From NCBI RefSeq assembly GCF_029871205.1, contig NZ_SSOJ01000162.1:16797-80796 (forward strand): a DNA stretch of 64,000 nt, in the 5' to 3' direction. A program made the position numbers and the translations under genes. The notes beneath the pieces were generated by a model. It ran no database searches and was not told where the DNA came from. It was given only the letters and a program-made list of their open reading frames with translations. This document shows, piece by piece, positions 1 to 64,000 of this stretch (within the stretch, counting starts at the first letter, position 1; each line of letters begins with the position of its first letter). The DNA is from Pseudomonas sp. BN417 (GTDB taxonomy: Bacteria > Pseudomonadota > Gammaproteobacteria > Pseudomonadales > Pseudomonadaceae).

Positions 1-205
1 CATGGATGCCGCGAGAGGCGTGCGGGGCCAGGGATGGCCCCTCACGCCGGGCCCCCGGCGCAATGATGGAGCGAGGGAAACGCAGTAACAGCCGAAGGCT
101 GGTCACCCGACGAAGTCGGGCCGGATGCAGGGGCAAGTTTTTTGGTTCCTTTTCAACGATTGGAAAAGGGACTCGCCTGGGAAGGCGAAACCGGGACTCG
201 CAGGC
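1..205. repeat. Intergenic mosaic repeat, continues off the left edge
   Basis: No convincing gene lies in bases 1-296. This part looks like the mosaic repeat found after many Pseudomonas genes, recognised from memory. It has short GC-rich self-complementary pieces, then a T-run followed by a hairpin with arms CCTTTTC (148-154) and GAAAAGG (163-169), then a CGCCT/AGGCG stem near 175-188. Open frames running through it have no ribosome binding site and are judged spurious. The element continues beyond the window. Confidence 0.5.
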
Positions 206-260
206 CACTCGATAAGCAGTTCAGCTCAGGACGCTCTAGCAACACTTAACGCAGACATAG

Positions 261-281
261 CCAATGAATTCGCCCCCACAG
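261..281. repeat. Half copy of a GTGGGGGCGAATTC repeat
   Basis: This stretch reads CAATGAATTCGCCCCCACAG. It matches one arm of the inverted repeats at 46861 and 50464-50563 and lies just after the stop of the leftward gene at 297. It is a solo half-element of the same REP-like family. Confidence 0.55.
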
Positions 282-296
282 CGGAGAGCAGAGCCG

Positions 297-689
297 TCAG
301 GCCGCCTTCTTCTCCACCGCCTTCTTCTTCGGTACCAGGTGCTTGGTCAGGCCCTGGAACCAGATCACCAGCCCGGGGTTGCCCTGGATCTGGATGTCCT
401 TGTTCTGGATGCCCTGCATGAAGGCCAGCTGCTTGTTCTTCGCGCTCATGGTGGCGAAACCGTAGGCGCCGTCCTTGAAGCCGATGGCGAAGGCCGGCGC
501 GCTGGCGGTGCCGCGTTTGCTGACCACGCGCTGGTCCTTGACGATGAAGTGACGGGCGATCTTGCCGTCCAGGGTGTGCAGCTGGAACACCAGGTCCTTG
601 CCGGCCAGCTGCTGCTGGAACTCGGCATTGTCACGGCTGGCCTTGGTCATCAGGCGGCCCAGCATCCAGAGAAGAAAGCGGAATTTCAT
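297..689 (-). CDS. SCP2-like small protein of unknown role
   Basis: A protein of 130 residues. The start is ATG at 689, giving N-terminus MKFRFLLWMLG; the frame is open further upstream, but that part has the character of intergenic DNA. After a hydrophobic N-terminal stretch (1-12) comes an SCP2 sterol-carrier-like fold: an FQLHTLDGK / FIVKDQ beta region, a GFKDGAYGFATM segment and a C-terminal KDIQIQGNPGLVIWFQGL segment of the kind that closes SCP2 domains. It ends in a lysine-rich tail. By position it corresponds to the uncharacterised gene next to the HU gene in P. aeruginosa. SCP2 proteins often bind lipids, but no ligand can be read from the sequence. Confidence 0.75.
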   Translation of the reverse strand: MKFRFLLWMLGRLMTKASRDNAEFQQQLAGKDLVFQLHTLDGKIARHFIVKDQRVVSKRGTASAPAFAIGFKDGAYGFATMSAKNKQLAFMQGIQNKDIQIQGNPGLVIWFQGLTKHLVPKKKAVEKKAA

Positions 690-789
690 GCGCGCACGGT
701 CTCGAAAGGTTGAGAAAACGGCGCATTGTAGCGATTTGCCGGCAGGACTACAGCCAGCCAAAAGGCGGGGCGGGGTGATAGTGGGTGAA

Positions 790-818
790 CTGCCCGGAAC
801 CTCCCCGGTTCCGGGCAG
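790..818 (-). terminator. Hairpin terminator after the HU gene
   Basis: A perfect 12-bp stem (CTGCCCGGAACC 790-801, GGTTCCGGGCAG 807-818) with a 5-base loop starts 8 bases after the HU stop codon. The T-tract is poor, so the terminator call rests on stem strength and position. Confidence 0.6.
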
Positions 819-825
819 AAGAAGC

Positions 826-1098
826 TCAGTTCACAGCTTCTTTCAGCGACTTGCCCGGTTTGAAGGCGACGGTGTTGCTGGCCTTGATCTTCACCGGCTG
901 ACCGGTCTGCGGGTTCTTCCCAGTGCGGGCACCGCGGTGACGTTGCAGGAAGGTGCCGAAGCCCACCAGCGTCACGCTGTCCTTGCGATTCAGCGCGTTG
1001 GTGATTTCTTCGAGCACCGCATTGAGTACGCGATTGGCCTGATCCTTGGTGAGATCGGCCTTCTCGGCAATGGCGGCGGCGAGTTCCGGTTTACGCAT
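826..1098 (-). CDS. hupA: HU family nucleoid DNA-binding protein
   Basis: A histone-like nucleoid protein of 90 residues, the normal HU length. It binds and bends DNA as a dimer with little sequence specificity. The start is ATG at 1098, preceded by AGAGG at good distance. The sequence is textbook HU: helical N-terminal half with the KADLTKDQA turn, core VGFGTF (45-50), the DNA-embracing arm ARTGKNPQTG (57-66) with the intercalating proline, and FKPGK (79-83). Pseudomonads carry several HU paralogues; the neighbouring rubredoxin reductase points to hupA, but that label rests on remembered synteny. It is monocistronic with its own terminator. Confidence 0.95.
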   Translation of the reverse strand: MRKPELAAAIAEKADLTKDQANRVLNAVLEEITNALNRKDSVTLVGFGTFLQRHRGARTGKNPQTGQPVKIKASNTVAFKPGKSLKEAVN

Positions 1099-1286
1099 AG
1101 ATGCCTCTTTGACGGTTTGTTGTTTTTGTGTCCGTGCTGTTCTTCCAGAACAGCGCCCAAGGCGCCGCAACGGCTCTGCGCTGCGGCAGACCACGGGGAG
1201 GATGGCACGCCATTTGGCACTTCGCCAGTGTCCCGGAAGGGATTTCCGAATGAAGCGAAGGCCTAATCCGACAGAAGGGCTGACAT

Positions 1287-2435
1287 TTATGCCAAAAGCG
1301 GCGGCAGCTCACGGTTCAGAGCCAGTTTCTCCTGCACTGCGGCGCCGGTCAGGGCATAGCCGAGCAGGCGCCCGGCGGCATCGCGGCAGAGCACCTTGAT
1401 GTCCGCGCCAGAGCCTTCCACCGTCCAGTCGCCCTCCAGGCCACGGGGCGGCGGCGATACCACCAGCGGGCAGGCAGGCGTCTTCACCGTCACCGGCATC
1501 GCGCCGTAGTTCACCGCCGTCGGCGTACCCGCCAGCGTCTGCGCCAGGGCGCGGGCACAGGCCATCAGCGGCATCACATAGAGCAGGTTGAGTCCGTCCA
1601 CCTCGGCGCAATCGCCCAGGGCGTAGATATTCGCGTGGGAGCTCTGCAGCTGGCGGTTCACCACCACTCCGCGGTTCACTTCCAGGCCCGCAGCGGCGGC
1701 CAGCTCGGTGCGCGGGCGCAGGCCCACGGCGGAGACCACCAGGTCGCAGCTGATGCGGGTACCGTCGGATAGCTCTGCTTCCAGCCCAGCATCGCCACGA
1801 TCCAGGCGCGCCAGCACCGGCCCGAGATGGAAATGCGCGCCCAGGCCTTCCAGCCCGGCCTGCACCGCCGCGGCGGCAGCAGGGTGCAGCAGGCCCGGCA
1901 TCACCTGTTCGCAGGGCGCCACCAGCTCCACCTGCAGCCCGCCCAGGCTGAGGTCATTGGCGAACTCGCAACCGATCAGGCCGGCGCCGAGGATCAGCAC
2001 ACGGCGTTTGCCGGCGGCGGCCGTGCGGAAACGCGCGTAGTCCTCCAGGTCGTTGATGGGGAAGATCGCATCCTGGGCGTCGCCTTCCACCGGCACGCGG
2101 ATGGTGTCCGCGCCCCAGGCCAGCACCAGGTCGCGGTAGGGCACGGCTTCCTCGCCTATCCACAGGCGCTTGTGCCCCGGATCGATGCCGGTGATGCGGG
2201 TGTGGGTGCGGACTTCTGCCTTGAGCTGCTCGGCCATGGCGCCGGCCTCGGCCATGGCCAGGCCGTCGGCGTCCTTGTTCTTGCCGAAACCGGTGGAGAG
2301 CATGGGCTTGGAGTAGGAGCGGCCATCGTCGGCGCTGATCAGCAGCAGCGGGGTCTCGCTGTCCAGCTTGCGAAACTCCTTGGCCAGGTTGTAACCGGCC
2401 AGGCCGGTGCCGACTATCACCACGGGTGCACTCAT
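1287..2435 (-). CDS. rubB: NAD(P)H:rubredoxin reductase
   Basis: An FAD flavoprotein of 382 residues that passes electrons from NAD(P)H to rubredoxin, for alkane hydroxylase or oxidative-stress reactions in the cytoplasm. There are two Rossmann motifs: VIVGTGLAG (6-14) for FAD and ILGAGLIG (148-155) for NAD(P)H. The C-terminal FAD motif YALGDCAEV is at 271-279. The length and the AlkT/RubB-like layout fit the Pseudomonas enzyme. It lies 73 bases after rubA2 on the same strand, so the two are probably co-transcribed. No membrane segment is evident. Confidence 0.95.
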
Positions 2436-2508
2436 TGCTCACTCCTGCTCGTGAAACGACGCGACGGCCCACGGGCCGTCGCTTGAATGGGGTTGGATGG
2501 CGGACGGA

Positions 2509-2676
2509 TCAGGCGATCTCGATCATCTCGAAATCGATCTTGCCGACACCGCAATCGGGACAGACCCAGTCCGGCGGGATGTCTTCCCAGCGCGTGCCGG
2601 GGGCAATGCCTTCCTCGGGCAGCCCTTCGGCTTCGTCGTAGATGAAGCCGCAGACTATGCATTGCCACTTGCGCAT
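2509..2676 (-). CDS. rubA2: Rubredoxin (second copy)
   Basis: A one-iron electron carrier of 55 residues. It starts [10 protein letters not shown] and has the two iron-binding pairs CxxCG (CIVCG, 6-10) and CPDCG (39-43). The core [29 protein letters not shown] is typical of AlkG1/2-type rubredoxins. The start is ATG at 2676, with GGAGG upstream. The rubredoxin at 2831-2998 has very similar flanks, and a terminator lies between them, so this copy may have its own promoter or depend on read-through. The rubA2 label follows P. aeruginosa order. Confidence 0.95.
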
Positions 2677-2785
2677 GACCACCTCCGCCGGCGCGGATAT
2701 CCGTACTGAACCTACTCCAATTGGCCGGCGGCAGCCAAGGGCCGCCATGCCGTTCCAGACAGAGGATAGGCCCTCCCGCGCAAAG

Positions 2786-2811
2786 ACGAAAAAGCCGGCA
2801 CTTGGCCGGCT
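2786..2811 (-). terminator. Terminator between the two rubredoxin genes
   Basis: Stem AGCCGGC (2793-2799) / GCCGGCT (2805-2811) is followed on the minus strand by TTTTTCGTCTTT. It has a proper U-tract and lies 20 bases after the upstream rubredoxin stop. It would separate rubA1 from rubA2-rubB, at least in part. Confidence 0.8.
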
Positions 2812-2830
2812 CGTTCGACAGGGGACGGGA

Positions 2831-2998
2831 TCAGTTGATCTCGATCATCTCGAAATCCAGCTTGCCCACGCCGCAATCGGGGCACAGCCAGTCTGCCGGG
2901 ACGTCTTCCCAACGGGTGCCGGCGGCGATGCCCTCATCCGGCCAGCCCATGGATTCGTCGTAGACCAGGCCACACACCACGCATTGCCACTTCTTCAT
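2831..2998 (-). CDS. rubA1: Rubredoxin (first copy)
   Basis: A rubredoxin of 55 residues, starting [10 protein letters not shown] at ATG 2998 with GAGGTAAATGAGTG in front. The iron ligands are in CVVCG (6-10) and CPDCG (39-43), and it ends DFEMIEIN. Like its neighbour at 2509-2676 it probably carries electrons from the reductase at 1287-2435 to an oxygenase or to a detoxifying flavoprotein. The two copies differ at the N-terminal loop (MGWPDEG here, EGLPEEG there) and appear to be an old tandem duplication that has diverged. Confidence 0.95.
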
Positions 2999-3166
2999 CA
3001 CTCATTTACCTCGACTATCAGGCGTTCTCGACCTGTTGCCTCTGGTGGGCGCTAGCGGTCGGCTCAGGGCCGCTTTGTACTGCTTCGCCCGCCTGCGGGC
3101 AAGAGGCAGCCGACAGACACCGGCCGTGCTAATCTGCGCCGTCTTCAACCGCCCAAGCCCCCGCCC

Positions 3167-3721
3167 GTGCCCCACGCCGCCCTTGCCCATCCGCCTCGCT
3201 GGCTGACCGCCGCCCAGCTCCACCCCGCGCCTGCCGCCTGCGTCCGCGACTGGCTGTTCGACCAGGGTTCCCTGACCCGCCGGCTGACCGCCCTATCGGA
3301 CAACGCCTTCAGCGTCACCCCGCTGGAGGAAGGCTGGCAGACGCTGCGCGCCGACGAATGCGTCGCCCTCGGCATTCCCGCCGGCAGCCAGGGCTGGGTT
3401 CGCGAGGTGTACCTGCGCGGCCATGGCGAGGTCTGGGTATTCGCCCGCAGCGTGGCCGCCCGCAGCGTGCTGGAAGGCTCGGGACTGGACCTGCACCAGC
3501 TCGGCAGCCGCTCCCTGGGCGAGCTGCTGTTCAGCGACCGCGCCTTCGACCGCGGCGCCATCGAAGTCGCCCGCTATCCCGCGCCCTGGCTGCCGACCGA
3601 CGTGCGCGAAGAACGCCTCTGGGGGCGCCGCTCCTGCTTCTCGCGAGGGGAACTGGGGGTGCTGGTGGCGGAGATCTTCCTGCCCGCGCTGTGGCGCGAG
3701 GCCGGCGTCGAGGCCGTATAA
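3167..3721 (+). CDS. ubiC: Chorismate lyase
   Basis: A protein of 184 residues that converts chorismate to 4-hydroxybenzoate plus pyruvate, the first committed step of ubiquinone synthesis. The start is GTG at 3167. It matches UbiC throughout: PRWLTAAQ near the N-terminus, the strand [22 protein letters not shown], and the C-terminal [26 protein letters not shown], which carries the conserved glutamate of the active site. ubiA follows after 25 bases, so the two form an operon. In P. aeruginosa PAO1, as remembered, glc genes separate this gene from the rubredoxins; here they are missing. Confidence 0.95.
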
Positions 3722-3746
3722 TCCGCTCTCCCAAGGAGAGCCGCCG

Positions 3747-4637
3747 ATGTACCTCACGCTGCTGCAATCGCTGAATCGCCTGCATCCCCGCGCCATGGAC
3801 TTCATCCAGCTGACCCGGCTGGACAAGCCCATCGGCATCTATCTGCTGCTCTGGCCCACACTCTGGGCCCTGTGGATAGCAGGCTCCGGCCACCCCAGCC
3901 TGAAGAACCTGGTGATCTTCATCCTCGGCGTGAACCTGATGCGCGCCGCCGGTTGCGTGATAAACGACTACGCCGACCGCAATATCGACGGCCATGTCAG
4001 CCGCACCCACGCCCGTCCCCTGGCCAGCGGTCGGGTCACCCCGCGCGAGGCGCTGGTGTTCTTCACCGTGCTGGTAGCGATCAGCTTCGTGCTGGTGCTC
4101 TTCACCAACGCCACCACCATCTGGCTATCCTTCGGCGGCCTGGCGCTCGCCGCCTGCTACCCCTTCATGAAGCGCTACACCTACTACCCGCAGGTGGTAT
4201 TGGGTGCGGCTTTCTCCTGGGGCATGCCGATGGCCTTCACCGCCGAGACCGGCGAGCTGCCAGCCGCCGCCTGGCTACTGTATATCGCCAACTTGCTGTG
4301 GACGGTGGCCTACGACACCTACTACGCGATGACCGACCGCGAGGACGACCTGAAGATCGGGGTGAAGTCCACCGCCATCCTCTTCGGCGATGCCGACCGC
4401 CTTATCATCGCCATCCTGCAGGGCCTGGCCCTGCTCTGCCTGCTGCTGGCGGGCAACCGTTTCGAACTGGGGCTGTATTTCCACCTTGGCCTGGCGGCCG
4501 CTGCCGCCTGCTTCGCCTGGGAGTTCCATAGCACCCGTACGCGCGATCCCCAGGCCTGCTTCAAGGCCTTCCTGCACAACCACTGGGCGGGACTGGCGAT
4601 CCTGGTGGGCATAGTCGCCGATTACGCGCTGCGCTGA
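3747..4637 (+). CDS. ubiA: 4-hydroxybenzoate polyprenyltransferase
   Basis: An inner-membrane prenyltransferase of 296 residues that attaches the polyprenyl tail to 4-hydroxybenzoate, the product of UbiC. The start is ATG at 3747 with AAGGAG 8 bases upstream; the frame is open far upstream inside ubiC, but that part is not coding. Both aspartate-rich motifs are present: NDYADRNID (73-81) and [13 protein letters not shown] (189-201), which bind Mg-diphosphate. About eight or nine hydrophobic segments fit the family. It is co-transcribed with ubiC. Confidence 0.97.
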
Positions 4638-4747
4638 TCGCGACGCAGCGCGCACGCCGATTTGCGGCTGCCGGCCTGTGGAAAAACATTGGCGCGGCAG
4701 CCGCTTCAAGCACCGAATCGGCAATGCAGGCAGTTATCCACAGCCTG

Positions 4748-5134
4748 CTAGTAGGCTTCCGGCTTGGCGACGTGCCATACCCCCATCTTGCCGTCGCCGG
4801 TCACGTCGCCAGCCTTCTTGTCCATGACGAAGGTGTACAGCGGCTTGCCGTCATAGGCCCATTGCATCGAACCGTCGTCGCGCTTGACCACGCTCCATTC
4901 GCCTTCGGCCTTGGCGCTGGCATCGGCCATCAGCGGGGGCCAGTTCTGCGCGCACTGGCCGTTACAGGCAGACTTTCCGTCGGCGTCCTTGTCGTAGGTG
5001 TAGAGCGTCATGCCCTTGGCATCCACCAGCATGCCGTCCTTCTCCATCGCCGGCTCGGCTGCCAGACCCGACAGGGACCAACTCAGCAACGCACCGGCAA
5101 GCAACGGGACGAATCGGGGGGAAATTCTTCTCAT
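4748..5134 (-). CDS. Secreted repeat protein of the COG4315 type
   Basis: A small exported protein of 128 residues. The start is ATG at 5134 with GGAGAGG in front. Residues 1-25 are a signal peptide ending ...LSGLAAEPA. Two copies of the family repeat are visible: LYTYDKDADGKSACNGQCAQNWPPL (from residue 44) and LYTFVMDKKAGDVTGDGKMGVWHV (from residue 99), with cysteines 57 and 61. Relatives are called 'predicted lipoprotein with Yx(FWY)xxD motif'; their function is unknown. It is convergent with ubiA and divergent from phoB. No Pho-specific role can be read from it. Confidence 0.85.
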   Translation of the reverse strand: MRRISPRFVPLLAGALLSWSLSGLAAEPAMEKDGMLVDAKGMTLYTYDKDADGKSACNGQCAQNWPPLMADASAKAEGEWSVVKRDDGSMQWAYDGKPLYTFVMDKKAGDVTGDGKMGVWHVAKPEAY

Positions 5135-5373
5135 TTTTTGCGCCTCTCCTCGGAATGAACAGCGATAGCCTGGCGGCAGCTGGATCACGACTTGAGGTCA
5201 CAGCGATTCAGGACTGGGAAAGCCACGAACGCCCATTTCGAATGGCGCCCTGTGCCAGGCTCCGGACCGCCCTGGGTTGGCGGCGGCCTCATTCAGCTTA
5301 GACGAAGCCTTTAGCGGATTCGTTCGATATTCCGTCACGCCAGGGATGGAACTTTGGCAGCGCCTAACATTGC

Positions 5374-5391
5374 CTGTCACATCGCTGCAAT
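5374..5391 (+). promoter_or_regulatory. Pho box of the phoBR promoter
   Basis: CTGTCAC-ATCG-CTGCAAT matches the PhoB-binding direct repeat (7 bp, 4 bp spacer, 7 bp). A -10-like TATCTAAT follows at about 5399-5406, at the spacing usual for PhoB-activated promoters. It implies positive autoregulation of phoB. Confidence 0.85.
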
Positions 5392-5450
5392 AATTCCGTT
5401 ATCTAATGCGGCGCAATCAGACATACACGCGATCTTTTCGAGGCCTGAAC

Positions 5451-6140
<690 letters not shown>

Positions 6141-6177
6141 CCCGGGCCCCGCCGGGCCGACCACAAGGACGCGATAG

Positions 6178-7482
6178 GTGAATCACGACTGGCGCGGCGC
6201 TGTCATCCGCCGCCTGCTACTGCTGATCGGTGCCTGCCTGCTGGCAGGGCTGATCACCGGCTACTACGCCTGGGCCCTGGTCATCGGCCTCGGCGCCTAC
6301 CTGGGCTGGACCCTGGTGCAACTGCTGCGCCTCTACAAATGGCTCAAGCAGCACCAGCCGGAGGAGCCGCCGCCGGATGGCTACGGCCTCTGGGGCGAGG
6401 TGTTCGACAGCATCTACCACCTGCAACGCCGCGACCAGCGCGTGCGCGGCCGCCTGCAGGCGGTGATCGACCGGGTGCAGGAATCCACCGCCGCCCTGAA
6501 GGACGCCGTGGTGATGCTCGACAGCGACGGCAACCTGGACTGGTGGAACCGCGCCGCGGAAACCCTGCTCGGCCTCAAGACCCCACAGGACAGCGGCCAG
6601 CCGGTGACCAACCTGATCCGCCACCCGCGCTTCAAGGAATACTTCGACCAGGGCAACTACAACGAGCCCCTGGACTTGCCCTCGCCGGTCAACGACCGCC
6701 TGCGCCTGCAATTCCACATCACCCAGTACGGCAACAGCGAACACCTGATGCTGGTCCGCGACGTCACCCGCCTCTACCACCTGGAGCAGATGCGCAAAGA
6801 CTTCGTCGCCAACGTCTCCCACGAGCTGCGCACGCCGTTGACGGTGATCGCCGGCTACCTGGAGACCCTGCTGGACAACGTCGAAGACGTGAACCCGCGC
6901 TGGACCCGCGCCCTGCAGCAGATGAGCCAGCAAGGCGTGCGCATGCAGAACCTGCTCAACGACCTCCTGCTGCTGGCCAAGCTGGAAGCCACCGACTACC
7001 CCTCGGACAACCAGCCGGTGGCCATCGACCTGATACTGCTGCAGATCAAGGCCGACGCCCTCGCCCTGTCCGGCAACCGCCACCACCGCATCAGCCTGGA
7101 AGCCGATCACAACTACAAGCTGCGCGGCAGCGAGGCTGAGCTGCGCAGCGCCTTCTCCAACCTGGTGTTCAACGCCGTGAAGTACACCCCGGACGAAGGC
7201 GAGATCCGCATCCGCTGGTGGGGCGACGAGTCGGGCGCGCACCTGAGCGTGCAGGACAGCGGCATCGGCATCGAGACCAAGCACCTGCCGCGCCTGACTG
7301 AGCGCTTCTACCGTGTCGACTCCAGCCGCAACAGCAGCACCGGCGGCACCGGCCTGGGCCTGGCCATCGTCAAGCACGTGCTGATCCGCCATCGCGGCCG
7401 CCTCGACATCAGCTCGGTACTCAACCACGGCAGCACCTTCACCTGCCATTTCCCGGCCACCCAGGTCGCCCGGCGCGCTTGA
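6178..7482 (+). CDS. phoR: Phosphate regulon sensor histidine kinase PhoR
   Basis: An inner-membrane kinase of 434 residues with GTG start at 6178, preceded by AAGGA. Two close membrane helices (about 10-50), no large periplasmic domain, a PAS domain (about 95-195), then the HisKA motif FVANVSHELRTP with phosphorylated H215. The C-terminal ATPase domain has an N box (NAVKYTP), DSGIGI and GGTGLGLAIVKH. The lack of a sensor loop is normal for PhoR, which reads phosphate status through the Pst transporter and PhoU. It forms an operon with phoB. Confidence 0.98.
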   Translation: MNHDWRGAVIRRLLLLIGACLLAGLITGYYAWALVIGLGAYLGWTLVQLLRLYKWLKQHQPEEPPPDGYGLWGEVFDSIYHLQRRDQRVRGRLQAVIDRVQESTAALKDAVVMLDSDGNLDWWNRAAETLLGLKTPQDSGQPVTNLIRHPRFKEYFDQGNYNEPLDLPSPVNDRLRLQFHITQYGNSEHLMLVRDVTRLYHLEQMRKDFVANVSHELRTPLTVIAGYLETLLDNVEDVNPRWTRALQQMSQQGVRMQNLLNDLLLLAKLEATDYPSDNQPVAIDLILLQIKADALALSGNRHHRISLEADHNYKLRGSEAELRSAFSNLVFNAVKYTPDEGEIRIRWWGDESGAHLSVQDSGIGIETKHLPRLTERFYRVDSSRNSSTGGTGLGLAIVKHVLIRHRGRLDISSVLNHGSTFTCHFPATQVARRA

Positions 7483-7491
7483 TCCCCGCCA

Positions 7492-7516
7492 TACCCCGAC
7501 TTGCAAACTCGGGGTA
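7492..7516. terminator. Hairpin after phoBR
   Basis: TACCCCGA (7492-7499) and TCGGGGTA (7509-7516) form a perfect 8-bp stem 10 bases after the phoR stop. No clear T-tract follows, so it may act as a 3'-end stabiliser rather than an efficient terminator. Confidence 0.5.
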
Positions 7517-7559
7517 CAGCCTTCAACCTTAGCCGGTCATTCGTCAGCAAAAACCATCC

Positions 7560-8900
7560 ATGGACCCTTCCCCCAGTTCCAACTTTCTCGCCTATTTCGC
7601 CGATTTCGGCCTGATTCTCTTCGCCCTCTTCCTCGTGCTGCTCAACGGCTTCTTCGTGGCCGCCGAGTTCGCCATGGTCAAGCTGCGCTCCACCCGCGTC
7701 GAATCCATCGCCGACAAGCACGGCTGGCGCGGGCGCATCCTGCGCACCGTACACAACCAGCTGGACGCCTATCTCTCGGCCTGCCAGCTGGGCATCACCC
7801 TGGCCTCCCTGGGCCTCGGCTGGGTCGGCGAGCCGGCCTTCGCCCACCTGCTGCAGCCCCTGCTGCAAACCATCGGCATCGATTCGCCGAAGCTGGTCCA
7901 CGGCATCGCCTTCTTCACCGCCTTCTTCATCATTTCCTACCTGCACATCGTGGTCGGCGAGCTGGCGCCCAAATCCTGGGCCATCCGCAAGCCGGAACTG
8001 CTGTCCCTCTGGACCGCCGTGCCGCTCTACCTCTTCTACTGGCTGATGTACCCGGCCATCTGGCTGCTCAACGCCAGCGCCAACACCATCCTGCGCATCG
8101 CAGGACAAGGCGAGCCCGGCCCACATCACGAGCACCACTACAGCCGCGACGAGCTCAAGCTGATCCTCCACTCCAGCCGCGCTCGCGACCCCAGCGACCA
8201 GGGCATGCGCGTGCTGGCCTCGGCCGTGGAGCTCGGTGAACTGGAAGTGGTGGACTGGGCCAACTCCCGGGAAGACCTGATCTACCTCGAACACGACGCG
8301 CCCCTGGCGGATATCCTCACCGTGATCCGCCGGCACAAGTACAGCCGTTACCCGGTGCACGACGACCAGAAGGGCGAGTTCATCGGCGTGTTGCACATCA
8401 AGGACCTGCTGCTGGCCCTGGCCGCCCTCGACAGCCTGCCGGAAACCTTCGACCTGGAAGAGCTCACCCATCCCCTGGAGCGGGTCACCAAGCACATGCC
8501 GCTGTCGCGCCTGCTGGAGCAGTTCCGCCAGGGCGGCTCGCACTTCGCCGTGGTCGAGGAGGCCGACGGCAAGGTGGTGGGCTTCCTGACCATGGAAGAC
8601 GTGCTGGAAGTGCTGGTGGGCGATATCCAGGACGAGCACCGCAAGACCGAACGCGGCGTCCTCGCCTACCAGCCGGGCAAGCTGCTGGTACGCGGCGACA
8701 CTCCGCTGTTCAAGGTGGAGCGCCTGCTCGGCATCGACCTCGACCATGTCGAGGCGGACACCCTCGCCGGCCTGATCTACGAAACCCTCAACCGCATGCC
8801 GGAAGAGGAAGAAGTGCTGGAGACCGACGGCCTGCGCATCATCGTGAAGAAGATGAAAGGCCCGAAGATCGTCCTGGCCAAGGTGCTCAAGCTGGACTGA
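7560..8900 (+). CDS. CNNM/HlyC-CorC type membrane protein with CBS pair
   Basis: A protein of 446 residues related to 'hemolysin' and magnesium/cobalt efflux proteins. The order is a CNNM (DUF21) domain with about four membrane helices (10-190, including GFFVAAEFAMVKLRSTR), two CBS domains (about 210-335), and a C-terminal CorC_HlyC domain (about 355-440). Relatives move divalent cations or respond to them; true haemolysis is not implied. It lies 77 bases after phoR, separated by a hairpin, in the same place as in P. aeruginosa. The ribosome binding site before 7560 is weak. Confidence 0.9.
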   Translation: MDPSPSSNFLAYFADFGLILFALFLVLLNGFFVAAEFAMVKLRSTRVESIADKHGWRGRILRTVHNQLDAYLSACQLGITLASLGLGWVGEPAFAHLLQPLLQTIGIDSPKLVHGIAFFTAFFIISYLHIVVGELAPKSWAIRKPELLSLWTAVPLYLFYWLMYPAIWLLNASANTILRIAGQGEPGPHHEHHYSRDELKLILHSSRARDPSDQGMRVLASAVELGELEVVDWANSREDLIYLEHDAPLADILTVIRRHKYSRYPVHDDQKGEFIGVLHIKDLLLALAALDSLPETFDLEELTHPLERVTKHMPLSRLLEQFRQGGSHFAVVEEADGKVVGFLTMEDVLEVLVGDIQDEHRKTERGVLAYQPGKLLVRGDTPLFKVERLLGIDLDHVEADTLAGLIYETLNRMPEEEEVLETDGLRIIVKKMKGPKIVLAKVLKLD

Positions 8901-8909
8901 GTAATTTAT

Positions 8910-8944
8910 GTAGGTTGGGCTTCGCGTAGCTCAGCCCAACCTAC
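8910..8944. repeat. GTAGGTTGGGCT inverted repeat
   Basis: GTAGGTTGGGCT (8910-8921) and AGCCCAACCTAC (8933-8944) form a 12-bp stem between two convergent genes. A longer copy of the same family is at 21727-21811. Confidence 0.8.
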
Positions 8945-8960
8945 CTCGACTCCGTGGGCC

Positions 8961-9857
8961 CTACTCCCCACCCACCGCGAAGTTCGGCAGGCTGTCCACC
9001 GGCTGGGCGAAATCGAAGGGGATGGATTCCAGCGCCAGGCCGATGTTGCGCTGGATGACGAAGTGCAGGTGCGGGCCGGTACTGTTGCCGGTGTTGCCGG
9101 AGCGGGCGATGCGTTCGCCCATGGCCACCTGCTGGCCTTCACGCACCTGTACCGAGCCGCGCATCAGGTGCAGGTAGACACCCATGGTGCCGTCGTCATG
9201 CAGGATGCGCACGAAGTTGCCGGAGGGGTTGTTGCCACGGCCGCTCTGGTCGTTCTCGATCTTCACCACCATGCCCGAGCGTGCCGCGACTATGGGAGTG
9301 CCTTCCGGCATGGCGATATCCAGGGCGTAGCGGCCCTTGGGGGTGAAGTGGCTGTAACGGCCATTGGCGCCCTGGGTCAGGCGGAAGGGCCCGCCCTGCC
9401 AGGGCAGCGGATAGCGGTAAAGCACCGGCTGCAGGCGTGGGTCGCCCAGGGCATAGCGCAGCTTGGGCTTGTAGCGCATGGGCCGGGAGGCATCTGCCGC
9501 GGCCAGGGTGGCCATGCGCATGCTGCTGCGCGGCGCCAGCACCCAGCGGATCGGCTGGTCCGGTACGCCGGAGACGTTCTCTGCCTGCTCGATGCGCAAT
9601 TCCACTTCCACCGGGGCGAACAGTTCGTTGCGCAGCAGCAGCGTTTCACCGGCGGCGTGCTTTTTGGTTTCCAGCTTCACCGACAGGTCGAGGCGCTCCA
9701 CCATGCGGTCGCGGAAGACGAACACCTTGGCGCCGGCCACGGCCTTGTCGGTATAGGTCACCACACCGTTGGCATCGGTGTACTTGTAAATGGTCAGTGC
9801 AGCCGCCGGCAGGCTTGCGCCGAGCAGCAGCACCAGAGAAAGGAATCGCCCCAGCAT
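8961..9857 (-). CDS. M23 metallopeptidase with N-terminal DUF4124
   Basis: An exported protein of 298 residues. Signal peptide 1-20; a DUF4124-like stretch (IYKYTDANGVVTYTDKAV) follows at once; the M23/LytM domain occupies about 165-265. The zinc-site elements are SHFTPKGRYALDIAMPEGTP and GPHLHF. The H-to-D spacing in the first motif is the longer one found in a subset of M23 proteins. It may cut peptidoglycan cross-links or, like some LytM proteins, act only as an activator. It lies between phoBR and the PilZ-like regulator, as in P. aeruginosa. Confidence 0.88.
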   Translation of the reverse strand: MLGRFLSLVLLLGASLPAAALTIYKYTDANGVVTYTDKAVAGAKVFVFRDRMVERLDLSVKLETKKHAAGETLLLRNELFAPVEVELRIEQAENVSGVPDQPIRWVLAPRSSMRMATLAAADASRPMRYKPKLRYALGDPRLQPVLYRYPLPWQGGPFRLTQGANGRYSHFTPKGRYALDIAMPEGTPIVAARSGMVVKIENDQSGRGNNPSGNFVRILHDDGTMGVYLHLMRGSVQVREGQQVAMGERIARSGNTGNSTGPHLHFVIQRNIGLALESIPFDFAQPVDSLPNFAVGGE

Positions 9858-9961
9858 GTCGGCCCGTTGTTCTTCTGTGCTCCGTGTTGCCGAAGACTAG
9901 CAGCGCGGACTGCGGCGGGCGAGGCACCGTCCATCGGGCTGTGACGGGGTTGGCTGGGCGC

Positions 9962-10867
9962 TCAGGCGCCGGGGACGAAATGCTTCTGCGCAGTGCCGCG
10001 GGCGATCAGCCGAGACAAGTAATCGAGCTTCTGCGGATCGCGGTCGACGAAGCGGAAGGTCAGCAGCAGCCACTCGCTATCGGGCCGGGGCTCCAGGGCG
10101 GCGACCGCGTGCAGATAGCCATTGAGCCGCGCCACCTCGCCACCCTCGCCCTGCTCCAGATCGAGCACGGCGCTTTCCAGCACCTGCGGTAGCGGATCGC
10201 CACGCCGTACCACCAGTTGCGCGTCCTTCAGGCTCAGGGCCTTGATCACGCCGGCCAGCACACCCGCAGGCAGGCGCAGCTGGGCCTGGCCACGGCCACC
10301 GGGGGCCTGGGCGGCCGAACTGGTCGATGGCGCGGGCGCAGCGGGTTTGGCGCTCGGCGCCACAGGTGCGGCGGCGGGGCGAACCACCTCGGCCTTGCCA
10401 CCGGTGAGGGCGGCCAGGGAGTCGTTGGCGAAACCACCGGCATTGGGCAACCGGTTGGGTGCGCTGGTCATCAGGTCTTCCAGGCGGCCGGAGCGGGTCA
10501 GCGCCTTCTTCACCTTGGTCACCAGCTGTTCATTGGAGAAGGGCTTTCCGATGTAGTCGGAGACGCCGGCCTGGATGGCCTGGATGACGTTCTCCTTGTC
10601 GCCGCGGCTGGTGACCATGATGAAGGGTGTGCCCTTCAGTCTTTCCTGCTCGCGGCACCAGGTGAGCAGTTCCAGGCCGGACATCTCGGGCATTTCCCAA
10701 TCGCAGAGGATCAGGTCGACAGTGGCGCGGGCGAGCAACTGCTGGGCCTTGCGCCCATTGATCGCCTCTTCGATCTGGATGCCGGGGAAATGGTCGCGCA
10801 GCCCCTTCTTCAGCAGGTCGCGAATAAAGGACGCATCATCCACCACCAGCACATTGACCTTGCCCAT
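9962..10867 (-). CDS. Response regulator with PilZ-like C-terminal domain
   Basis: A protein of 301 residues. The receiver domain (4-122) has acidic D10-D11, phosphoacceptor D56 and K108. A proline/alanine-rich linker (about 150-195) leads to a C-terminal domain (about 195-300) with a PilZ-like pattern (LRLPAGVL, LVVRRGDPLP, ESAVLDLEQG, LLLTFRFVD). No helix-turn-helix is visible, so it probably does not bind DNA. No histidine kinase lies beside it. Whether it binds cyclic di-GMP cannot be told: the usual RxxxR...DxSxxG signature is not clearly there. Confidence 0.85.
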   Translation of the reverse strand: MGKVNVLVVDDASFIRDLLKKGLRDHFPGIQIEEAINGRKAQQLLARATVDLILCDWEMPEMSGLELLTWCREQERLKGTPFIMVTSRGDKENVIQAIQAGVSDYIGKPFSNEQLVTKVKKALTRSGRLEDLMTSAPNRLPNAGGFANDSLAALTGGKAEVVRPAAAPVAPSAKPAAPAPSTSSAAQAPGGRGQAQLRLPAGVLAGVIKALSLKDAQLVVRRGDPLPQVLESAVLDLEQGEGGEVARLNGYLHAVAALEPRPDSEWLLLTFRFVDRDPQKLDYLSRLIARGTAQKHFVPGA

Positions 10868-11004
10868 CGACTGCTCCTCGGGAATCGGGGCTTAGCATAG
10901 CCTTGGCTGATAGCCCTTTGCCAAACCAGTTTTGGGCGATGACCTGTCGGACAGCTCGGAGTGATTGCGGCGATCGGTGGGGCCGGTACGACGACGCTGG
11001 AAAG

Positions 11005-11033
11005 CAAAACGCCCGGCGCAGGGCCGGGCGTTC
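11005..11033 (-). terminator. Terminator of the pst-phoU operon
   Basis: On the minus strand, GAACGCCCGGC and GCCGGGCGTTTTGC form a strong stem with a short T-run about 18 bases after the phoU stop. Confidence 0.8.
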
Positions 11034-11050
11034 GCTGGGAGGTTTCAGGC

Positions 11051-11797
11051 TCAGCTCTGGGAAGCGTCCTTGCCGCTGCCGTTGCCCTTCACTTCCTCGG
11101 TCATGCGCGCCAGGCCCAGGTGGCGAACGTCGGTGCCGCGCACGAGGTAGATCACCAGCTCGGAGATATTGCGCGCGTGGTCGCCGATGCGCTCCAGCGA
11201 GCGCAGGGCCCAGATGACGTTGAGCACGCGGCTGATGGCGCGCGGGTCTTCCATCATGTAGGTGACCAGTTCGCGCAGGGCGGTCTTGTACTCGCGGTCG
11301 ATGTTCTTGTCGTACTGGGCCACGGAGAGGGCCAGGTCGGCGTCGAAGCGGGCGAAGGCGTCCAGTGCTTCCTGGACCATCTTGCGCACCTGGTCGCCGA
11401 TGTGGCGCACCTCGACGTAACCGCGCGGCGCCACGCCTTCCTCGCAGAGCTGAATGGCGCGGCGGGCGATCTTCGAGGCCTCGTCGCCGATACGTTCGAG
11501 GTCGATCACCGACTTGGAGATGCTGATGATCAGGCGCAGGTCGGACGCCGCCGGCTGACGACGGGCGAGGATGCGCACGCACTCTTCGTCGATGTTGCGC
11601 TCCATCTGGTTGATGTGGTCGTCGATCTCGCGCACCTGCTGGGCGAGGCCCGAGTCGGCGTCGATCAGCGCGGTGACCGCGTCGTTGACCTGCTTCTCGA
11701 CCAGGCCACCCATCGCCAGGAGGTGGCTGCGCACTTCCTCCAGTTCGGCGTTGAACTGCTGGGAGATGTGATGGGTGAGGCTGTCTTTGTCGATCAT
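11051..11797 (-). CDS. phoU: Phosphate signalling protein PhoU
   Basis: A cytoplasmic protein of 248 residues made of two three-helix repeats. It couples the Pst transporter to PhoR and keeps PhoB inactive when phosphate is plentiful. The two PhoU repeats each carry an acidic metal-binding pattern: RIGDEASKIARRAIQL in the first and RIGDHARNISELVIYL in the second (ExxxD/DxxxD types). It is the last gene of pstSCAB-phoU, 120 bases after pstB; the gap holds a GCTTCAAGCTGCAAG-type repeat. Confidence 0.98.
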   Translation of the reverse strand: MIDKDSLTHHISQQFNAELEEVRSHLLAMGGLVEKQVNDAVTALIDADSGLAQQVREIDDHINQMERNIDEECVRILARRQPAASDLRLIISISKSVIDLERIGDEASKIARRAIQLCEEGVAPRGYVEVRHIGDQVRKMVQEALDAFARFDADLALSVAQYDKNIDREYKTALRELVTYMMEDPRAISRVLNVIWALRSLERIGDHARNISELVIYLVRGTDVRHLGLARMTEEVKGNGSGKDASQS

Positions 11798-11817
11798 TTT
11801 TCAGTTCGCTCCGCGAA

Positions 11818-11912
11818 AGCTTCAAGCTGCAAGCTTCAAGCCGGTGGGTTCGTAGTCCTGAGCTGCCTTCACTTGCCGCCTGCAACGTGCGGCTTGCAGC
11901 TGTCGCGCGCCG
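11818..11912. repeat. AGCTTCAAGCTGCAAG-type repeat in the pstB-phoU gap
   Basis: GCTTCAAGCTGCAAGCTTCAAG at the left and GCAACGTGCGGCTTGCAGC at the right can pair in part. A related short copy (AGCTTCGAGCTACAAGCTGTAAG, 12767-12789) sits on the other side of pstB. These are dispersed intergenic repeats of Pseudomonas and may stabilise or process the operon mRNA. Confidence 0.5.
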
Positions 11913-11917
11913 CGCGA

Positions 11918-12757
11918 CTAGCCGTAGCGACCGGTGATGTAGTCTTCGGTCTGCTTCTTGGCCGGGTTGGTGAACAGGGTGTCGGTGTCGCCGAATTCGA
12001 TCAGCTTGCCCATGTACATGAAAGCGGTGTAGTCGGAAACCCGCGCCGCCTGCTGCATGTTGTGGGTCACGATGACGATGGTGTACTTGCTCTTCAGCTC
12101 GTAGATCAGCTCTTCCACCTTGAGGGTGGAGATCGGGTCCAGGGCCGAGCAGGGTTCATCGAGCAGCAGGACCTCGGGCTCCACCGCGATGGTGCGGGCG
12201 ATCACCAGGCGCTGTTGCTGGCCACCGGAGAGGCCGAGGGCGGACTCGTGCAGGCGGTCCTTCACTTCGTCCCACAGGGCGGCGCCCTTGAGGGCCCACT
12301 CCACGGCTTCGTCGAGCACGCGCTTCTTGTTGATGCCCTGGATGCGCAGGCCGTAGACCACGTTCTCGTAGATGCTCTTGGGGAACGGGTTGGGTTTCTG
12401 GAACACCATGCCCACGCGGCGGCGCAGCTCGGCCACTTCCTCGCCCTTGCGGTAGATGTTCTTGCCGTCGAGGCGGATCTCGCCATCGACGCGGCAGCCG
12501 TCCACCAGGTCGTTCATGCGGTTGAAGCAGCGCAGCAGGGTCGACTTGCCGCAGCCGCTCGGGCCGATGAAGGCGGTCACGCGCTGTTTCGGGATATTCA
12601 GGCTGACATTGTGCAGCGCCTGCTTCTCACCATAGAAGAGGGACAGGCCCGGCACTTCGAGGGCAACGGTTTCCTCGGCCAGGCGCAGGTTCTGCTTGTC
12701 GCGGCCGAGGGCGGAAATGTTGACGCCGTGGCTGTGGGTTTCGTGTTGCATATTCAC
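11918..12757 (-). CDS. pstB: Phosphate ABC transporter ATPase PstB
   Basis: The ATP-hydrolysing subunit, 279 residues. Walker A is GPSGCGKS (65-72), the signature is LSGGQQQR, and Walker B is VLLLDEP. The segment [26 protein letters not shown] is diagnostic for PstB. A polar N-terminal extension of about 30 residues precedes the conserved part. The start is taken at 12757; an alternative ATG two codons later cannot be excluded. It energises PstA and PstC for high-affinity phosphate uptake. Confidence 0.98.
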
Positions 12758-12819
12758 TCCGTTCGTAGCTTCGAGCTACAAGCTGTAAGCCTTGGGCAAA
12801 GCGAGCGGCGGTGGACTGA

Positions 12820-14502
12820 TCAGCTGTCCAGCGCCTTGTATTTCTCACGCAGGTGGTTCCGGATGGCGACGGCCGAGAAGTTCAGCAGGGCGATCACCAG
12901 CACCAGCAGCAGCGCAGTGGCGTAGACCAGCGGGCGGGCGGCCTCGACGTTGGGGCTCTGGAAGCCGACGTCGTAGATGTGGAAGCCCAGGTGCATGATC
13001 TTCTGGTCCAGGTGCAGGTAGGGATAGTTGCCGTCCACCGGCAGGCTCGGGGCCAGCTTCACCACACCCACCAGCATCAGCGGCGCCACTTCACCGGCGG
13101 CGCGGGCCACGGCGAGAATCAGGCCGGTCATCATGGCCGGGCTGGCCATGGGCAGGACGACCTTCCAGAGGGTCTCGGCCTTGGTCGCGCCCAGGGCCAG
13201 GGAGCCTTCACGCACGGCACGGGGAATCCGCGCCAGGCCTTCCTCGGTGGCGACGATCACCACCGGCACGGCGAGTATCGCCAGGGTCAGCGAGGCCCAG
13301 AGCAGGCCCGGGGTGCCGAAGGTCGGCGCCGGAGCGGACTCGGGGAAGAACAGGCGGTCCAGCGAGCCACCCAGCACGTAGACGAAGAAGCCCAGGCCGA
13401 ATACGCCGTAGACGATGGCCGGAACGCCCGCCAGGTTGTTCACCGCGATGCGGATCACCCGGGTCAGCACACCCTGCTTGGCGTACTCGCGCAGGTAGAT
13501 GGCGGCGATCACGCCGAAGGGGGTGACGATCACGGCCATGATCAGGGTCATCATCACGGTGCCGAAGATGGCCGGGAATATGCCGCCTTCGGTGTTGGCC
13601 TCACGCGGGTCATCGGCGAGGAATTCCCAGAGCTTGGCGAAGTAGAAGCCGAGCTTGTCGAACAGGCCCATGGCGTTCGGCTGGTAGGCGTGGACGACCT
13701 TGCCAAGGCTGATTTCCTGTTCCTGGCCGCCGGCCTCGCGGACCACCACGCTGTCGCGGTTGAACTGCTGGTGCAAGTCCAGCAGCTGCGCTTCCAGGCC
13801 TTTGTAGCGGTTTTCCAGCTCGGCGCGCTCAGCGGCGATATCGGCCTGGGCTTCGGCGGTCAGGGTATCGCTCAGCTCGAGCTTGCGGGTATCCAGGCGC
13901 AGGCGCTCGAGACCGTGGTTGATGCCGCCGATGTCCTTCTTCTCCAGCTGGTAGAGCTGGGCATAGAGGTCGTCGACTCGTTGCAGGCGCTTTTGCAGCT
14001 CGGCCATGGCGGCCTCGCCTTCGGCCACCATCTGGCCATTCTCCTTCACGGCCACCAGGCGGCCGTAGAAGTTGCCCCACTCGCGGCGCTCCAGCACCAG
14101 CAGCTCGGCGGGAGTCTTCTGGTCTTTCAGCCAGTCGCCCACGACCCAAGTGAAGTCGCTGCCGTAGACGTCACGGTTGCCCACCTTGAGCAGCTCGCGG
14201 GTCATGAACTCCGGACCGTCTTCCGGCACAGGCAGACCAGCGCCCTTCAGGCGGGTGCGGGACACTTCCTCGACCTGCACTTCTTCGGCGATGACCTGCT
14301 TGGCAGCCTGGCCAGGCACCGAGTAGGACGCCTCCACCAGGTCAGCCGGCCAGAAGTGGCCAAGGCCGCGCACTGCAATTACCGAGAGCAGGCCGATGGT
14401 CATGATGACGGCGATGGACACCGCGCCGCCGCTCATCCAGACGCCCGGTGCGCCACTCTTGAACCAGTATTTCAGGGAAACCTTTTTCACGGATTTCTCC
14501 AC
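12820..14502 (-). CDS. pstA: Phosphate ABC transporter permease PstA, enlarged
   Basis: An inner-membrane permease of 560 residues, much longer than the approximately 300 of E. coli PstA. One membrane helix (about 25-48) is followed by a long charged region (about 50-290) rich in coiled-coil-like sequence such as ELQKRLQRVDDLYAQLYQLEKKD. Then comes the normal MetI-type permease domain (about 325-550) with the coupling-loop sequence GSLALGATKAETLWKVVLP. The extended form is usual in Pseudomonas; its purpose is unknown to me. The middle part is probably periplasmic. Confidence 0.95.
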   Translation of the reverse strand: MEKSVKKVSLKYWFKSGAPGVWMSGGAVSIAVIMTIGLLSVIAVRGLGHFWPADLVEASYSVPGQAAKQVIAEEVQVEEVSRTRLKGAGLPVPEDGPEFMTRELLKVGNRDVYGSDFTWVVGDWLKDQKTPAELLVLERREWGNFYGRLVAVKENGQMVAEGEAAMAELQKRLQRVDDLYAQLYQLEKKDIGGINHGLERLRLDTRKLELSDTLTAEAQADIAAERAELENRYKGLEAQLLDLHQQFNRDSVVVREAGGQEQEISLGKVVHAYQPNAMGLFDKLGFYFAKLWEFLADDPREANTEGGIFPAIFGTVMMTLIMAVIVTPFGVIAAIYLREYAKQGVLTRVIRIAVNNLAGVPAIVYGVFGLGFFVYVLGGSLDRLFFPESAPAPTFGTPGLLWASLTLAILAVPVVIVATEEGLARIPRAVREGSLALGATKAETLWKVVLPMASPAMMTGLILAVARAAGEVAPLMLVGVVKLAPSLPVDGNYPYLHLDQKIMHLGFHIYDVGFQSPNVEAARPLVYATALLLVLVIALLNFSAVAIRNHLREKYKALDS

Positions 14503-14555
14503 CGCTTGAGTCTTTCAGTTCCTCCCGCCGAATGGCCGGAGGATTCGTGTTTTCT

Positions 14556-14661
14556 ACCCCCTCTCCCTTCAGGGAGAGGGTTGGGGAGAGGGGGTCGGCG
14601 CGCGGCCAAGCGACCCTCTCCCGGTCCTGCGGACCACCCTCTCCCTGAAGGGAGAGGGTCA
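14556..14661. repeat. CCCTCTCCCTTCAGGGAGAGGG inverted repeat pair
   Basis: The gap between pstC and pstA holds two hairpin units, each of the form CCCTCTCCCTT-AGGGAGAGGG, which are also inverted with respect to each other (about 14559-14597 and 14633-14660). It is a dispersed REP-like element. Within an operon it could stall RNases and shift the ratio of pstC to pstA mRNA. Confidence 0.75.
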
Positions 14662-14688
14662 TCGGATGCGCCTCTGCGAGGCGCGCTT

Positions 14689-16977
14689 TTAAAGAGAGGC
14701 GTACTTCTTCCGCAGACGCTGACGGATCAGCTCGGCCAGGGTGTTCATGATGAAGGTGAACGTCAGCAGCACCAGGGCGGAGAGGAACAGGACCCGATAG
14801 TGGGTACCGCCGACTTCCGACTCGGGCATTTCCACCGCCACGTTGGCGGCCAGGGTTCGCATGCCTTCGAAGATGTTCACTTCCATCACCGGGGTGTTGC
14901 CGGTGGCCATCAGCACGATCATGGTCTCGCCCACGGCACGGCCCAGGCCGATCATCAGGGCCGAGAAGATGCCCGGGCTGGCGGTGAGCAGGACCACGCG
15001 GGTCATGGTCTGCCAGGGCGTGGCGCCCAGGGCCAGGGAGCCGTAGGTCAGGCTGCGGGGCACGCTGAATACGGCGTCTTCGGCGATGGAGAAGATGTTC
15101 GGGATCACCGCGAAGCCCATGGCCAGGCCGACGATCAGGGCGTTGCGCTGGTCGTAGGTGATGCCGAGGTCATTACTGATCCACAGGCGCATGTCACCGC
15201 CGAAGAACCAGCTTTCCAGCGTCGGGCTCATGCCCAGGGCGATCCAGCCCACCAGGCCGACGACCGGGATCAGGATGGCCGCTTCCCAGCCGTCCGGTAC
15301 GCGCAGGCGGATGGACTCGGGCAGGCGGCTCCAGGTGAAGCCGGCCAGCAGGATGCCGATGGGGGTCAGCAGCAGCAGGCTGAAGATGCCGGGCAGGTGG
15401 CCTTCCACATAGGGTGCCAGGAACAGGCCGGCGAAGAAGCCGAGGATCACGGTGGGCAGGGCTTCCATCAGCTCGATCACCGGCTTGACCTTGCGGCGCA
15501 TGGACGGCGCCATGAAGTAAGCGGTGTAGATGGCTGCCGCGATGGCCAGCGGAGCGGCCAGCAGCATGGCGTAGAAGGCCGCCTTGAGGGTGCCGAAGGT
15601 CATCGGCGCCAGGCTCAGCTTGGGCTCGAAATCGGTGTTGGCGGCGGTGGATTGCCAGACGTACTTGGGCTCGTCATAGCTCTCGTACCAGACCTTGCCC
15701 CACAGCGCGCTGAAGGAGACTTCCGGGTGCGGGTTGTTGAGGCGGAACGGCAGCAGTTGGCCGCCCTCTTCCACCACCACACGGTTGGCGCGCGGGGACA
15801 GTGCCAGCAGGCCGGAACCATCGGTCACCGGCTCCACCAGCAGAGTGCGGTTGGCAGTGCTGTGGAACACGCCGAGGTGGCCGGTGGCATCCAGGGCGAC
15901 GAAGCCCTTGCGGCGCTCTTCCGCGGTGATCTGCACCACCGGTGCGGTGCCCAGCTGGAAGTCGCGGATGTGCTTGAGGCGCGAGGAGCCGTCCGGATCG
16001 CGGGCCATGAACCATTGGGCGATGCCACCCTTGGAGTCGCCCACCATCAAGGAGATGCCGCCCAGCAGCATGGCGCTGGCGGTCACCTCACGCTCGCCGT
16101 CTTCCAGCAGCTTGTAGCGGCCGTTCAGGGCGTGCTCGCGCAGGCTGAAGACGTCGGCCTGGGCGCGGCCGTTGAGCACATAGAGCCACTGGTGGCGCGG
16201 GTCGATGTAGATGGCCTTGATCGGCTCGACCATCTGCGGCAGCTCGACGCTGCTCTGCTCCTGGGTGGTCTCCCCGGTGAGCATGTTCTCTTCGCTGACC
16301 ACCTGCTGCACATGCAGCTGGTTGCCGGTGGAACCGGCCAGCATCAGAGCCTCGTCATTGATGCTGAGGGCAATGTGCTCCAGGGCGCGGCCCTGGGCGT
16401 CCAGCGCCATGGGCGCTTCACCGTAGGGGAAGCTGACCTGGGGCTCGATGGTCTTCTGGTTGTCCGGGTAGGTGACCTTGTAGCTGTGCTTGAAGATCAG
16501 CGCCTGGCCGTTGGACAGGCCCAGCACCACCAGCGGGCTGCCAGGCTGGTCCTGGCCGATGGACGCCACGCTGACGCCGGCCGGCAGCGGCAGTTGCTGG
16601 CGTTTCAGCAGGCTGCCGTCCTTCACCGAGAAGAACTGCACTTCGCCCTTGTCGGCGACGCGCATGCCCACCATGTTCTGTTCTTCGAGCGCCAGCAGCA
16701 GCGGCTTGCCGACATCCTGCTGCAACCAGGCCGGGTTCTGCACCTTCCGCGCCTTCAGTTCGGCGCCCTGGAACAGCGGCAGCACCACATAGGCCAGGTA
16801 GAAGAAGATCAGGGTGATGGCCCCGAGTACGGCGAGGCCGCCAACCAGCACGTACCAGTGGGTCAGGCGGTCCATCAGCGCACGGATCTTGCGCTTGCGC
16901 TGCATCGCCGGCGTGTTGAAGTCGATGCGGACGGGAGGGTTCGTCGAAGTTGTCAGGGAGTTGGCCAGGTCAGTCAT
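14689..16977 (-). CDS. pstC: Phosphate ABC transporter permease PstC, enlarged
   Basis: An inner-membrane permease of 762 residues, over twice the length of E. coli PstC. An N-terminal helix (about 45-70) is followed by about 370 residues rich in beta-strand repeats (for example PRHQWLYVLNGRAQADVFSL and VALDATGHLGVFHSTAN) that look like a WD/PQQ-type propeller, probably periplasmic. The C-terminal part (about 455-755) is the MetI permease domain with GSLALGATPWQTMTRVVL. It has its own Pho box 68 bases upstream, so it may be transcribed apart from pstS. From memory, PstC is also enlarged in other pseudomonads. Confidence 0.95.
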   Translation of the reverse strand: MTDLANSLTTSTNPPVRIDFNTPAMQRKRKIRALMDRLTHWYVLVGGLAVLGAITLIFFYLAYVVLPLFQGAELKARKVQNPAWLQQDVGKPLLLALEEQNMVGMRVADKGEVQFFSVKDGSLLKRQQLPLPAGVSVASIGQDQPGSPLVVLGLSNGQALIFKHSYKVTYPDNQKTIEPQVSFPYGEAPMALDAQGRALEHIALSINDEALMLAGSTGNQLHVQQVVSEENMLTGETTQEQSSVELPQMVEPIKAIYIDPRHQWLYVLNGRAQADVFSLREHALNGRYKLLEDGEREVTASAMLLGGISLMVGDSKGGIAQWFMARDPDGSSRLKHIRDFQLGTAPVVQITAEERRKGFVALDATGHLGVFHSTANRTLLVEPVTDGSGLLALSPRANRVVVEEGGQLLPFRLNNPHPEVSFSALWGKVWYESYDEPKYVWQSTAANTDFEPKLSLAPMTFGTLKAAFYAMLLAAPLAIAAAIYTAYFMAPSMRRKVKPVIELMEALPTVILGFFAGLFLAPYVEGHLPGIFSLLLLTPIGILLAGFTWSRLPESIRLRVPDGWEAAILIPVVGLVGWIALGMSPTLESWFFGGDMRLWISNDLGITYDQRNALIVGLAMGFAVIPNIFSIAEDAVFSVPRSLTYGSLALGATPWQTMTRVVLLTASPGIFSALMIGLGRAVGETMIVLMATGNTPVMEVNIFEGMRTLAANVAVEMPESEVGGTHYRVLFLSALVLLTFTFIMNTLAELIRQRLRKKYASL

Positions 16978-17044
16978 GGATTCGGGCTCTTGCCACAGTC
17001 AGCGCGCGGGCTTTTACGATGGGCGCACAGCCTACGGTCTTCGT

Positions 17045-17062
17045 GTGACAGAAAGATTACAG
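17045..17062 (-). promoter_or_regulatory. Pho box upstream of pstC
   Basis: On the minus strand this reads CTGTAAT-CTTT-CTGTCAC, a near-perfect PhoB direct repeat. A weak -10 (TAGGCT) lies about 11 bases downstream. It indicates a second PhoB-dependent promoter inside the pst operon, downstream of pstS. Confidence 0.85.
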
Positions 17063-17076
17063 CGAGTTGACGTGGC

Positions 17077-17110
17077 GAAGCCCACCCAGAGGAGGCCTCG
17101 GGCGGGCTTC
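17077..17110 (-). terminator. Hairpin between pstS and pstC
   Basis: GAAGCCCACCC (17077-17087) and GGGCGGGCTTC (17100-17110) form an 11-bp stem with one G-U pair and an internal GAGGCCTC. There is no T-tract. It probably protects the abundant pstS mRNA or partly terminates it. Confidence 0.6.
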
Positions 17111-17189
17111 TGCGACAGGGGTCTCCCGTCGCCCTTGCGTCCTTGCGGAGCGGCGCGCATAAGGCGGCCGCTCCCTTATCCGGCCTGGA

Positions 17190-18161
17190 TTACAGGCCCA
17201 GATCCTTCAGTGCTTTTTCGGCGACTTTGGCCGGAACCGGGATGTAGCCGTCCTTGACGACGATTTCCTGGCCCTGCTTGGACAGCACCATCTTCACGAA
17301 CTCGGCTTCCAGGGGAGCCAGCGGCTTGTTCGGCGCCTTGTTCACGTAGACGAACAGGAAGCGGGACAGCGGGTAGCTGCCGTTCAGGGCGTTCTGCTCG
17401 TTGTCTTCAACGAACTCGCCGCCTTCCTTCTTGGCCAGCGGAACGGTCTTCACGCTGGAAGTCTTGTAACCGATACCCGAGTAGCCGATGCCGTTGAGCG
17501 ACTGGCTGATGGACTGCACCACGGAAGCCGAACCCGGCTGCTCGTTGACGTTACCCTTGAAGTCGCCTTTGCACAGGGCTTCTTCCTTGAAGTAGCCGTA
17601 GGTACCGGATACCGAGTTACGACCGAACAGTTGGATCGGCTGGCTGGCCAGATCGCCGGTCAGACCCAGCTCACCCCAGGTCTTGATGTTGCTGGTGCCG
17701 CCGCACAGGCGGTTGGCGGAGAAGATCGCGTCGACCTGTTTCATGGTCAGGCCTTTGATCGGGTTGTCCTTGTGCACGAAGATCGCCAGGGCGTCGACGG
17801 CCACCGGAACGGCGGTCGGCTTGTAGCCGTACTTCTCTTCGAAGGCCTGCAGCTCGACGTCCTTCATCTTGCGGCTCATCGGGCCCAGGTTGGCGGTGCC
17901 TTCGGTCAGAGCCGGCGGCGCGGTGGAGGAACCGGCGGCCTGGATCTGGATGTTCACGTTCGGGTACTCGCGCTTGTACGCCTCGGCCCACAGGGTCATC
18001 AGGTTGGCCAGGGTGTCGGAACCTACGCTGGAGAGGTTGCCGGAGACGCCAGTGGTTTTCTGGTAGGCCGGAATGGACGGGTCGACAGCGGCGACCGCAC
18101 TGGCGGTGGCAACGCCGGCGGCGACGAAGGTCAGGGCCGCCATCAAACGCTTCAGTTTCAT
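17190..18161 (-). CDS. pstS: Periplasmic phosphate-binding protein PstS
   Basis: A protein of 323 residues with signal peptide 1-25 (cleavage near AVAAVDPS). Ligand-binding segments [36 protein letters not shown] and [23 protein letters not shown] match the PA5369-type PstS of Pseudomonas rather than the short E. coli form. It captures phosphate in the periplasm and delivers it to PstCA. It is transcribed from a Pho-box promoter at about 18234-18251 and is followed by a stable hairpin, consistent with higher expression than the rest of the operon. Confidence 0.98.
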
Positions 18162-18233
18162 GCCTTGCTCCTAAGCAGGACGAGGGGGTTGAATGCAACG
18201 GGGGCCAGTATCGAGAGGCCGTATGACCACTCT

Positions 18234-18251
18234 ATGAATTGATTGTGACAA
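18234..18251 (-). promoter_or_regulatory. Pho box upstream of pstS
   Basis: On the minus strand it reads TTGTCAC-AATC-AATTCAT: the first half is a good match to CTGTCAC and the second is weaker. A -10-like TCATAC lies about 8 bases further on. Confidence 0.7.
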
Positions 18252-18322
18252 TTGGATGAATGGCCACCATCGCTTGTCCAACCTGGGATAGAGCCCGGAA
18301 CACCTTCAGGAGACCACCCCAT

Positions 18323-19582
18323 ATGAAGCTCCATCCCCTGCTGCCCATCGCCGCCCTGGCGCTGTGCACAGCTTGCAGCCAACAGGCCCTGCGCGACATA
18401 GCGGAAGGCATCAGACCCGAAACGAAAGAGCCCATCGGCTGGCCCCGGGACACCACGCCGCAGGCCACCGATGGCGCCCGGGTGAATGCCTTCGCCGAGG
18501 GCCTGCAGCACCCCCTCTGGCTCTACGTGCTGCCCAATGGCGATGTGCTGGTGGCCGAAAGTGCCGCACCGGACACCCCCAGGCCCGCCGGCATCAAGGG
18601 CTGGTTTTCCGGCCTGTCCATGAAGAGTAGCGACGCCGAGGAAAAAAGCGTCAACCGCATTTCCCTGCTGCGGGACATCAACGGCGATGGCGTAGCCGAC
18701 CTGCGCAGCACCTTCCTGAAAAATCTTCGTTCACCCTTCGGCATGGTGTTGGTGGGCAAGGACCTCTACGTGGCCAATGCCGACGCCCTGGTGCGCTTCC
18801 CCTATGTGAAGGGAGCGACCGAGATCAGCGAACCATCCACCTTGGTCACCGACCTGCCCGCCGGACTGAACCGTCACTGGACCAAGAACGTCATCGCCAG
18901 TCGCGACGGCCGCAAGCTCTATGTCACGGTCGGCTCCAACAGCAATGCCGGCGAGAATGGAATGGAGGTGGAGGAAGGCCGCGCGGCGATCTGGGAAGTG
19001 AATCGCGCCAGCGGCGCCAAACGCCTCTTCGCCACCGGCCTGCGCAACCCCCATGGCCTGGCCTGGGAGCCGCAGACCGGCAAGCTGTGGGCCGCCGTCA
19101 TCGAGCGCGGCGAACTCGGCAGCGACCTGGTGCCGGACTACATCACTTCGGTGAAGGACGGCGGATTCTATGGCTGGCCCTACAGCCATTTCGGCCAGCA
19201 TGTCGACGAACGCGTGCAGCCACAGCGGCCGGACCTGGTGGCCAAGGCCCTGGTGCCCGACTACGCCCTCGGCCCGCATACCGCCTCCATGGGCATCGCC
19301 TTCGCCAAGGGCAGCAAGCTGCCGAAGTTCCGCAACGGTCTGTTCGTGAGCCAGCGCGGCTCCTGGATCCGCAAACCCGACAATGGCTACAAGGTGATCT
19401 TCGTGCCCTTCCGCAATGGCAAGCCCCACGGCCAGCCGATGGACGTGCTGACCGGCTTCCTCGACGCCGAGGGCAATGTCCGGGGTCGCCCGGTGGATGT
19501 GAGGCTGGACCTCAAGGGCGCCCTGCTGGTGACGGACGACGTAGGCAACAAGGTTTGGCGGGTGAGTGCGGCGAAGAAGTGA
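18323..19582 (+). CDS. PQQ-type sorbosone/glucose dehydrogenase-like lipoprotein
   Basis: An exported protein of 419 residues; ATG 18323 follows CAGGAGA. The N-terminus ([21 protein letters not shown]) is a signal peptide ending in a cysteine, so it may be a lipoprotein, although the lipobox is not canonical. The rest is a six-bladed propeller of the soluble glucose/sorbosone dehydrogenase type: [85 protein letters not shown]. Such proteins usually oxidise an aldose with PQQ; the actual substrate here is unknown. It is divergent from pstS but shows no Pho box of its own. Confidence 0.85.
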
Positions 19583-19618
19583 GCCGCCGCAAGCAAAGCC
19601 CGAGACGGATATGAAACG

Positions 19619-19682
19619 GTAGGAGCGAGTTCTGCTCGCGAAGCCCTGCGCCGGGGCCGTTCGCGAGCAAGCTCGCTCCTAC
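19619..19682. repeat. GTAGGAGCGAG REP element
   Basis: GTAGGAGCGAGTTCTGCTCGCGAA at the left and its complement TTCGCGAGCAAGCTCGCTCCTAC at the right flank a short loop. It lies between convergent genes and belongs to the same family as the copies at 27367, 31326, 55355 and 57925. Confidence 0.9.
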
Positions 19683-19695
19683 GTCCGCTCGCCGA

Positions 19696-20985
19696 TCAGC
19701 GCTTCTTCGCGACCAGGAACACACCAATCAGCATCGCCACACCGCACAGGGCGGCGACGTAGTAGGCCGGGCCCAGGCTGTCCCACTTCATCAGCAGCGA
19801 CACCACCATGGGCGTCAGGCCGCCGAAGATGGCGTAGGCCAGGTTGTAGGAGAACGACAGCCCGGAGAAGCGCACCACCGCCGGGAAGGCCCTGACCATC
19901 ACATAGGGCACCGCGCCTATGGTGCCGACGAACAGGCCGGTCAGCGCATAGAGCGGGAACAGCCAGTCCGGGTTGGCCTTGAGGCTGGTGTAGAAGGTCC
20001 AGGAGCTGGTCGCCAGCAGCAGGCCGCCGATCAGCAGGACACGCCCGGCGCCGAAGCGGTCGGACAGCACGCCCGCGGCGACGCAGCCGATGGACAGCAG
20101 GACGATGGCCAGGCTGTTGGCCTTGAGCGCGGTGGCGGCCTCGAAGCCGTAGACCGTCTGCAGCAGGGTCGGGGTCATCAGGATCACCACCACAATGGCG
20201 GCGGACAGCACCCAGGTCAGCAGCATGGACAGTACGACGGCACCGCGATGACCCCGCAGCACGGTCTTCAACGGCACCTCGTCGGCCAGCGCCTTGCGCT
20301 GCTGCAGCTCGGCGAACACCGGGGTCTCATGCAGCCACTGGCGCAGGTAGACGGCGAAGAATCCGAATACGCCGCCCACCAGGAAGGGCAGGCGCCAGGC
20401 CCAGTCCAGCACTTCGGCGGGGGTATAGAGGCTGTTGATCAGGGTCGCCATCAGCGAACCCAGCAGGATGCCGGCGGTGAGGCCCGAGGTCAGGGTGCCG
20501 CAGGCGTAGCCGATATGCCGCGTCGGCACGTGCTCGGAGACGAAGACCCAGGCACCCGGCACTTCGCCGCCGATGGCCGCGCCCTGCACGACACGCATCA
20601 GGAGCAGCGCTATCGGCGCCCAGATGCCGATCTGCGCGTAGGTGGGCAGGAGCCCCATCACCAGGGTGGGCACCGCCATCAGGAAGATGCTCAGGGTGAA
20701 CATGCGTTTGCGCCCCAGCAGGTCGCCGAAGTGCGCCATGACGATGCCGCCCAGGGGCCGCGCCAGGTAACCGGCGGCGAAGATGCCGAAGGTCTGCAGC
20801 TGGCGCAGCCATTCCGGCATCTCGGCGGGGAAGAACAGCTTGCCCACCACCGCGGCGAAGAACACGAAGATGATGAAGTCGTAGAACTCCAGGGCGCCGC
20901 CGAGGGCGGACAGCGACAGGGTCTTGTAGTCGCTGCGGGTCAGCGGACGCGAGGCGGGCGCCTCGGGGGCGAGCACGGAAGCCAT
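19696..20985 (-). CDS. MFS transporter, metabolite:H+ symporter (MHS) type
   Basis: A 12-helix membrane protein of 429 residues. Conserved MHS/ProP-type sequences are visible: GGALEFYDFIIFVFFAAVVGKLFFP at the first helix, GYLARPLGGIVMAHFGDLLGRKRMFTLSIFLMAVPT (the loop 2-3 signature) and LLLMRVVQGAAIGGEVPGAWVFVSEH. The family imports organic acids such as citrate, 2-oxoglutarate, shikimate or betaine together with protons. The substrate cannot be read from the sequence and the neighbours give no hint. Confidence 0.9.
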   Translation of the reverse strand: MASVLAPEAPASRPLTRSDYKTLSLSALGGALEFYDFIIFVFFAAVVGKLFFPAEMPEWLRQLQTFGIFAAGYLARPLGGIVMAHFGDLLGRKRMFTLSIFLMAVPTLVMGLLPTYAQIGIWAPIALLLMRVVQGAAIGGEVPGAWVFVSEHVPTRHIGYACGTLTSGLTAGILLGSLMATLINSLYTPAEVLDWAWRLPFLVGGVFGFFAVYLRQWLHETPVFAELQQRKALADEVPLKTVLRGHRGAVVLSMLLTWVLSAAIVVVILMTPTLLQTVYGFEAATALKANSLAIVLLSIGCVAAGVLSDRFGAGRVLLIGGLLLATSSWTFYTSLKANPDWLFPLYALTGLFVGTIGAVPYVMVRAFPAVVRFSGLSFSYNLAYAIFGGLTPMVVSLLMKWDSLGPAYYVAALCGVAMLIGVFLVAKKR

Positions 20986-21140
20986 GTGAGGGAATCTCGT
21001 CTGGGGCGGGCAGGACGTTTGCCGCTACTTGGGCGGAAAATCGCTTGGCAACATATCAAAAAGCGTTAAATGTACACAGTGTCAGCCACAAAACCGCCGG
21101 CTGCGCGCTGCGGCGGTCGTTTCGTGGCGCCCGGTGGCTA

Positions 21141-21146
21141 TATACT
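21141..21146 (+). promoter_or_regulatory. Probable -10 box for the thioesterase gene
   Basis: TATACT within GGCTATATACTGTGCG lies about 115 bases before the thioesterase start. The -35 is unclear (GTCGTT at 18 bases spacing). The leader contains a short GAGCGGGGCATCGCCCC hairpin. Confidence 0.45.
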
Positions 21147-21260
21147 GTGCGCTGTTCAGCGCAGGTCGGCATGCAGTGGGTCGGCTGGCGCACAGGTAGG
21201 AGCGGGGCATCGCCCCTTTCCAGGCATCGGCGCCACACACACGAAACAGGCAGTCCCGGC

Positions 21261-21668
21261 ATGATCGACATCGAAGAAGAAGAGAACCTCACCCCGCAAG
21301 GCGACCTGGCCCTGCAGCTCACCGCGCTCCCGCGGGAAACCAACGGCTTCGGTGATATCTACGGCGGCTGGCTGGTATCCCAGATGGACCTGGCGGGCAC
21401 CGCCATGGCCAGCAAGGTAGCCGCGGGCCGCGTGGCCACGGTGGCCATCGACCGCATGGCCTTCCTGGTGCCGGTGGCCGTGGGCGCCCAGCTCTCCTTC
21501 TATACCCAGACCCTGGAGATCGGCCGCAGCTCCATCCAGATGCTGGTGGAAGTCTGGAGCGACGACCCGCTCTCCAGCGAATGGCGCAAGGTTACCGAGG
21601 CGGTGTTCGTCTTCGTCGCCATCGACGGCAGCGGCCGCACCCGCCCGGTCCCGCAGCGGCGCGGCTGA
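21261..21668 (+). CDS. YciA-type acyl-CoA thioesterase
   Basis: A hot-dog fold thioesterase of 135 residues. The start is ATG at 21261 (MIDIEEEENLTPQGD). Family motifs are PRETNGFGDIYGGWLVSQMDLAG (substrate and catalytic Asp region), VATVAIDRMAFLVPVAVG, and an SSIQMLVEVWSDD strand. It hydrolyses acyl-CoA esters to free acid and CoA, with a broad range in this family. The upstream frame is open for 72 more codons, but those do not resemble the family. It stands alone between an MFS gene and the efflux operon. Confidence 0.9.
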   Translation: MIDIEEEENLTPQGDLALQLTALPRETNGFGDIYGGWLVSQMDLAGTAMASKVAAGRVATVAIDRMAFLVPVAVGAQLSFYTQTLEIGRSSIQMLVEVWSDDPLSSEWRKVTEAVFVFVAIDGSGRTRPVPQRRG

Positions 21669-21726
21669 TTCGACTCGCTAGCCCCCTCCCTCCGGGAGCG
21701 GGGTTGAGGCGAGGGATGCCGAGTTT

Positions 21727-21811
21727 CGTAGGTTGGGCAGAGCGAAGCGAAGCCCAACGCGGAGCCCGGAGACGCATTCGTTGGGCTTCGTCGAACTCAG
21801 CCCAACCTACG
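21727..21811. repeat. GTAGGTTGGGC inverted repeat, long form
   Basis: CGTAGGTTGGGC (21727-21738) pairs with GCCCAACCTACG (21800-21811). Inside it a second nested pair (GAAGCCCAACGCGG and CGTTGGGCTTCG) is visible. It separates two convergent genes and is a longer relative of 8910-8944. Confidence 0.8.
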
Positions 21812-21818
21812 AAGGCCT

Positions 21819-23015
21819 CTACTCCAGCCGCAGTGCATCCACCGGATGCAGCTTCGCTGCACGCCTCGCCGGCGCCAGCCCGGCGCCTATTCCCACCAGC
21901 GCCGAGAGCAGCAGCGCCAGCAGTACCAGCGGCGGGCTCAGGCTCAGGGGCAGCCCTGGCACCAGCCAGTGCAGCAGCACCAGCAGCACGCCGACCACCA
22001 GCAGGCCAAGCAGGCCGCCCAACACCGAGAGCAGGGTCGCCTCGGCGAGGAACAGCGCCAGCACCTGGCGTGGCGCGGCACCCACCGCTCGGAGCAGGCC
22101 GATCTCGGCAGTCCGCTCGCCGACCGTGGTGGTCATGATGGTGAGGATGCCTACCGCCCCCACCAGCAATGAAATGCCCCCCAGGGCGGCGATGCCCAGG
22201 GTGAGGGTGGCGAGTATCCGGTTGAGGCTGCCCAGCAGGTCGCTCTGGGAGGTCAGGCGGAAGTCCTCGCGGCCATGCCGCTGCACCAGCAGCCGGCGCA
22301 CCTGCCCGGCGAAAGCCTCGGCCGGGGTGCTCTGGTCGAACAGCACATGGATCTTCACCAGGCCAACGCGATTGAACAGGCTCTCCGCCCAATCGACGGG
22401 TATGTAGGCGATATCGTCGAGATCGAAACCCAGCAGGTTGCCCTTGCTCGCCATCACCCCGATCACCCGGAAACTCATGCCGCCCACCCGCACCCGCCGG
22501 CCCACGGGGTTGGCCTTCCCGAACAGCTCCTCGCCCAGCTTCGAGCCCAGCACTACATAAGGTGGCGTACGGCCGTCCCGCGAGGGCGGCAGGAACTGCC
22601 CCTGGGCCATGTGCACGCGCCAGGCGGCGGCCAGTTGCGAGCCGCTGCCGAGTATGTCCACCCGCCGCTTGCGGGCACCGGTCTGGATATCGCCATTGCC
22701 CTGGATGATGGGCACCACGGCCTCCGCGTGGGGCAGGCGGCCGAGGGCATCGGCGTCGGCGATGGACAGCGGCCGCGCACTGGCGAGGATGCCGCCGATA
22801 CCGCCGGTGGGCAGGGTGCCGGGACGCACCGTGACCACCCGAGTGCCGAACTGGGCGAAGCTATCCAGCACCCGGTCACGCAGGCCTTCGCCCATGGCCG
22901 TGAGCAACGCCACCGCGGCGATGCCGATGGCCACCCCGAGCAGGGTCAGCAGACTGCGCAGGGGCTGGCTGGTGAGGGCCGAGCCGCACAGCCCGAGGCC
23001 GTCGCGCCAGCGCAT
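21819..23015 (-). CDS. MacB-like ABC permease, second copy
   Basis: A permease of 398 residues of the MacB/FtsX type. An N-terminal membrane helix (about 15-40, SLLTLLGVAIGIAAVALLTAMG) is followed by a periplasmic MacB_PCD domain (about 40-240) and three C-terminal helices (about 270-385), ending LHPVDALRLE, a common end of MacB-type permeases. ATG 23015 shares its A with the stop of the preceding permease (TGATG), so translation is coupled. It probably forms a heterodimer with that permease, powered by the ATPase at 24226. Confidence 0.9.
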   Translation of the reverse strand: MRWRDGLGLCGSALTSQPLRSLLTLLGVAIGIAAVALLTAMGEGLRDRVLDSFAQFGTRVVTVRPGTLPTGGIGGILASARPLSIADADALGRLPHAEAVVPIIQGNGDIQTGARKRRVDILGSGSQLAAAWRVHMAQGQFLPPSRDGRTPPYVVLGSKLGEELFGKANPVGRRVRVGGMSFRVIGVMASKGNLLGFDLDDIAYIPVDWAESLFNRVGLVKIHVLFDQSTPAEAFAGQVRRLLVQRHGREDFRLTSQSDLLGSLNRILATLTLGIAALGGISLLVGAVGILTIMTTTVGERTAEIGLLRAVGAAPRQVLALFLAEATLLSVLGGLLGLLVVGVLLVLLHWLVPGLPLSLSPPLVLLALLLSALVGIGAGLAPARRAAKLHPVDALRLE

Positions 23016-24226
23016 CAGCGGCCGCCCTGCGGGCGCAGCGCCTGCACCGGTGCCTGGGCCGCAGCGTGGTTGGCCGGTAGCCAGGCGAACAACAGCGCCG
23101 CGCCCAGGGCCAAGGCCGGTGCGCCCAGGCGCGCCCACCAGGGCGCATACAGCGGCAGGCCGCTGGCCAGCCTTCCGACCCAGAGCAGCAACTCACCCAG
23201 CCCCAGCCCCAGCCCTGCGCCGAGCAGCGCCAGCAGCGCCGCCTCACCGAGGAACAGCAGGCGCACCTGGGCCGAGCTGGCGCCTATGGCCTTGAGCAGG
23301 CCGATCTCGGCGGTGCGCTGCAGCACGGCGATCCAGGTGACGTTCATGATCAGGATGCCGGCCACCAGCAGGCTGATGGCGGCGATGCCGGCCAGCGCCA
23401 GGGTCAGGCCGTCGAGGATGCCGTCGAAGGCGGCGAGCATGGAATCCTGACTGAGCAGGGTGACGTCTTCCTCGCCCTGGTGCCGTTCCGTGAGGGCCGC
23501 CAGTACCTGCCGCCGGGCGCTGGCCATGTAGCTAGGGCCACGCACTTCGACGAAGACGCGGAACAGCCCATCGCGGTCGAACAACACCTCGGCACTGGCC
23601 ACCGGGATGATCAGCGCCTCGGAGAAATCCATGCCCAGGGATTCGCCGCGCTCATCCAGCACCCCCACCACCCGGAAGCGCCGGTCGCCGGCACGCAGCC
23701 ACTGGCCCAGGGCCGGAGCATTGCCGAACAGGTCGCGGCGCAGGCGGCTGCCGATCACGCAGACCTCCTCCGCCTGTCCCGGCTCCAGCTCCGGCAGCGC
23801 GCGCCCCTGGGCGAGATGCAGTTGGCGGATGGCGAAGAAGGCGCGGGTGGTGCCCAGGGCCAGGGTCTCGCGGTTGCGGTTGTCGCGGCTGACCTCCAAC
23901 TGCCCGGCATGCAGCGGCGCCACCCGGCGCACCGCCGGCAGGCGGCCGAGCGCCGTGGCGTCGGCCTGGGTCAGGGGCCGTGGAGCCATGCCGGTGATGG
24001 GCGGCATGCCGCCGGTGGTCTCGTTACGCCCCGGCAGGACGATGAGGATGTCGCGCCCGAGCAGGGAAAACTCCCCCAGCACGTAGGCCCGCGCGCCCTG
24101 CCCCAGACCACCCAGCAGGGTCACGGCGAACACGCCGATGGCGATGGCCAGCAAGAGCATGGCGCTGCGCGAGCGGTGTCCGCGAAGGGCACCGAACCAG
24201 AGCTGGCAGGCGTCCAGCGGATCCAT
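23015..24226 (-). CDS. MacB-like ABC permease, first copy
   Basis: A permease of 403 residues with the same layout as its downstream neighbour: N-terminal helix (about 20-42, MLLLAIAIGVFAVTLLGGLG), MacB_PCD periplasmic domain, and FtsX-type helices at about 270-395. Its start overlaps the stop of the ATPase gene (TGATG at 24224-24228). Two different permeases in one operon suggest a heterodimer. Typical MacB fuses ATPase and permease; here they are separate, as in lipoprotein-release or YknYZ-like systems. The substrate is unknown: peptides, lipids or antibiotics are all possible. Confidence 0.9.
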   Translation of the reverse strand: MDPLDACQLWFGALRGHRSRSAMLLLAIAIGVFAVTLLGGLGQGARAYVLGEFSLLGRDILIVLPGRNETTGGMPPITGMAPRPLTQADATALGRLPAVRRVAPLHAGQLEVSRDNRNRETLALGTTRAFFAIRQLHLAQGRALPELEPGQAEEVCVIGSRLRRDLFGNAPALGQWLRAGDRRFRVVGVLDERGESLGMDFSEALIIPVASAEVLFDRDGLFRVFVEVRGPSYMASARRQVLAALTERHQGEEDVTLLSQDSMLAAFDGILDGLTLALAGIAAISLLVAGILIMNVTWIAVLQRTAEIGLLKAIGASSAQVRLLFLGEAALLALLGAGLGLGLGELLLWVGRLASGLPLYAPWWARLGAPALALGAALLFAWLPANHAAAQAPVQALRPQGGR

Positions 24227-24909
24227 CAGGCGGCACCCTGGCGGCGATCGCAGAAGATGCGCCCGTCGCGCATCTGCACTTGGCGGCGGGCGCGGGCGGC
24301 ATGCTGGGCGTCGTGGGTGACCAGGATCAGGGTCAGCCCCTCGACGTTCAGCTCCTCCAGCAGGTCCACCACCTCGGCGCCGGACTGGCTGTCGAGGTTT
24401 CCGGTGGGCTCATCGGCCAGCAGCAGCCGGGGCTGCATCACCATGGCGCGGGCGATGGCCACCCGCTGGCGCTGGCCGCCGGACAGCTCGGCCGGATGGT
24501 GCCGCAGGCGCTCGCCCAGCCCCAGGCGCTCGGCCAGATGCAGGCTGCGGCGGCGCCGTTCGGCGGGGTCGATGCCAGCCAGGAGCATGGGCAGCTCGAT
24601 ATTCTCCTGGGCGGTCAGCCGTGAAATCAGGTGGAAGGACTGGAAGACGAAGCCGATCAGGCGGCTGCGCAGGGCGGCACGGCGTTCCTCGCCGAGGCAG
24701 GCGGTTGCCTCCTCGTCCAGCCAGAACTCGCCACTGTCCGGCGCATCCAGCAGGCCGAGGATATTCAGCAGTGTGGACTTGCCGGAGCCGGAAACGCCGG
24801 TGATGGCGAGGTACTCGCCATCGGCCACCTCCAGGTCGAGGCAATCGACGCCGCGCACCCGCTGCTCGCCAAGCTGGAAGCAACGACTGATCTGGTGCAT
24901 GAGGATCAC
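24226..24909 (-). CDS. MacB/LolD-like ABC transporter ATPase
   Basis: An ATPase of 227 residues. Walker A GVSGSGKST, signature [15 protein letters not shown] and Walker B LLLADEPTGNLDSQSG are typical of the MacB/LolD subfamily. The chosen GTG start at 24909 overlaps the stop of the fusion-protein gene (GTGA); ATG at 24900 is an alternative. It powers the two permeases encoded next. Confidence 0.93.
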   Translation of the reverse strand: MILMHQISRCFQLGEQRVRGVDCLDLEVADGEYLAITGVSGSGKSTLLNILGLLDAPDSGEFWLDEEATACLGEERRAALRSRLIGFVFQSFHLISRLTAQENIELPMLLAGIDPAERRRRSLHLAERLGLGERLRHHPAELSGGQRQRVAIARAMVMQPRLLLADEPTGNLDSQSGAEVVDLLEELNVEGLTLILVTHDAQHAARARRQVQMRDGRIFCDRRQGAA

Positions 24910-26060
24910 GGGGCGCGCTCCGCGGGTTCGCCGCTGGGGCTGACCACGCTGCCATCGATCAGGCCTTCATGGTCCAGGCTGGGGATGATCCGATCGCCGG
25001 CAGCCAGGCCACCCTTGACCTCGCTCCAGCGCCAGTTGGCCAGGCCGATTTCCACCTTTTGCTCACGCAGGTGGCCGTTGCCGGGGTCATAACGCAGCAC
25101 CTTGCCGCCCTCCAGCAGGCTCTCGGTCGGTACCCGCAGTGCCTGCTCGCGCTGTGCCAGGAGGATTTCCACATCGGCGCTGTAACCGCTGAGCAACATC
25201 AGGTCCCGGGGTACCCGCTCGAACTTCACTTCGATGTCGACGGTGCGCGCCTGCTTCTCCAGCTCGCGGACGAAGGGCGCGATGCGGCTGACCCGGCCCT
25301 CGAAGCTGCGTCCGCGGAAAGCGTCGAGGGTGATGCGCACTGGCATGCCGGGCCGCACCAGGGCGGCGTCCACTTCATCGATGGGCGCTTCGACATAGAG
25401 GCACTGGTCGTCGATCAGGTCCACTGCCGGCGGCGTCGGTATGCCCGGCGGCGACGGGGTGACCACTTCGCCCAGCTCACCGTTGATTTCCGCCACTATA
25501 CCGGCGAAGGGCGCGCGCAAGGTGGCCTGGTCCAGCTGTGCCAGCTGCAGGTCCAGGCTGGCTTCGGCTTCGCGGATCTTCGCTTCGCCGCCACTGCACA
25601 AGAGTTGCGACAGACGCGCGCGGGTGGTGCTCTGGTCCAGCACGTCCTGGGAGGCCAGCTTGCGTTCGGCCAGGCGATCGAGACGCTGCAGGTCGCGCTG
25701 GTCCTGGCTGGCCTGGCTGCAGCTCTGCTCGCGCAGGTTGCGCTGCGCGTCGAGGCGCGCACGGGCTTCTTCGACCCGCGCCTGCAGGTCGTCCTGGCGC
25801 AGGCGCATGAGCACGTCGCCGGCCTGCACCCGTTGTCCGGCGTGGATCAGCAGTTCGCTGACCTGGCCGCCGGTCTTGAAGGAAAGGTGGGCACGCCTGC
25901 ACGCCTTCACGGTACCGGCACGGGTATTGGCCACCAGGGTTTCCACCGCGCCATTGGCCACTTCCACCAGTTGCACGGGAATCGGGTCGGGGCGCACCCA
26001 GAATCCGGCCAGCATCATCAGAGGGACAAAAATAGGAATAATTATCAGTAACTTGCGCAT
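24906..26060 (-). CDS. Periplasmic membrane-fusion protein (HlyD/MacA family)
   Basis: A protein of 384 residues anchored by an N-terminal helix (1-22, LLIIIPIFVPLMMLAGFWV). A lipoyl-like half-motif (AHLSFKTGGQVSELLIHAGQRVQAGDVLMRL), a coiled-coil hairpin (about 90-165, many Gln/Arg/Glu), the second lipoyl half (ATLRAPFAGIVAEINGELGEVV) and beta-barrel domains follow. It links the MacB-like permeases to an outer-membrane channel. No TolC-type gene is in the window, so the outer-membrane partner must be shared or encoded elsewhere. Confidence 0.9.
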   Translation of the reverse strand: MRKLLIIIPIFVPLMMLAGFWVRPDPIPVQLVEVANGAVETLVANTRAGTVKACRRAHLSFKTGGQVSELLIHAGQRVQAGDVLMRLRQDDLQARVEEARARLDAQRNLREQSCSQASQDQRDLQRLDRLAERKLASQDVLDQSTTRARLSQLLCSGGEAKIREAEASLDLQLAQLDQATLRAPFAGIVAEINGELGEVVTPSPPGIPTPPAVDLIDDQCLYVEAPIDEVDAALVRPGMPVRITLDAFRGRSFEGRVSRIAPFVRELEKQARTVDIEVKFERVPRDLMLLSGYSADVEILLAQREQALRVPTESLLEGGKVLRYDPGNGHLREQKVEIGLANWRWSEVKGGLAAGDRIIPSLDHEGLIDGSVVSPSGEPAERAP

Positions 26061-26417
26061 GGCACCGCTCCACTTGTGAGTGGCTCAAGCAGAGTTTAGG
26101 TCGGTCGCTATGACCGCTTTCGGCACCAACGTCCCGCTGTCTCCGGCCCCTTCCCAGGGAACGCCCTTAAATCACGACCTTAGCGGCACCTCGCAACCGG
26201 ACCTGGAAATTGGCCTTCTGACCATCAATGTCAAAATGCCGACAAGTGGCCTTGCACTTGCGAGCACCAAATGAGAACGCGTCAAAATCAGGTCGATCGC
26301 AACCTGGCAACCGGTACTTGGTCGAATGCTGTGAAAGCCCTTGCCGCGTCTGCCATGCTGGTTCGAAATAGCAGATGGCGCCTCGGCGACTCGAAAGCAC
26401 AGCAAGCGGAGACTGCG
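26061..26417. other. 357-base leader region, no gene; contains a conserved-looking hairpin
   Basis: This gap separates the efflux operon (leftward) from the mutarotase gene (rightward). No coding sequence is convincing, although the mutarotase frame stays open back to 26271. A stem GCCATGCT / AGCAGATGGC (26352-26379) around a GGTTCGAAAT loop lies 39 bases before the mutarotase start, which may be a leader RNA structure. An imperfect CAAGTGGCCTTGCACTTG dyad is at about 26243-26260. Confidence 0.45.
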
Positions 26418-27326
26418 ATGTACGACGAAACCCTGCCCACCGTGGAACAACTGGTGGTGGATGAACTGGTCTGCTGGCGAGTGCACACCCGCCACGCCGA
26501 ATTGCTGCTGACCCAGCAGGGCGCTCAGGTCCTGAGCTATCAACCCCATGGCGAGGAACCGGTGATCTGGCTGAGCGGCCAGGCCAGCTATAAAAAGGGC
26601 AAGGCGGTGCGCGGCGGCGTGCCGGTGTGCTGGCCCTGGTTCGGCGACCTGCGACGCAATCCGGCGCAGGTCCAAGGCATGCACCAGGGTGGGCCGATCT
26701 GCCCGGCCCATGGCCTGGTACGCGAACTCGACTGGGAACTGCTGAACATCGACACCGACGGCCCCGCCGTCCACCTCGCCTTCACCCTCGACAGCCGCAG
26801 CCCTCTGCTGCCCGGCTGGCCCCATGCCGCGAAGCTGCGCCTGGACATCCGCCTGGGCGAGCAGCTGCAACTGACGCTCTCCACCCGTAACCTGGGCGAC
26901 TCGCCCCTGGCCCTGAGCCAGGCGCTGCACAGCTATTTCGCAGTCAGCGACATCCGCGAAGTGGAAGTGGAGGGCCTGGGCGGCTGCCGCTACATCGAGA
27001 CCCTGGAGGACTGGCAGCAACGCAAGCAGCAGGGAAATATCAGGTTCAGCGGCGAAACCGACCGCATCTACCTGGATACACCCCAGCGCATGAGCATCCT
27101 CGACCGCACCTGGAAGCGTCGCATCGAGCTGGACGTCAGCGGCTCATCCACGGCGGTGGTATGGAACCCCTGGATCGACAAGTCCCGGCGCCTCAGCCAG
27201 TTCGACGGGGACGCCTGGCAGGGCATGCTCTGCATCGAGACCGCGCGGGTGATGGATGATTTCCTGGTGCTCAAACCGGGCGATGAGCACCGCATGGAGC
27301 TGAAGGTCAGCAGCAAACCGCTGTAA
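26418..27326 (+). CDS. D-hexose-6-phosphate mutarotase (YeaD type)
   Basis: An aldose-1-epimerase fold protein of 302 residues that interconverts the anomers of hexose 6-phosphates. The start is ATG at 26418 after AGCGGAGA. Motifs: GAQVLSYQPHGEEPVIWLS, GGVPVCWPWFG (with the catalytic-site arginine/histidine region PAHGLVREL), ALHSYFAVSDI and VVWNPWIDKS. It lies apart from sugar genes here; its likely partner is glucose-6-phosphate metabolism (compare zwf2 at 56471). Confidence 0.9.
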   Translation: MYDETLPTVEQLVVDELVCWRVHTRHAELLLTQQGAQVLSYQPHGEEPVIWLSGQASYKKGKAVRGGVPVCWPWFGDLRRNPAQVQGMHQGGPICPAHGLVRELDWELLNIDTDGPAVHLAFTLDSRSPLLPGWPHAAKLRLDIRLGEQLQLTLSTRNLGDSPLALSQALHSYFAVSDIREVEVEGLGGCRYIETLEDWQQRKQQGNIRFSGETDRIYLDTPQRMSILDRTWKRRIELDVSGSSTAVVWNPWIDKSRRLSQFDGDAWQGMLCIETARVMDDFLVLKPGDEHRMELKVSSKPL

Positions 27327-27366
27327 TCACGAGATCCGCGGCGGCAGACTCGCAGGGCCTGCCTTC

Positions 27367-27409
27367 CGTAGGAGCGAATTCATTCGCGAAGGCAAGCCGC
27401 AGGCCTGCC
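27367..27409. repeat. GTAGGAGCGAATTC REP half-element
   Basis: GTAGGAGCGAATTCATTCGCGAA followed by GGCAAGCCGCAGGCCTGCC. It combines the GTAGGAGC and GAATTCATTCGC types and resembles 46861-46901. Confidence 0.75.
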
Positions 27410-27476
27410 GTCCAGGTCCGAGCAAGGTCGGTCCTCCTCCCTCCGCCCTCTCCCTCAAGCAGGATAGGGCGGAGGA

Positions 27477-28010
27477 TCAGAGATCCCCCTCCTCCACCAA
27501 CCTCACCTGCCCCGCATCCAGGGCATAGGCAGCGTCCGCCAGGTCATTGCTGACCTGCTCGACTTTCAGTTTGCCGTCCACCCAGATAGGCGCGTAGATG
27601 TCGTCCAGGGCGATGCCCTTGGGGTAGCGCACCAGCACTATCTGGTTCGGCGGCGGCGGCGGGACGTGGATGCAGGCGCCGGGGTAAGGCACCAGGAAGA
27701 ACAGGGTGCTGCGGCCCTTGGCATCGCTTTCCAGGGGCACCGGATAGCCGCCTATATGGATCTCCTTGCCATTCAGGGCGGCCACCGTCCGGGTCGAATA
27801 CATCACCGCCGGCAGGTCCTTCTGCTGCTTGAGCCCACCCTTCTGGCCGAAGGAGCCGTCGGACTCGGGGCTGTCGTGGCTGATTTCAGGCATTTCCTCG
27901 AGGGCCTTGCGGTCCTCGGGCGGCATCAGTTCAAGCCAGTCGGTTTCGGGGAGTTCGGCGCGGGCGAGGGAGCAGCAGAACAGCAGGAGCAAGCAGGCAA
28001 GACGGCGCAT
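27477..28010 (-). CDS. Exported DUF3299-type protein
   Basis: A protein of 177 residues with a clear signal peptide (1-18, LACLLLLFCCSLARA). The core IHIGGYPVPLESDAKGRSTLFFLVPYPGACIHVPPPPPNQIVLVRYPKG is the hallmark of DUF3299; the CIHVPPPPPNQ loop is strictly conserved in the family. It probably acts in the periplasm. The function is unknown; in other bacteria such genes sit beside ABC export systems like the one at 21819-26060, but here they are not adjacent. Confidence 0.8.
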   Translation of the reverse strand: MRRLACLLLLFCCSLARAELPETDWLELMPPEDRKALEEMPEISHDSPESDGSFGQKGGLKQQKDLPAVMYSTRTVAALNGKEIHIGGYPVPLESDAKGRSTLFFLVPYPGACIHVPPPPPNQIVLVRYPKGIALDDIYAPIWVDGKLKVEQVSNDLADAAYALDAGQVRLVEEGDL

Positions 28011-28096
28011 GGAATGACTCGTGGAAGCGGGGCAGGAACGTCTGGCGTCAAGATTAACCGCGCACCCGAGTGGTTCCCAGCCCCACTGGGCGGCCC

Positions 28097-28342
28097 TCAG
28101 CTTTTCCTGACGAGGCCGTAGATCACCAGCAACACCACGGCGCCTATCACCGCGCCGATGAAACCCGCGGCCTGCCCGGCCTGGTAAATGCCCAGGGCCT
28201 GGCCGCCGTAAGTGGCCGCCAGCGAACCGCCGATGCCGAGCAGAATGGTCATGATCCAGCCCATGCTGTCGTCGCCAGGTTTGATGAAGCGCGCGACGAG
28301 ACCGACGATCAGGCCGATGATGATGGTGCCGATGATGCCCAT
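28097..28342 (-). CDS. YeaQ/YmgE family small membrane protein
   Basis: A protein of 81 residues with three hydrophobic helices and glycine-rich turns (GIIGTIIIGLIVGLVARFIKPG, GWIMTILLGIGGSLAATYGG, GFIGAVIGAVVLLVIYGLVR). It is the 'transglycosylase-associated' or GlsB/YeaQ/YmgE family, often induced by stress. Its molecular function is not known. It is monocistronic. Confidence 0.9.
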   Translation of the reverse strand: MGIIGTIIIGLIVGLVARFIKPGDDSMGWIMTILLGIGGSLAATYGGQALGIYQAGQAAGFIGAVIGAVVLLVIYGLVRKS

Positions 28343-28406
28343 GACATTCCCTCCGAGGGTGGTTGGGGTATGCCTGAGCCTAGTAGTGCGGGGTCTTTCC
28401 TGCCAT

Positions 28407-28436
28407 CGGCCGCCCTCCCGGGGGGGAAGGCGGCCG
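28407..28436 (-). terminator. GC-rich hairpin after purEK
   Basis: CGGCCGCC (28407-28414) and GGCGGCCG (28429-28436) form a stem just after the purK stop. No T-tract is present on the minus strand, so termination strength is uncertain. Confidence 0.45.
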
Positions 28437-28444
28437 GCGGACGG

Positions 28445-29530
28445 TCAATCCTTGGCGATCAACGCTTCCACGGCCGCGATCTGGCGATCGAGGGTCGCGC
28501 GGTCGTCGCTGCGCAAGGTGGCATGGCCGACCTTGCGGCCGACCTTGAAGGCCTTGCCGTAGTGATGCAGGTGGCAGTCGGCGATGGAGACCACTTTATC
28601 CACAGCGGGCACTTCACCAATGAAGTTGAGCATGGCGCTCTCTCCCAGCTTGGCAGTGGAGCCCAGGGGCAGGCCGGCGACGGCGCGCAGGTGGTTCTCG
28701 AACTGGCTGCACTCGGCGCCTTCGATGGTCCAGTGACCGGAATTGTGCACCCGCGGGGCGATCTCGTTGGCCTTCAGGCCACCATCCACCTCGAAGAACT
28801 CGAAGGCCAGCACGCCGACGTACTCGAGCTGCTCCAGCACGCGACCGACATAGTCTTCGGCCAGGGCCTGCAAGGGGTGGTCGGTGCTGGCCACGGAAAG
28901 GCGCAGGATGCCGTTCTCGTGGGTGTTATGCACCAGCGGGTAGAAGCGGGTCTCGCCGTCACGGGCGCGTACCGCCACCAGGGAGACTTCGCCGGTGAAG
29001 GGCACGAAACCTTCGAGGATGCAGGGCACGCTGCCCAGCTCGGCGAACGCGCCGGTCACGTCTTCGGGCCTGCGCAGGACCTTCTGGCCCTTGCCGTCAT
29101 AGCCCAGGGTGCGGGTCTTGAGCACCGCCGGCAGGCCAATGCTGGCGGTTGCGGCATCTAGGTCGGACTGGGACTGGATATCGGCAAAATCCGGTGTGGG
29201 GATGCCGAGGTCCTTGAACATGGACTTCTCGAACCAGCGATCGCGGGCGATGCGCAGGGATTCGGCGCTGGGGTAGACCGGGACGAACTGCGAGAGGAAA
29301 GCCACGGTCTCGGCCGGCACGCTCTCGAACTCGAAGGTCACCAGGTCCACTTCATCGGCCAGCTGGCGCAGGTGGTCCTGATCGCCGTAGTCGGCACGGA
29401 TGTGCTCGCCCAGGGCGGCAGCGCAAGCGTCCGGCGCCGGGTCGAGGAAGGCGAAGTTCATGCCGAGTGGGGTGCCCGCCAGGGCCAGCATGCGGCCGAG
29501 CTGGCCACCACCGATAACGCCGATCTTCAT
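28445..29530 (-). CDS. purK: 5-(carboxyamino)imidazole ribonucleotide synthase
   Basis: An ATP-grasp enzyme of 361 residues that carboxylates AIR to N5-CAIR with ATP and bicarbonate, in purine synthesis. The N-terminus KIGVIGGGQLGRMLALAG is characteristic, and the ATP-grasp core contains VLKTRTLGYDGKGQ and GVLAFEFFEVDGGLKANEIAPRVHNSGHWT. It starts 3 bases after purE and is translated from the same mRNA; its product is the substrate of PurE. Confidence 0.98.
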   Translation of the reverse strand: MKIGVIGGGQLGRMLALAGTPLGMNFAFLDPAPDACAAALGEHIRADYGDQDHLRQLADEVDLVTFEFESVPAETVAFLSQFVPVYPSAESLRIARDRWFEKSMFKDLGIPTPDFADIQSQSDLDAATASIGLPAVLKTRTLGYDGKGQKVLRRPEDVTGAFAELGSVPCILEGFVPFTGEVSLVAVRARDGETRFYPLVHNTHENGILRLSVASTDHPLQALAEDYVGRVLEQLEYVGVLAFEFFEVDGGLKANEIAPRVHNSGHWTIEGAECSQFENHLRAVAGLPLGSTAKLGESAMLNFIGEVPAVDKVVSIADCHLHHYGKAFKVGRKVGHATLRSDDRATLDRQIAAVEALIAKD

Positions 29531-29533
29531 CTG

Positions 29534-30025
<492 letters not shown>

Positions 30026-30045
30026 CGTCGTGCCTCGTCAATGGT

Positions 30046-30137
30046 CGAAAAACCAACAAGCCACGCAATGGCGTGGCTTGTTATGCGATGGGGGCCGTGC
30101 TGCGGGGCGCGCTGCCGGCCGAAGGCCGCGCAGTATA
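30046..30137 (-). promoter_or_regulatory. purEK promoter and terminator-like leader
   Basis: A good -10 (TATACT, 30137-30132 on the minus strand) predicts a start near 30125 and a leader of about 100 nt. The leader has a GGCC-TTCG-GGCC hairpin near its 5' end. Closer to purE lies a perfect 12-bp stem (AACAAGCCACGC at 30055-30066, GCGTGGCTTGTT at 30071-30082) followed on the minus strand by GGTTTTTCG. That is an intrinsic-terminator shape ahead of the purE ribosome binding site, suggesting attenuation. Confidence 0.6.
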
Positions 30138-30288
30138 ACGCAAAGCCGCGCCCGGCGCGCATTTGCCCTGACCGCTCGTCCAGAGCTGGGTGATAGAGCC
30201 TTTCGTCGCGGCAAAACCTTGCTCCAGAGCAAGACCCGCGCAACTCGGCGGCGCAGAATCGAATACCTCAACCAAGGAGGTGAGTGCC

Positions 30289-31311
30289 ATGAACCAGACC
30301 ATGAAAGCCGCGGTGGTCCACGCCTTCGGCGAGCCCTTGCGGATCGAGGAAGTGAAGGTTCCCCTGCCCGGCCCCGGGCAGATCCTGGTGAAGATCGAGG
30401 CCTCGGGCGTCTGCCACACCGACCTGCACGCCGCCGAAGGTGACTGGCCGGTAAAACCGAGCCTGCCCTTCATCCCCGGCCATGAGGGCGTCGGCTTCGT
30501 CGCCGCGGTGGGCGCCGGGGTAAACCGCGTCAAGGAAGGCGACCGCGTCGGCGTGCCCTGGCTGTACACCGCGTGCGGCTGCTGCGAACACTGCCTGACC
30601 GGCTGGGAAACCCTCTGCGAGAGCCAACAGAACACCGGTTACTCGGTGAACGGCGGTTATGCCGAGTACGTGCTTGCGGATCCTAATTTCGTCGGACTGC
30701 TGCCGAAAAACGTCGAATTCGCCGAGATCGCGCCAATTCTTTGCGCGGGCGTCACTGTCTACAAGGGCCTGAAGGTCACGGGCGCGCGGCCCGGCCAGTG
30801 GGTGGCCATTTCCGGCATTGGCGGCCTCGGCCATGTGGCAGTGCAATATGCCCGCGCCATGGGCCTGCACGTGGCCGCCATCGATGTCGACGACGCCAAG
30901 CTGGAACTGGCGCGCAAGCTGGGCGCCAGCCTGACCATCAACGCCCGCAACGAGAACCCCGCCGAGGTAATCCAGCGGGATATCGGCGGCGCCCATGGCG
31001 TGCTGGTCACGGCCGTCTCCAACAGCGCCTTCGGCCAGGCTATCGGCATGGCCCGGCGCGGCGGCACCGTGGCCCTGGTCGGCCTGCCGCCGGGTGACTT
31101 CCCCACACCGATCTTCGACGTGGTGCTGAAGGCCATCAGCATCACTGGCTCGATAGTCGGGACCCGCGCCGACCTGCAAGAGGCCCTGGACTTCGCTGGC
31201 GAGGGCCTGGTCAAGGCCACCATCCACCGCGACAAACTGGACAACATCAACCAGATCTTCGAGCAGATGCGCGCCGGCCGGATCGAGGGCCGCATCGTCG
31301 TGGAGATGTAG
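30289..31311 (+). CDS. adhA: Zinc-dependent alcohol dehydrogenase
   Basis: An NAD-dependent enzyme of 340 residues interconverting alcohols and aldehydes. The start is ATG at 30289 after a perfect AAGGAGGTGA. Catalytic zinc ligands lie in [16 protein letters not shown] and [10 protein letters not shown]. The structural zinc cluster is [15 protein letters not shown], and the Rossmann motif is [13 protein letters not shown]. It matches propanol-preferring AdhA of Pseudomonas. It is divergent from purE. I see no Anr box (TTGAT-N4-ATCAA) in the upstream gap, although AdhA is oxygen-responsive in P. aeruginosa. Confidence 0.95.
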
Positions 31312-31325
31312 GCAGCCCGCGCTTT

Positions 31326-31385
31326 TGTAGGAGCGAGCTTGCTCGCGAAGGACACCGCGCATTCGCCAGCAAGCTGGCTCCTACA
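31326..31385. repeat. GTAGGAGCGAGC REP element
   Basis: TGTAGGAGCGAGCTTGCTCGCGAAG and CATTCGCCAGCAAGCTGGCTCCTACA form an imperfect inverted repeat between convergent genes. Confidence 0.9.
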
Positions 31386-31389
31386 GCGA

Positions 31390-32298
31390 TCAGCCCTCGC
31401 CGCCCATCCCGCCCTCCAGCTTGCGCCAGAGCAGGCGTACCGACGCCTTGCGCACCAGCGCGCAGCGGTACAGGCGGATTTCCAGCGGCACATGCCACTG
31501 GCTGCCGCCGCATACCGCCAACTCGCCACGAGCCAGCTCGGCCTGGGCGCTGAGGCGCGGCACCCAGGCCACCCCCATGCCCTGTAGCGCCATGCTCTTC
31601 AGGCTGTCGGCCATGGCCGTCTCGTAGACGGTGGTGGAGCGCAGGGCGCGCTGGCGCAGCAGCAGATTCACCGAACGGCCAAGGAAGGCGCCGGCGCTGT
31701 AGGCCAGGAGTGGCACGCTCTGCCCACTCTCCAGGTCGTAGAGCGGCTTGCCCTCGGCATCCACCGCGCAGACCGGGAGCATCTCGGTGCGCCCGAGGCT
31801 CATCGAGGGAAAGATCTCCGGGTCCATCTGCAGGGCTGCATCCGGGTCGTAGAAGGCCAGGATCAGGTCGCAGCCACCCTCTCGCAGGGAGTGCACCGCC
31901 TCGCCCACGTTGGTGGCGATCAGCCGGCTCGCGATGTTCAGCCCCTCGCCGCGCAGCCGCGCGATCCACTGCGGGAAGAAGCCCAGGGCCAGCGAATGGG
32001 CGGCGGCGAACTGCAGCACTTCGCCCTGCTGGCCTTCCAGGTGGTGCAGGTGACGCACCACCTCGCCCAGCTGCTCCACCATGCTGCGCGCGGTGACCAG
32101 GAACAGCTGGCCCGACTCGGTCAGCTCGACCGGCGTGCGCGAGCGGTTCACCAGGGTCAGCCCCAGCGCCGCTTCCAGGCTGCGGATGCGCCGGCTGAAG
32201 GCCGGCTGGGTGACGAAACGCCGCTCGGCGGCCTGGGAGAAGCTGCGGGTACTGGCCAGGGCGACGAAGTCTTCCAGCCATTTGGTTTCCAGGTTCAT
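31390..32298 (-). CDS. LysR-family regulator beside aspA
   Basis: A protein of 302 residues. The start is ATG at 32298 (MNLETKWLEDFVALASTRSFSQAAERRFVTQPAFSRRIRSLE), which gives the normal LysR N-terminus; upstream codons are intergenic. The helix-turn-helix is at about 18-45 and the effector-binding domain at about 92-295. It is divergent from aspA, so aspartate ammonia-lyase is its likely target. The ligand is unknown. Confidence 0.93.
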   Translation of the reverse strand: MNLETKWLEDFVALASTRSFSQAAERRFVTQPAFSRRIRSLEAALGLTLVNRSRTPVELTESGQLFLVTARSMVEQLGEVVRHLHHLEGQQGEVLQFAAAHSLALGFFPQWIARLRGEGLNIASRLIATNVGEAVHSLREGGCDLILAFYDPDAALQMDPEIFPSMSLGRTEMLPVCAVDAEGKPLYDLESGQSVPLLAYSAGAFLGRSVNLLLRQRALRSTTVYETAMADSLKSMALQGMGVAWVPRLSAQAELARGELAVCGGSQWHVPLEIRLYRCALVRKASVRLLWRKLEGGMGGEG

Positions 32299-32398
32299 CT
32301 GAAGGTTCCGGATGCTCGATTTTGGTGCACACGCTCTTGGGCGAAGCCGCGTCACTCGGAGGTTATGCCGATTGTGCATAGGCTAGCGAATAACAGCA

Positions 32399-32428
32399 TT
32401 GGCCGACAAATGGCTACAGGCCTAGATT
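32399..32428 (+). promoter_or_regulatory. Probable aspA promoter
   Basis: TTGGCC (32399-32404) and TAGATT (32423-32428) are 18 bases apart and give a leader of about 40 nt. The preceding ATGCCGATTGTGCATAGG is a possible LysR target. Confidence 0.5.
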
Positions 32429-32476
32429 ATTGGGCATCGCGGCACTGGCCGTGTTCTCCCAGAGATGAATCGCATC

Positions 32477-33901
<1,425 letters not shown>

Positions 33902-33943
33902 TCAGGCAACGAGCTCACCAGGAGGGGCGCAGCCCCTCATTCC

Positions 33944-33975
33944 AAAGGATGGTCGCCTGACCATCCTTTTTTTTT
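33944..33975 (+). terminator. Strong intrinsic terminator after aspA
   Basis: AAAGGATGGTC (33944-33954), loop GCCT, GACCATCCTTT (33959-33969), then a run of T to 33975. It is a perfect 11-bp stem with a U-tract. Confidence 0.95.
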
Positions 33976-34025
33976 GCCTGTGGAAAAGTGCCCGGGCACA
34001 ACACGCCGGCATCGCCCCCATCCGA

Positions 34026-34718
34026 CTAGAGCGAATGCATTTCCGGCGCATTCCGCCGGTATGCCTGCCAACGCCGCCGGGCTTCAGCCACACGCTCGTC
34101 CGATGCACCGCAGAACTGCCGCAGCCATGTCTCGAACATGACGATGTCGGGAAAAAAGTAGTCCTTGCTAAGCCCGGTGCTGCGGGGCGTGTCGTTAGCC
34201 CACTCATCGAACGCCGACGCCTGCAGGTCATCTTCCGGAAAACTGTCGTAATCCTCGACAAAACCGCGAAATTGGCGCAGCACCTCGTTCATATGGGCCT
34301 GGACACTACGGTCACCCGCCTGGATCAGCTGGAAGCCGCCATGCCTATCCATGAACCGCGCAACGATCAGAGGCAGCTCAGTCTCGGTCAGCGCCCCCAG
34401 CTTCATGCCGAAGCGCTGCATTTCATTCAGCCAACGCTCGATAAAAAGCTGCACGAATGCACCCAGGTCACCCCTCTTGATGCCGACGAACACCATGCAA
34501 TAGCGGGTCTCGACATGCATCGCCAACAGCACGGGCTTTCGCCGTACCCTGATGGCGTGGACCACCCAGCGGGAAGGCAGCCGTGGTTCGCCATCCCGGG
34601 AGGCCACATTGTCAGCCTCCTCCCCCGGGGACGGACGCTGCGCACGAGAAAATTTCCTTCCCTTCTCGACCACCGAGAAGAAGTCATCGACAGCCCCGGT
34701 GCAATTGAAGATCAACAC
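34026..34718 (-). CDS. Uncharacterised protein, possibly DUF6933-like
   Basis: A protein of 230 residues with GTG start at 34718, preceded by AAGGAGA. The N-terminus MLIFNCTGAVDDFF and the segment WVVHAIRVRRKPVLLAMHVETRYCMVFVGIKRGDLGAFVQLFIERW resemble small proteins grouped as DUF6933, recalled with modest certainty. No signal peptide, membrane helix or catalytic motif is visible. Codon use is less GC-biased than in its neighbours and it sits alone between aspA and the catabolic island, so it may be acquired. The function is unknown. Confidence 0.7.
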   Translation of the reverse strand: MLIFNCTGAVDDFFSVVEKGRKFSRAQRPSPGEEADNVASRDGEPRLPSRWVVHAIRVRRKPVLLAMHVETRYCMVFVGIKRGDLGAFVQLFIERWLNEMQRFGMKLGALTETELPLIVARFMDRHGGFQLIQAGDRSVQAHMNEVLRQFRGFVEDYDSFPEDDLQASAFDEWANDTPRSTGLSKDYFFPDIVMFETWLRQFCGASDERVAEARRRWQAYRRNAPEMHSL

Positions 34719-34834
34719 CAGCCTGTCTCCTTGTCATCCAGAAATCAGTCAATGTTCCATCGCGGCGAAGCCGCGGGTCGGGCGGAGTGCACGCAAAATG
34801 CCTGAAAATTCGCCAAGGTGCTTACAAAAACGAC

Positions 34835-34868
34835 TCAAGTGATTGAAAAACAACATAGATTGACGCCG
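34835..34868 (+). promoter_or_regulatory. Shared operator, copy 1 (before the binding-protein gene)
   Basis: It starts TCAAGTGATTGAAAAAC and continues AACATAGATTGACGCCG. It matches 37726-37759 at 28 of 34 positions in the same orientation. It lies 67 bases before the ABC binding-protein gene and is probably bound by the LysR regulator encoded at 36775. Confidence 0.7.
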
Positions 34869-34935
34869 CTGGGAGCCGATTGAAACACTGCGGCGGTCCG
34901 TTGCACCGCCCCACAACCAACCGGGAACCACGCCA

Positions 34936-35712
34936 ATGATAAAAACAATCCGTACCCTGGCCGCCGGCATCCTGCTGGCCACCTCCTGCCTCGCTTCGCT
35001 GGCCGCCCACGCCGGCGACCTGGAAACCCTGAAGCAGAAGGGGGAACTGAAGTTCGCCCTGACCGGCAAGTACCCGCCATTCAGCTTCATCGACATGGAC
35101 GGCAAGCTGCAGGGTTTCGACGTCGACATCGGCGGCAGCCTGGCACAACGCATCGGCGTGCAACCCATGCCGGTCACCACCGCCTGGGACGGCATCATTG
35201 GCGGACTGCTGGCCGGCAAGTACGACGCCATCATCGGCAGCCTGGCGATCACCGACGAACGCCTCAAGGCCGTGGACTTCTCCGAACCCTACTACCAGTC
35301 CGGCGCCCAATTGTTCGTCCGCCAGGACAGCCCCGTCCGGGGTATCGACGAAATGGACGGCAAGGTGATCGGCATCACCCTCGGCGAGACCTACGAAAGC
35401 TGGCTGCGCGAGCACAAGCCGAACGTCACCCTGAAGACCTACAAGGGCCTGCCCGATATCCTCCTTGACCTGCAGAACAAGCGCATCGACGGCTTCGTCA
35501 CCGACAAGATCGCCGGCCTGCTGACCATTCGCGACCGGCGCCTGGACGCCAGGCCGGCAGGCGAACTGCTCTATCCGGAAAAGATGGGCATCGCCGTGCG
35601 CAAGGACAGCCCCGAGCTGAAAGCCGCGATCAACGCCGCGCTGGCCGAGATCACCGCCAATGGCACCTACGGCGACATCAGCCAGAAATGGCTGGGAACC
35701 GACATTCGTTGA
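34936..35712 (+). CDS. Amino-acid ABC transporter substrate-binding protein
   Basis: A periplasmic protein of 258 residues; signal peptide 1-26 (SLAAHAGDLE). It has the polar amino-acid-binding (HisJ/ArgT-like) fold: GKYPPFSFIDMDGKLQGFDVDIGGSLAQRIG, WDGIIGGLLAGKYDAIIGSLAITDERLKAVDFSEPYY, and the C-terminal NGTYGDISQKWLG. It probably binds a basic or acetylated basic amino acid. The matching permease and ATPase are 2.2 kb away (37951, 38610) and share an upstream operator sequence. The deacetylase gene starts 10 bases downstream, in one operon. Confidence 0.92.
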   Translation: MIKTIRTLAAGILLATSCLASLAAHAGDLETLKQKGELKFALTGKYPPFSFIDMDGKLQGFDVDIGGSLAQRIGVQPMPVTTAWDGIIGGLLAGKYDAIIGSLAITDERLKAVDFSEPYYQSGAQLFVRQDSPVRGIDEMDGKVIGITLGETYESWLREHKPNVTLKTYKGLPDILLDLQNKRIDGFVTDKIAGLLTIRDRRLDARPAGELLYPEKMGIAVRKDSPELKAAINAALAEITANGTYGDISQKWLGTDIR

Positions 35713-35722
35713 GGGCCGAACG

Positions 35723-36754
35723 ATGCTGACCTACTTCCATCCCGACCAGTACCTGCACCATCCACGCAGCTACCTTTCGCGCGGACAGATGCGCACCCCG
35801 CAGGAGATTCCCGAACGCCCGCGACGCCTGCTGCAAGCGGTCGAGGGCCTCGGCTTCGAGCTGCGCCAGCCGGAGGACTTCGGCATGCAGCCGCTCCAGG
35901 CCGTGCACAGCGCCGAATACCTGCGCTTCCTCGAGGAAGCCCATCGCGAATGGCTGGCCACCGGGCAGGACTGGGGCGACGAGGTGATGTCCAACGTCTT
36001 CATCCGCGAACCCAACCCGCTGCGCGGCATTCTCGCCAAGGCCGCCCGTTATCTGGCCGATGGCAGTTGCCCGGTGGGCGAACAGACCTGGCAAGCCGCC
36101 TACTGGTCGGCGCAAAGCGCCATCGCCGGGGCCCGCGCCCTGCTCGATGGCCGCTCCCAGGCCTACGCCCTGTGCCGTCCGCCGGGACACCATGCGCGGC
36201 ACGACGCGGCCGGCGGCTTCTGCTACCTGAACAACGCCGCCATCGCCGCCCAGTACCTGCGCCAGGGCCACGGACGGGTGGCGATCCTGGACACCGACAT
36301 GCACCACGGCCAAGGCATCCAGGAGATCTTCTACGAGCGCGAAGACGTGCTCTACGTGTCGATCCACGGCGATCCGACCAACTTCTATCCGGTGGTCGCC
36401 GGCTTTGAAGACGAACGCGGAAGCGGCGCCGGACACGGCTACAACATCAACCTCTGCATGCCCCACGGCTCACCGGAATCGGTGTTCTTCGAGCAGCTGG
36501 AGCGCGCCATCGCCGCGCTGCGTCGCTTCGAGCCGGACGTGCTGGTGCTCTCGCTGGGGTTCGACATCTACGTGGAAGACCCTCAGTCGCAAGTGGCAGT
36601 GAGCAGCGCCGGCTTCGCCCGGCTCGGCCACGACGTCGGCCTGCTCGGCCTGCCGACCCTGATCGTGCAGGAAGGCGGCTACCACCTGGACAGCCTGCGA
36701 GCCAATGCCGAGCAGTTCTTCGGCGGCTTCCTGGGATCACGGCGCCAGGGCTGA
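35723..36754 (+). CDS. Acetylpolyamine amidohydrolase / HDAC-family deacetylase
   Basis: A zinc deacetylase of 343 residues, close to the length of Mycoplana acetylpolyamine amidohydrolase. The start is ATG at 35723. Catalytic residues are all present: tandem histidines H156-H157 in RPPGHHA, zinc ligands D192 and H194 (DTDMHHGQG), D281 (SLGFDIY) and transition-state Tyr 320 (EGGY). It removes acetyl from an amino group. In this cluster the target could be 4-acetamidobutyrate or its CoA ester, acetylated beta-lysine, or acetylpolyamines. It is co-transcribed with the binding protein. P. aeruginosa has related AphA/AphB enzymes. Confidence 0.92.
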   Translation: MLTYFHPDQYLHHPRSYLSRGQMRTPQEIPERPRRLLQAVEGLGFELRQPEDFGMQPLQAVHSAEYLRFLEEAHREWLATGQDWGDEVMSNVFIREPNPLRGILAKAARYLADGSCPVGEQTWQAAYWSAQSAIAGARALLDGRSQAYALCRPPGHHARHDAAGGFCYLNNAAIAAQYLRQGHGRVAILDTDMHHGQGIQEIFYEREDVLYVSIHGDPTNFYPVVAGFEDERGSGAGHGYNINLCMPHGSPESVFFEQLERAIAALRRFEPDVLVLSLGFDIYVEDPQSQVAVSSAGFARLGHDVGLLGLPTLIVQEGGYHLDSLRANAEQFFGGFLGSRRQG

Positions 36755-36774
36755 CCACGCCGCGCGCATCGGCT

Positions 36775-37707
36775 TCAGCCCGCTGGCCCCTGGCGCAACG
36801 CGTCGGCGCAGTCTTCGCGCCGACGCATCTCCTCCACCACCGCGTCCAGGGCCTGGCGGATATCGCCGACCAGGCGATTGCTCTTCAGCTCCTGCCGGTA
36901 CACGAGATAGAAATTGAACCACTGCTCCAGGGCGAAGGGCCGGCTGCACAGGCGGGGGTTTTCGCAGAGGTCGGCGGCGGTGATCGCATTCACCAGGCTC
37001 AGGCCACCGCTGAACTCGATCATCGCGCCGATGGACGACAGGCTGGCCTGCAGCTCGTGGCGCAACAGGCGGCGCAGGCTGTTGTCGCGGTAGATCAAGT
37101 GGTCGGACTGAATGGGTTTGATCAGGGTCTGGCCGTCCAGGTCGGCCAGTTCGATCTGCGCCTTTGCCGCCAACGGGCTGTCCGCCGGCAGTAGCGCGCG
37201 CATTCGCGCCGCCACCACCGGCGTAAACAGCAGGTTCGGCTCATGCACCTCGTAGGCCACCAGGGCGAGGTCCAGCCGCCCGGCCTCGACCTCGGCGATC
37301 AGCCAGCCGCTGGCAGCGACGTCGAGGGAGACGGCGATCCCCGGGTGCGCCCGCAGGTAGTGCCACACCAGACGCGGGCCGAAGCGGTGCCCCAGGCCCG
37401 GCGCGCAACCGAGCCTGAGCGAAGCCACGCCGCTGTCCTGGAGCACGGAAATGTCCCCTTCGATACGCGCCAGGTTGGCCATCAGCTGCACCGCCTCGTT
37501 GAGCATGTAGCGCCCCGCCGCGGTGATCTGCAGCCGCTGGTTCTCACGGGCGAACAGGCGAATCTTCAGCGACTCCTCCAACCGCGCCAGGGCATGGCTG
37601 ACCGCCGATTGCGTTAGCCCCAGCTGCAGGGCCGCCTGGCGGGTAGAGCCGGTGGTGGCGATGGCGTGGAAGATTTCCAGGTCCCGCAGGCTGTAGTCCG
37701 TACGCAT
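36775..37707 (-). CDS. LysR-family regulator of the catabolic island
   Basis: A protein of 310 residues. The N-terminal helix-turn-helix (DLEIFHAIATTGSTRQAALQLGLTQSAVSHALARLEE, about 8-44) is standard; the effector domain is at about 95-300. It is convergent with the deacetylase gene and divergent from the permease gene. A 34-bp sequence in the divergent gap recurs before the binding-protein gene, so it most likely controls both operons of the island. Confidence 0.92.
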   Translation of the reverse strand: MRTDYSLRDLEIFHAIATTGSTRQAALQLGLTQSAVSHALARLEESLKIRLFARENQRLQITAAGRYMLNEAVQLMANLARIEGDISVLQDSGVASLRLGCAPGLGHRFGPRLVWHYLRAHPGIAVSLDVAASGWLIAEVEAGRLDLALVAYEVHEPNLLFTPVVAARMRALLPADSPLAAKAQIELADLDGQTLIKPIQSDHLIYRDNSLRRLLRHELQASLSSIGAMIEFSGGLSLVNAITAADLCENPRLCSRPFALEQWFNFYLVYRQELKSNRLVGDIRQALDAVVEEMRRREDCADALRQGPAG

Positions 37708-37725
37708 GGCAGAGCTCCGGGTCGG

Positions 37726-37759
37726 TCAAATGATTAAAAAATATCATAAATTGACGCTG
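37726..37759 (+). promoter_or_regulatory. Shared operator, copy 2 (LysR/permease gap)
   Basis: It starts TCAAATGATTAAAAAATAT and continues CATAAATTGACGCTG. ATGAT-N8-ATCAT is a perfect short dyad of LysR type. It begins 19 bases before the LysR gene on the other strand, as expected for an autoregulated LysR gene. Confidence 0.7.
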
Positions 37760-37803
37760 ATTTTCCCCAATGCAAGACTCACCTCGCCCCATCCAAGCAC
37801 TGC

Positions 37804-37824
37804 AACCCTTACAAACAAAGGGTT
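37804..37824. promoter_or_regulatory. 21-bp palindrome before the permease operon
   Basis: AACCCTT-ACAAACA-AAGGGTT is a perfect 7-bp dyad with a 7-base centre, about 127 bases before the permease start. It may be an additional regulator site; there is no copy before the binding-protein gene. Confidence 0.45.
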
Positions 37825-37950
37825 TCAACGCAAAAGAATGGTATGAAAACAATTGATAGGTAAGACCCGGGCAATCTCCACCAGCCGCCTGCGTGAGGGC
37901 ACCTCACCAGGGCGCGTCCAGCCCTCCGTCGACAGCACAAGAGAATAAGA

Positions 37951-38613
37951 ATGTTCGACTTCAACCTAGTGCTCCAATACCTGCCGATGCTGTTCAAGGC
38001 AGCCGGCATCACCGTCGAGCTGACCGTGCTCGCCATTCTCCTCGGCCTGCTGTTCGGCCTCCTCGCCGCCCTCGCCCGGCTGTCGCGGCACGCGCCTCTG
38101 CGCTGGCTCGCCGCCGGCTACATCTGGCTGATCCGCTCCACGCCGCTGCTGGTGCAGCTGTTCATCATCTACTTCGGCCTGCCGCAGTTCGGCCTGGAGC
38201 TTTCCCCCTTCGTCTCCGGGGTGATCGGCCTGGCGCTCAACGTCGGCGCCTACAACGCAGAAACCATCCGCGCCGGGATCCAGGCCATCCCCCACGGGCA
38301 GGTCGAAGCCTCGCGCTCGCTCGGTTTCGGCGCCGGCCGGACCATGCGCCTGATCATCCTGCCGCAGGCTTTCAAGCTGATCGTGCCGCCGCTGGGCAAC
38401 AACCTGATCATCCTGATCAAGGACACCTCGCTGGTTTCCACCATCACCCTGGCCGAACTGTTCATGCGCACCCAGCAACTGGTCGGCGCCACCTTCAAGC
38501 CGTTCGAGCTGTATTTCGCCTGCGCGCTGATCTACGCGCTGCTCACCACCATCACCAGCCTGATGCTGCAACTGTTCGAGCGGCGCCTGCTGCTCAAGGG
38601 AGGACGCACATGA
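37951..38613 (+). CDS. Amino-acid ABC transporter permease
   Basis: A membrane protein of 220 residues of the HisM/GlnP type, with about five helices. The segment [25 protein letters not shown], the coupling loop [34 protein letters not shown] and [16 protein letters not shown] are the family signature. It probably works as a homodimer because no second permease is present. It carries the substrate captured by the protein at 34936. Its stop overlaps the ATPase start (ATGA). Confidence 0.95.
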
Positions 38614-39371
38614 ACACCGGCAAAGCGCAGATCCAGTTGAAGAGCCTGCACAAACGCTATGGCGCGCTGGAAGTCCTCAAAGGCATCGACCTGGACGTGC
38701 ACAAGGGCGAAGTGGTGGTGCTGATCGGTCCCAGCGGCTCCGGCAAGAGCACCCTGCTGCGCTGCGTGAACATGCTCGAGGAGCCGAGCGCCGGCCAGAT
38801 CCTGTTCCAGGACCAACTGGTCAATGACCGCAAGCGCAGTCACCGGGCCAGGGAGAGGTACCTCAATGCCATGCGCATGAAGGTCGGCATGGTGTTCCAG
38901 CACTTCAATCTGTTTCCGCACCTCACGGTCCTGGAAAACATCACCATCGCACCGACCCAGCTGCAGGGCGTCGACCCGCGCCAGGCCCGTGCCGAAGCGG
39001 AAGAGCTTCTGGCCAAGGTCGGCGTGCTGGACAAGCGTGACGTCTACCCCGGCAACCTCTCCGGCGGCCAGAAGCAGCGCGTCGCCATCGCCCGGGCGCT
39101 GGCGCTCAAGCCCGACGCCATGCTGTTCGATGAACCGACCTCGGCGCTCGACCCGGAAATGGTCGGCGGCGTCCTCTCGGTCATGGAAAGCCTGGGCAGC
39201 AGCGGCATGACCATGATGGTGGTGACCCACGAGATGCGCTTCGCCGAAAAGGTCGCCGACCGCGTGGTGTTCATGGCCGACGGCAACATCGTCGAGCAGG
39301 GCACGCCGGCCCAGGTATTCGGCGCACCACAACAACCACGCACCCGGCAGTTCCTCGCGGATATCGGCTGA
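38610..39371 (+). CDS. Amino-acid ABC transporter ATPase
   Basis: An ATPase of 253 residues, starting at ATG 38610 inside the permease stop (ATGA overlap). Walker [10 protein letters not shown], signature [15 protein letters not shown], Walker [15 protein letters not shown]. The loop [16 protein letters not shown] is typical of polar amino-acid importers (GlnQ/HisP). It energises the permease at 37951. The aminotransferase gene follows after 33 bases. Confidence 0.96.
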
Positions 39372-39404
39372 CGCCGCTGCCGCCCGTTTCCCATGGGGTC
39401 CCAC

Positions 39405-40733
39405 ATGTCCGATTACCTGTTCTACCAATCCGCCACGCGCCTGCCGACCATCGACCGTGCCGAAGGCATCTACGCCTGGGACGAGCATGGCAAGCGCTAC
39501 ATCGACGCCTGCTCCGGAGCCATAGTCGCCCAGCTCGGTCACGGCCACCCGGCGGTGCGCGAAGCCATGCTGGCGCAGCTGGACAAGGTTGCCTTCGCCT
39601 ACCGCACCCAGTTCGAAAACCAGCCGGCGCTGGACCTTGCCGAACGCCTGGTGAACCTCACCGGCCAACGCTTCGACCGGGTGTTCTTCTCTTCCGGCGG
39701 CTCCGAGTCGGTGGAGTCGGCGCTGAAGATCGCCCGCCAGTACTGGTTCAACCGGGGCGAGCCGCAGCGCCAGGTGTTCATCAGCCGCAAGCCGGCGTAC
39801 CACGGCTCAACCATGGGCGCGCTGGCGATGACCAGCTACACCCCGCTGACCGCGCCCTTCGAACCCATGTTCCAGCACTATCCGAAGATCGCCTCGCCGA
39901 CCCAGTACCGGGTACCCGCCGGCCTGACCGCCGAGGCCCACGCCCTGGCCTGTGCCGACGAACTGGAAGCGGCGATCCTGGCGGTCGGCGCGGAGAAGGT
40001 CGCGGCCTTCATTGCCGAACCGGTCGGCGGCGCCAGCACCGGCGCGGAAGTCCCTCACGCCGCCTACTTCCCGCGCATCGAGGAGATCTGCCGACGCCAC
40101 GGCATCCTGCTGATCCTCGACGAAGTGATGACCGGCATCGGCCGCACCGGCCGCTGGTTCGGTTACGAGCACTGGAACGTAAAGGCCGACATCGTCTGCC
40201 TGGCCAAGGGCCTCGGCGCCGGCTACTACCCGGTGTCGGCGGTGCTCACCCGCGCCGAACTCACCGAGCCGATCCTCGCCTCCGGCGGCTTCCAGCACGG
40301 CTATACCTACGCCGGCAATCCCCTGGCCTGCGCCACCGCGCTGGCCGTGCTCCAGGCCATCGAGGACGAGAACCTGGTACAGCAGGTCGCCGACAATGGC
40401 GCCTACCTGCTGCAACGTCTGCAAGCGCTCGGCGAACGCTACGATTTCATCGGCGATGTACGCGGCCTGGGCTACCTCCAGGCGATCGAGTACGTCGCCG
40501 ACCGCGACAGCAAGGAGCCCTTCCCGCTGGCGCGCAACGTCAGCGACGCCATGACGCGCCTGGCCCGCGAGCGCGGCCTGATCATCTACCCACGCCGCTC
40601 GCTGATGGGCGAGAAAGGCGACCATACGCTGATCTCTCCGCCGCTGGTGACCAGCCGTACCCAGTGCGACGAGATCGTCGAACTGCTCGGCCAGACCTTC
40701 GACGCCTTCCAGGCCCAGCAGGTCCGCCCATGA
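39405..40733 (+). CDS. Class III (omega-type) aminotransferase
   Basis: A PLP enzyme of 442 residues. ATG 39405 (MSDYLFYQSATRLPTIDRAEG) is preferred because GGGG lies at ribosome-binding distance; ATG 39393 is an alternative. PLP Lys 268 lies in LAKGLGAGY, Asp 239 in LDEVMTGIGRTG, and the phosphate-binding SSGGSESVESALK is present. It resembles the YodT-type aminotransferases that in Bacillus subtilis occur with a CoA-transferase pair and lysine 2,3-aminomutase. It probably removes a side-chain or beta amino group, giving a 3-oxo acid for the following CoA-transferase. Confidence 0.93.
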   Translation: MSDYLFYQSATRLPTIDRAEGIYAWDEHGKRYIDACSGAIVAQLGHGHPAVREAMLAQLDKVAFAYRTQFENQPALDLAERLVNLTGQRFDRVFFSSGGSESVESALKIARQYWFNRGEPQRQVFISRKPAYHGSTMGALAMTSYTPLTAPFEPMFQHYPKIASPTQYRVPAGLTAEAHALACADELEAAILAVGAEKVAAFIAEPVGGASTGAEVPHAAYFPRIEEICRRHGILLILDEVMTGIGRTGRWFGYEHWNVKADIVCLAKGLGAGYYPVSAVLTRAELTEPILASGGFQHGYTYAGNPLACATALAVLQAIEDENLVQQVADNGAYLLQRLQALGERYDFIGDVRGLGYLQAIEYVADRDSKEPFPLARNVSDAMTRLARERGLIIYPRRSLMGEKGDHTLISPPLVTSRTQCDEIVELLGQTFDAFQAQQVRP

Positions 40734-41410
40734 GCAAGTGTTTTTCCCTGGCCGACGCCATCGCCCCGGTGGCCGATGGCAGCACCATCATGGTCGGTGG
40801 CTTCGGCTCGCCGGGCACGCCCTTCACCCTGCTGGACGAGTTGGCCCGGCAAGGCAAGCGCGACCTGGTGATCATCAAGAACGACGCCAACCAGGACGGC
40901 TACGGCGTCTCGCGGCTGATCGAGGCCGGGGCGGTGCGCAAGATGGTCACCACCCACCTCGGCCTCAGTGGCGCGGCGCGGCGCGCCTACACCGCCGGCA
41001 CGCTCGAGGTGGAGTTCGTCTCCCAAGGCCTGTTCGCCGAACGCATCCGCTGCGCGGGCGTTGGCCTACCCGCCTTCCTGACCGACCTGGAGGTCCCCGA
41101 GGAACTCGGCCAGGCGCGCCAGACGGTGAACTATGGCGGCCGCCACCTCTATATAGAACCGGCACTGAAGGCCGACTACGCCTTCATCACCGGACACGCC
41201 GCCGACCACAGCGGCAACCTTCGCCACCAGGGCACCTCACGCAACTTCGGCGCGCTCATGGCGATGGCTGCCGACTGCGTGATAGCCGAGGTCTACGCCC
41301 TCCACGAACAACCGCTGCGGCCCGACAGCATCCACACCCCCGGCCTCTTCGTGCACCGCCTGGTGCAGGTCGACAGGAGCTCCCATGAATACCAGCCCAT
41401 CCCCCGCTGA
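40730..41410 (+). CDS. 3-oxoacid CoA-transferase subunit A
   Basis: The alpha subunit, 226 residues; ATG 40730 overlaps the aminotransferase stop (ATGA). Family features are VADGSTIMVGGFGSPGTPFTLLDEL at the N-terminus, LVIIKNDANQDGYGVSRLIEAG, and EVEFVSQGLFAERIRCAGVGLPAF. With subunit B it moves CoA from succinyl-CoA or acetyl-CoA onto a 3-oxo acid. It overlaps subunit B by 26 bases. It is similar to AtoD/ScoA/YodS-type proteins; the substrate is inferred from context only. Confidence 0.94.
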   Translation: MSKCFSLADAIAPVADGSTIMVGGFGSPGTPFTLLDELARQGKRDLVIIKNDANQDGYGVSRLIEAGAVRKMVTTHLGLSGAARRAYTAGTLEVEFVSQGLFAERIRCAGVGLPAFLTDLEVPEELGQARQTVNYGGRHLYIEPALKADYAFITGHAADHSGNLRHQGTSRNFGALMAMAADCVIAEVYALHEQPLRPDSIHTPGLFVHRLVQVDRSSHEYQPIPR

Positions 41411-42038
41411 CCCGCGCCAGGTGATCGCCCGGCGCGCCGCCGCCGAAGTGCGCGACGGTCAGCTGATCAACCTCGGCATCGGCCTGCCGACCCTGATCCC
41501 GGCCTTCGTTCCCGACGGCGTGCAAGTCTGGATCCACTCGGAAAACGGCATAGTCGGCGTCGGTCCGCAGGCCACCGCGGATCAGCTCGACGCCGAACTG
41601 ATCGACGCCGGCGGCGGCTATGTCACCCTGGTTCCCGGCGGCGCCATCGTCGACAGCGCCACGTCGTTCGGCATCATCCGACGTGGCCTGCTGGACATCA
41701 CCTTCCTCGGCGCACTGCAGGTCTCCCGGCATGGCGACCTGGCCAACTGGCTGGTGCCGGGCAAGGTGGTCGCCGGTATCGGCGGCGGCGCCGAGCTGGC
41801 GCAGAAGGCCCGCCGGGTGATCGTCACCATGCCGCACTGCGACAAGGACGGGCACGCCAAGATCGTCGAACGCTGCGACCTGCCCGTGACTGCCAATCGC
41901 TGCGTGAGCCGGATCATCACCGAGCACGCGGTATTCGATATCGATGCCGAAGGCCTGCTGCTGCGGGAAATCCTCAGCGATCTCAGCCCCACCCAACTGC
42001 AAGCGATCACCGCGCCTTTCCGCGACGCCCGCACCTGA
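41385..42038 (+). CDS. 3-oxoacid CoA-transferase subunit B
   Basis: The beta subunit, 217 residues, carrying the catalytic glutamate E53 in SENGIVGVG. Other family stretches are LINLGIGLPTLIPAFVP, GGAIVDSATSFGIIRRGLLDITFLGALQV and MPHCDKDGHAKIV. ATG 41385 is preceded by CAGGAG. It works only as a complex with the subunit encoded just upstream. Confidence 0.95.
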   Translation: MNTSPSPADPRQVIARRAAAEVRDGQLINLGIGLPTLIPAFVPDGVQVWIHSENGIVGVGPQATADQLDAELIDAGGGYVTLVPGGAIVDSATSFGIIRRGLLDITFLGALQVSRHGDLANWLVPGKVVAGIGGGAELAQKARRVIVTMPHCDKDGHAKIVERCDLPVTANRCVSRIITEHAVFDIDAEGLLLREILSDLSPTQLQAITAPFRDART

Positions 42039-42051
42039 TCCGGAGTCCGTC

Positions 42052-43248
42052 ATGAATCACACCTCGACGGCGGCCTATGTCGCCGCCTACGTCCGCACGC
42101 CCATCGGCCGTGCCTACAAGGGCGCCTTCAACGATACCGACGCGCCAAGCCTCGCCGCCCTGGCGCTGGATGCACTGGTCCGGCGCAGCGCCATCGACCC
42201 CGAGCTGATCGACGACGTGATCCTCGGTTGTGCCCTGCCGGAAGGCTCGCAGTATTACAACATCGGCCGCATGGCGGCGCTCGCCTCCGGCCTGCCGTTG
42301 CGCACCCCGGGCATGACGGTGGACCGCCAGTGCTCCTCCGGACTGATGTCCATCGCCATCGCCAGCCAGCGCATCCAGGCCGGCGACGGCGAGCTGATCC
42401 TGGCCGGGGGGGTGGAATCCATCAGCCTGGTGCAAAACGCGCACATGAATGCCTACCGGCGCCAGGATCGCGGACTGATGCAGCACCTGCCCAGCATCTA
42501 TATGCCAATGGCGCAGACCGCCGAATTGGTGGCCCAGCGCTACGCGGTCAGCCGCGCAGAGCAGGACGCCTATGCCTTGCGCAGCCAGCAACGCGCTGCT
42601 CACGCCCGGGAACGCGGCGTCTTCGCCGAGGAGATTGTCGGCGTACGCGTGCAGTCCCTGCGCACGGACGGGGACAGCGGCCGGGAAGAGTCGGTCGAGA
42701 TCCACCTGGAGCACGACGAATGCGCTCGCCCGGCGACCAGCCTGGAAGGCCTCGCCGCATTGAAGCCGGTCTTCGACAACGGCAGCGTCACCGCCGGCAA
42801 CGCCTGCCCGCTATCGGACGGCGCCGCCGCCTGCCTGGTGGTTTCCGAGGCGATGCTGCGCCGTCAGGACCTGCTCCCGTTGGGGCGCCTGGTCAGCTGC
42901 GTGGTGGAGGGCTGCGCGCCTGACGAGATGGGCATCGGCCCGGTACCGGCGGTGCGCAAGCTGCTGCGGCGCAACGGCTTGCAGGTGGAAGACATCGGCC
43001 TGTGGGAACTCAACGAGGCCTTTGCCTCCCAGGTGCTGTACTGCATCCGTGAGCTGCAGCTTCCCGAGGAGCGGGTCAACGTCAACGGCGGCGCCATCGC
43101 CCTTGGCCACCCCTACGGCATGAGCGGTACCCGCCTGGTCGGGCATGCCTTGCTGGAGGCTCGGCGCCGGCAGGTGAAATACGCGGTGGTGACCATGTGC
43201 ATCGGCGGTGGCCAAGGCGCTGCGGCCCTGTTCGAGTGCTCGCTGTAA
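42052..43248 (+). CDS. Thiolase (acetyl-CoA C-acyltransferase family)
   Basis: An enzyme of 398 residues; ATG 42052 after CCGGAG. Catalytic C94 is in DRQCSSGLMSI, histidine in NGGAIALGHPYGMSGTR, and the second cysteine in MCIGGGQGAA; NEAFA is also present. It cleaves a 3-oxoacyl-CoA with CoA to acetyl-CoA and a shortened acyl-CoA. As the last gene of the island it would act on the product of the CoA-transferase. GMSGTR replaces the commoner GASGAR, which may affect substrate choice. Confidence 0.95.
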   Translation: MNHTSTAAYVAAYVRTPIGRAYKGAFNDTDAPSLAALALDALVRRSAIDPELIDDVILGCALPEGSQYYNIGRMAALASGLPLRTPGMTVDRQCSSGLMSIAIASQRIQAGDGELILAGGVESISLVQNAHMNAYRRQDRGLMQHLPSIYMPMAQTAELVAQRYAVSRAEQDAYALRSQQRAAHARERGVFAEEIVGVRVQSLRTDGDSGREESVEIHLEHDECARPATSLEGLAALKPVFDNGSVTAGNACPLSDGAAACLVVSEAMLRRQDLLPLGRLVSCVVEGCAPDEMGIGPVPAVRKLLRRNGLQVEDIGLWELNEAFASQVLYCIRELQLPEERVNVNGGAIALGHPYGMSGTRLVGHALLEARRRQVKYAVVTMCIGGGQGAAALFECSL

Positions 43249-43350
43249 CCCACCACCCGGCCAGAACTGCGGACGCGAATGGAATGGCGACAGGTTGGAT
43301 CGCGACTGTGGAAAAGTGGTCGGGGCGCCCCACGCGGAAGCCGATTCATC

Positions 43351-43436
43351 CGTAGGGTGGATACCGCTTTTCATATCCACCAACGGAGTCGAGCCGGACC
43401 ACGATGGTGGACCGGTGAAGCGTGGTCCACCCTACA
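43351..43436. repeat. GTAGGGTGG inverted repeat
   Basis: GTAGGGTGG (43352-43360) and CCACCCTAC (43427-43435) enclose inner repeats (GGTGGACCGG and its partner). The stop codon of the MocR gene (43432-43434) lies in the right arm, so the repeat has shaped the end of that protein. Confidence 0.75.
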
Positions 43437-44898
43437 AACGCCACGCCTTGCGAAGGGTGCGGATCGCCTCGGCGATCTGTGCTTCGGGCACGGCGGCGAA
43501 GCCCAGCACCAGCCCGGCGCGGTTATCCACAGGCTCGGCGCTGTTCTCCAGCCAGTATTCGCTGAGGCCATTCATTTCCACCCCGGCGGCGCGGGCGGCG
43601 GCCAGCAGTTCCCGTTCACGGGCCAGGCTCGCGACGCGCACGCAGAGGTGTAGCCCGGCGTCCACCGGCGGCATGGGCGCGCAGCCGGGAATCGCCGCCG
43701 GCCAGTCCTGCAGCAGGGCGTCGCGACGCGCCCGCGCGGCCTGGCGCATGCGCCGCACATGGCGCTGGAAGTGGCCCGCGGCGATGAATTCGGCCATCAC
43801 CGCCTGGGTGCCGATTTCCGAATGGCGCATGTCCAGCGCGCGGCGCTGGGCAAAGGCCTCGGCCAGCGCCGGCGGCAGCACCAGGTAGCCCAGGCGCAGC
43901 GCCGGGAAGGCGATCTTGCAGAAGGTGCCGACGTAGATCACCCGCCCCTGTCGATCCAGCGCCGCCAGGGGCGCCAACGGGGTGCCGCTGTAGCGGTACT
44001 CGCCGTCGTAGTCGTCCTCCACTATCCAGCCGTCGCGACGCTCGGCCCATTCCAGCAGCTCCAGCCGCCGCGCCAGGGACAGGGTGACGCCCGTCGGGTA
44101 CTGATGCGAGGGCGTGACATAGACCAGCCGGCAATCCTCCAGTTGCGACAGCGTGGCGCTGTCCAGGCCATCGTTATCCACAGGCACGCCGCAGAGCTGC
44201 GCGCCGGCCACCGCGAAGGCATGGCCGGCGGCGCGGTATCCGGGGTTCTCGATGGCAACCCGGTCACCGGGCTGCACCAGCAACTGGGCACAGAGGCTGA
44301 TGGCCTGCTGGGCGCCGCAGGTGATCACCACCTGCGCCGGATCGCAGGCGAGCCCACGGCTGCTGCGCAGATAGGCGGCCACCAGTTCGCGCAAGCCCAG
44401 GTCGCCGGCCGGGTCGCCATAACCCAGGCGCGCCGGCGACGGCTTGCGCCAGAAGCGCGCCGAGAGACGCGCCCAGGTCTCGAACGGAAACAGGTCGAAG
44501 GCCGGCACTCCGACTCGGAAAGCCCGTGGCGCCCCCGCTACCGGCAGCGGCAGGTGGTGGTCCTGGAGCCGTTGCAGCGCCGGGCCCGGCGCAGGCCCGG
44601 CGGGACTCGGAAGCGCCGCGCGGCTGGCGCCGGACAGTTCGGCCACATAGGTGCCGTCGCCGACCCGGCCCTCCACGTAGCCCTCGGCGTAAAGCTGGTC
44701 GAAGGCGCGGGTCACGGTATTGCGGGAAATCCCCAGTAGCGTCGCCAGGTCGCGGCCGGCAGGCAGGCGCGTGCGGCTACCCAGGCGGCCATCGAGGATG
44801 CGCTCGCGCAGGGCCTGGTAGAGCTGGCGCGCCAGGCCCTGGCCAGGGTCCAGGCGGATGCCGGAAAGGTCGACGGGAAGCGGTGGCATGGCAGGCAT
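43432..44898 (-). CDS. MocR-type regulator (GntR winged helix plus aminotransferase domain)
   Basis: A protein of 488 residues. The GntR winged helix is at about 20-88 (LARQLYQALRERILDGRLG...ISRNTVTRAFDQLYAEGYV) and the class I aminotransferase-like domain at about 120-485. PLP lysine K328 is in GTFCKIAFPALRLGYL, and DDYDGEYRYSG is conserved. It uses PLP as a sensor, as PdxR, GabR and TauR do. It is divergent from the PaiB-like gene, and two direct repeats of TGGCTCT lie in the gap. It probably activates or represses that operon. Confidence 0.93.
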   Translation of the reverse strand: MPAMPPLPVDLSGIRLDPGQGLARQLYQALRERILDGRLGSRTRLPAGRDLATLLGISRNTVTRAFDQLYAEGYVEGRVGDGTYVAELSGASRAALPSPAGPAPGPALQRLQDHHLPLPVAGAPRAFRVGVPAFDLFPFETWARLSARFWRKPSPARLGYGDPAGDLGLRELVAAYLRSSRGLACDPAQVVITCGAQQAISLCAQLLVQPGDRVAIENPGYRAAGHAFAVAGAQLCGVPVDNDGLDSATLSQLEDCRLVYVTPSHQYPTGVTLSLARRLELLEWAERRDGWIVEDDYDGEYRYSGTPLAPLAALDRQGRVIYVGTFCKIAFPALRLGYLVLPPALAEAFAQRRALDMRHSEIGTQAVMAEFIAAGHFQRHVRRMRQAARARRDALLQDWPAAIPGCAPMPPVDAGLHLCVRVASLARERELLAAARAAGVEMNGLSEYWLENSAEPVDNRAGLVLGFAAVPEAQIAEAIRTLRKAWRL

Positions 44899-44912
44899 GA
44901 TCGGCCCCTGAT

Positions 44913-44944
44913 TGGCTCTATCGAACTGACAGGAAATGGCTCTT
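44913..44944. promoter_or_regulatory. Direct repeats TGGCTCT, probable MocR site
   Basis: ATTGGCTCTATC (44911-44922) and AATGGCTCTTAC (44935-44946) are direct repeats, 24 bases from start to start, in the gap between the MocR gene and the PaiB-like gene. MocR-type regulators usually bind direct repeats. Confidence 0.6.
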
Positions 44945-44997
44945 ACAACGGTCCAATATTCTGCCTAGCATGGAAGCATTCCTCCAGGAGAACCACC

Positions 44998-45630
44998 ATG
45001 TACGTCCCGAGTTCCTTCCGCCAGGATGACCTTGCCCAACTCCATGGGCAGATGCAGGCAAGCGGCCTGGCCGTCCTCACCAGTGCCGGCGCCCAGGGCC
45101 TGCTGGCCAGCCACCTGCCGCTGCTGCTGGAGCCCGGCGAGGGCGAGTTCGGCACCCTCTACGGTCACTTCGCCCGCGCCAATCCGCACTGGCGCGACCT
45201 GGCCGAAGGCGCTGAAGCACTGGTGGTCTTTTCTGGCCCGGACGCCTATGTCAGCCCCGCCTGGTACCCGGCCAAGGCCGAGCACGGCAAGGTGGTGCCG
45301 ACCTGGAACTACATCGCCGTGCACGCCTGGGGCCAGGCCGAGGTGTTCGACGACCCGGAGCGCCTGCTGCGCCTGGTCAGCCGCCTGAGCGACCGGCACG
45401 AAGCCGGCCGGTCGCAGCCCTGGGCGGTGGATGAGGCGCCGCGCGAGTACCTCGCCGGCATGCTCCGCGCCATCGTCGGCTTCGCCCTGCCGATCCGCCG
45501 CCTGGAAGGCAAATGGAAGCTCGGACAAAACCGCTCGGCCGCCGACCAGGCCGGCGTGCGCGAAGGCCTGGCCGACTCCGCCAACCCGCGCGACCGCGAA
45601 CTGGCCGCGCGCATGGCCGTGATCGACTGA
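44998..45630 (+). CDS. PaiB-like FMN-binding protein
   Basis: A protein of 210 residues of the PaiB ('FMN-binding negative transcriptional regulator') family with a split-barrel flavin fold. Conserved parts are MYVPSSFRQDD, GLLASHLPLLLEPGEGEFGTLYGHFARANPHWR, and the family hallmark YVSPAWYPAKAEHGKVVPTWNYIAVHAWG. ATG 44998 follows CCAGGAG. In B. subtilis PaiB pairs with acetyltransferase PaiA; here a GNAT gene follows after 22 bases, which is consistent. It is probably controlled by the divergent MocR protein. Confidence 0.92.
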   Translation: MYVPSSFRQDDLAQLHGQMQASGLAVLTSAGAQGLLASHLPLLLEPGEGEFGTLYGHFARANPHWRDLAEGAEALVVFSGPDAYVSPAWYPAKAEHGKVVPTWNYIAVHAWGQAEVFDDPERLLRLVSRLSDRHEAGRSQPWAVDEAPREYLAGMLRAIVGFALPIRRLEGKWKLGQNRSAADQAGVREGLADSANPRDRELAARMAVID

Positions 45631-45652
45631 TCCACCACCGGAAGGAACCCGC

Positions 45653-46105
45653 ATGTCCCGTACACCGCTCGAAATCCGCCCGGTCGGCGCCGCCGACCAT
45701 GCCGCCTGGCTGCCGCTCTGGCAGGGCTACCAGCGCTTCTACAAGACCGAGATCGCCGCCGCGACCAGCGCCGTCACCTGGCAGCGCTTCCTCGACCCGG
45801 CCGAGCCCATGCACGCCGCGCTGGCCTGGCGCGACGGCGAGGCCGTGGGGATGGTGCACTGGATCTTCCACCGCAGCTGCTGGACCACGGGCGACTACTG
45901 CTACCTGCAGGACCTCTTCGTGGCCGAAGGCGTGCGCGGCGGCGGTATCGGCCGCCAGCTGATCGAACATGTCTATGCCCAGGCCCGTGCCGCCGGCGCC
46001 TCACGGGTGCATTGGCTGACCCACGAGACCAACGAAGTCGCCATGCGGCTTTACGACGACATCGCCGACCGCCCCGGCTTCGTCCAGTACCGCAAGATCC
46101 TCTGA
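45653..46105 (+). CDS. GNAT-family N-acetyltransferase
   Basis: A protein of 150 residues. The acetyl-CoA loop is in LQDLFVAEGVRGGGIGRQLIEHVYAQA (Q/RxxGxG/A pattern RGGGIG) and the C-terminus has WLTHETNEVAMRLYDDIADRPGFVQYRK, as in small amine or diamine acetyltransferases. It lies in the operon of the PaiB-like gene. The substrate is unknown; amines or polyamines are plausible. It could also supply acetylation for the nearby catabolic island, but nothing links them directly. Confidence 0.9.
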   Translation: MSRTPLEIRPVGAADHAAWLPLWQGYQRFYKTEIAAATSAVTWQRFLDPAEPMHAALAWRDGEAVGMVHWIFHRSCWTTGDYCYLQDLFVAEGVRGGGIGRQLIEHVYAQARAAGASRVHWLTHETNEVAMRLYDDIADRPGFVQYRKIL

Positions 46106-46118
46106 CCGGAGAACTACC

Positions 46119-46793
46119 ATGACCTCGCCGCACCTGCCCGACTGGCAGCCCTGCCCAGTCCCCACCCACGCCCCGCTGCCGGGCCGTTTCGTGCGCCTGG
46201 AAGCGCTGGACCCGGCACGCCACGGGGACGACCTCTGGCAGGCCCTGCAGGGGCCGGACCCGGCGCTCTGGGATTACCTGGCCTACGGCCCGTTCGACAG
46301 CCGCGAACCCTTCGATGCCTGGCTGGCCAGCAATGCCGAGAGCCGTGACCCGCTGTTCTACACGGTGATCGACCAGGCAAGCGGCCGCGCCCTGGGCATC
46401 CTCAGCTACCTGCGCATCGCGCCGAAGGATGGCTGCATCGAGATCGGCCACATCGCCTTCGGCAAGGCCATGCAGCGCACGCCGGGCTCCACCGAGGCGG
46501 TCTGGCTGCTGGCCCGGCACGCCTTCGACGACCTCGGTTACCGCCGCCTGGAGTGGAAGTGCAACGCACGCAACGCCCGCTCCATGCGCGCCGCCGAACG
46601 CCTCGGCTTCACCCACGAGGGATTGTTCCGCCAGCACATGGTGGTCAAGGGACAGAATCGCGACACCGCCTGGTTCGCCATCATCGATGGTGAATGGCCG
46701 TCGCGGCGCGAGGCGTTCGAGCGCTGGCTGGCTGTGGATAACTTCGATGACGAAGGACGCCAGCGCCAATCCCTGGAAGGGTTCAGGGGTTGA
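46119..46793 (+). CDS. GNAT acetyltransferase of the RimJ/RimL type
   Basis: A protein of 224 residues. It has the features of the RimJ/RimL group: GRFVRLEALDPARHGDDLW, GILSYLRIAPKDGCIEIGHIAFGKAMQRTPGSTEAVWLLARHAFDDLGYRRLEWKCNARNARSMRAAERLGFTHEG. It modifies an amine or an N-terminus. It is the last gene of the PaiB-like operon, 13 bases after the previous one, and is followed by a hairpin. Confidence 0.92.
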   Translation: MTSPHLPDWQPCPVPTHAPLPGRFVRLEALDPARHGDDLWQALQGPDPALWDYLAYGPFDSREPFDAWLASNAESRDPLFYTVIDQASGRALGILSYLRIAPKDGCIEIGHIAFGKAMQRTPGSTEAVWLLARHAFDDLGYRRLEWKCNARNARSMRAAERLGFTHEGLFRQHMVVKGQNRDTAWFAIIDGEWPSRREAFERWLAVDNFDDEGRQRQSLEGFRG

Positions 46794-46799
46794 GCCAGG

Positions 46800-46819
46800 G
46801 GACCGCTACGCGGTCCTTT
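46800..46819 (+). terminator. Hairpin terminator after the GNAT operon
   Basis: GGACCGC (46800-46806), TAC, GCGGTCC (46810-46816), then TTTC. Confidence 0.55.
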
Positions 46820-46830
46820 CGCGACTGAAG

Positions 46831-46901
46831 TCGCCCCCACAGGAGAGGAGCTGTCTTTTCTGTGGGGGCGAATTCATTCGCCAAGCAGGCCGCAGGCCTG
46901 C
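46831..46901. repeat. GTGGGGGCGA inverted repeat with REP tail
   Basis: TCGCCCCCACAG (46831-46842) pairs with CTGTGGGGGCGA (46860-46871). GAATTCATTCGCC and GCAGGCCGCAGGCCTGCC follow. It is the same family as 261-281, 27367-27409 and 50464-50563. Confidence 0.8.
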
Positions 46902-46906
46902 CAGCC

Positions 46907-47725
46907 TCACTCGATCTCGAACAGTCCGTTCTTCAGCGGCGCGACATCCAGCCGCTGGCGCACGTCATCGTCGATACGCGGATCATCCGGGCGGTAGAGC
47001 CGCAGCTGGCGGTAGGCGCTGATGCGGTTGATCTCCGGCCCGAGGAATTCCCAGACCACGCGGGTGCAGGCCGGGTTGCGCCGGTCGCCGCTGGAAACGC
47101 CGGTCTTCAGGCCATTGAGGCGGGTGATGCGGCTCTTGTAGCTGGGAATCAGGATGGTCTGGCTCATCTCGTTGAGGGTGAGCGACTCGTAGTCGACGAG
47201 AAACACCCGGTCCTGCAACTGGAACGCCGCGCCGAGGTAACGGCAGCGCACCCAGTCCTCGGCCTCGACATCAGGGCTGCTGGAGCGCTCCTGGCGTTCC
47301 TGGCGCTCGAAGAGGAAGTTGCCGCCCTCCTCGCGCAAGTGCACCAGGGACAGCAGGACGGTGCCCGGCACCGACATGCAGTTGGAATACTCGAAGTAGT
47401 AGCCGCAGTAGCGCGACAGGTTGCCGGCATGCTCGCGCAGGGGCTGCAGCAGTTCCAGCAGAGGGTCGACCCTGTCGCCGGCGGGCTGGCCCGGCGCGCG
47501 GGTGCCGATCAGCCGGGCGAACTGCTCGGGCGGCAGGCCCAGTTCATAGTCCTCCACGCCGAAGAAATCGCAGATGCGCTTGAGGTTGTACGCGGTCGGC
47601 CGGCTCTGGCCGCCCAGGTACTTGTTGAACTGGGCGCGATTGATCGCCAACTTGCGGCAGACTTCCGCGATCGAGCGGTAATGGCTGCAAAGAAGCTTGA
47701 GATTTTCCCCGAGATGCTCGGACAT
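46907..47725 (-). CDS. XRE-like helix-turn-helix regulator
   Basis: A protein of 272 residues. The start is ATG at 47725 (MSEHLGENLKLLCSHYRSIAEVCRKLAINRAQFNKYLGGQSRPTAYNLKRICDFFGV), giving an N-terminal Cro/C1-like helix-turn-helix (about 18-55). The rest (about 85-270) has no domain I recognise; similar proteins occur next to amino-acid transporter genes in Pseudomonas. It is divergent from the AgcS symporter, which is a plausible target. Its own promoter is covered by three phased repeats. Confidence 0.88.
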   Translation of the reverse strand: MSEHLGENLKLLCSHYRSIAEVCRKLAINRAQFNKYLGGQSRPTAYNLKRICDFFGVEDYELGLPPEQFARLIGTRAPGQPAGDRVDPLLELLQPLREHAGNLSRYCGYYFEYSNCMSVPGTVLLSLVHLREEGGNFLFERQERQERSSSPDVEAEDWVRCRYLGAAFQLQDRVFLVDYESLTLNEMSQTILIPSYKSRITRLNGLKTGVSSGDRRNPACTRVVWEFLGPEINRISAYRQLRLYRPDDPRIDDDVRQRLDVAPLKNGLFEIE

Positions 47726-47750
47726 GCCGACGTCCTGCCTGATGCGAGTG

Positions 47751-47777
47751 GCGCCATTATAGCGCCAGGTAGCGCCA
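47751..47777 (-). promoter_or_regulatory. Three phased GCGCCA repeats over a TATAAT -10
   Basis: GCGCCA occurs at 47751, 47762 and 47772 (on the minus strand TGGCGC, spaced 10 and 11 bases). TATAAT (47761-47756 on the minus strand) lies between two of them and is the likely -10 of the XRE gene, with a leader of about 25 nt. It suggests autoregulation. Confidence 0.65.
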
Positions 47778-47901
47778 CCTAGGTGCAACCCGCGAAATTG
47801 TTATCCGCGTCGCATTCCCCAACCATGCGCCCCACGGCGGAGGCGTGTCCGCGCGAAGCCGTTTGTCCATCACGCGAACAATAAGAATCGAGGTCTCGCT
47901 C

Positions 47902-49350
47902 ATGCTTGAAGTGATCAACGATTTCCTCTCGGGGAAAGTGCTCATAGTGCTCATCGTCGGGCTCGGCACCTATTTCACCCTCCGCTCCCGCTTCGTCCAG
48001 TTCCGCCACTTCGGCCATATGTTCGGCGTGTTCAAGGAATCCATCCGTGGCCAGGCCGGCCAGCTGAGCTCCTTCCAGGCCCTGATGCTGAGCCTCGCCG
48101 GCCGCGTCGGCGCCGGCAACATCGCCGGTGTGGGCATTGCCGTGACCCTGGGTGGTCCGGGAGCGGTGTTCTGGATGTGGGTGACTGCCCTGGTCGGCAT
48201 GTCCAGCAGCTTCTTCGAGTGCACCCTGGCCCAGGTCTACAAGCGCGCCGATGGCGACGGCCTGTACCGCGGCGGCCCGGCCTACTACATCCAGCACGGC
48301 CTGAAGCTGCGCTGGATGGCCATGGTCTTCGCGGTGTTGCTGCTGGTGACCTACGGCTTCGCCTTCAACGGCCTGCAGTCCTTCACCGTCACCCACTCCC
48401 TGGAAAACGCCTTCGGTCTCCCGGTGCAGTACACCGGCATCGGCCTGGCCGTGCTCCTGGGCCTGGTATTCATCGGCGGCATCAAGCGCATCGCTTCGGT
48501 GTCCGACCTGCTGGTACCGGTCAAGACCCTGGCCTACATCGGCGTCACCCTGTACGTGATCGCCACCCAGATCGAGTTGGTCCCCGGCATGCTGGTGACC
48601 ATCGTCAAGAGCGCCTTCGGCCTCGAACCGGCCTTCGCCGGCCTGCTCGGCAGCGCCATCGTGATGGGCGTGAAGCGCGGCGTGTTCGCCAACGAAGCGG
48701 GCCTGGGCAGTGCGCCCAACGTCGCCGCCGTTGCTGCCGTCAAGCACCCGGCCTCCCAGGGCGTGGTACAGGCCTTCAGCGTGTTCCTCGATACCTTCGT
48801 GATCTGCACCTGCACCGCCCTGCTGATCCTGCTGTCCGGCTTCTACACCCCGGGCTTCGAAGGCGACGGCATCGTCCTGACCCAGAACTCCCTGGCCGCC
48901 GTGGTCGGTGACTGGGGCCGGATCTTCGTCAGCGTGGCGCTGAGCCTCTTCGTCTTCACCTGCATCCTCTACAACTACTACCTCGGCGAGAACGCCCTGC
49001 AGTTCCTCGCCGGCCGCAGCCGCGCCGCCCTCCTGGGCTACCGCGGCCTGGTCCTGGCGCTGATCTGCTGGGGTTCGATGCAGAACCTGGGCACCGTGTT
49101 CGCCTTCGCCGACATCACCATGACCTGCCTGGCCTTCGTCAACCTGCTGGCGCTGGCCCTGCTGATCAAGGTCGGCCTGCGGGTGATGCGCGACTACGAC
49201 GAGCAGCGCCAGGCCGGCATCGAGCAGCCGGTGTTCGACGCCGCCAAGTTCGCCGACCTGGACCTGGACCGCGCCGCCTGGCCGACCAACCCGGCCCCCG
49301 AGGCGCCCGCCGCCATCCATGCCACAGGCCTGGCGCAAAGCCATCGCTGA
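47902..49350 (+). CDS. Alanine/glycine:cation symporter (AgcS family)
   Basis: A membrane protein of 482 residues with about 11 helices, importing alanine or glycine with sodium or protons. The start is ATG at 47902 (MLEVINDFLSGKVLIVLIVGLGTYFTLRSRFVQFRHF). AgcS signatures are SLAGRVGAGNIAGVGIAVTLGGPGAVFWMWVTALVGMSSSFFECTLAQVYK and GVKRGVFANEAGLGSAPNVAAVAAVKHPASQG. It is divergent from the XRE-like regulator and followed by a terminator. Confidence 0.96.
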   Translation: MLEVINDFLSGKVLIVLIVGLGTYFTLRSRFVQFRHFGHMFGVFKESIRGQAGQLSSFQALMLSLAGRVGAGNIAGVGIAVTLGGPGAVFWMWVTALVGMSSSFFECTLAQVYKRADGDGLYRGGPAYYIQHGLKLRWMAMVFAVLLLVTYGFAFNGLQSFTVTHSLENAFGLPVQYTGIGLAVLLGLVFIGGIKRIASVSDLLVPVKTLAYIGVTLYVIATQIELVPGMLVTIVKSAFGLEPAFAGLLGSAIVMGVKRGVFANEAGLGSAPNVAAVAAVKHPASQGVVQAFSVFLDTFVICTCTALLILLSGFYTPGFEGDGIVLTQNSLAAVVGDWGRIFVSVALSLFVFTCILYNYYLGENALQFLAGRSRAALLGYRGLVLALICWGSMQNLGTVFAFADITMTCLAFVNLLALALLIKVGLRVMRDYDEQRQAGIEQPVFDAAKFADLDLDRAAWPTNPAPEAPAAIHATGLAQSHR

Positions 49351-49371
49351 TCGCGCTATCCGGTAGTACCT

Positions 49372-49412
49372 GGTGCCGCTCCACCGCTGATGCGGGGAGC
49401 GGCACCGTCGTT
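49372..49412 (+). terminator. Terminator after the AgcS gene
   Basis: GGTGCCGCTCC (49372-49382) and GGAGCGGCACC (49396-49406) form an 11-bp stem, followed by GTCGTTTC. Confidence 0.7.
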
Positions 49413-49444
49413 TCTGCACCTGACGAACCGAGTTATCCACACCC

Positions 49445-50428
49445 ATGAATGCTGTGAAGAACCTTTTCGTGCTCTACACCGGCGGCACCATCGGCATGCT
49501 GCAGACTCCCGAAGGCCTGGCTCCGGCCAGCGGCTTCGAGGCCCGCATGCGCGAGCAGCTGGACGGCCAGGAACTGGCACTGGATTGGCACTTCCAGGAA
49601 CTCTTGCCGCTGATCGACAGTGCCAACATGCGCCAGGCCAACTGGCTGGCCATGCGTGACGCCATAGTCGAAGCGGTGGCGCGCGGTCACGACGGCGTGC
49701 TGCTGCTGCACGGCACCGATACCCTGGCCTACAGCGCCGCCGCCCTGAGTTTCCTGCTGCTCGGCCTGCCAGTGCCCGTGGTGCTGACCGGCGCCATGCT
49801 GCCGGCGGGCGCCGAGGGCAGCGATGCCTGGCCCAACCTCCGCGGCGCCATCGAGGCGCTGCGCCAAGGCGTCGCGCCGGGCGTGCGCCTCTTCTTCAAC
49901 GGCCAGCTGCTGCACGGCGCCCGCGCCAGCAAGCTGCGCTCGGAGGCCTTCGACGCCTTCGCCGAACTGCCGCGCCCGCGCGAAGGCGAACGAGCCACGA
50001 TCATCCCCGTCGGCCTCGACTACCGCACGCCGCGCCAGCCGGTGAACCTCGCCGTGCTGCCGTTCTTCCCCGGTATCCAGGCCAACCAGGTGCAGGCGCT
50101 GCTGGACAGCGGCGTGCGCGGCCTGCTGCTGGAGTGCTACGGCAGCGGCACCGGCCCGGCGGACGACACGGCCTTGCTGGACATCCTTCGCGCCGCCCAC
50201 CAGCGCGGCGTGGTGCTGGCCGCCAGCAGCCAGTGCCCGGCCGGCCATGTGCAGGCCGGTGTCTACGCTGCCGGCAGCCAGTTGCTGGCCACCGGCCTGG
50301 TGCCCGCCGGCGGCATGACCCGCGAGGCGGCCCTGGGCAAGCTGTTCGCCCTGCTCGGCGCCGGGCTGCGGCAGGAAGAGGTGGAGCAGTGGTTTGCCGT
50401 GGACCTGTGCGGAGAGATGGTGGACTGA
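49445..50428 (+). CDS. ansA: L-asparaginase, type I
   Basis: A protein of 327 residues without signal peptide, so cytoplasmic. It hydrolyses asparagine to aspartate and ammonia. The first catalytic threonine is in LYTGGTIGM near residue 14, the second in LLHGTDTLAYSA; DSANM and the ASSQCPAGHV region are also family features. A perfect TTATCCACA sits 3 bases before the start codon, where a ribosome binding site would be expected, so initiation may be weak or unusual. Its product aspartate could feed aspA. Confidence 0.93.
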   Translation: MNAVKNLFVLYTGGTIGMLQTPEGLAPASGFEARMREQLDGQELALDWHFQELLPLIDSANMRQANWLAMRDAIVEAVARGHDGVLLLHGTDTLAYSAAALSFLLLGLPVPVVLTGAMLPAGAEGSDAWPNLRGAIEALRQGVAPGVRLFFNGQLLHGARASKLRSEAFDAFAELPRPREGERATIIPVGLDYRTPRQPVNLAVLPFFPGIQANQVQALLDSGVRGLLLECYGSGTGPADDTALLDILRAAHQRGVVLAASSQCPAGHVQAGVYAAGSQLLATGLVPAGGMTREAALGKLFALLGAGLRQEEVEQWFAVDLCGEMVD

Positions 50429-50463
50429 GCGCCTGCTACGAATCCTCCAGTGGGGGTTTTTCT

Positions 50464-50563
50464 TGTGGGGGCGAATTCATTCGCTTAGGGCAGCAAAGCT
50501 GCCCCCGTTGAGAGTCCGACGGGCACGCCTTCGGCCTGCTTGGCGAATGAATTCGCCCCCACA
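50464..50563. repeat. Long GTGGGGGCGAATTC inverted repeat
   Basis: Two perfect 21-base arms (50464-50484 and 50543-50563; core GTGGGGGCGAATTCATTCGC) enclose 58 bases with smaller hairpins (GGCAGC-GCTGCC). It is the most complete copy of this family in the window. Confidence 0.9.
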
Positions 50564-50601
50564 TTTGCCGCAGCCCGCCGATCGGACAGCCATGCAGCCA
50601 T

Positions 50602-50627
50602 AAAAAAGGGAGCCTTGCGGCTCCCTA
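50602..50627 (-). terminator. Terminator of the pycA-oadA operon
   Basis: On the minus strand, GGGAGCC-GCAA-GGCTCCC is followed by TTTTTTA. It lies 20 bases after the oadA stop. Confidence 0.92.
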
Positions 50628-50647
50628 GGGGACTATCGCCGGAGCAA

Positions 50648-52468
50648 TCAGGCGATTTCGATCAGGACTTCACTCGGGTTCACGCGGTCGCCCTTGGCGA
50701 CGTGGATGGCCTTGACGGTGCCGGCGATGGGCGCCTGGACCTCGGTCTCCATCTTCATCGCCTCGGTGATCAGCACGGCCTGGCCAGCCTTGACCTGGTC
50801 GCCTTCCTTCACCAGCACGTCGACGATGTTGCCCGGCATGGTGGTGCTGACGTCGCCCGGGGCGCTGGCGCTCTTGCGCTTGCTGCCGCCGCCGGCCACG
50901 AACTCGTTCAGCGGCTCGAACACCACCTCTTCCGGCATGCCGTCGATGGACAGGTAGAAGTGGCGCTTGCCATCGGTCTTCACGCCGACGCCGGTGATGT
51001 CGACGCGGTAGCTCTCGCCGTGCACGTCCACCACGAACTCGGTGGGTACGCCTTCGCCGCCGGCCGCGGCGACGCCGGAACCGTTGGGGATCGGCAGCAG
51101 CTCTTCCGGTTTCAAGGTGCCGGCAGCGCGTTCTTCGAGGAACTTGCGGCCGATGTCCGGGAACATGGCGAAGGTCAGCACGTCCTCTTCGGACTTGGCC
51201 AGGCTGCCGATATCCGCGCGCAGCTTGTCCAGCTCGGGCTTGATCAGGTCGGCAGGGCGCACGTCGATCACTTCCTCGTTGCCGATGGCCTGGCGACGCA
51301 GCTGCTCGTTGATCTCACCGGCGGCCTTGCCGTAACGACCTTGCAGGTAGAGCTTCACCTCGTTGGTGATGGTCTTGTAGCGCTCGCCGGCCAGCACGTT
51401 GAAGAAGGCCTGGGTACCGACGATCTGCGAGGTCGGGGTCACCAGGGGCGGGAAGCCGAGGTCGGCGCGCACGCGCGGGATCTCTTCCAGGACTTCGTTC
51501 ATGCGGTTGAGGGCGCCCTGCTCCTTGAGCTGGTTGGCCAGGTTGGAAATCATCCCGCCCGGTACCTGGTTGACCTGTACGCGGGTGTCGACGCCGGTGA
51601 AGGCACTCTCGAACTGGTGGTACTTCTTGCGTACGGCGTAGAAGTAGACGCCGATTTCCTGGATCAGCTCCAGGTCCAGGCCGGTGTCATACGGGGTGCC
51701 GCGCAGGGCCGCGACCATGGACTCGGTGCCCGGGTGGCTGGTGCCCCAGGCCATGCTGGAGATGGCGGTGTCGATGTTGTCGGCGCCATTCTCGACCCCC
51801 TTCAGCTGGCACATGCTGGCCACGCCGGCAGTGTCATGGGAGTGGATGAACACCGGCAGGCTCAGTTCGGCCTTCAGTGCCTTGACCAGTTCGCCGGTGG
51901 CGAAGGGGGTCAGCAGACCCGCCATGTCCTTGATGGCGATGGAGTCGACACCCATGGCGGCCATGGCCTTGGCCTGGGCGACGAAGGCGTCGATGGTGTG
52001 CACCGGGCTGGTCGTGTAGCAGATGGTGCCCTGGGCGTGCTTGCCGGCGGCCTTCACCGCCTCGATGGAAACGCGCAGGTTACGCACGTCGTTCATCGCG
52101 TCGAAGATGCGGAACACGTCGATGCCGTTGACCGCCGCCTTGGCGACGAAGGCGCGCACCACGTCATCGCTGTAGTGGCGGTAGCCGAGCAGGTTCTGCC
52201 CGCGCAGGAGCATCTGCAGGCGGGTGTTGGGCAGGGCGGCCTTGAGCTGGCGCAGGCGCTCCCACGGGTCTTCCTTGAGGAAACGCACGCAGGCGTCGAA
52301 GGTGGCGCCGCCCCAGACTTCCAGCGACCAGTAGCCGACTTTGTCGAGCTTGTCGCAGATCGGCAGCATGTCTTCCAGGCGCATGCGGGTGGCCAGCAGG
52401 GACTGGTGCGCGTCACGCAGGATGGTGTCGGTGACGCCGATTTTCTTCGCTTCGATGGTATTGCTCAT
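50648..52468 (-). CDS. oadA: Pyruvate carboxylase subunit B / OadA-type carboxyltransferase
   Basis: A protein of 606 residues. The N-terminal HMGL-like carboxyltransferase domain (about 10-280; DTILRDAHQSLLATRMR, VEVWGGATFDACVRFL) is followed by the PYC/OADA domain (about 295-500) and, after an Ala/Gly-rich linker, a C-terminal biotinyl domain with biotin lysine K572 in EAMKMETE. No membrane OadB partner is present and the biotin carboxylase gene lies just upstream, so the pair is a two-subunit pyruvate carboxylase making oxaloacetate, as in other pseudomonads, not a sodium-pumping decarboxylase. Confidence 0.95.
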   Translation of the reverse strand: MSNTIEAKKIGVTDTILRDAHQSLLATRMRLEDMLPICDKLDKVGYWSLEVWGGATFDACVRFLKEDPWERLRQLKAALPNTRLQMLLRGQNLLGYRHYSDDVVRAFVAKAAVNGIDVFRIFDAMNDVRNLRVSIEAVKAAGKHAQGTICYTTSPVHTIDAFVAQAKAMAAMGVDSIAIKDMAGLLTPFATGELVKALKAELSLPVFIHSHDTAGVASMCQLKGVENGADNIDTAISSMAWGTSHPGTESMVAALRGTPYDTGLDLELIQEIGVYFYAVRKKYHQFESAFTGVDTRVQVNQVPGGMISNLANQLKEQGALNRMNEVLEEIPRVRADLGFPPLVTPTSQIVGTQAFFNVLAGERYKTITNEVKLYLQGRYGKAAGEINEQLRRQAIGNEEVIDVRPADLIKPELDKLRADIGSLAKSEEDVLTFAMFPDIGRKFLEERAAGTLKPEELLPIPNGSGVAAAGGEGVPTEFVVDVHGESYRVDITGVGVKTDGKRHFYLSIDGMPEEVVFEPLNEFVAGGGSKRKSASAPGDVSTTMPGNIVDVLVKEGDQVKAGQAVLITEAMKMETEVQAPIAGTVKAIHVAKGDRVNPSEVLIEIA

Positions 52469-52484
52469 GTTCTGAATCCTTCCC

Positions 52485-53900
52485 CTACAGGCCGGCGTGG
52501 GCGGCGATGGCGGTGGCGATGGCGATGGCCAGGTGCGACGGGTTGCGCTTGATCGAGTACTGGGTCAGCTCCGGATGGCTCTCGACGAAGCTGGTGTTGA
52601 ACTCGGCACTGCGGAACTCGGGGTCGCGGAGGATTTCCTGGTAATAGGCCGCAGTGGTCTTCACCCCTTGCACGCGCATGTCGTCCAGGGCGCGCAGGCC
52701 GCGGTCCAGGGCCTCTTCCCAGGTCAGTGCCCAGACGATCAGCTTCAGGCACATGGAGTCGTAGTACGGCGGGATGGTGTAGCCGGTGTAGATCGCGGTA
52801 TCGGTGCGCACGCCGGGGCCGCCAGGGGCGTAGTAGCGGGTGATCTTGCCGAAGGACGGCAGGAAGTTGTTCTTCGGGTCCTCGGCGTTGATGCGGAACT
52901 GCAGGGCGAAGCCGCGGTGGATGATGTCATCCTGCTTGATCGAGAGTTCCAGGCCCGAGGCGATGCGGATCTGCTCGCGGACGATGTCGATCCCGGTGAT
53001 TTCCTCGGTGATGGTGTGCTCCACCTGGACCCGGGTGTTCATCTCCATGAAGTACACCTCGCCCTCGGCGAGGAGGAACTCCACGGTACCGGCGTTCTCG
53101 TAACCCACGGCCTTGGCCGCGCGCACGGAGAGGTCGCCGATGTAGGCGCGCTGCTCGGGGGTGAGCTGCGGGCTGGGAGCGATCTCGATGAGCTTCTGGT
53201 TGCGGCGCTGGATCGAGCAATCGCGCTCGAACAGGTGCACGGTGTTGCCGAAGCTGTCGGCCAGCACCTGGGCCTCGATGTGCTTGGGATTGACGATGCA
53301 CTTCTCGAGGAAGACTTCCGCCGAGCCGAAGGCCTTGGTCGCTTCGGAAATCACCCGCGGGTAGGCCTGTTCCAGCTCCTCGCGGCTGTTGCAGCGGCGG
53401 ATGCCGCGGCCGCCACCGCCGGAGGTGGCCTTGAGCATCACCGGGTAGCCGATGCGCTCGGCTTCGCGCAGCGCTTCGGCGAGGTCGGCGACGTTGCCCT
53501 CGGTGCCGGGGGTAACCGGCACGCCGGCCTTGATCATGCTGCGGCGGGCTTCGGTCTTGTCGCCCATGCGGCGGATCACTTCGGCGCTGGGTCCGATGAA
53601 CTTGATCCCGCGCTCGGCGCAGATATCCGCCAGCTCGGCGTTTTCGGAGAGGAAACCGTAGCCTGGATGCAGGGCGTCGCAGCCGGTCTCGACCGCCAGG
53701 TTCACCAGTTTGCGCGGGTTCAGGTAGCCGGCCAGGGGGTCGGCGCCGATGCTGTGGGCTTCGTCGGCACGTTTGACGTGCAGGGCGTGCCGATCGGCAT
53801 CGGAGTAGATGGCCACCGAGCGGATGCCCATCTCGGCGCAAGCGCGCACGATGCGGACGGCAATCTCACCACGGTTGGCGATCAGGATTTTCTTGATCAC
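52485..53900 (-). CDS. pycA: Pyruvate carboxylase subunit A (biotin carboxylase)
   Basis: An ATP-grasp biotin carboxylase of 471 residues. N-terminus IKKILIANRGEIAVRIVRACAEMGI, glycine-rich ATP loop KATSGGGGRGIRRC, active-site MEMNTRVQVEHTITEEITGIDIV. It carboxylates the biotin on the OadA-type subunit using ATP and bicarbonate. It is 16 bases from oadA and in the same transcript. It resembles AccC, but linkage to the carboxyltransferase decides the role. The divergent LysR gene is its likely regulator. Confidence 0.95.
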   Translation of the reverse strand: MIKKILIANRGEIAVRIVRACAEMGIRSVAIYSDADRHALHVKRADEAHSIGADPLAGYLNPRKLVNLAVETGCDALHPGYGFLSENAELADICAERGIKFIGPSAEVIRRMGDKTEARRSMIKAGVPVTPGTEGNVADLAEALREAERIGYPVMLKATSGGGGRGIRRCNSREELEQAYPRVISEATKAFGSAEVFLEKCIVNPKHIEAQVLADSFGNTVHLFERDCSIQRRNQKLIEIAPSPQLTPEQRAYIGDLSVRAAKAVGYENAGTVEFLLAEGEVYFMEMNTRVQVEHTITEEITGIDIVREQIRIASGLELSIKQDDIIHRGFALQFRINAEDPKNNFLPSFGKITRYYAPGGPGVRTDTAIYTGYTIPPYYDSMCLKLIVWALTWEEALDRGLRALDDMRVQGVKTTAAYYQEILRDPEFRSAEFNTSFVESHPELTQYSIKRNPSHLAIAIATAIAAHAGL

Positions 53901-54005
53901 GAGTTATCCCTCGGCCAAGTGAACAGGCGAACGGCTGGGCCGGTCGTTGGGTGACCGCTGATCGAGGTGCGGTCGCGTCATTACCCTACGCCGCGAGCTG
54001 GAATA

Positions 54006-54029
54006 ACCCCAATCAATAATTATTGGGGT
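54006..54029. promoter_or_regulatory. Palindromic operator between pycA and its LysR gene
   Basis: ACCCCAAT (54006-54013), eight bases CAATAATT, ATTGGGGT (54022-54029). Arms are perfect. It overlaps the -35 position (TTGGGG, 54023-54028) of a promoter for the LysR gene whose -10 is TATAGT (54047-54052). That fits LysR autorepression with activation of pycA. Confidence 0.75.
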
Positions 54030-54086
54030 ATCCATTAGGATCAGCTTATAGTCAGCAACCGCCCTCATTCGACGAGACCAAAACCG

Positions 54087-55049
54087 ATGCGCAAAACCCT
54101 GCTGCGCATGACCCTGCGCCAGCTCCAGGTGTTCCGCGCCGTGTTCGAAAGCCGCTCGTACAGCCGCGCGGCAGAGGAAATGGCGCTGACCCAACCGGCC
54201 GTCAGCCTGCAGATCCGCCAGCTCGAAGAGCTAGTGGGCCAACCCTTGTTCGAGTACGTCGGCAAGAAGCTCTACGTGACCGATGCCGCCGAGGCGCTGA
54301 TGCGCGCCAGCAGCGATATTTTCCAGCGCCTGGCCAGCCTCGACATGCAGCTGTCGGACCTGCAGGGTTCGTTGCAGGGCCAGCTGAACCTGGCGGTGGA
54401 ATCCAGCGCCAAGTACTTCGTGCCGCACCTGTTCGCCGCATTCCGCGAGCAGCATCCGGACGTCAGCCTGCACCTGGCGGTGGTCAACCGCGCCCAGGTG
54501 ATCAAGCGCCTGTCGGACAACCGTGATGACCTGGTGATCATGTCCCTGGTGCCCCAGGACATGGCCCTGGAGTTCCTGCCCTTCCTGAACAACCCCATAG
54601 TCGCCGTGGCGCCGCCCAGCCACCCGCTGTGCAAGACCGCCAAGCTGGCGCTGAAGGACCTGGAGCCCTATCCGCTGCTGGTCCGCGAGGCCGGTTCCGG
54701 CACCCGCAAGGCCTGCGAGGAATACTTCCAGCAGAAGCGTGCGCACTTCGCCCAGGCCATGGAAGTGGCCTCGCTGGATGCGCAGAAGGAATGCGTGGTC
54801 GCCGGCCTCGGATTGGCCTTGCTGCCGCGCCATGCGGTAAGCCTGGAGCTGGCCACCGGGCTGCTGCGGGAACTGCCAGTGGAGGAGCTGCCGCTCTATC
54901 GCAGCTGGTGCGCAGTGCACGCCAAGGGCAAGCGGCTGTCGCCGGTCGCCCAGGCGTTTCTAGCCTTTATCCGCGAAGAACGCGCACAGATCAGCGCACT
55001 TTCCCACCGCTTTTCCGGCGCACTGCCTTTGTCGACAACAGGTAGTTAG
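54087..55049 (+). CDS. LysR-family regulator of pyruvate carboxylase
   Basis: A protein of 320 residues, start ATG 54087 (MRKTLLRMTLRQLQVFRAVFESRSYSRAAEEMALTQPAVSLQIRQLEEL). The helix-turn-helix is at about 22-50; the effector domain at about 97-300 is CbbR/CysB-like (NLAVESSAKYFVPHLFAAFREQHPDVSL). It is divergent from pycA-oadA, with a palindrome between them. It corresponds in position to PA5437. Its 3' end overlaps the convergent small gene by 59 bases. Confidence 0.94.
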   Translation: MRKTLLRMTLRQLQVFRAVFESRSYSRAAEEMALTQPAVSLQIRQLEELVGQPLFEYVGKKLYVTDAAEALMRASSDIFQRLASLDMQLSDLQGSLQGQLNLAVESSAKYFVPHLFAAFREQHPDVSLHLAVVNRAQVIKRLSDNRDDLVIMSLVPQDMALEFLPFLNNPIVAVAPPSHPLCKTAKLALKDLEPYPLLVREAGSGTRKACEEYFQQKRAHFAQAMEVASLDAQKECVVAGLGLALLPRHAVSLELATGLLRELPVEELPLYRSWCAVHAKGKRLSPVAQAFLAFIREERAQISALSHRFSGALPLSTTGS

Positions 55050-55206
55050 CGGCGATCAGCTCGGGGTAGTCCGACATTTCCAGCTGCAGGCGGCGCTGCT
55101 CGCAGTGGTCCTCTATCGCGCGGCGGAACTGCATGCGCCGCTGGTCTTCCAGTTTGCGCCGGGTCTTGCTGTCCAGATGGGTGGTTTCATCGTGAAAGCG
55201 CTGCAT
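54991..55206 (-). CDS. Small charged protein, resembles PA3496 family
   Basis: A protein of 71 residues, ATG 55206 preceded by GGGAGACATGCC. It is rich in Arg, Glu and Gln (KTRRKLEDQRRMQFRRAIEDHCEQRRLQLEMSDYPELI) and probably helical. The pattern recalls the PA3496 family of short 'putative envelope integrity' proteins, with limited certainty. It has no signal peptide. It overlaps the 3' end of the LysR gene on the other strand (54991-55049), so the two transcripts may interfere. Confidence 0.65.
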   Translation of the reverse strand: MQRFHDETTHLDSKTRRKLEDQRRMQFRRAIEDHCEQRRLQLEMSDYPELIAANYLLSTKAVRRKSGGKVR

Positions 55207-55354
55207 GGCATGTCTCCCTGGGTCGGGTGCGGTAGCCGCAGCATCGCCCGGGGCTGTGACGCTTTCGCGAAGGCTCGATGAATCTGTGGTGAAGACGGGG
55301 TTTCAGGGTAACAGCCACGGCGGCTGCGGCGGGCGCGATGGCCTTGGCGTTCTT

Positions 55355-55406
55355 GCAGGAGCGAGCTTGCTCGCGAAGACGGATTCACGAGCAAGCTCGC
55401 TCCTAC
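55355..55406. repeat. GTAGGAGCGAGC REP element
   Basis: GCAGGAGCGAGCTTGCTCGCGAAG and ACGAGCAAGCTCGCTCCTAC. It lies between the small protein gene and the end of the HexR-like gene; nothing else is recognisable in 55207-55428. Confidence 0.9.
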
Positions 55407-55428
55407 GGGAGGATGGCCCTCAGATGGC

Positions 55429-56343
55429 TCAATCCTCGGTGGCCTTCACCGACTTGGGCGACAGGCGCAGGCTGCGCAAGCTGCGCTTCACGCTCTTCAG
55501 GTGGTTGACCAGGGTCGGCCCGCGGGCCATGGCCACGCCCATGGCCAGCACGTCGATCACCACCAGGTGGGCGATGCGCGAGGTCAGCGGGGTGTAGATC
55601 TCGGTGTCTTCCTGCACGTCGATGGCCAGGTTCACCGTGGCGAGGTCAGCCAGCGGGGTCTGGCTCGGGCAGAGGGTAATCAGGGTGGCGCCGGCTTCAC
55701 GCACCAGGTTGGCGGTGATCAGCAGGTCCTTGGAACGACCGGACTGGGAAATACAGATGGCGACGTCCGAGGGCTTCAGGGTCACGGCCGACATCGCCTG
55801 CATGTGCGGGTCGGAATAGGCCGCCGCGGTGAGCAGCAGGCGGAAGAACTTGTGCTGGGCATCGGCTGCCACAGCGCCGGAGGCGCCGAAGCCGTAGAAC
55901 TCCACCCGCTGGGCCTGGGCGCAGGCGCCGATGGCGCGCTGCAGGGCTTCCGGGTCGAGCTTCTCGCGCACTTCCATCAGGGTGTGCAGGGTGGTGTCGA
56001 AGATCTTCAGGCTGAAGTCCGCCACCGAGTCGTCCTCGTGGATGGCGAACTGGCCGAAGCTGGCACCGGCGGCCAGGCTCTGCGCCAGTTTCAGCTTGAG
56101 ATCCTGGAACCCGCCACAGCCGATGGCGCGGCAGAAGCGCACGATGGTCGGCTCGCTGACGCCGACGCCCTGGGCCAGGTCGGCCATGGAACTGTGCATG
56201 ACCGCGGCGGGATCGAGCAGGACGTGGTCGGCGACTTTCAGTTCCGACTTGCGCAGCAGATGGCGCGACTGGGCGATATGTTGCAGCAGATTCACAGGGC
56301 AGGCTCTGTCTGGAAAGGGGGTTTCGCCGGCGTCTTCCGTCAT
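55429..56343 (-). CDS. HexR-like regulator (RpiR family)
   Basis: A repressor of 304 residues if it starts at ATG 56343 (AAGG 8 bases upstream); GTG 56295 (288 residues, N-terminus NLLQHIAQSRHLLRKSEL) is an equally reasonable alternative. N-terminal RpiR helix-turn-helix (MADLAQGVGVSEPTIVRFCRAIGCGGFQDLKLKLAQS) and C-terminal SIS domain (VEFYGFGASGAVAADAQHKFFRL, ICISQSGRSKDLLITANL) that binds a sugar phosphate, in HexR usually KDPG. It is divergent from zwf2, with a perfect palindrome between. By position it is the PA5438 counterpart, a paralogue of true HexR. Confidence 0.93.
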   Translation of the reverse strand: MTEDAGETPFPDRACPVNLLQHIAQSRHLLRKSELKVADHVLLDPAAVMHSSMADLAQGVGVSEPTIVRFCRAIGCGGFQDLKLKLAQSLAAGASFGQFAIHEDDSVADFSLKIFDTTLHTLMEVREKLDPEALQRAIGACAQAQRVEFYGFGASGAVAADAQHKFFRLLLTAAAYSDPHMQAMSAVTLKPSDVAICISQSGRSKDLLITANLVREAGATLITLCPSQTPLADLATVNLAIDVQEDTEIYTPLTSRIAHLVVIDVLAMGVAMARGPTLVNHLKSVKRSLRSLRLSPKSVKATED

Positions 56344-56383
56344 GCACCGAGCCTTGACTCGGTTATGATCGGGGCACCCTGGC

Positions 56384-56409
56384 TGTAGTAACCTTGTAGT
56401 TATACTACA
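56384..56409. promoter_or_regulatory. HexR-type operator with divergent -10 boxes
   Basis: TGTAGTTATACTACA (56395-56409) is a 15-bp palindrome of the HexR type (TGTAATwwwATTACA-like). An extra half-site TGTAGT lies at 56384-56389. The palindrome contains TATACT reading right (zwf2) and TATAAC reading left (regulator), so a bound repressor would close both promoters. Confidence 0.85.
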
Positions 56410-56470
56410 TGAGCCGCTTTTCCGCCCAGTTGAACCACCCAATATCAGACTGCAAGGAAGGAGAGCGCCC

Positions 56471-57913
56471 TTGACCAGCTCCTGCGACATGCTCGTCTTC
56501 GGCGGCACCGGTGATCTCGCGCTGCACAAGCTGCTCCCGGCCCTCTATCACCTCCACCGCGAAGGACGCCTGCATCCGCAGATGCGCATCCTCGCCCTGG
56601 CCCGCAACACCCTCGACCGCGATGGCTACCGCGCGCTGGCCGAGCGCCGCTGCCGGGCACAAGTGGCCCGTGCCGACTTCACCCTCGAGGCCTGGCGCGG
56701 CTTCTCAGACCGCCTCGACTTCTTCGCCATGGACGTCTCCCAGAGCGCCGACTTCGGCCGCCTGGCGCGCCACCTGGGGCCCGATCCGGGCTGCGGACGG
56801 GTGCACTACCTGGCCACCGCGCCGGACCTGTTCGAGGACATCGCCGCCAACCTGGCCATTGCCGGGCTGGCCGGCCCGCAGTCGCGCATCGTGGTGGAGA
56901 AGCCCATCGGTCATTCGCTGGAGTCGGCCCAGGCGATCAACGCCGCGATCGGCAAGGTGTTCGACGAATCCCAGGTGTTCCGCATCGACCACTACCTGGG
57001 CAAGGAAACCGTGCAGAACCTCATGGCCCTGCGTTTCGCCAACGGCCTGTTCGAGCCGATCTGGCGCGCCGGGCACGTCGACCATGTACAGATCAGCGTC
57101 TGCGAGACCCTGGGCGTGGAAAACCGTGGCGCCTACTACGACCGCTCCGGCGCCATGCGCGACATGGTGCAGAACCACCTGCTGCAACTGCTCTGCCTGG
57201 TGGCGATGGAAGCGCCGGTACGCTTCGACGCCGAAGCGGTGCGCAACGAGAAGGTGAAGATCCTCGAGGCACTGAAACCCATCTCCGGGCAGGACGTGCG
57301 CGACAAGACGGTGCGCGGCCAGTACAGCGCCGGCAAGATCGGTGGCCACGACGTGACGGCCTACTACTTCGAAAAGAACGTCGACAACGACAGCGACACC
57401 GAAACCTTCGTCGCCGTGCAGGCGGAGATCGACAACTGGCGCTGGGCCGGCGTGCCCTTCTACCTGCGCACCGGCAAGCGCCTGGCGCGCAAGTACTCGG
57501 AGATCGTCATCCAGTTCAAGCCGGTGCCCCACCGCTTGTTCGCCGACGGCGAAGCCAACCGCCTGCTGATCCGCCTGCAGCCCGAGGAGCGCATCAGCCT
57601 GCAGCTGATGGCCAAGTCCCCGGGCAAGGGCATGCGCCTGGAGCCGGTGGAGCTGGATCTCAACCTGGCCCAGGCCTTCAGTCACCAGCGTCGCTGGGAC
57701 GCCTACGAGCGTCTGCTGCTGGATGTGATCGAAGGTGACTCGACGCTGTTCATGCGCCGCGACGAGGTGGAAGCGGCCTGGCGCTGGGTCGACCCGATCC
57801 TCGCCGGCTGGCACGAGCACTACCTGAGCCCACGCCCCTACCCCGCCGGCTCCACCGGGCCGGAGCAGGCTCACAGCCTGCTGGAGCTGCACGGTCGGGC
57901 CTGGCACGACTGA
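56471..57913 (+). CDS. zwf: Glucose-6-phosphate 1-dehydrogenase, second type
   Basis: An enzyme of 480 residues that oxidises glucose 6-phosphate to 6-phosphogluconolactone with NAD(P)+, entering the Entner-Doudoroff and pentose phosphate routes. Nucleotide motif GGTGDL (11-16), EKPIG (143-147) and the catalytic RIDHYLGKE (171-179, catalytic His pair region). The start is the rare TTG at 56471, supported by AAGGAAGGAGAG; the next ATG (56489) would cut the first beta-strand. Pseudomonads have further zwf paralogues elsewhere. It is regulated by the divergent HexR-like protein. Confidence 0.95.
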   Translation: MTSSCDMLVFGGTGDLALHKLLPALYHLHREGRLHPQMRILALARNTLDRDGYRALAERRCRAQVARADFTLEAWRGFSDRLDFFAMDVSQSADFGRLARHLGPDPGCGRVHYLATAPDLFEDIAANLAIAGLAGPQSRIVVEKPIGHSLESAQAINAAIGKVFDESQVFRIDHYLGKETVQNLMALRFANGLFEPIWRAGHVDHVQISVCETLGVENRGAYYDRSGAMRDMVQNHLLQLLCLVAMEAPVRFDAEAVRNEKVKILEALKPISGQDVRDKTVRGQYSAGKIGGHDVTAYYFEKNVDNDSDTETFVAVQAEIDNWRWAGVPFYLRTGKRLARKYSEIVIQFKPVPHRLFADGEANRLLIRLQPEERISLQLMAKSPGKGMRLEPVELDLNLAQAFSHQRRWDAYERLLLDVIEGDSTLFMRRDEVEAAWRWVDPILAGWHEHYLSPRPYPAGSTGPEQAHSLLELHGRAWHD

Positions 57914-57924
57914 GGGCCTTCCTC

Positions 57925-57983
57925 GTAGGAGCGAGCTTGCTCGCGAAAGCGAAGTCCCTATTCGCGAGCAAGCTCGCTCCTAC
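57925..57983. repeat. GTAGGAGCGAGC REP element
   Basis: GTAGGAGCGAGCTTGCTCGCGAA and TTCGCGAGCAAGCTCGCTCCTAC are near-perfect arms just after the zwf stop. It is the cleanest copy of this family here and may form the 3' end of the zwf mRNA. Confidence 0.92.
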
Positions 57984-58060
57984 AATGTTGCTCCAGCTCA
58001 ATATTCAGCCAAAGCGCTATCCCTAGAATCCGCGGCCGTCGCCCATCGCCGAGCCGCGCC

Positions 58061-59386
58061 ATGCACAGCCCCGAACTGCTCTCCCCCGCCGGTACCCTCA
58101 AGGCCATGCGCTATGCCTTCGCCTATGGCGCCGACGCCGTCTACGCCGGCCAGCCACGCTACAGCCTGCGGGTGCGTAACAACGAATTCGACCACGGCAA
58201 CCTGGCCCAGGGCATCGCCGAGGCCCATGCCCGGGGCAAGCGCTTCTACGTGGTGGTGAACCTCGCCCCGCACAACGCCAAGCTGCGCACCTTCCTCAAG
58301 GACCTGGAACCGGTGGTGGCCATGGGGCCGGACGCGCTGATCATGTCCGACCCCGGCCTGATCATGCTGGTGCGCGAACATTTCCCGCAGATGCCCATCC
58401 ACCTCTCCGTACAGGCCAACGCGGTGAACTGGGCCAGCGTGAAGTTCTGGCAGCAGCAGGGGCTCAGCCGGGTGATCCTGTCCCGCGAGCTGTCCCTGGA
58501 CGAGATCGGCGAAATCCGCCAGCAGGTGCCGGGCATGGAGCTGGAAGTCTTCGTCCACGGCGCACTGTGCATGGCCTATTCCGGTCGCTGCCTGCTCTCC
58601 GGCTACCTCAACCACCGCGACCCCAACCAGGGCACCTGCACCAATGCCTGCCGCTGGCAGTACGGCGCCCGCCCGGCGCAGGAAGACGAACTGGGCCAGT
58701 TGGTGCCCACCCTGGGCTGCGGCGCGCCCAGCGAACGGCTGTTCCTGCTGGAGGAGGCCAATCGCCCCGGCGAGCTGATGTCCGCCTGGGAGGACGAGCA
58801 CGGCACCTACATCATGAACTCCAAGGACCTGCGCGCCGTGCACCATGTCGAGCGGCTGCTGCGCATGGGCGTGCACTCGCTGAAGATCGAGGGCCGCACC
58901 AAGTCGCACTTCTATGTAGCGCGCACCGCCCAGGCCTATCGCAAGGCCATCGACGACGCCCAGGCCGGGCGCCCCTTCGACCGCTCGCTGATGGACGACC
59001 TGGAGTCGCTGGCCAACCGTGGCTACACCGAGGGCTTCCTGCGCCGCCACGTGCATGACGAGTACCAGAACTACGACCACGGCTACTCCCTCGCCGAGCG
59101 CCAGCAGTTCGTCGGCGAGCTGACCGGGGTGGTCCGCCAGGGCCTCGCGGAAGTGCGGGTGAAGAACCACTTCGCGGTGGGCGACCGCCTGCAGCTGATG
59201 ACGCCGAAGGGCAACCAGGACTTCCGCCTGGAGGCGCTGGAGAACCGCTTCGGCGAGCGCAAGGTAATCGCCCCGGGGGACGGCCATGTGCTCTACCTGC
59301 CGCTGCCGTCGGGCCAGGACCTGGAAAACGCCCTGCTGCTGCGCTGGTTCAGCACGGGCAACAGCCGCACTGCCGCAAGTGCATGA
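58061..59386 (+). CDS. trhP: U32-family tRNA hydroxylation protein (YegQ/TrhP type)
   Basis: A protein of 441 residues, family U32. It starts MHSPELLSPAGTLKAMRYAFAYGADAVYAG. Four cysteines (170, 177, 193, 197) in VHGALCMAYSGRCLLSGYLNHRDPNQGTCTNACRW are those thought to hold an Fe-S cluster. The length fits YegQ (TrhP), which takes part in prephenate-dependent hydroxylation of uridine 34 in tRNA; longer RlhA-type members are excluded by size. The 'peptidase' name is historical. It is separated from zwf by a REP element. Confidence 0.88.
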   Translation: MHSPELLSPAGTLKAMRYAFAYGADAVYAGQPRYSLRVRNNEFDHGNLAQGIAEAHARGKRFYVVVNLAPHNAKLRTFLKDLEPVVAMGPDALIMSDPGLIMLVREHFPQMPIHLSVQANAVNWASVKFWQQQGLSRVILSRELSLDEIGEIRQQVPGMELEVFVHGALCMAYSGRCLLSGYLNHRDPNQGTCTNACRWQYGARPAQEDELGQLVPTLGCGAPSERLFLLEEANRPGELMSAWEDEHGTYIMNSKDLRAVHHVERLLRMGVHSLKIEGRTKSHFYVARTAQAYRKAIDDAQAGRPFDRSLMDDLESLANRGYTEGFLRRHVHDEYQNYDHGYSLAERQQFVGELTGVVRQGLAEVRVKNHFAVGDRLQLMTPKGNQDFRLEALENRFGERKVIAPGDGHVLYLPLPSGQDLENALLLRWFSTGNSRTAASA

Positions 59387-59405
59387 CCCTGCACGGCCCC
59401 ACCCC

Positions 59406-59469
59406 GTAGGGTGCGCCATGCGCACCAGCCTTTTCGCACCCGGGTCCCGGTGCGCACAGCGCACCCTAC
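59406..59469. repeat. GTAGGGTGCGC inverted repeat
   Basis: GTAGGGTGCGC (59406-59416) and GCGCACCCTAC (59459-59469), with an inner GGTGCGCA/TGCGCACC-like pair, lie between two convergent genes. Confidence 0.85.
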
Positions 59470-59491
59470 CCAGGCGGAGCCCCGACGCGTT

Positions 59492-62377
59492 TCAACGCCA
59501 CAGCGCCGTGGCCTGCTCCTTGAGCAGCCGGGCGAACTGCGGCGCCTCCACCGGCGGGCTGATCAGGTAGCCCTGGATCTCGTCGCAACGCTGGCTGCGC
59601 AGGAAGCTCAGCTGCTCCTGGTTCTCCACGCCCTCGGCCACCACCTTCAGCTCCAGGCTGTGGGCCATGACAATGATGGCGCGAGTGATCGCGGCATCCT
59701 CGCTGCCGGCGGAGAGGTCACGGATGAAGGTCTGGTCGATCTTCACGTAATCCACCGGGAAGCGCTTGAGGTAGCTCAGGGACGAATAGCCGGTGCCGAA
59801 GTCGTCGATGGCCAGCTTCACCCCCAACTGGCGCAGCTGGTGGAAGGTGGCGATGACGTTCTCGACGTTTTCCAGCAGGTGGCTTTCGGTCAGTTCCAGT
59901 TCCAGCAGGCGTGCCGCCAGCCCGGTCTCCTCCAGCACCTGGCGCACCAGGCTGACCAGGTTGCCCTGGCGCAGCTGGTGCATCGACAGGTTCACCGAGA
60001 CGCGGATGTCCGCCAGGCCCTGGCGCTGCCATTCGCGGGCCTGCTGGCAGGCCTGGCGCAGCACGAACTCGCCGATGGGGGCGATCAGCCCGGTCTCCTC
60101 GGCCAGGCCGATGAAGTCCCCAGGCGGCACCAGTCCCTGCTGCGGATGGCGCCAGCGCACCAGCGCCTCGGCGGCGTTCAGGCCGTTGTCGGCCAGGCCC
60201 AGCTTGGGCTGGTAGAAGACTTCCAGCTGGCCTTCCTCGATCGCCTTGCGCAGCTGGTTCTCCAGCTGCAGGCGTTCCAGGGTGCAGGCCTGGAGGTTGT
60301 CGGTGAAGAACTGGAAGGTGTTGCCGCCCAGGTGCTTGGCATGCTGCATGGCCATGTTGGCCTGGCTGATCAGGGCGGTGATGTCGCGGGCGTTGTCCGG
60401 CAGCAGGCTGATGCCGAGCGAGCCGCTGATCACCAGTTCGTGGCCGCCCACGGTCATGGGCGTGCGCAACTTGCCGAGCAGGCGGCTGGCCTGGCGCGCC
60501 AGGCTGGAAAGGCTGCCGTAGGTATCGAGGATCACGGCGAACTCGTCGCCGGCCAGGCGCGCGATGGTGTCTGCTTCCGGCACCGCCTGGGTCAGTCGGC
60601 GGCTGACCTGGCGCAGCAGCTGGTCGGCCACTTCATGGCCGAGGCTGTCATTGAGCACCTTGAAGCGGTCCAGGTCGATGTGCAGCAGCGCCAGGCTGCG
60701 GCCGCTCTGCCGCGCACGCTGGCTGGCCTCGTGCAGGCGGTCCTTGAACAGGGTGCGGTTGGCCAGGCCCGTGAGCTCGTCGTAGCTGGAGAGGTAGCGC
60801 AGGCGCTCCTCGGCCTCGCGGCGGGCCGTGAGGTCGGCGAAGAAACCGACTATGTGGCTGACCTGGCCCCGCGAATCGCGCACTACATTGAGCTGCAGCC
60901 ACTGCGGGTAGAGCTCGCCGCTCTTGCGCGTGTCCATCAGCTCGCCCTGCCAGCTGCCGCACTGTTCGAGTTCTTCGCGGATCAGATGGTAGCGCCGACG
61001 GGCCTCGCGATGGCCGAGCAGGGTGGCGACGCTGCGCCCCATGACTTCGTCCAGGCGGTAGCCGGTGACCTGGCTGAAGGCCGCGTTGATCTGGATCACC
61101 CGGTACTCCGGGTCGAGGATGACGATGCCTTCGCTGGCCGCCTCGAACACCGTGGCCGCCAGCCGCTGCTCCTCGTCCCGGGCCTTGCGCGCGGTAATGT
61201 CGCGACGGGTGCCGAGCATGCGCAGCACCTTGCCCTGCTCGTCGCGCTCCACCACCCGGCCGCGGTCTTCCACCCAAACCCAGTGGCCGTCGTTGTGGCG
61301 CACCCGGTAGTCGATGGAATAGCCGTCGGTGCGGCCCTTCAGGTGTTCCACCAGGGCACGGCGCAGCAGTGGCAGGTCGTCCGGGTGCAGGCGCGGCTTG
61401 AGGTCGCTGAGCACGCGGGTGACGTCCTCGGCCTCGATGCCGAAGATTGCCTTGAGCTGGGAGTGATGCACCTCGTCGGTTTCCAGGTTCCAGTCCCACA
61501 GCCCCAGCTCGCTGGCCTCCAGAGCCAGTGCCAGGCGCGCCTCGCTCTTGGAGAGGGCGTGGCTGGCGTCGGCCAGCTCCAGGGTGCGCTGGGCCACACG
61601 CATCTCCAGCTCACCGTGGGCGCGGCGCAGTTCGCGCTCGGCGCGGCGGCGCGGTTCGACCTCGCGGGCCAGCTCTTCATTGAGCCCCTCGGCGCGGGCC
61701 TTGGCCGTTTCCAGGTGGCTGATCAGCGCCTGGTTCTGGAAGCGCTGCAACAGGCTGCACTGCACCAGCCGGTTGACCTGCCAGGCCACCACCATGAGCG
61801 AGACCAGCAGAATCAGGCCGAGCACGCCCCAGCCCTGCAACAGGGTCGTGTCGCTGAGCAGCAGGTAGGTGATGGAGGGCAGCAGACAGGGCAAGGCAAA
61901 GGTGAGGAAGGCTGAAAGGCTGACCGCGTAGGCGACACTGGCAGAGAGGATGGCGGCGGCGATCAGGCCGTAGACCAGCGCCTGCTGGAGGAAGGCATCC
62001 GGCGGCACCAGGGCCACGGCGGCGAAGGCCAGGGTCAGGCCGGATGCCCCGGCGCCGAAGAGGAAGGCCCGGCGCCAGCGCGGGCAGGCCTGTTGCGATG
62101 GCTCGGCGTGCTTGAAGGCAGCCACCTGGGTCAGGCGCAAGACCGCCAGCAGCACCAGCCAGGCGAGCCAGCCGCCGAGCTGCAGGCTGTTGCCCGGCCC
62201 CCAGAGCAGGTAGGCGCAGGCCAGGCCGTTGAGCAACATGAACAGGGTAGGAACCTGCGAACCCTGGTAGAGCAGGCGGGTGCGTTCGGCGGCGATGTCG
62301 GTGGCGAACAGGCCGCGGATCTCGCGGCTGTCGGCAAGCGAGAGGGTCCGGCCGGCGGGCGTGGAATTGGCGGTCAT
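59492..62377 (-). CDS. Membrane PAS-GGDEF-EAL cyclic di-GMP protein
   Basis: A protein of 961 residues. Five or six membrane helices (about 45-205), a coiled-coil linker (about 215-285), two PAS domains (about 285-410 and 410-535), GGDEF (about 540-700) and EAL (about 720-955). The cyclase motif is AGDEF rather than GGDEF, a variant often still active. The EAL part keeps [26 protein letters not shown] and AEGVEN, so phosphodiesterase activity is likely. It may make, break, or do both to cyclic di-GMP at the membrane in response to a signal read by PAS. It corresponds to PA5442 by position. Confidence 0.93.
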
Positions 62378-62542
62378 AGGCGCTTTTTTGTATTGGTCTG
62401 CCTAAGCGAGCCCGGAGCTTACCCGAGCGGAAGTGGCTGTCCATAGCTTTATGTGTGAGGTTCCGGACGAGCGCGCCCCTACTTTCGGAGGGTCTCTGGC
62501 GCGGGGATGGGCAACCGTCCGGCCGACCAACCGGTCATCGGT

Positions 62543-62571
62543 TTGCCCTCCCCAACCCGCGCCCCTAGAAT
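62543..62571 (+). promoter_or_regulatory. uvrD promoter placing the start at the ATG
   Basis: TTGCCC (62543-62548), 17 bases, TAGAAT (62566-62571). The expected transcription start, about 7 bases later, falls on the A of the ATG at 62578. No Shine-Dalgarno sequence is present. No LexA box (CTGTATA-N4-TACAG) is seen. Confidence 0.6.
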
Positions 62572-62577
62572 GCCGCG

Positions 62578-64000
62578 ATGCGCGACGATCTCTCCCTCCT
62601 ACTGAACTTCCTCAACGACGCTCAACGCCAGGCCGTAGCGGCCCCGCTGGGGCGTCAACTGGTGCTTGCCGGCGCCGGTTCCGGCAAAACCCGCGTGCTG
62701 GTGCACCGCATCGCCTGGCTGATCCAGGTGGAGCAGGCCTCGCCCCACTCGATCCTGTCGGTGACCTTCACCAACAAGGCCGCCGCCGAGATGCGCCAGC
62801 GCATCGAGCAGCTGCTGGGCATCAACCCTGCGGGCATGTGGGTCGGCACCTTCCACGGCCTGGCGCACCGCCTGCTGCGGGCCCATTGGCAGGAAGCCGG
62901 CCTGGCCGAGAACTTCCAGATCCTCGACGGCGACGACCAGCAGCGCCTGGTCAAGCGGGTGATCCGCGAACTCGGCCTCGACGAGCAGCGCTGGCCGGCG
63001 CGCCAGGCCCAGTGGTTCATCAACGGGCAGAAGGACGAGGGCATCCGTCCGCAACACATCCAGGCCGGCGGCGACCTGTTCCTCGGCACCATGCTGAAGA
63101 TCTACGAAGCCTACGAAGCCGCCTGCGCGCGCACCGGGGTGATCGATTTCTCCGAGCTGCTGCTGCGCGCCCTCGACCTCTGGCGCGATCGCCCGAGCCT
63201 GCTGGAGCATTACCAGCGGCGCTTCCGCCATGTACTGGTGGACGAGTTCCAGGACACCAACGCCGTGCAGTACGCCTGGCTGCGCCTGCTCGCCAAGGGC
63301 GGCCAGAGCCTGATGGTGGTGGGCGACGACGACCAGTCCATCTATGGCTGGCGCGGCGCGCGGATCGAGAATATCCAGCAGTTCTCCAGCGATTTCCCCG
63401 ACACCGAGGTGATCCGCCTGGAGCAGAACTACCGCTCCACCGCGGGAATTCTCAAGGCCGCCAACGCCCTGATCGCCAATAACCAGGGCCGCCTCGGCAA
63501 GGAGCTCTGGACCGAAGGCGAAGACGGCGAGCCGATCGGCCTCTACGCCGCCTTCAACGAGCACGACGAAGCCCGCTACGTGGTGGAAAGCATCGAGAGC
63601 GCCCTGAAGGACGGCATGGCACGCAGCGAGGTCGCCATCCTCTACCGCTCCAACGCCCAGTCGCGGGTGCTGGAAGAGGCCCTGCTGCGGGAGAAGATTC
63701 CCTACCGCATCTACGGCGGCCAGCGCTTCTTCGAGCGCGCCGAGATCAAGAACGCCATGGCCTATCTGCGCCTGCTCGACGGCCGCGGCAATGACGCGGC
63801 GCTGGAGCGGGTGATCAACGTGCCGCCGCGCGGCATCGGCGAGAAGACGGTGGAGAACATCCGCGAGTTCGCCCGCGTCAACGAAGTCGCCATGTGGGAA
63901 GCGATGCGCCTGATGATCGCCAACAAGGCCCTGGCCGGCCGCGCCTCCAGCGCCCTGGCGGCCTTCATGGAGCTGATCGAGAACCTCGCCGCCAAAGTGC
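62578..64000 (+). CDS. uvrD: DNA helicase II UvrD, 3' end outside the window
   Basis: The first 474 codons of the 3'-5' DNA helicase of nucleotide-excision and mismatch repair, which normally has about 720-730 residues. Superfamily 1 motifs in order: LNDAQRQAV (Q motif), AGAGSGKTRVL (Walker A), TFTNKAAAEMRQR (Ia), VGTFHGLAHRLL (Ic), VDEFQDTN (II), VVGDDDQSIYGWRGA (III), LEQNYRST (IV). ATG 62578 (MRDDLSLLLNFLNDAQ) is the only fitting start. Motifs V and VI lie beyond the window. Confidence 0.97.
   Translation, partial: MRDDLSLLLNFLNDAQRQAVAAPLGRQLVLAGAGSGKTRVLVHRIAWLIQVEQASPHSILSVTFTNKAAAEMRQRIEQLLGINPAGMWVGTFHGLAHRLLRAHWQEAGLAENFQILDGDDQQRLVKRVIRELGLDEQRWPARQAQWFINGQKDEGIRPQHIQAGGDLFLGTMLKIYEAYEAACARTGVIDFSELLLRALDLWRDRPSLLEHYQRRFRHVLVDEFQDTNAVQYAWLRLLAKGGQSLMVVGDDDQSIYGWRGARIENIQQFSSDFPDTEVIRLEQNYRSTAGILKAANALIANNQGRLGKELWTEGEDGEPIGLYAAFNEHDEARYVVESIESALKDGMARSEVAILYRSNAQSRVLEEALLREKIPYRIYGGQRFFERAEIKNAMAYLRLLDGRGNDAALERVINVPPRGIGEKTVENIREFARVNEVAMWEAMRLMIANKALAGRASSALAAFMELIENLAAKV

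What the first reader, a model, noticed from the sequence alone, without database searches (positions are those of the whole stretch)
34936..43248. Catabolic island that fits an acetyl-beta-lysine to GABA pathway with an HDAC-family deacetylase
Seen: ABC importer (34936, 37951, 38610), HDAC/acetylpolyamine-amidohydrolase with a full catalytic set (35723), LysR (36775), class III aminotransferase (39405), CoA-transferase A and B (40730, 41385) and thiolase (42052), most with ATGA or very short junctions. Known: B. subtilis yodT-S-R with yodQ, yodP and kamA groups an aminotransferase, a CoA-transferase pair and a deacetylase with beta-lysine formation. Biochemistry from Barker's group on a Pseudomonas (recalled) described N6-acetyl-beta-lysine transamination, 3-keto-6-acetamidohexanoate, its CoA ester, thiolysis and a deacetylase acting on 4-acetamidobutyryl-CoA. 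Inference: this island encodes that route, with an HDAC-type enzyme as the deacetylase. No lysine 2,3-aminomutase or clear beta-lysine acetyltransferase is in the window, so imported N6-acetyl-beta-lysine (an osmolyte) may be the substrate. Alternatives: acetylpolyamines or a simpler beta-amino acid such as 3-aminobutyrate.
Basis: partly seen in the sequence, partly recalled or inferred. Interest (0 to 1): 0.85.

Follow-up and report, generated by a model that had tools for sequence, protein, structure and literature searches.

The report
Probable acetyl-beta-lysine degradation gene cassette
A block of nine genes, inserted as a unit into this Pseudomonas-type chromosome, most likely imports and breaks down an acetylated beta-amino acid (best guess acetyl-beta-lysine), using an enzyme of the histone-deacetylase family where some relatives use an unrelated enzyme; this would give genes to a pathway known so far from enzyme work.

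Summary
In detail: importer, HDAC-family enzyme, LysR, class III aminotransferase (AT), CoA-transferase A/B and thiolase lie where stated. (1) The block (34816-43239) is a cassette, 82-83% identical in four genomes of another genus; its site is empty in 17 of 17 congeners. (2) Of 43 AT loci, 40 of them gathered by AT similarity, 38 carry one of two alternative beta-keto-acid cleavage modules near the AT (CoA-transferase 14, BKACE 24), 37 a deacylase (HDAC 26, M20 7, both 4), 18 a GNAT acetyltransferase: acetylate, transaminate, cleave, deacetylate. (3) HDACs were most simply recruited twice; the window type lacks the PIS motif of polyamine enzymes. (4) A repeat before both transcription units makes HDAC and AT one probable regulon. 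(5) GabT/GabD lie elsewhere. Against the exact substrate: no AblA or AblB match in this genome, no GNAT in the cassette, and no AblA over the cut-off in 51 genomes. Acetyl-beta-lysine is the best candidate, not shown. No paper seen in nine search listings describes this gene set.

The parts
33990..43430 (.). DNA present here and absent from the same place in congeners (about 9.4 kb; edges approximate)
   Evidence: in 17 of 17 same-genus genomes the fumC side (window to 33,974-34,006) is followed by the MocR side (window from 43,306-43,465) with 0-1.7 kb of other DNA between (8 of 17 at most 103 bp), and no match in between except to the 90-bp repeat at 43349-43441
34816..43239 (.). the cassette proper
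   Evidence: 82.3-82.7% identical over about 8.4-8.5 kb in L126-L129 (G166, G147, G108, G174), flanks not matching the window
34838..34868 (+). operator-like repeat, copy 1, upstream of SBP-HDAC
   Evidence: 84% over 32 bp to copy 2, E 2.5e-4 within the window; two copies kept in all 5 cassettes; the exact-pattern hits are by construction
34936..35712 (+). periplasmic solute-binding protein (family 3)
   Evidence: PF00497 144 bits; nearest solved chain 3vv5
35723..36754 (+). HDAC-family amidohydrolase, proposed deacetylase
   Evidence: PF00850 253.7 bits; nearest solved chain 3men, 577.5 bits; DPQS in place of DPIS
36775..37707 (-). LysR-type regulator
   Evidence: PF00126 and PF03466
37729..37759 (+). 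operator-like repeat, copy 2, in the LysR/permease intergenic stretch
37951..38613 (+). ABC permease
   Evidence: PF00528
38610..39371 (+). ABC ATPase
   Evidence: PF00005
39405..40733 (+). class III aminotransferase (AT), proposed N6-acetyl-beta-lysine transaminase
   Evidence: PF00202 362.7 bits; clade of 43 locus ATs against 14 other ATs of this genome, support 94/86
40730..41410 (+). 3-oxoacid CoA-transferase subunit A
   Evidence: TIGR02429 over cut-off
41385..42038 (+). 3-oxoacid CoA-transferase subunit B
   Evidence: TIGR02428 over cut-off
42052..43248 (+). thiolase
   Evidence: TIGR01930 over cut-off; best but below-cut-off model NF005494, as for the thiolase of L147
34026..34718 (-). 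DUF6933 gene; inside the inserted DNA but outside the cassette shared with other genomes
   Evidence: PF22016 82.5 bits

Best explanation
The cassette encodes import and complete use of an N-acetylated beta-amino acid, most likely N6-acetyl-beta-lysine. The ABC importer brings it in; the AT makes 6-acetamido-3-oxohexanoate; the CoA-transferase activates it; the thiolase splits it to acetyl-CoA and 4-acetamidobutyryl-CoA; the HDAC-family enzyme removes the acetyl group from the four-carbon product (as acid or CoA ester); and the resulting GABA goes through GabT/GabD to succinate. The acetyl group would protect the distal amine: 6-amino-3-oxohexanoate should close to a five-membered pyrroline ring (chemical inference). 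Shown: gene content, cassette transfer, association of the AT with alternative beta-keto-acid cleavage modules and alternative deacylases, GabT/GabD in the genome. Inferred: every reaction, the substrate, the order of deacetylation, and joint control by the LysR protein.
For: Of 43 AT loci, 38 have exactly one cleavage module near the AT (24 BKACE, 14 CoA-transferase), 37 a deacylase, 18 a GNAT; the modules exchange on the AT tree (at least 4 changes of cleavage type, 6 of deacylase type). L177 (AT-GNAT-CoTA-CoTB-M20-thiolase) and the named plasmid loci of Shinella and Phyllobacterium (AT-BKACE-GNAT-HDAC) and Parasedimentitalea (AT-BKACE-HDAC) show the logic. Control: 0 of 19 other class III AT places in this genome have such neighbours within 1.5 kb. 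Gate motif PIS in 4 of 4 polyamine-type enzymes, PQS in 7 of 7 window-type, PF or PL types in 23 of 23 HDACs of other AT loci. Shared repeat. GabT and GabD over cut-off.
Against: No AblA or AblB match in the genome and no GNAT in the cassette; the nearest relative of the Shinella GNAT in this genome is weak (31%, E 3.4e-15). None of 11 and none of 40 genomes searched holds AblA over the cut-off. The binding protein has Thr where the recalled acidic side-chain contact of LAO-type proteins sits; in the aligned AT loci, with or without a GNAT, only L130 has an acidic residue there (L190 is not aligned at that place), so the pocket does not separate acetylated from free substrate. L041 and L050, the nearest loci outside Pseudomonadaceae, show no thiolase match in the held DNA; their contigs end about 1.5 and 2.9 kb after CoTB. 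Nine loci of one AT subgroup add an N,N-dimethylformamidase-like gene that this scheme does not need. The BKACEs scanned (L137, L138) pass the cut-off of a model named for another substrate.
Confidence: 0.5

Rival explanations
1. Same chemistry, different substrate: another beta-amino acid with an acylated distal amine or other neutral polar side chain (beta-ornithine, acylated 3,5-diaminohexanoate, an opine-like compound), again cleaved to acetyl-CoA and deacylated.
For: The comparative evidence fixes reaction types, not the chain. The BKACEs of L137 and L138 score over the cut-off of a model named for 3,5-dioxohexanoate. No aminomutase over the AblA cut-off in 51 genomes. Extra DMFA2_C genes in nine loci.
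Against: A GNAT plus a deacetylase implies a second amine that has to be masked, and the five-ring closure argument singles out beta-lysine among familiar beta-amino acids (inference); I recall no other compound with known biochemistry of this kind.
Confidence: 0.27
2. The deacylase acts first: the imported compound is acylated on the beta-amino group itself, HDAC (or M20) frees the amine, then AT, CoA-transferase and thiolase follow (for example N-acetyl-3-aminobutyrate).
For: HDAC is in the unit with the binding protein, apart from the AT unit; M20 ArgE/DapE enzymes usually free amines next to a carboxylate (family knowledge).
Against: Does not explain the GNAT near the AT in 18 of 43 loci.
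Confidence: 0.12
3. Acetylpolyamine degradation: HDAC frees putrescine or similar, AT removes its amine.
For: Nearest solved relative 3men is named acetylpolyamine aminohydrolase (the depositors' name, activity not checked); Pot-like importers in some relatives.
Against: PIS motif absent; the genome already has two PIS-type enzymes, 42% identical; a polyamine route needs no CoA-transferase/thiolase or BKACE, yet 38 of 43 loci have one.
Confidence: 0.05
4. The HDAC is a passenger (regulatory protein deacetylase) and the rest degrades a simple beta-amino acid such as 3-aminobutyrate.
For: HDAC relatives at about 64-78% mostly sit in another context: of 83 HDAC loci compared, an MFS-type gene is within 5 kb in 65, a LysR in 59, an M20 hydrolase in 46.
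Against: HDACs of two separate clades are found at AT loci, 30 of 43 loci have one, and a shared repeat precedes both units.
Confidence: 0.06

Closest known systems
Aerobic beta-lysine degradation in a Pseudomonas (Barker's group, 1970s-80s; recalled, no text seen)
   Same: predicted reactions: N6-acetyl-beta-lysine transamination, beta-keto acid to CoA ester, thiolysis, deacetylation at the 4-acetamidobutyryl level, GABA to succinate
   Different: no genes were assigned as far as I recall; no acetyltransferase in the cassette; thioesterase activity of the deacetylase untested for an HDAC
Bacillus subtilis kamA-yodP-yodQ-yodR-yodS-yodT (gene order recalled)
   Same: class III AT, CoA-transferase pair and deacetylase together; L130, L136, L140, L147, L177 and L185 have AT, CoTA, CoTB, an M20 deacylase and a thiolase in a row (GNAT after the AT in L177, thiolase reversed in L140)
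   Different: no kamA or yodP-type gene; HDAC in place of M20; importer and thiolase added. KamA is BSU19690 and YodT BSU19740, physiological roles open (PMC6522883, passages seen). No Bacillus sequence was compared here
[quoted passage not shown]
   Same: BKACE of the sister loci is of that family (PF05853; L137 and L138 scanned)
   Different: the BKACE stands beside an AT and mostly a deacylase; the window cassette uses CoA-transferase plus thiolase instead
Bacterial acetylpolyamine amidohydrolases (cluster 4 of PMC11532494, passages seen)
   Same: family and catalytic motifs; 42% identity to the two PIS-type enzymes of this genome
   Different: PIS gate motif replaced by PQS; genome context has beta-keto-acid enzymes

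Membership tests
Classical Zn deacetylases (PF00850) | profile match and catalytic His pair, Asp-X-His, second Asp, Tyr | tested here: met
   253.7 bits; all motifs present
Polyamine-type ApaH (cluster 4) | PIS motif | tested here: not met
   PQS in window; PIS in 4 of 4 comparison enzymes
Polyamine-type ApaH (cluster 4) | activity on acetylpolyamines | not testable with these tools
   -
YodT family (NF005375) | curated cut-off 535 bits | tested here: not met
   458.3 bits; linking this model to YodT is from memory
PRK07483 family (NF005685) | curated cut-off 485 bits | tested here: not met
   465.5 bits; another AT of this genome (L204) has 787.2
3-oxoacid CoA-transferase | TIGR02429 and TIGR02428 cut-offs | tested here: met
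   192.9 and 273 bits
PcaF 3-oxoadipyl-CoA thiolase | TIGR02430 cut-off 597 bits | tested here: not met
   363.3 bits; it is a thiolase by TIGR01930
kamA/abl beta-lysine systems | lysine 2,3-aminomutase AblA | tested here: not met
   no match in G000 at E <= 0.001
kamA/abl beta-lysine systems | beta-lysine acetyltransferase AblB | tested here: not met
   no match in G000 at E <= 0.001; the GNATs of L146 and L153 match no NCBIfam model at 1e-8
Barker acetyl-beta-lysine route | beta-keto acid cleavage module near the AT | tested here: met
   window, and 38 of 43 AT loci in all
Barker acetyl-beta-lysine route | deacetylase in the set | tested here: met
   window, and 37 of 43 AT loci in all
Barker acetyl-beta-lysine route | beta-lysine acetyltransferase | tested here: inconclusive
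   GNAT near the AT in 18 of 43 loci, absent from the window cassette
Barker acetyl-beta-lysine route | substrate specificity of AT and deacetylase | not testable with these tools
   -

The most novel reading that the evidence does not exclude
A widespread modular aerobic route for beta-lysine in Pseudomonadota: a GNAT masks the distal amine, an AT makes the beta-keto acid, either CoA-transferase/thiolase or BKACE cleaves it, and an M20 or HDAC-fold enzyme (recruited, most simply, twice) unmasks GABA. The window holds a mobile, GNAT-less version that feeds on already acetylated beta-lysine. This would supply the first genes for N6-acetyl-beta-lysine transaminase and 4-acetamidobutyryl-CoA deacetylase (EC 2.6.1.65 and 3.5.1.51, recalled as sequence orphans) and a role for B. 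subtilis yodQRST.
Probability: 0.42. Interest if true: 0.8.

Novelty: new variant of a known kind. Interest (0 to 1): 0.6.

Why it matters
If right, it joins decades-old enzymology to genes, makes two recalled orphan activities and the unexplained B. subtilis yod operon directly testable, and shows an HDAC-fold enzyme working as a catabolic deacetylase outside polyamine and protein chemistry. The protect-cleave-deprotect logic with interchangeable parts would also be a clean case of pathway mixing by horizontal transfer.

Tried and rejected
Acetylpolyamine degradation was considered and put low (PIS motif absent, two PIS-type paralogues present, beta-keto-acid modules unexplained). PcaIJF-type beta-ketoadipate use was put aside: the thiolase is far below the PcaF cut-off; of the nine annotated plasmid loci opened (the tenth, L155, has no listed features) only the outlying L152 has pca genes. 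Binding-protein pocket comparison did not separate loci with and without a GNAT: led nowhere.

A search for AblA in 40 genomes gave sub-cut-off matches of 303-339 bits in 8 of 20 AT-carrying genomes; the 20 others reach at most 224.5. The 20 others were picked by neighbouring handle; that they lack the AT is presumed from the tally, whose list is cut. The two sets differ in lineage. Of the eight I scanned two: L216 is over the cut-off of TIGR03822 (AblA-like), L219 below it, both KamA-family; L219 has a GNAT-like frame (best RimI, below cut-off) two genes away on the other strand, matching no AblB model. Inconclusive: some hosts may make their own beta-amino acid.

The AT clade of 43 has support 94/86, not the tool's top grade, and the tree warns of long branches, L176 among them. 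The genome searches scored 4 candidates per genome, so tallies are lower bounds. L151, L152 and L154 (43-47%) form an outer clade and are counted as misses. L150 and L194 have HDAC and GNAT but no BKACE by the rule (L150 shows a partial match). L035 (G008; in-frame stop reported) was dropped from the HDAC tree and motif counts because the frame chosen was wrong; L004 was not kept by the HDAC selection. In the HDAC tree I labelled ten relatives as the MFS/M20 group, but only four of them (L036, L042, L048, L058) have all three neighbours, L074 and L111 have LysR and MFS, and L037, L056, L060 and L117 have none. Promoter scan found nothing above chance; GC content inside the cassette (63-69% per kb) does not stand out. 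Structure prediction was not run. Paper searches: (open-licence PMC only; judged from the titles and abstract starts listed, and lists were capped); the Barker papers are recalled, not seen.


Full report
Observation. SBP-HDAC form one unit, the LysR gene is reversed, and permease-ATPase-AT-CoTA-CoTB-thiolase form a second, tightly packed unit. The HDAC keeps its His pair, the metal-ligand motifs and the Tyr. Of 20 places in this genome that match class III aminotransferases, the other 19 have no CoA-transferase, thiolase, BKACE, HDAC or YodQ-type M20 match within the 1.5 kb held on either side.

A discrete, moved cassette. An 8.4-kb block from 34816 to 43239 aligns at 82.3-82.7% with four genomes of another genus of the family (G166, G147, G108, G174), while the DNA beside it does not. 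G166 is the same sequence as the named record Pseudomonas sp. 30_B (L040; 100% over 17 kb). L128 and L129 share the cassette but not the DNA directly beside it on either side. In 17 of 17 same-genus genomes the fumC side joins the MocR side without the block, with 0 to 1.7 kb of other DNA between (8 of 17 at most 103 bp), and none of those 17 has an AT match at the strict limit. The inserted DNA here also holds a DUF6933 gene. Two Burkholderiaceae MAG contigs (L041, L050) carry HDAC, LysR, AT and both CoA-transferase genes at 68-82% with a different importer.

One regulon. A repeat at 34838-34868 recurs at 37729-37759 (84% over 32 bp, E 2.5e-4 in the window). Both copies, one before SBP-HDAC and one in the LysR/permease stretch, are kept in all five cassettes. 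This makes shared control of HDAC and AT likely; binding by the LysR protein is inferred.

What the AT works with. AT relatives were gathered by AT similarity: 5 of 398 family genomes besides the own one (E <= 1e-135), 5 of 369 class genomes (1e-130), 20 of 398 phylum genomes (1e-120), and 10 opened of 26 plasmid records. With the window and the two HDAC-found MAG loci that makes 43 loci. Of these, 38 carry exactly one of two cleavage modules near the AT: CoA-transferase (14, within 6.5 kb) or BKACE (24, within 3.5 kb). The five without are L150, L194, L151, L152 and L154; the last three form an outer clade. Of the 14 CoA-transferase loci, 12 also show a thiolase (37% in L176, on the other strand in L140); L041 and L050 do not, on contigs that end 1.5 and 2.9 kb after CoTB. 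A deacylase is near in 37 of 43: HDAC 26, M20 7, both 4; missing in L191 (contig ends), L139, L178, L151, L152 and L154. A GNAT lies within 3.5 kb in 18 of 43. On the AT tree the cleavage type changes at least 4 times, the deacylase type at least 6 and the GNAT at least 8: parts are swapped while the AT stays. The four M20 proteins scanned (L130, L136, L140, L137) match NF005306 over its cut-off and NF005373 below it; the two BKACEs scanned (L137, L138) are PF05853; the two thioesterases scanned (L137, L146) are 4HBT_2. The GNAT name rests on the record annotation of L146, L148, L150 and L153 and on a Pfam scan of the L130 one.

Reading of the chemistry. CoA-transferase plus thiolase and BKACE are two ways to cleave a beta-keto acid. 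Their exchange beside one AT clade means that the AT product is most likely a beta-keto acid, so its substrate a beta-amino acid (inference). GNAT and deacetylase in one operon suggest that an amine is masked and unmasked. The best-known compound that needs both is beta-lysine, whose unmasked 3-keto product should close to a pyrroline (chemical inference). Barker's group described these reactions in a Pseudomonas (recalled, text not seen). GabT and GabD are present over cut-off, in two adjacent pairs, so GABA could be used.

Why HDAC, and which kind. The window HDAC is closest to 3men (577.5 bits; next 288.2). On the tree the seven window-type sequences sit inside a clade of 17 whose other ten members are not at AT loci, apart from the 23 HDACs of other AT loci (support 99/95). 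The simplest account is two recruitments; the root is not inferred. Over 83 HDAC loci compared, an MFS-type gene lies within 5 kb in 65, a LysR in 59 and an M20 hydrolase in 46 (families identified on L042). The PIS motif of polyamine-type enzymes (PMC11532494, passages seen) is PQS in 7 of 7 window-type sequences, PQS, PQA or PQT in the 10 others of that clade, PF or PL types in 23 of 23 HDACs of other AT loci, and PIS in 4 of 4 polyamine-type enzymes, two of them from this genome.

Against the exact substrate. There is no AblA or AblB match in this genome, none over the AblA cut-off in 11 and in 40 genomes, no GNAT in the cassette, and only a weak relative elsewhere. So N6-acetyl-beta-lysine would have to be imported. 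Eight of 20 AT-carrying genomes do hold KamA-family proteins of 303-339 bits, of AblA-like type in the two scanned, but not beside the AT and in a lineage-biased sample. The binding protein's nearest solved relative is 3vv5, but its pocket comparison was not decisive. Another acylated beta-amino acid remains possible.

Known or new. The reactions are old (recalled); no paper in the listings of nine searches, judged by title and abstract start, describes this gene set (open-licence library only, lists capped). The B. subtilis survey lists KamA as BSU19690 and YodT as BSU19740, leaves KamA's physiological role open and speculates on biotin metabolism for YodT (PMC6522883, passages seen); the present comparison suggests beta-amino acid catabolism instead, by analogy, since no Bacillus sequence was compared. 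I rate it a new variant of a known kind.

Noticed in passing
L155, L188-L195 near the AT: A 549-aa N,N-dimethylformamidase-like protein (PF20254, DMFA2_C, scanned in L155) has 69-80% relatives in 9 of the 10 loci of one AT subgroup (not in L150); L155 is Sinorhizobium, the others are unnamed. L151 has a distant one (25%). Role unexplained.
   Followed up: partly
L042 6270-11020 and similar loci: In many other genomes the HDAC relative follows LysR, an MFS symporter and an M20 hydrolase of the carbamoylase/allantoate type (NF009530 on L042): a second, different pathway for this HDAC clade.
   Followed up: partly
L147 13165-15440, L149 11349-13635: An amidohydrolase (M20D type in L147) plus an alanine racemase gene follow both a CoA-transferase type and a BKACE type locus in two Rhodobacterales plasmids.
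   Followed up: no
window 43349-43438: About 90-bp imperfect inverted repeat at the right junction of the inserted DNA; similar copies lie at other nearby places in most congener stretches.
   Followed up: partly
L140 12896-13687, L177: A creatininase-family gene sits among the importer genes of two CoA-transferase/M20 type loci.
   Followed up: no
L153 (NZ_CP084754.1, Roseateles sp. XES5, marked UNVERIFIED_ORG): Operon genes are 77-94% alike to those of Shinella, an alphaproteobacterium; the organism label may be wrong or the plasmid moved.
   Followed up: no
L204 (G000:C133:16621-17880): This genome has a second, related AT (43%) over the NF005685 cut-off with SBP- and permease-like matches beside it; its pathway was not studied.
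   Followed up: no
window 45653-46105 and 46119-46793: Two GNAT genes lie just outside the inserted DNA, in the flank that congeners also have, so they are unlikely to be the missing acetyltransferase, though not excluded.
   Followed up: partly
L216, L219 (G1086, G1031): KamA-family radical SAM proteins of the AblA-like type in genomes that carry the AT; neighbours do not show an abl operon.
   Followed up: partly
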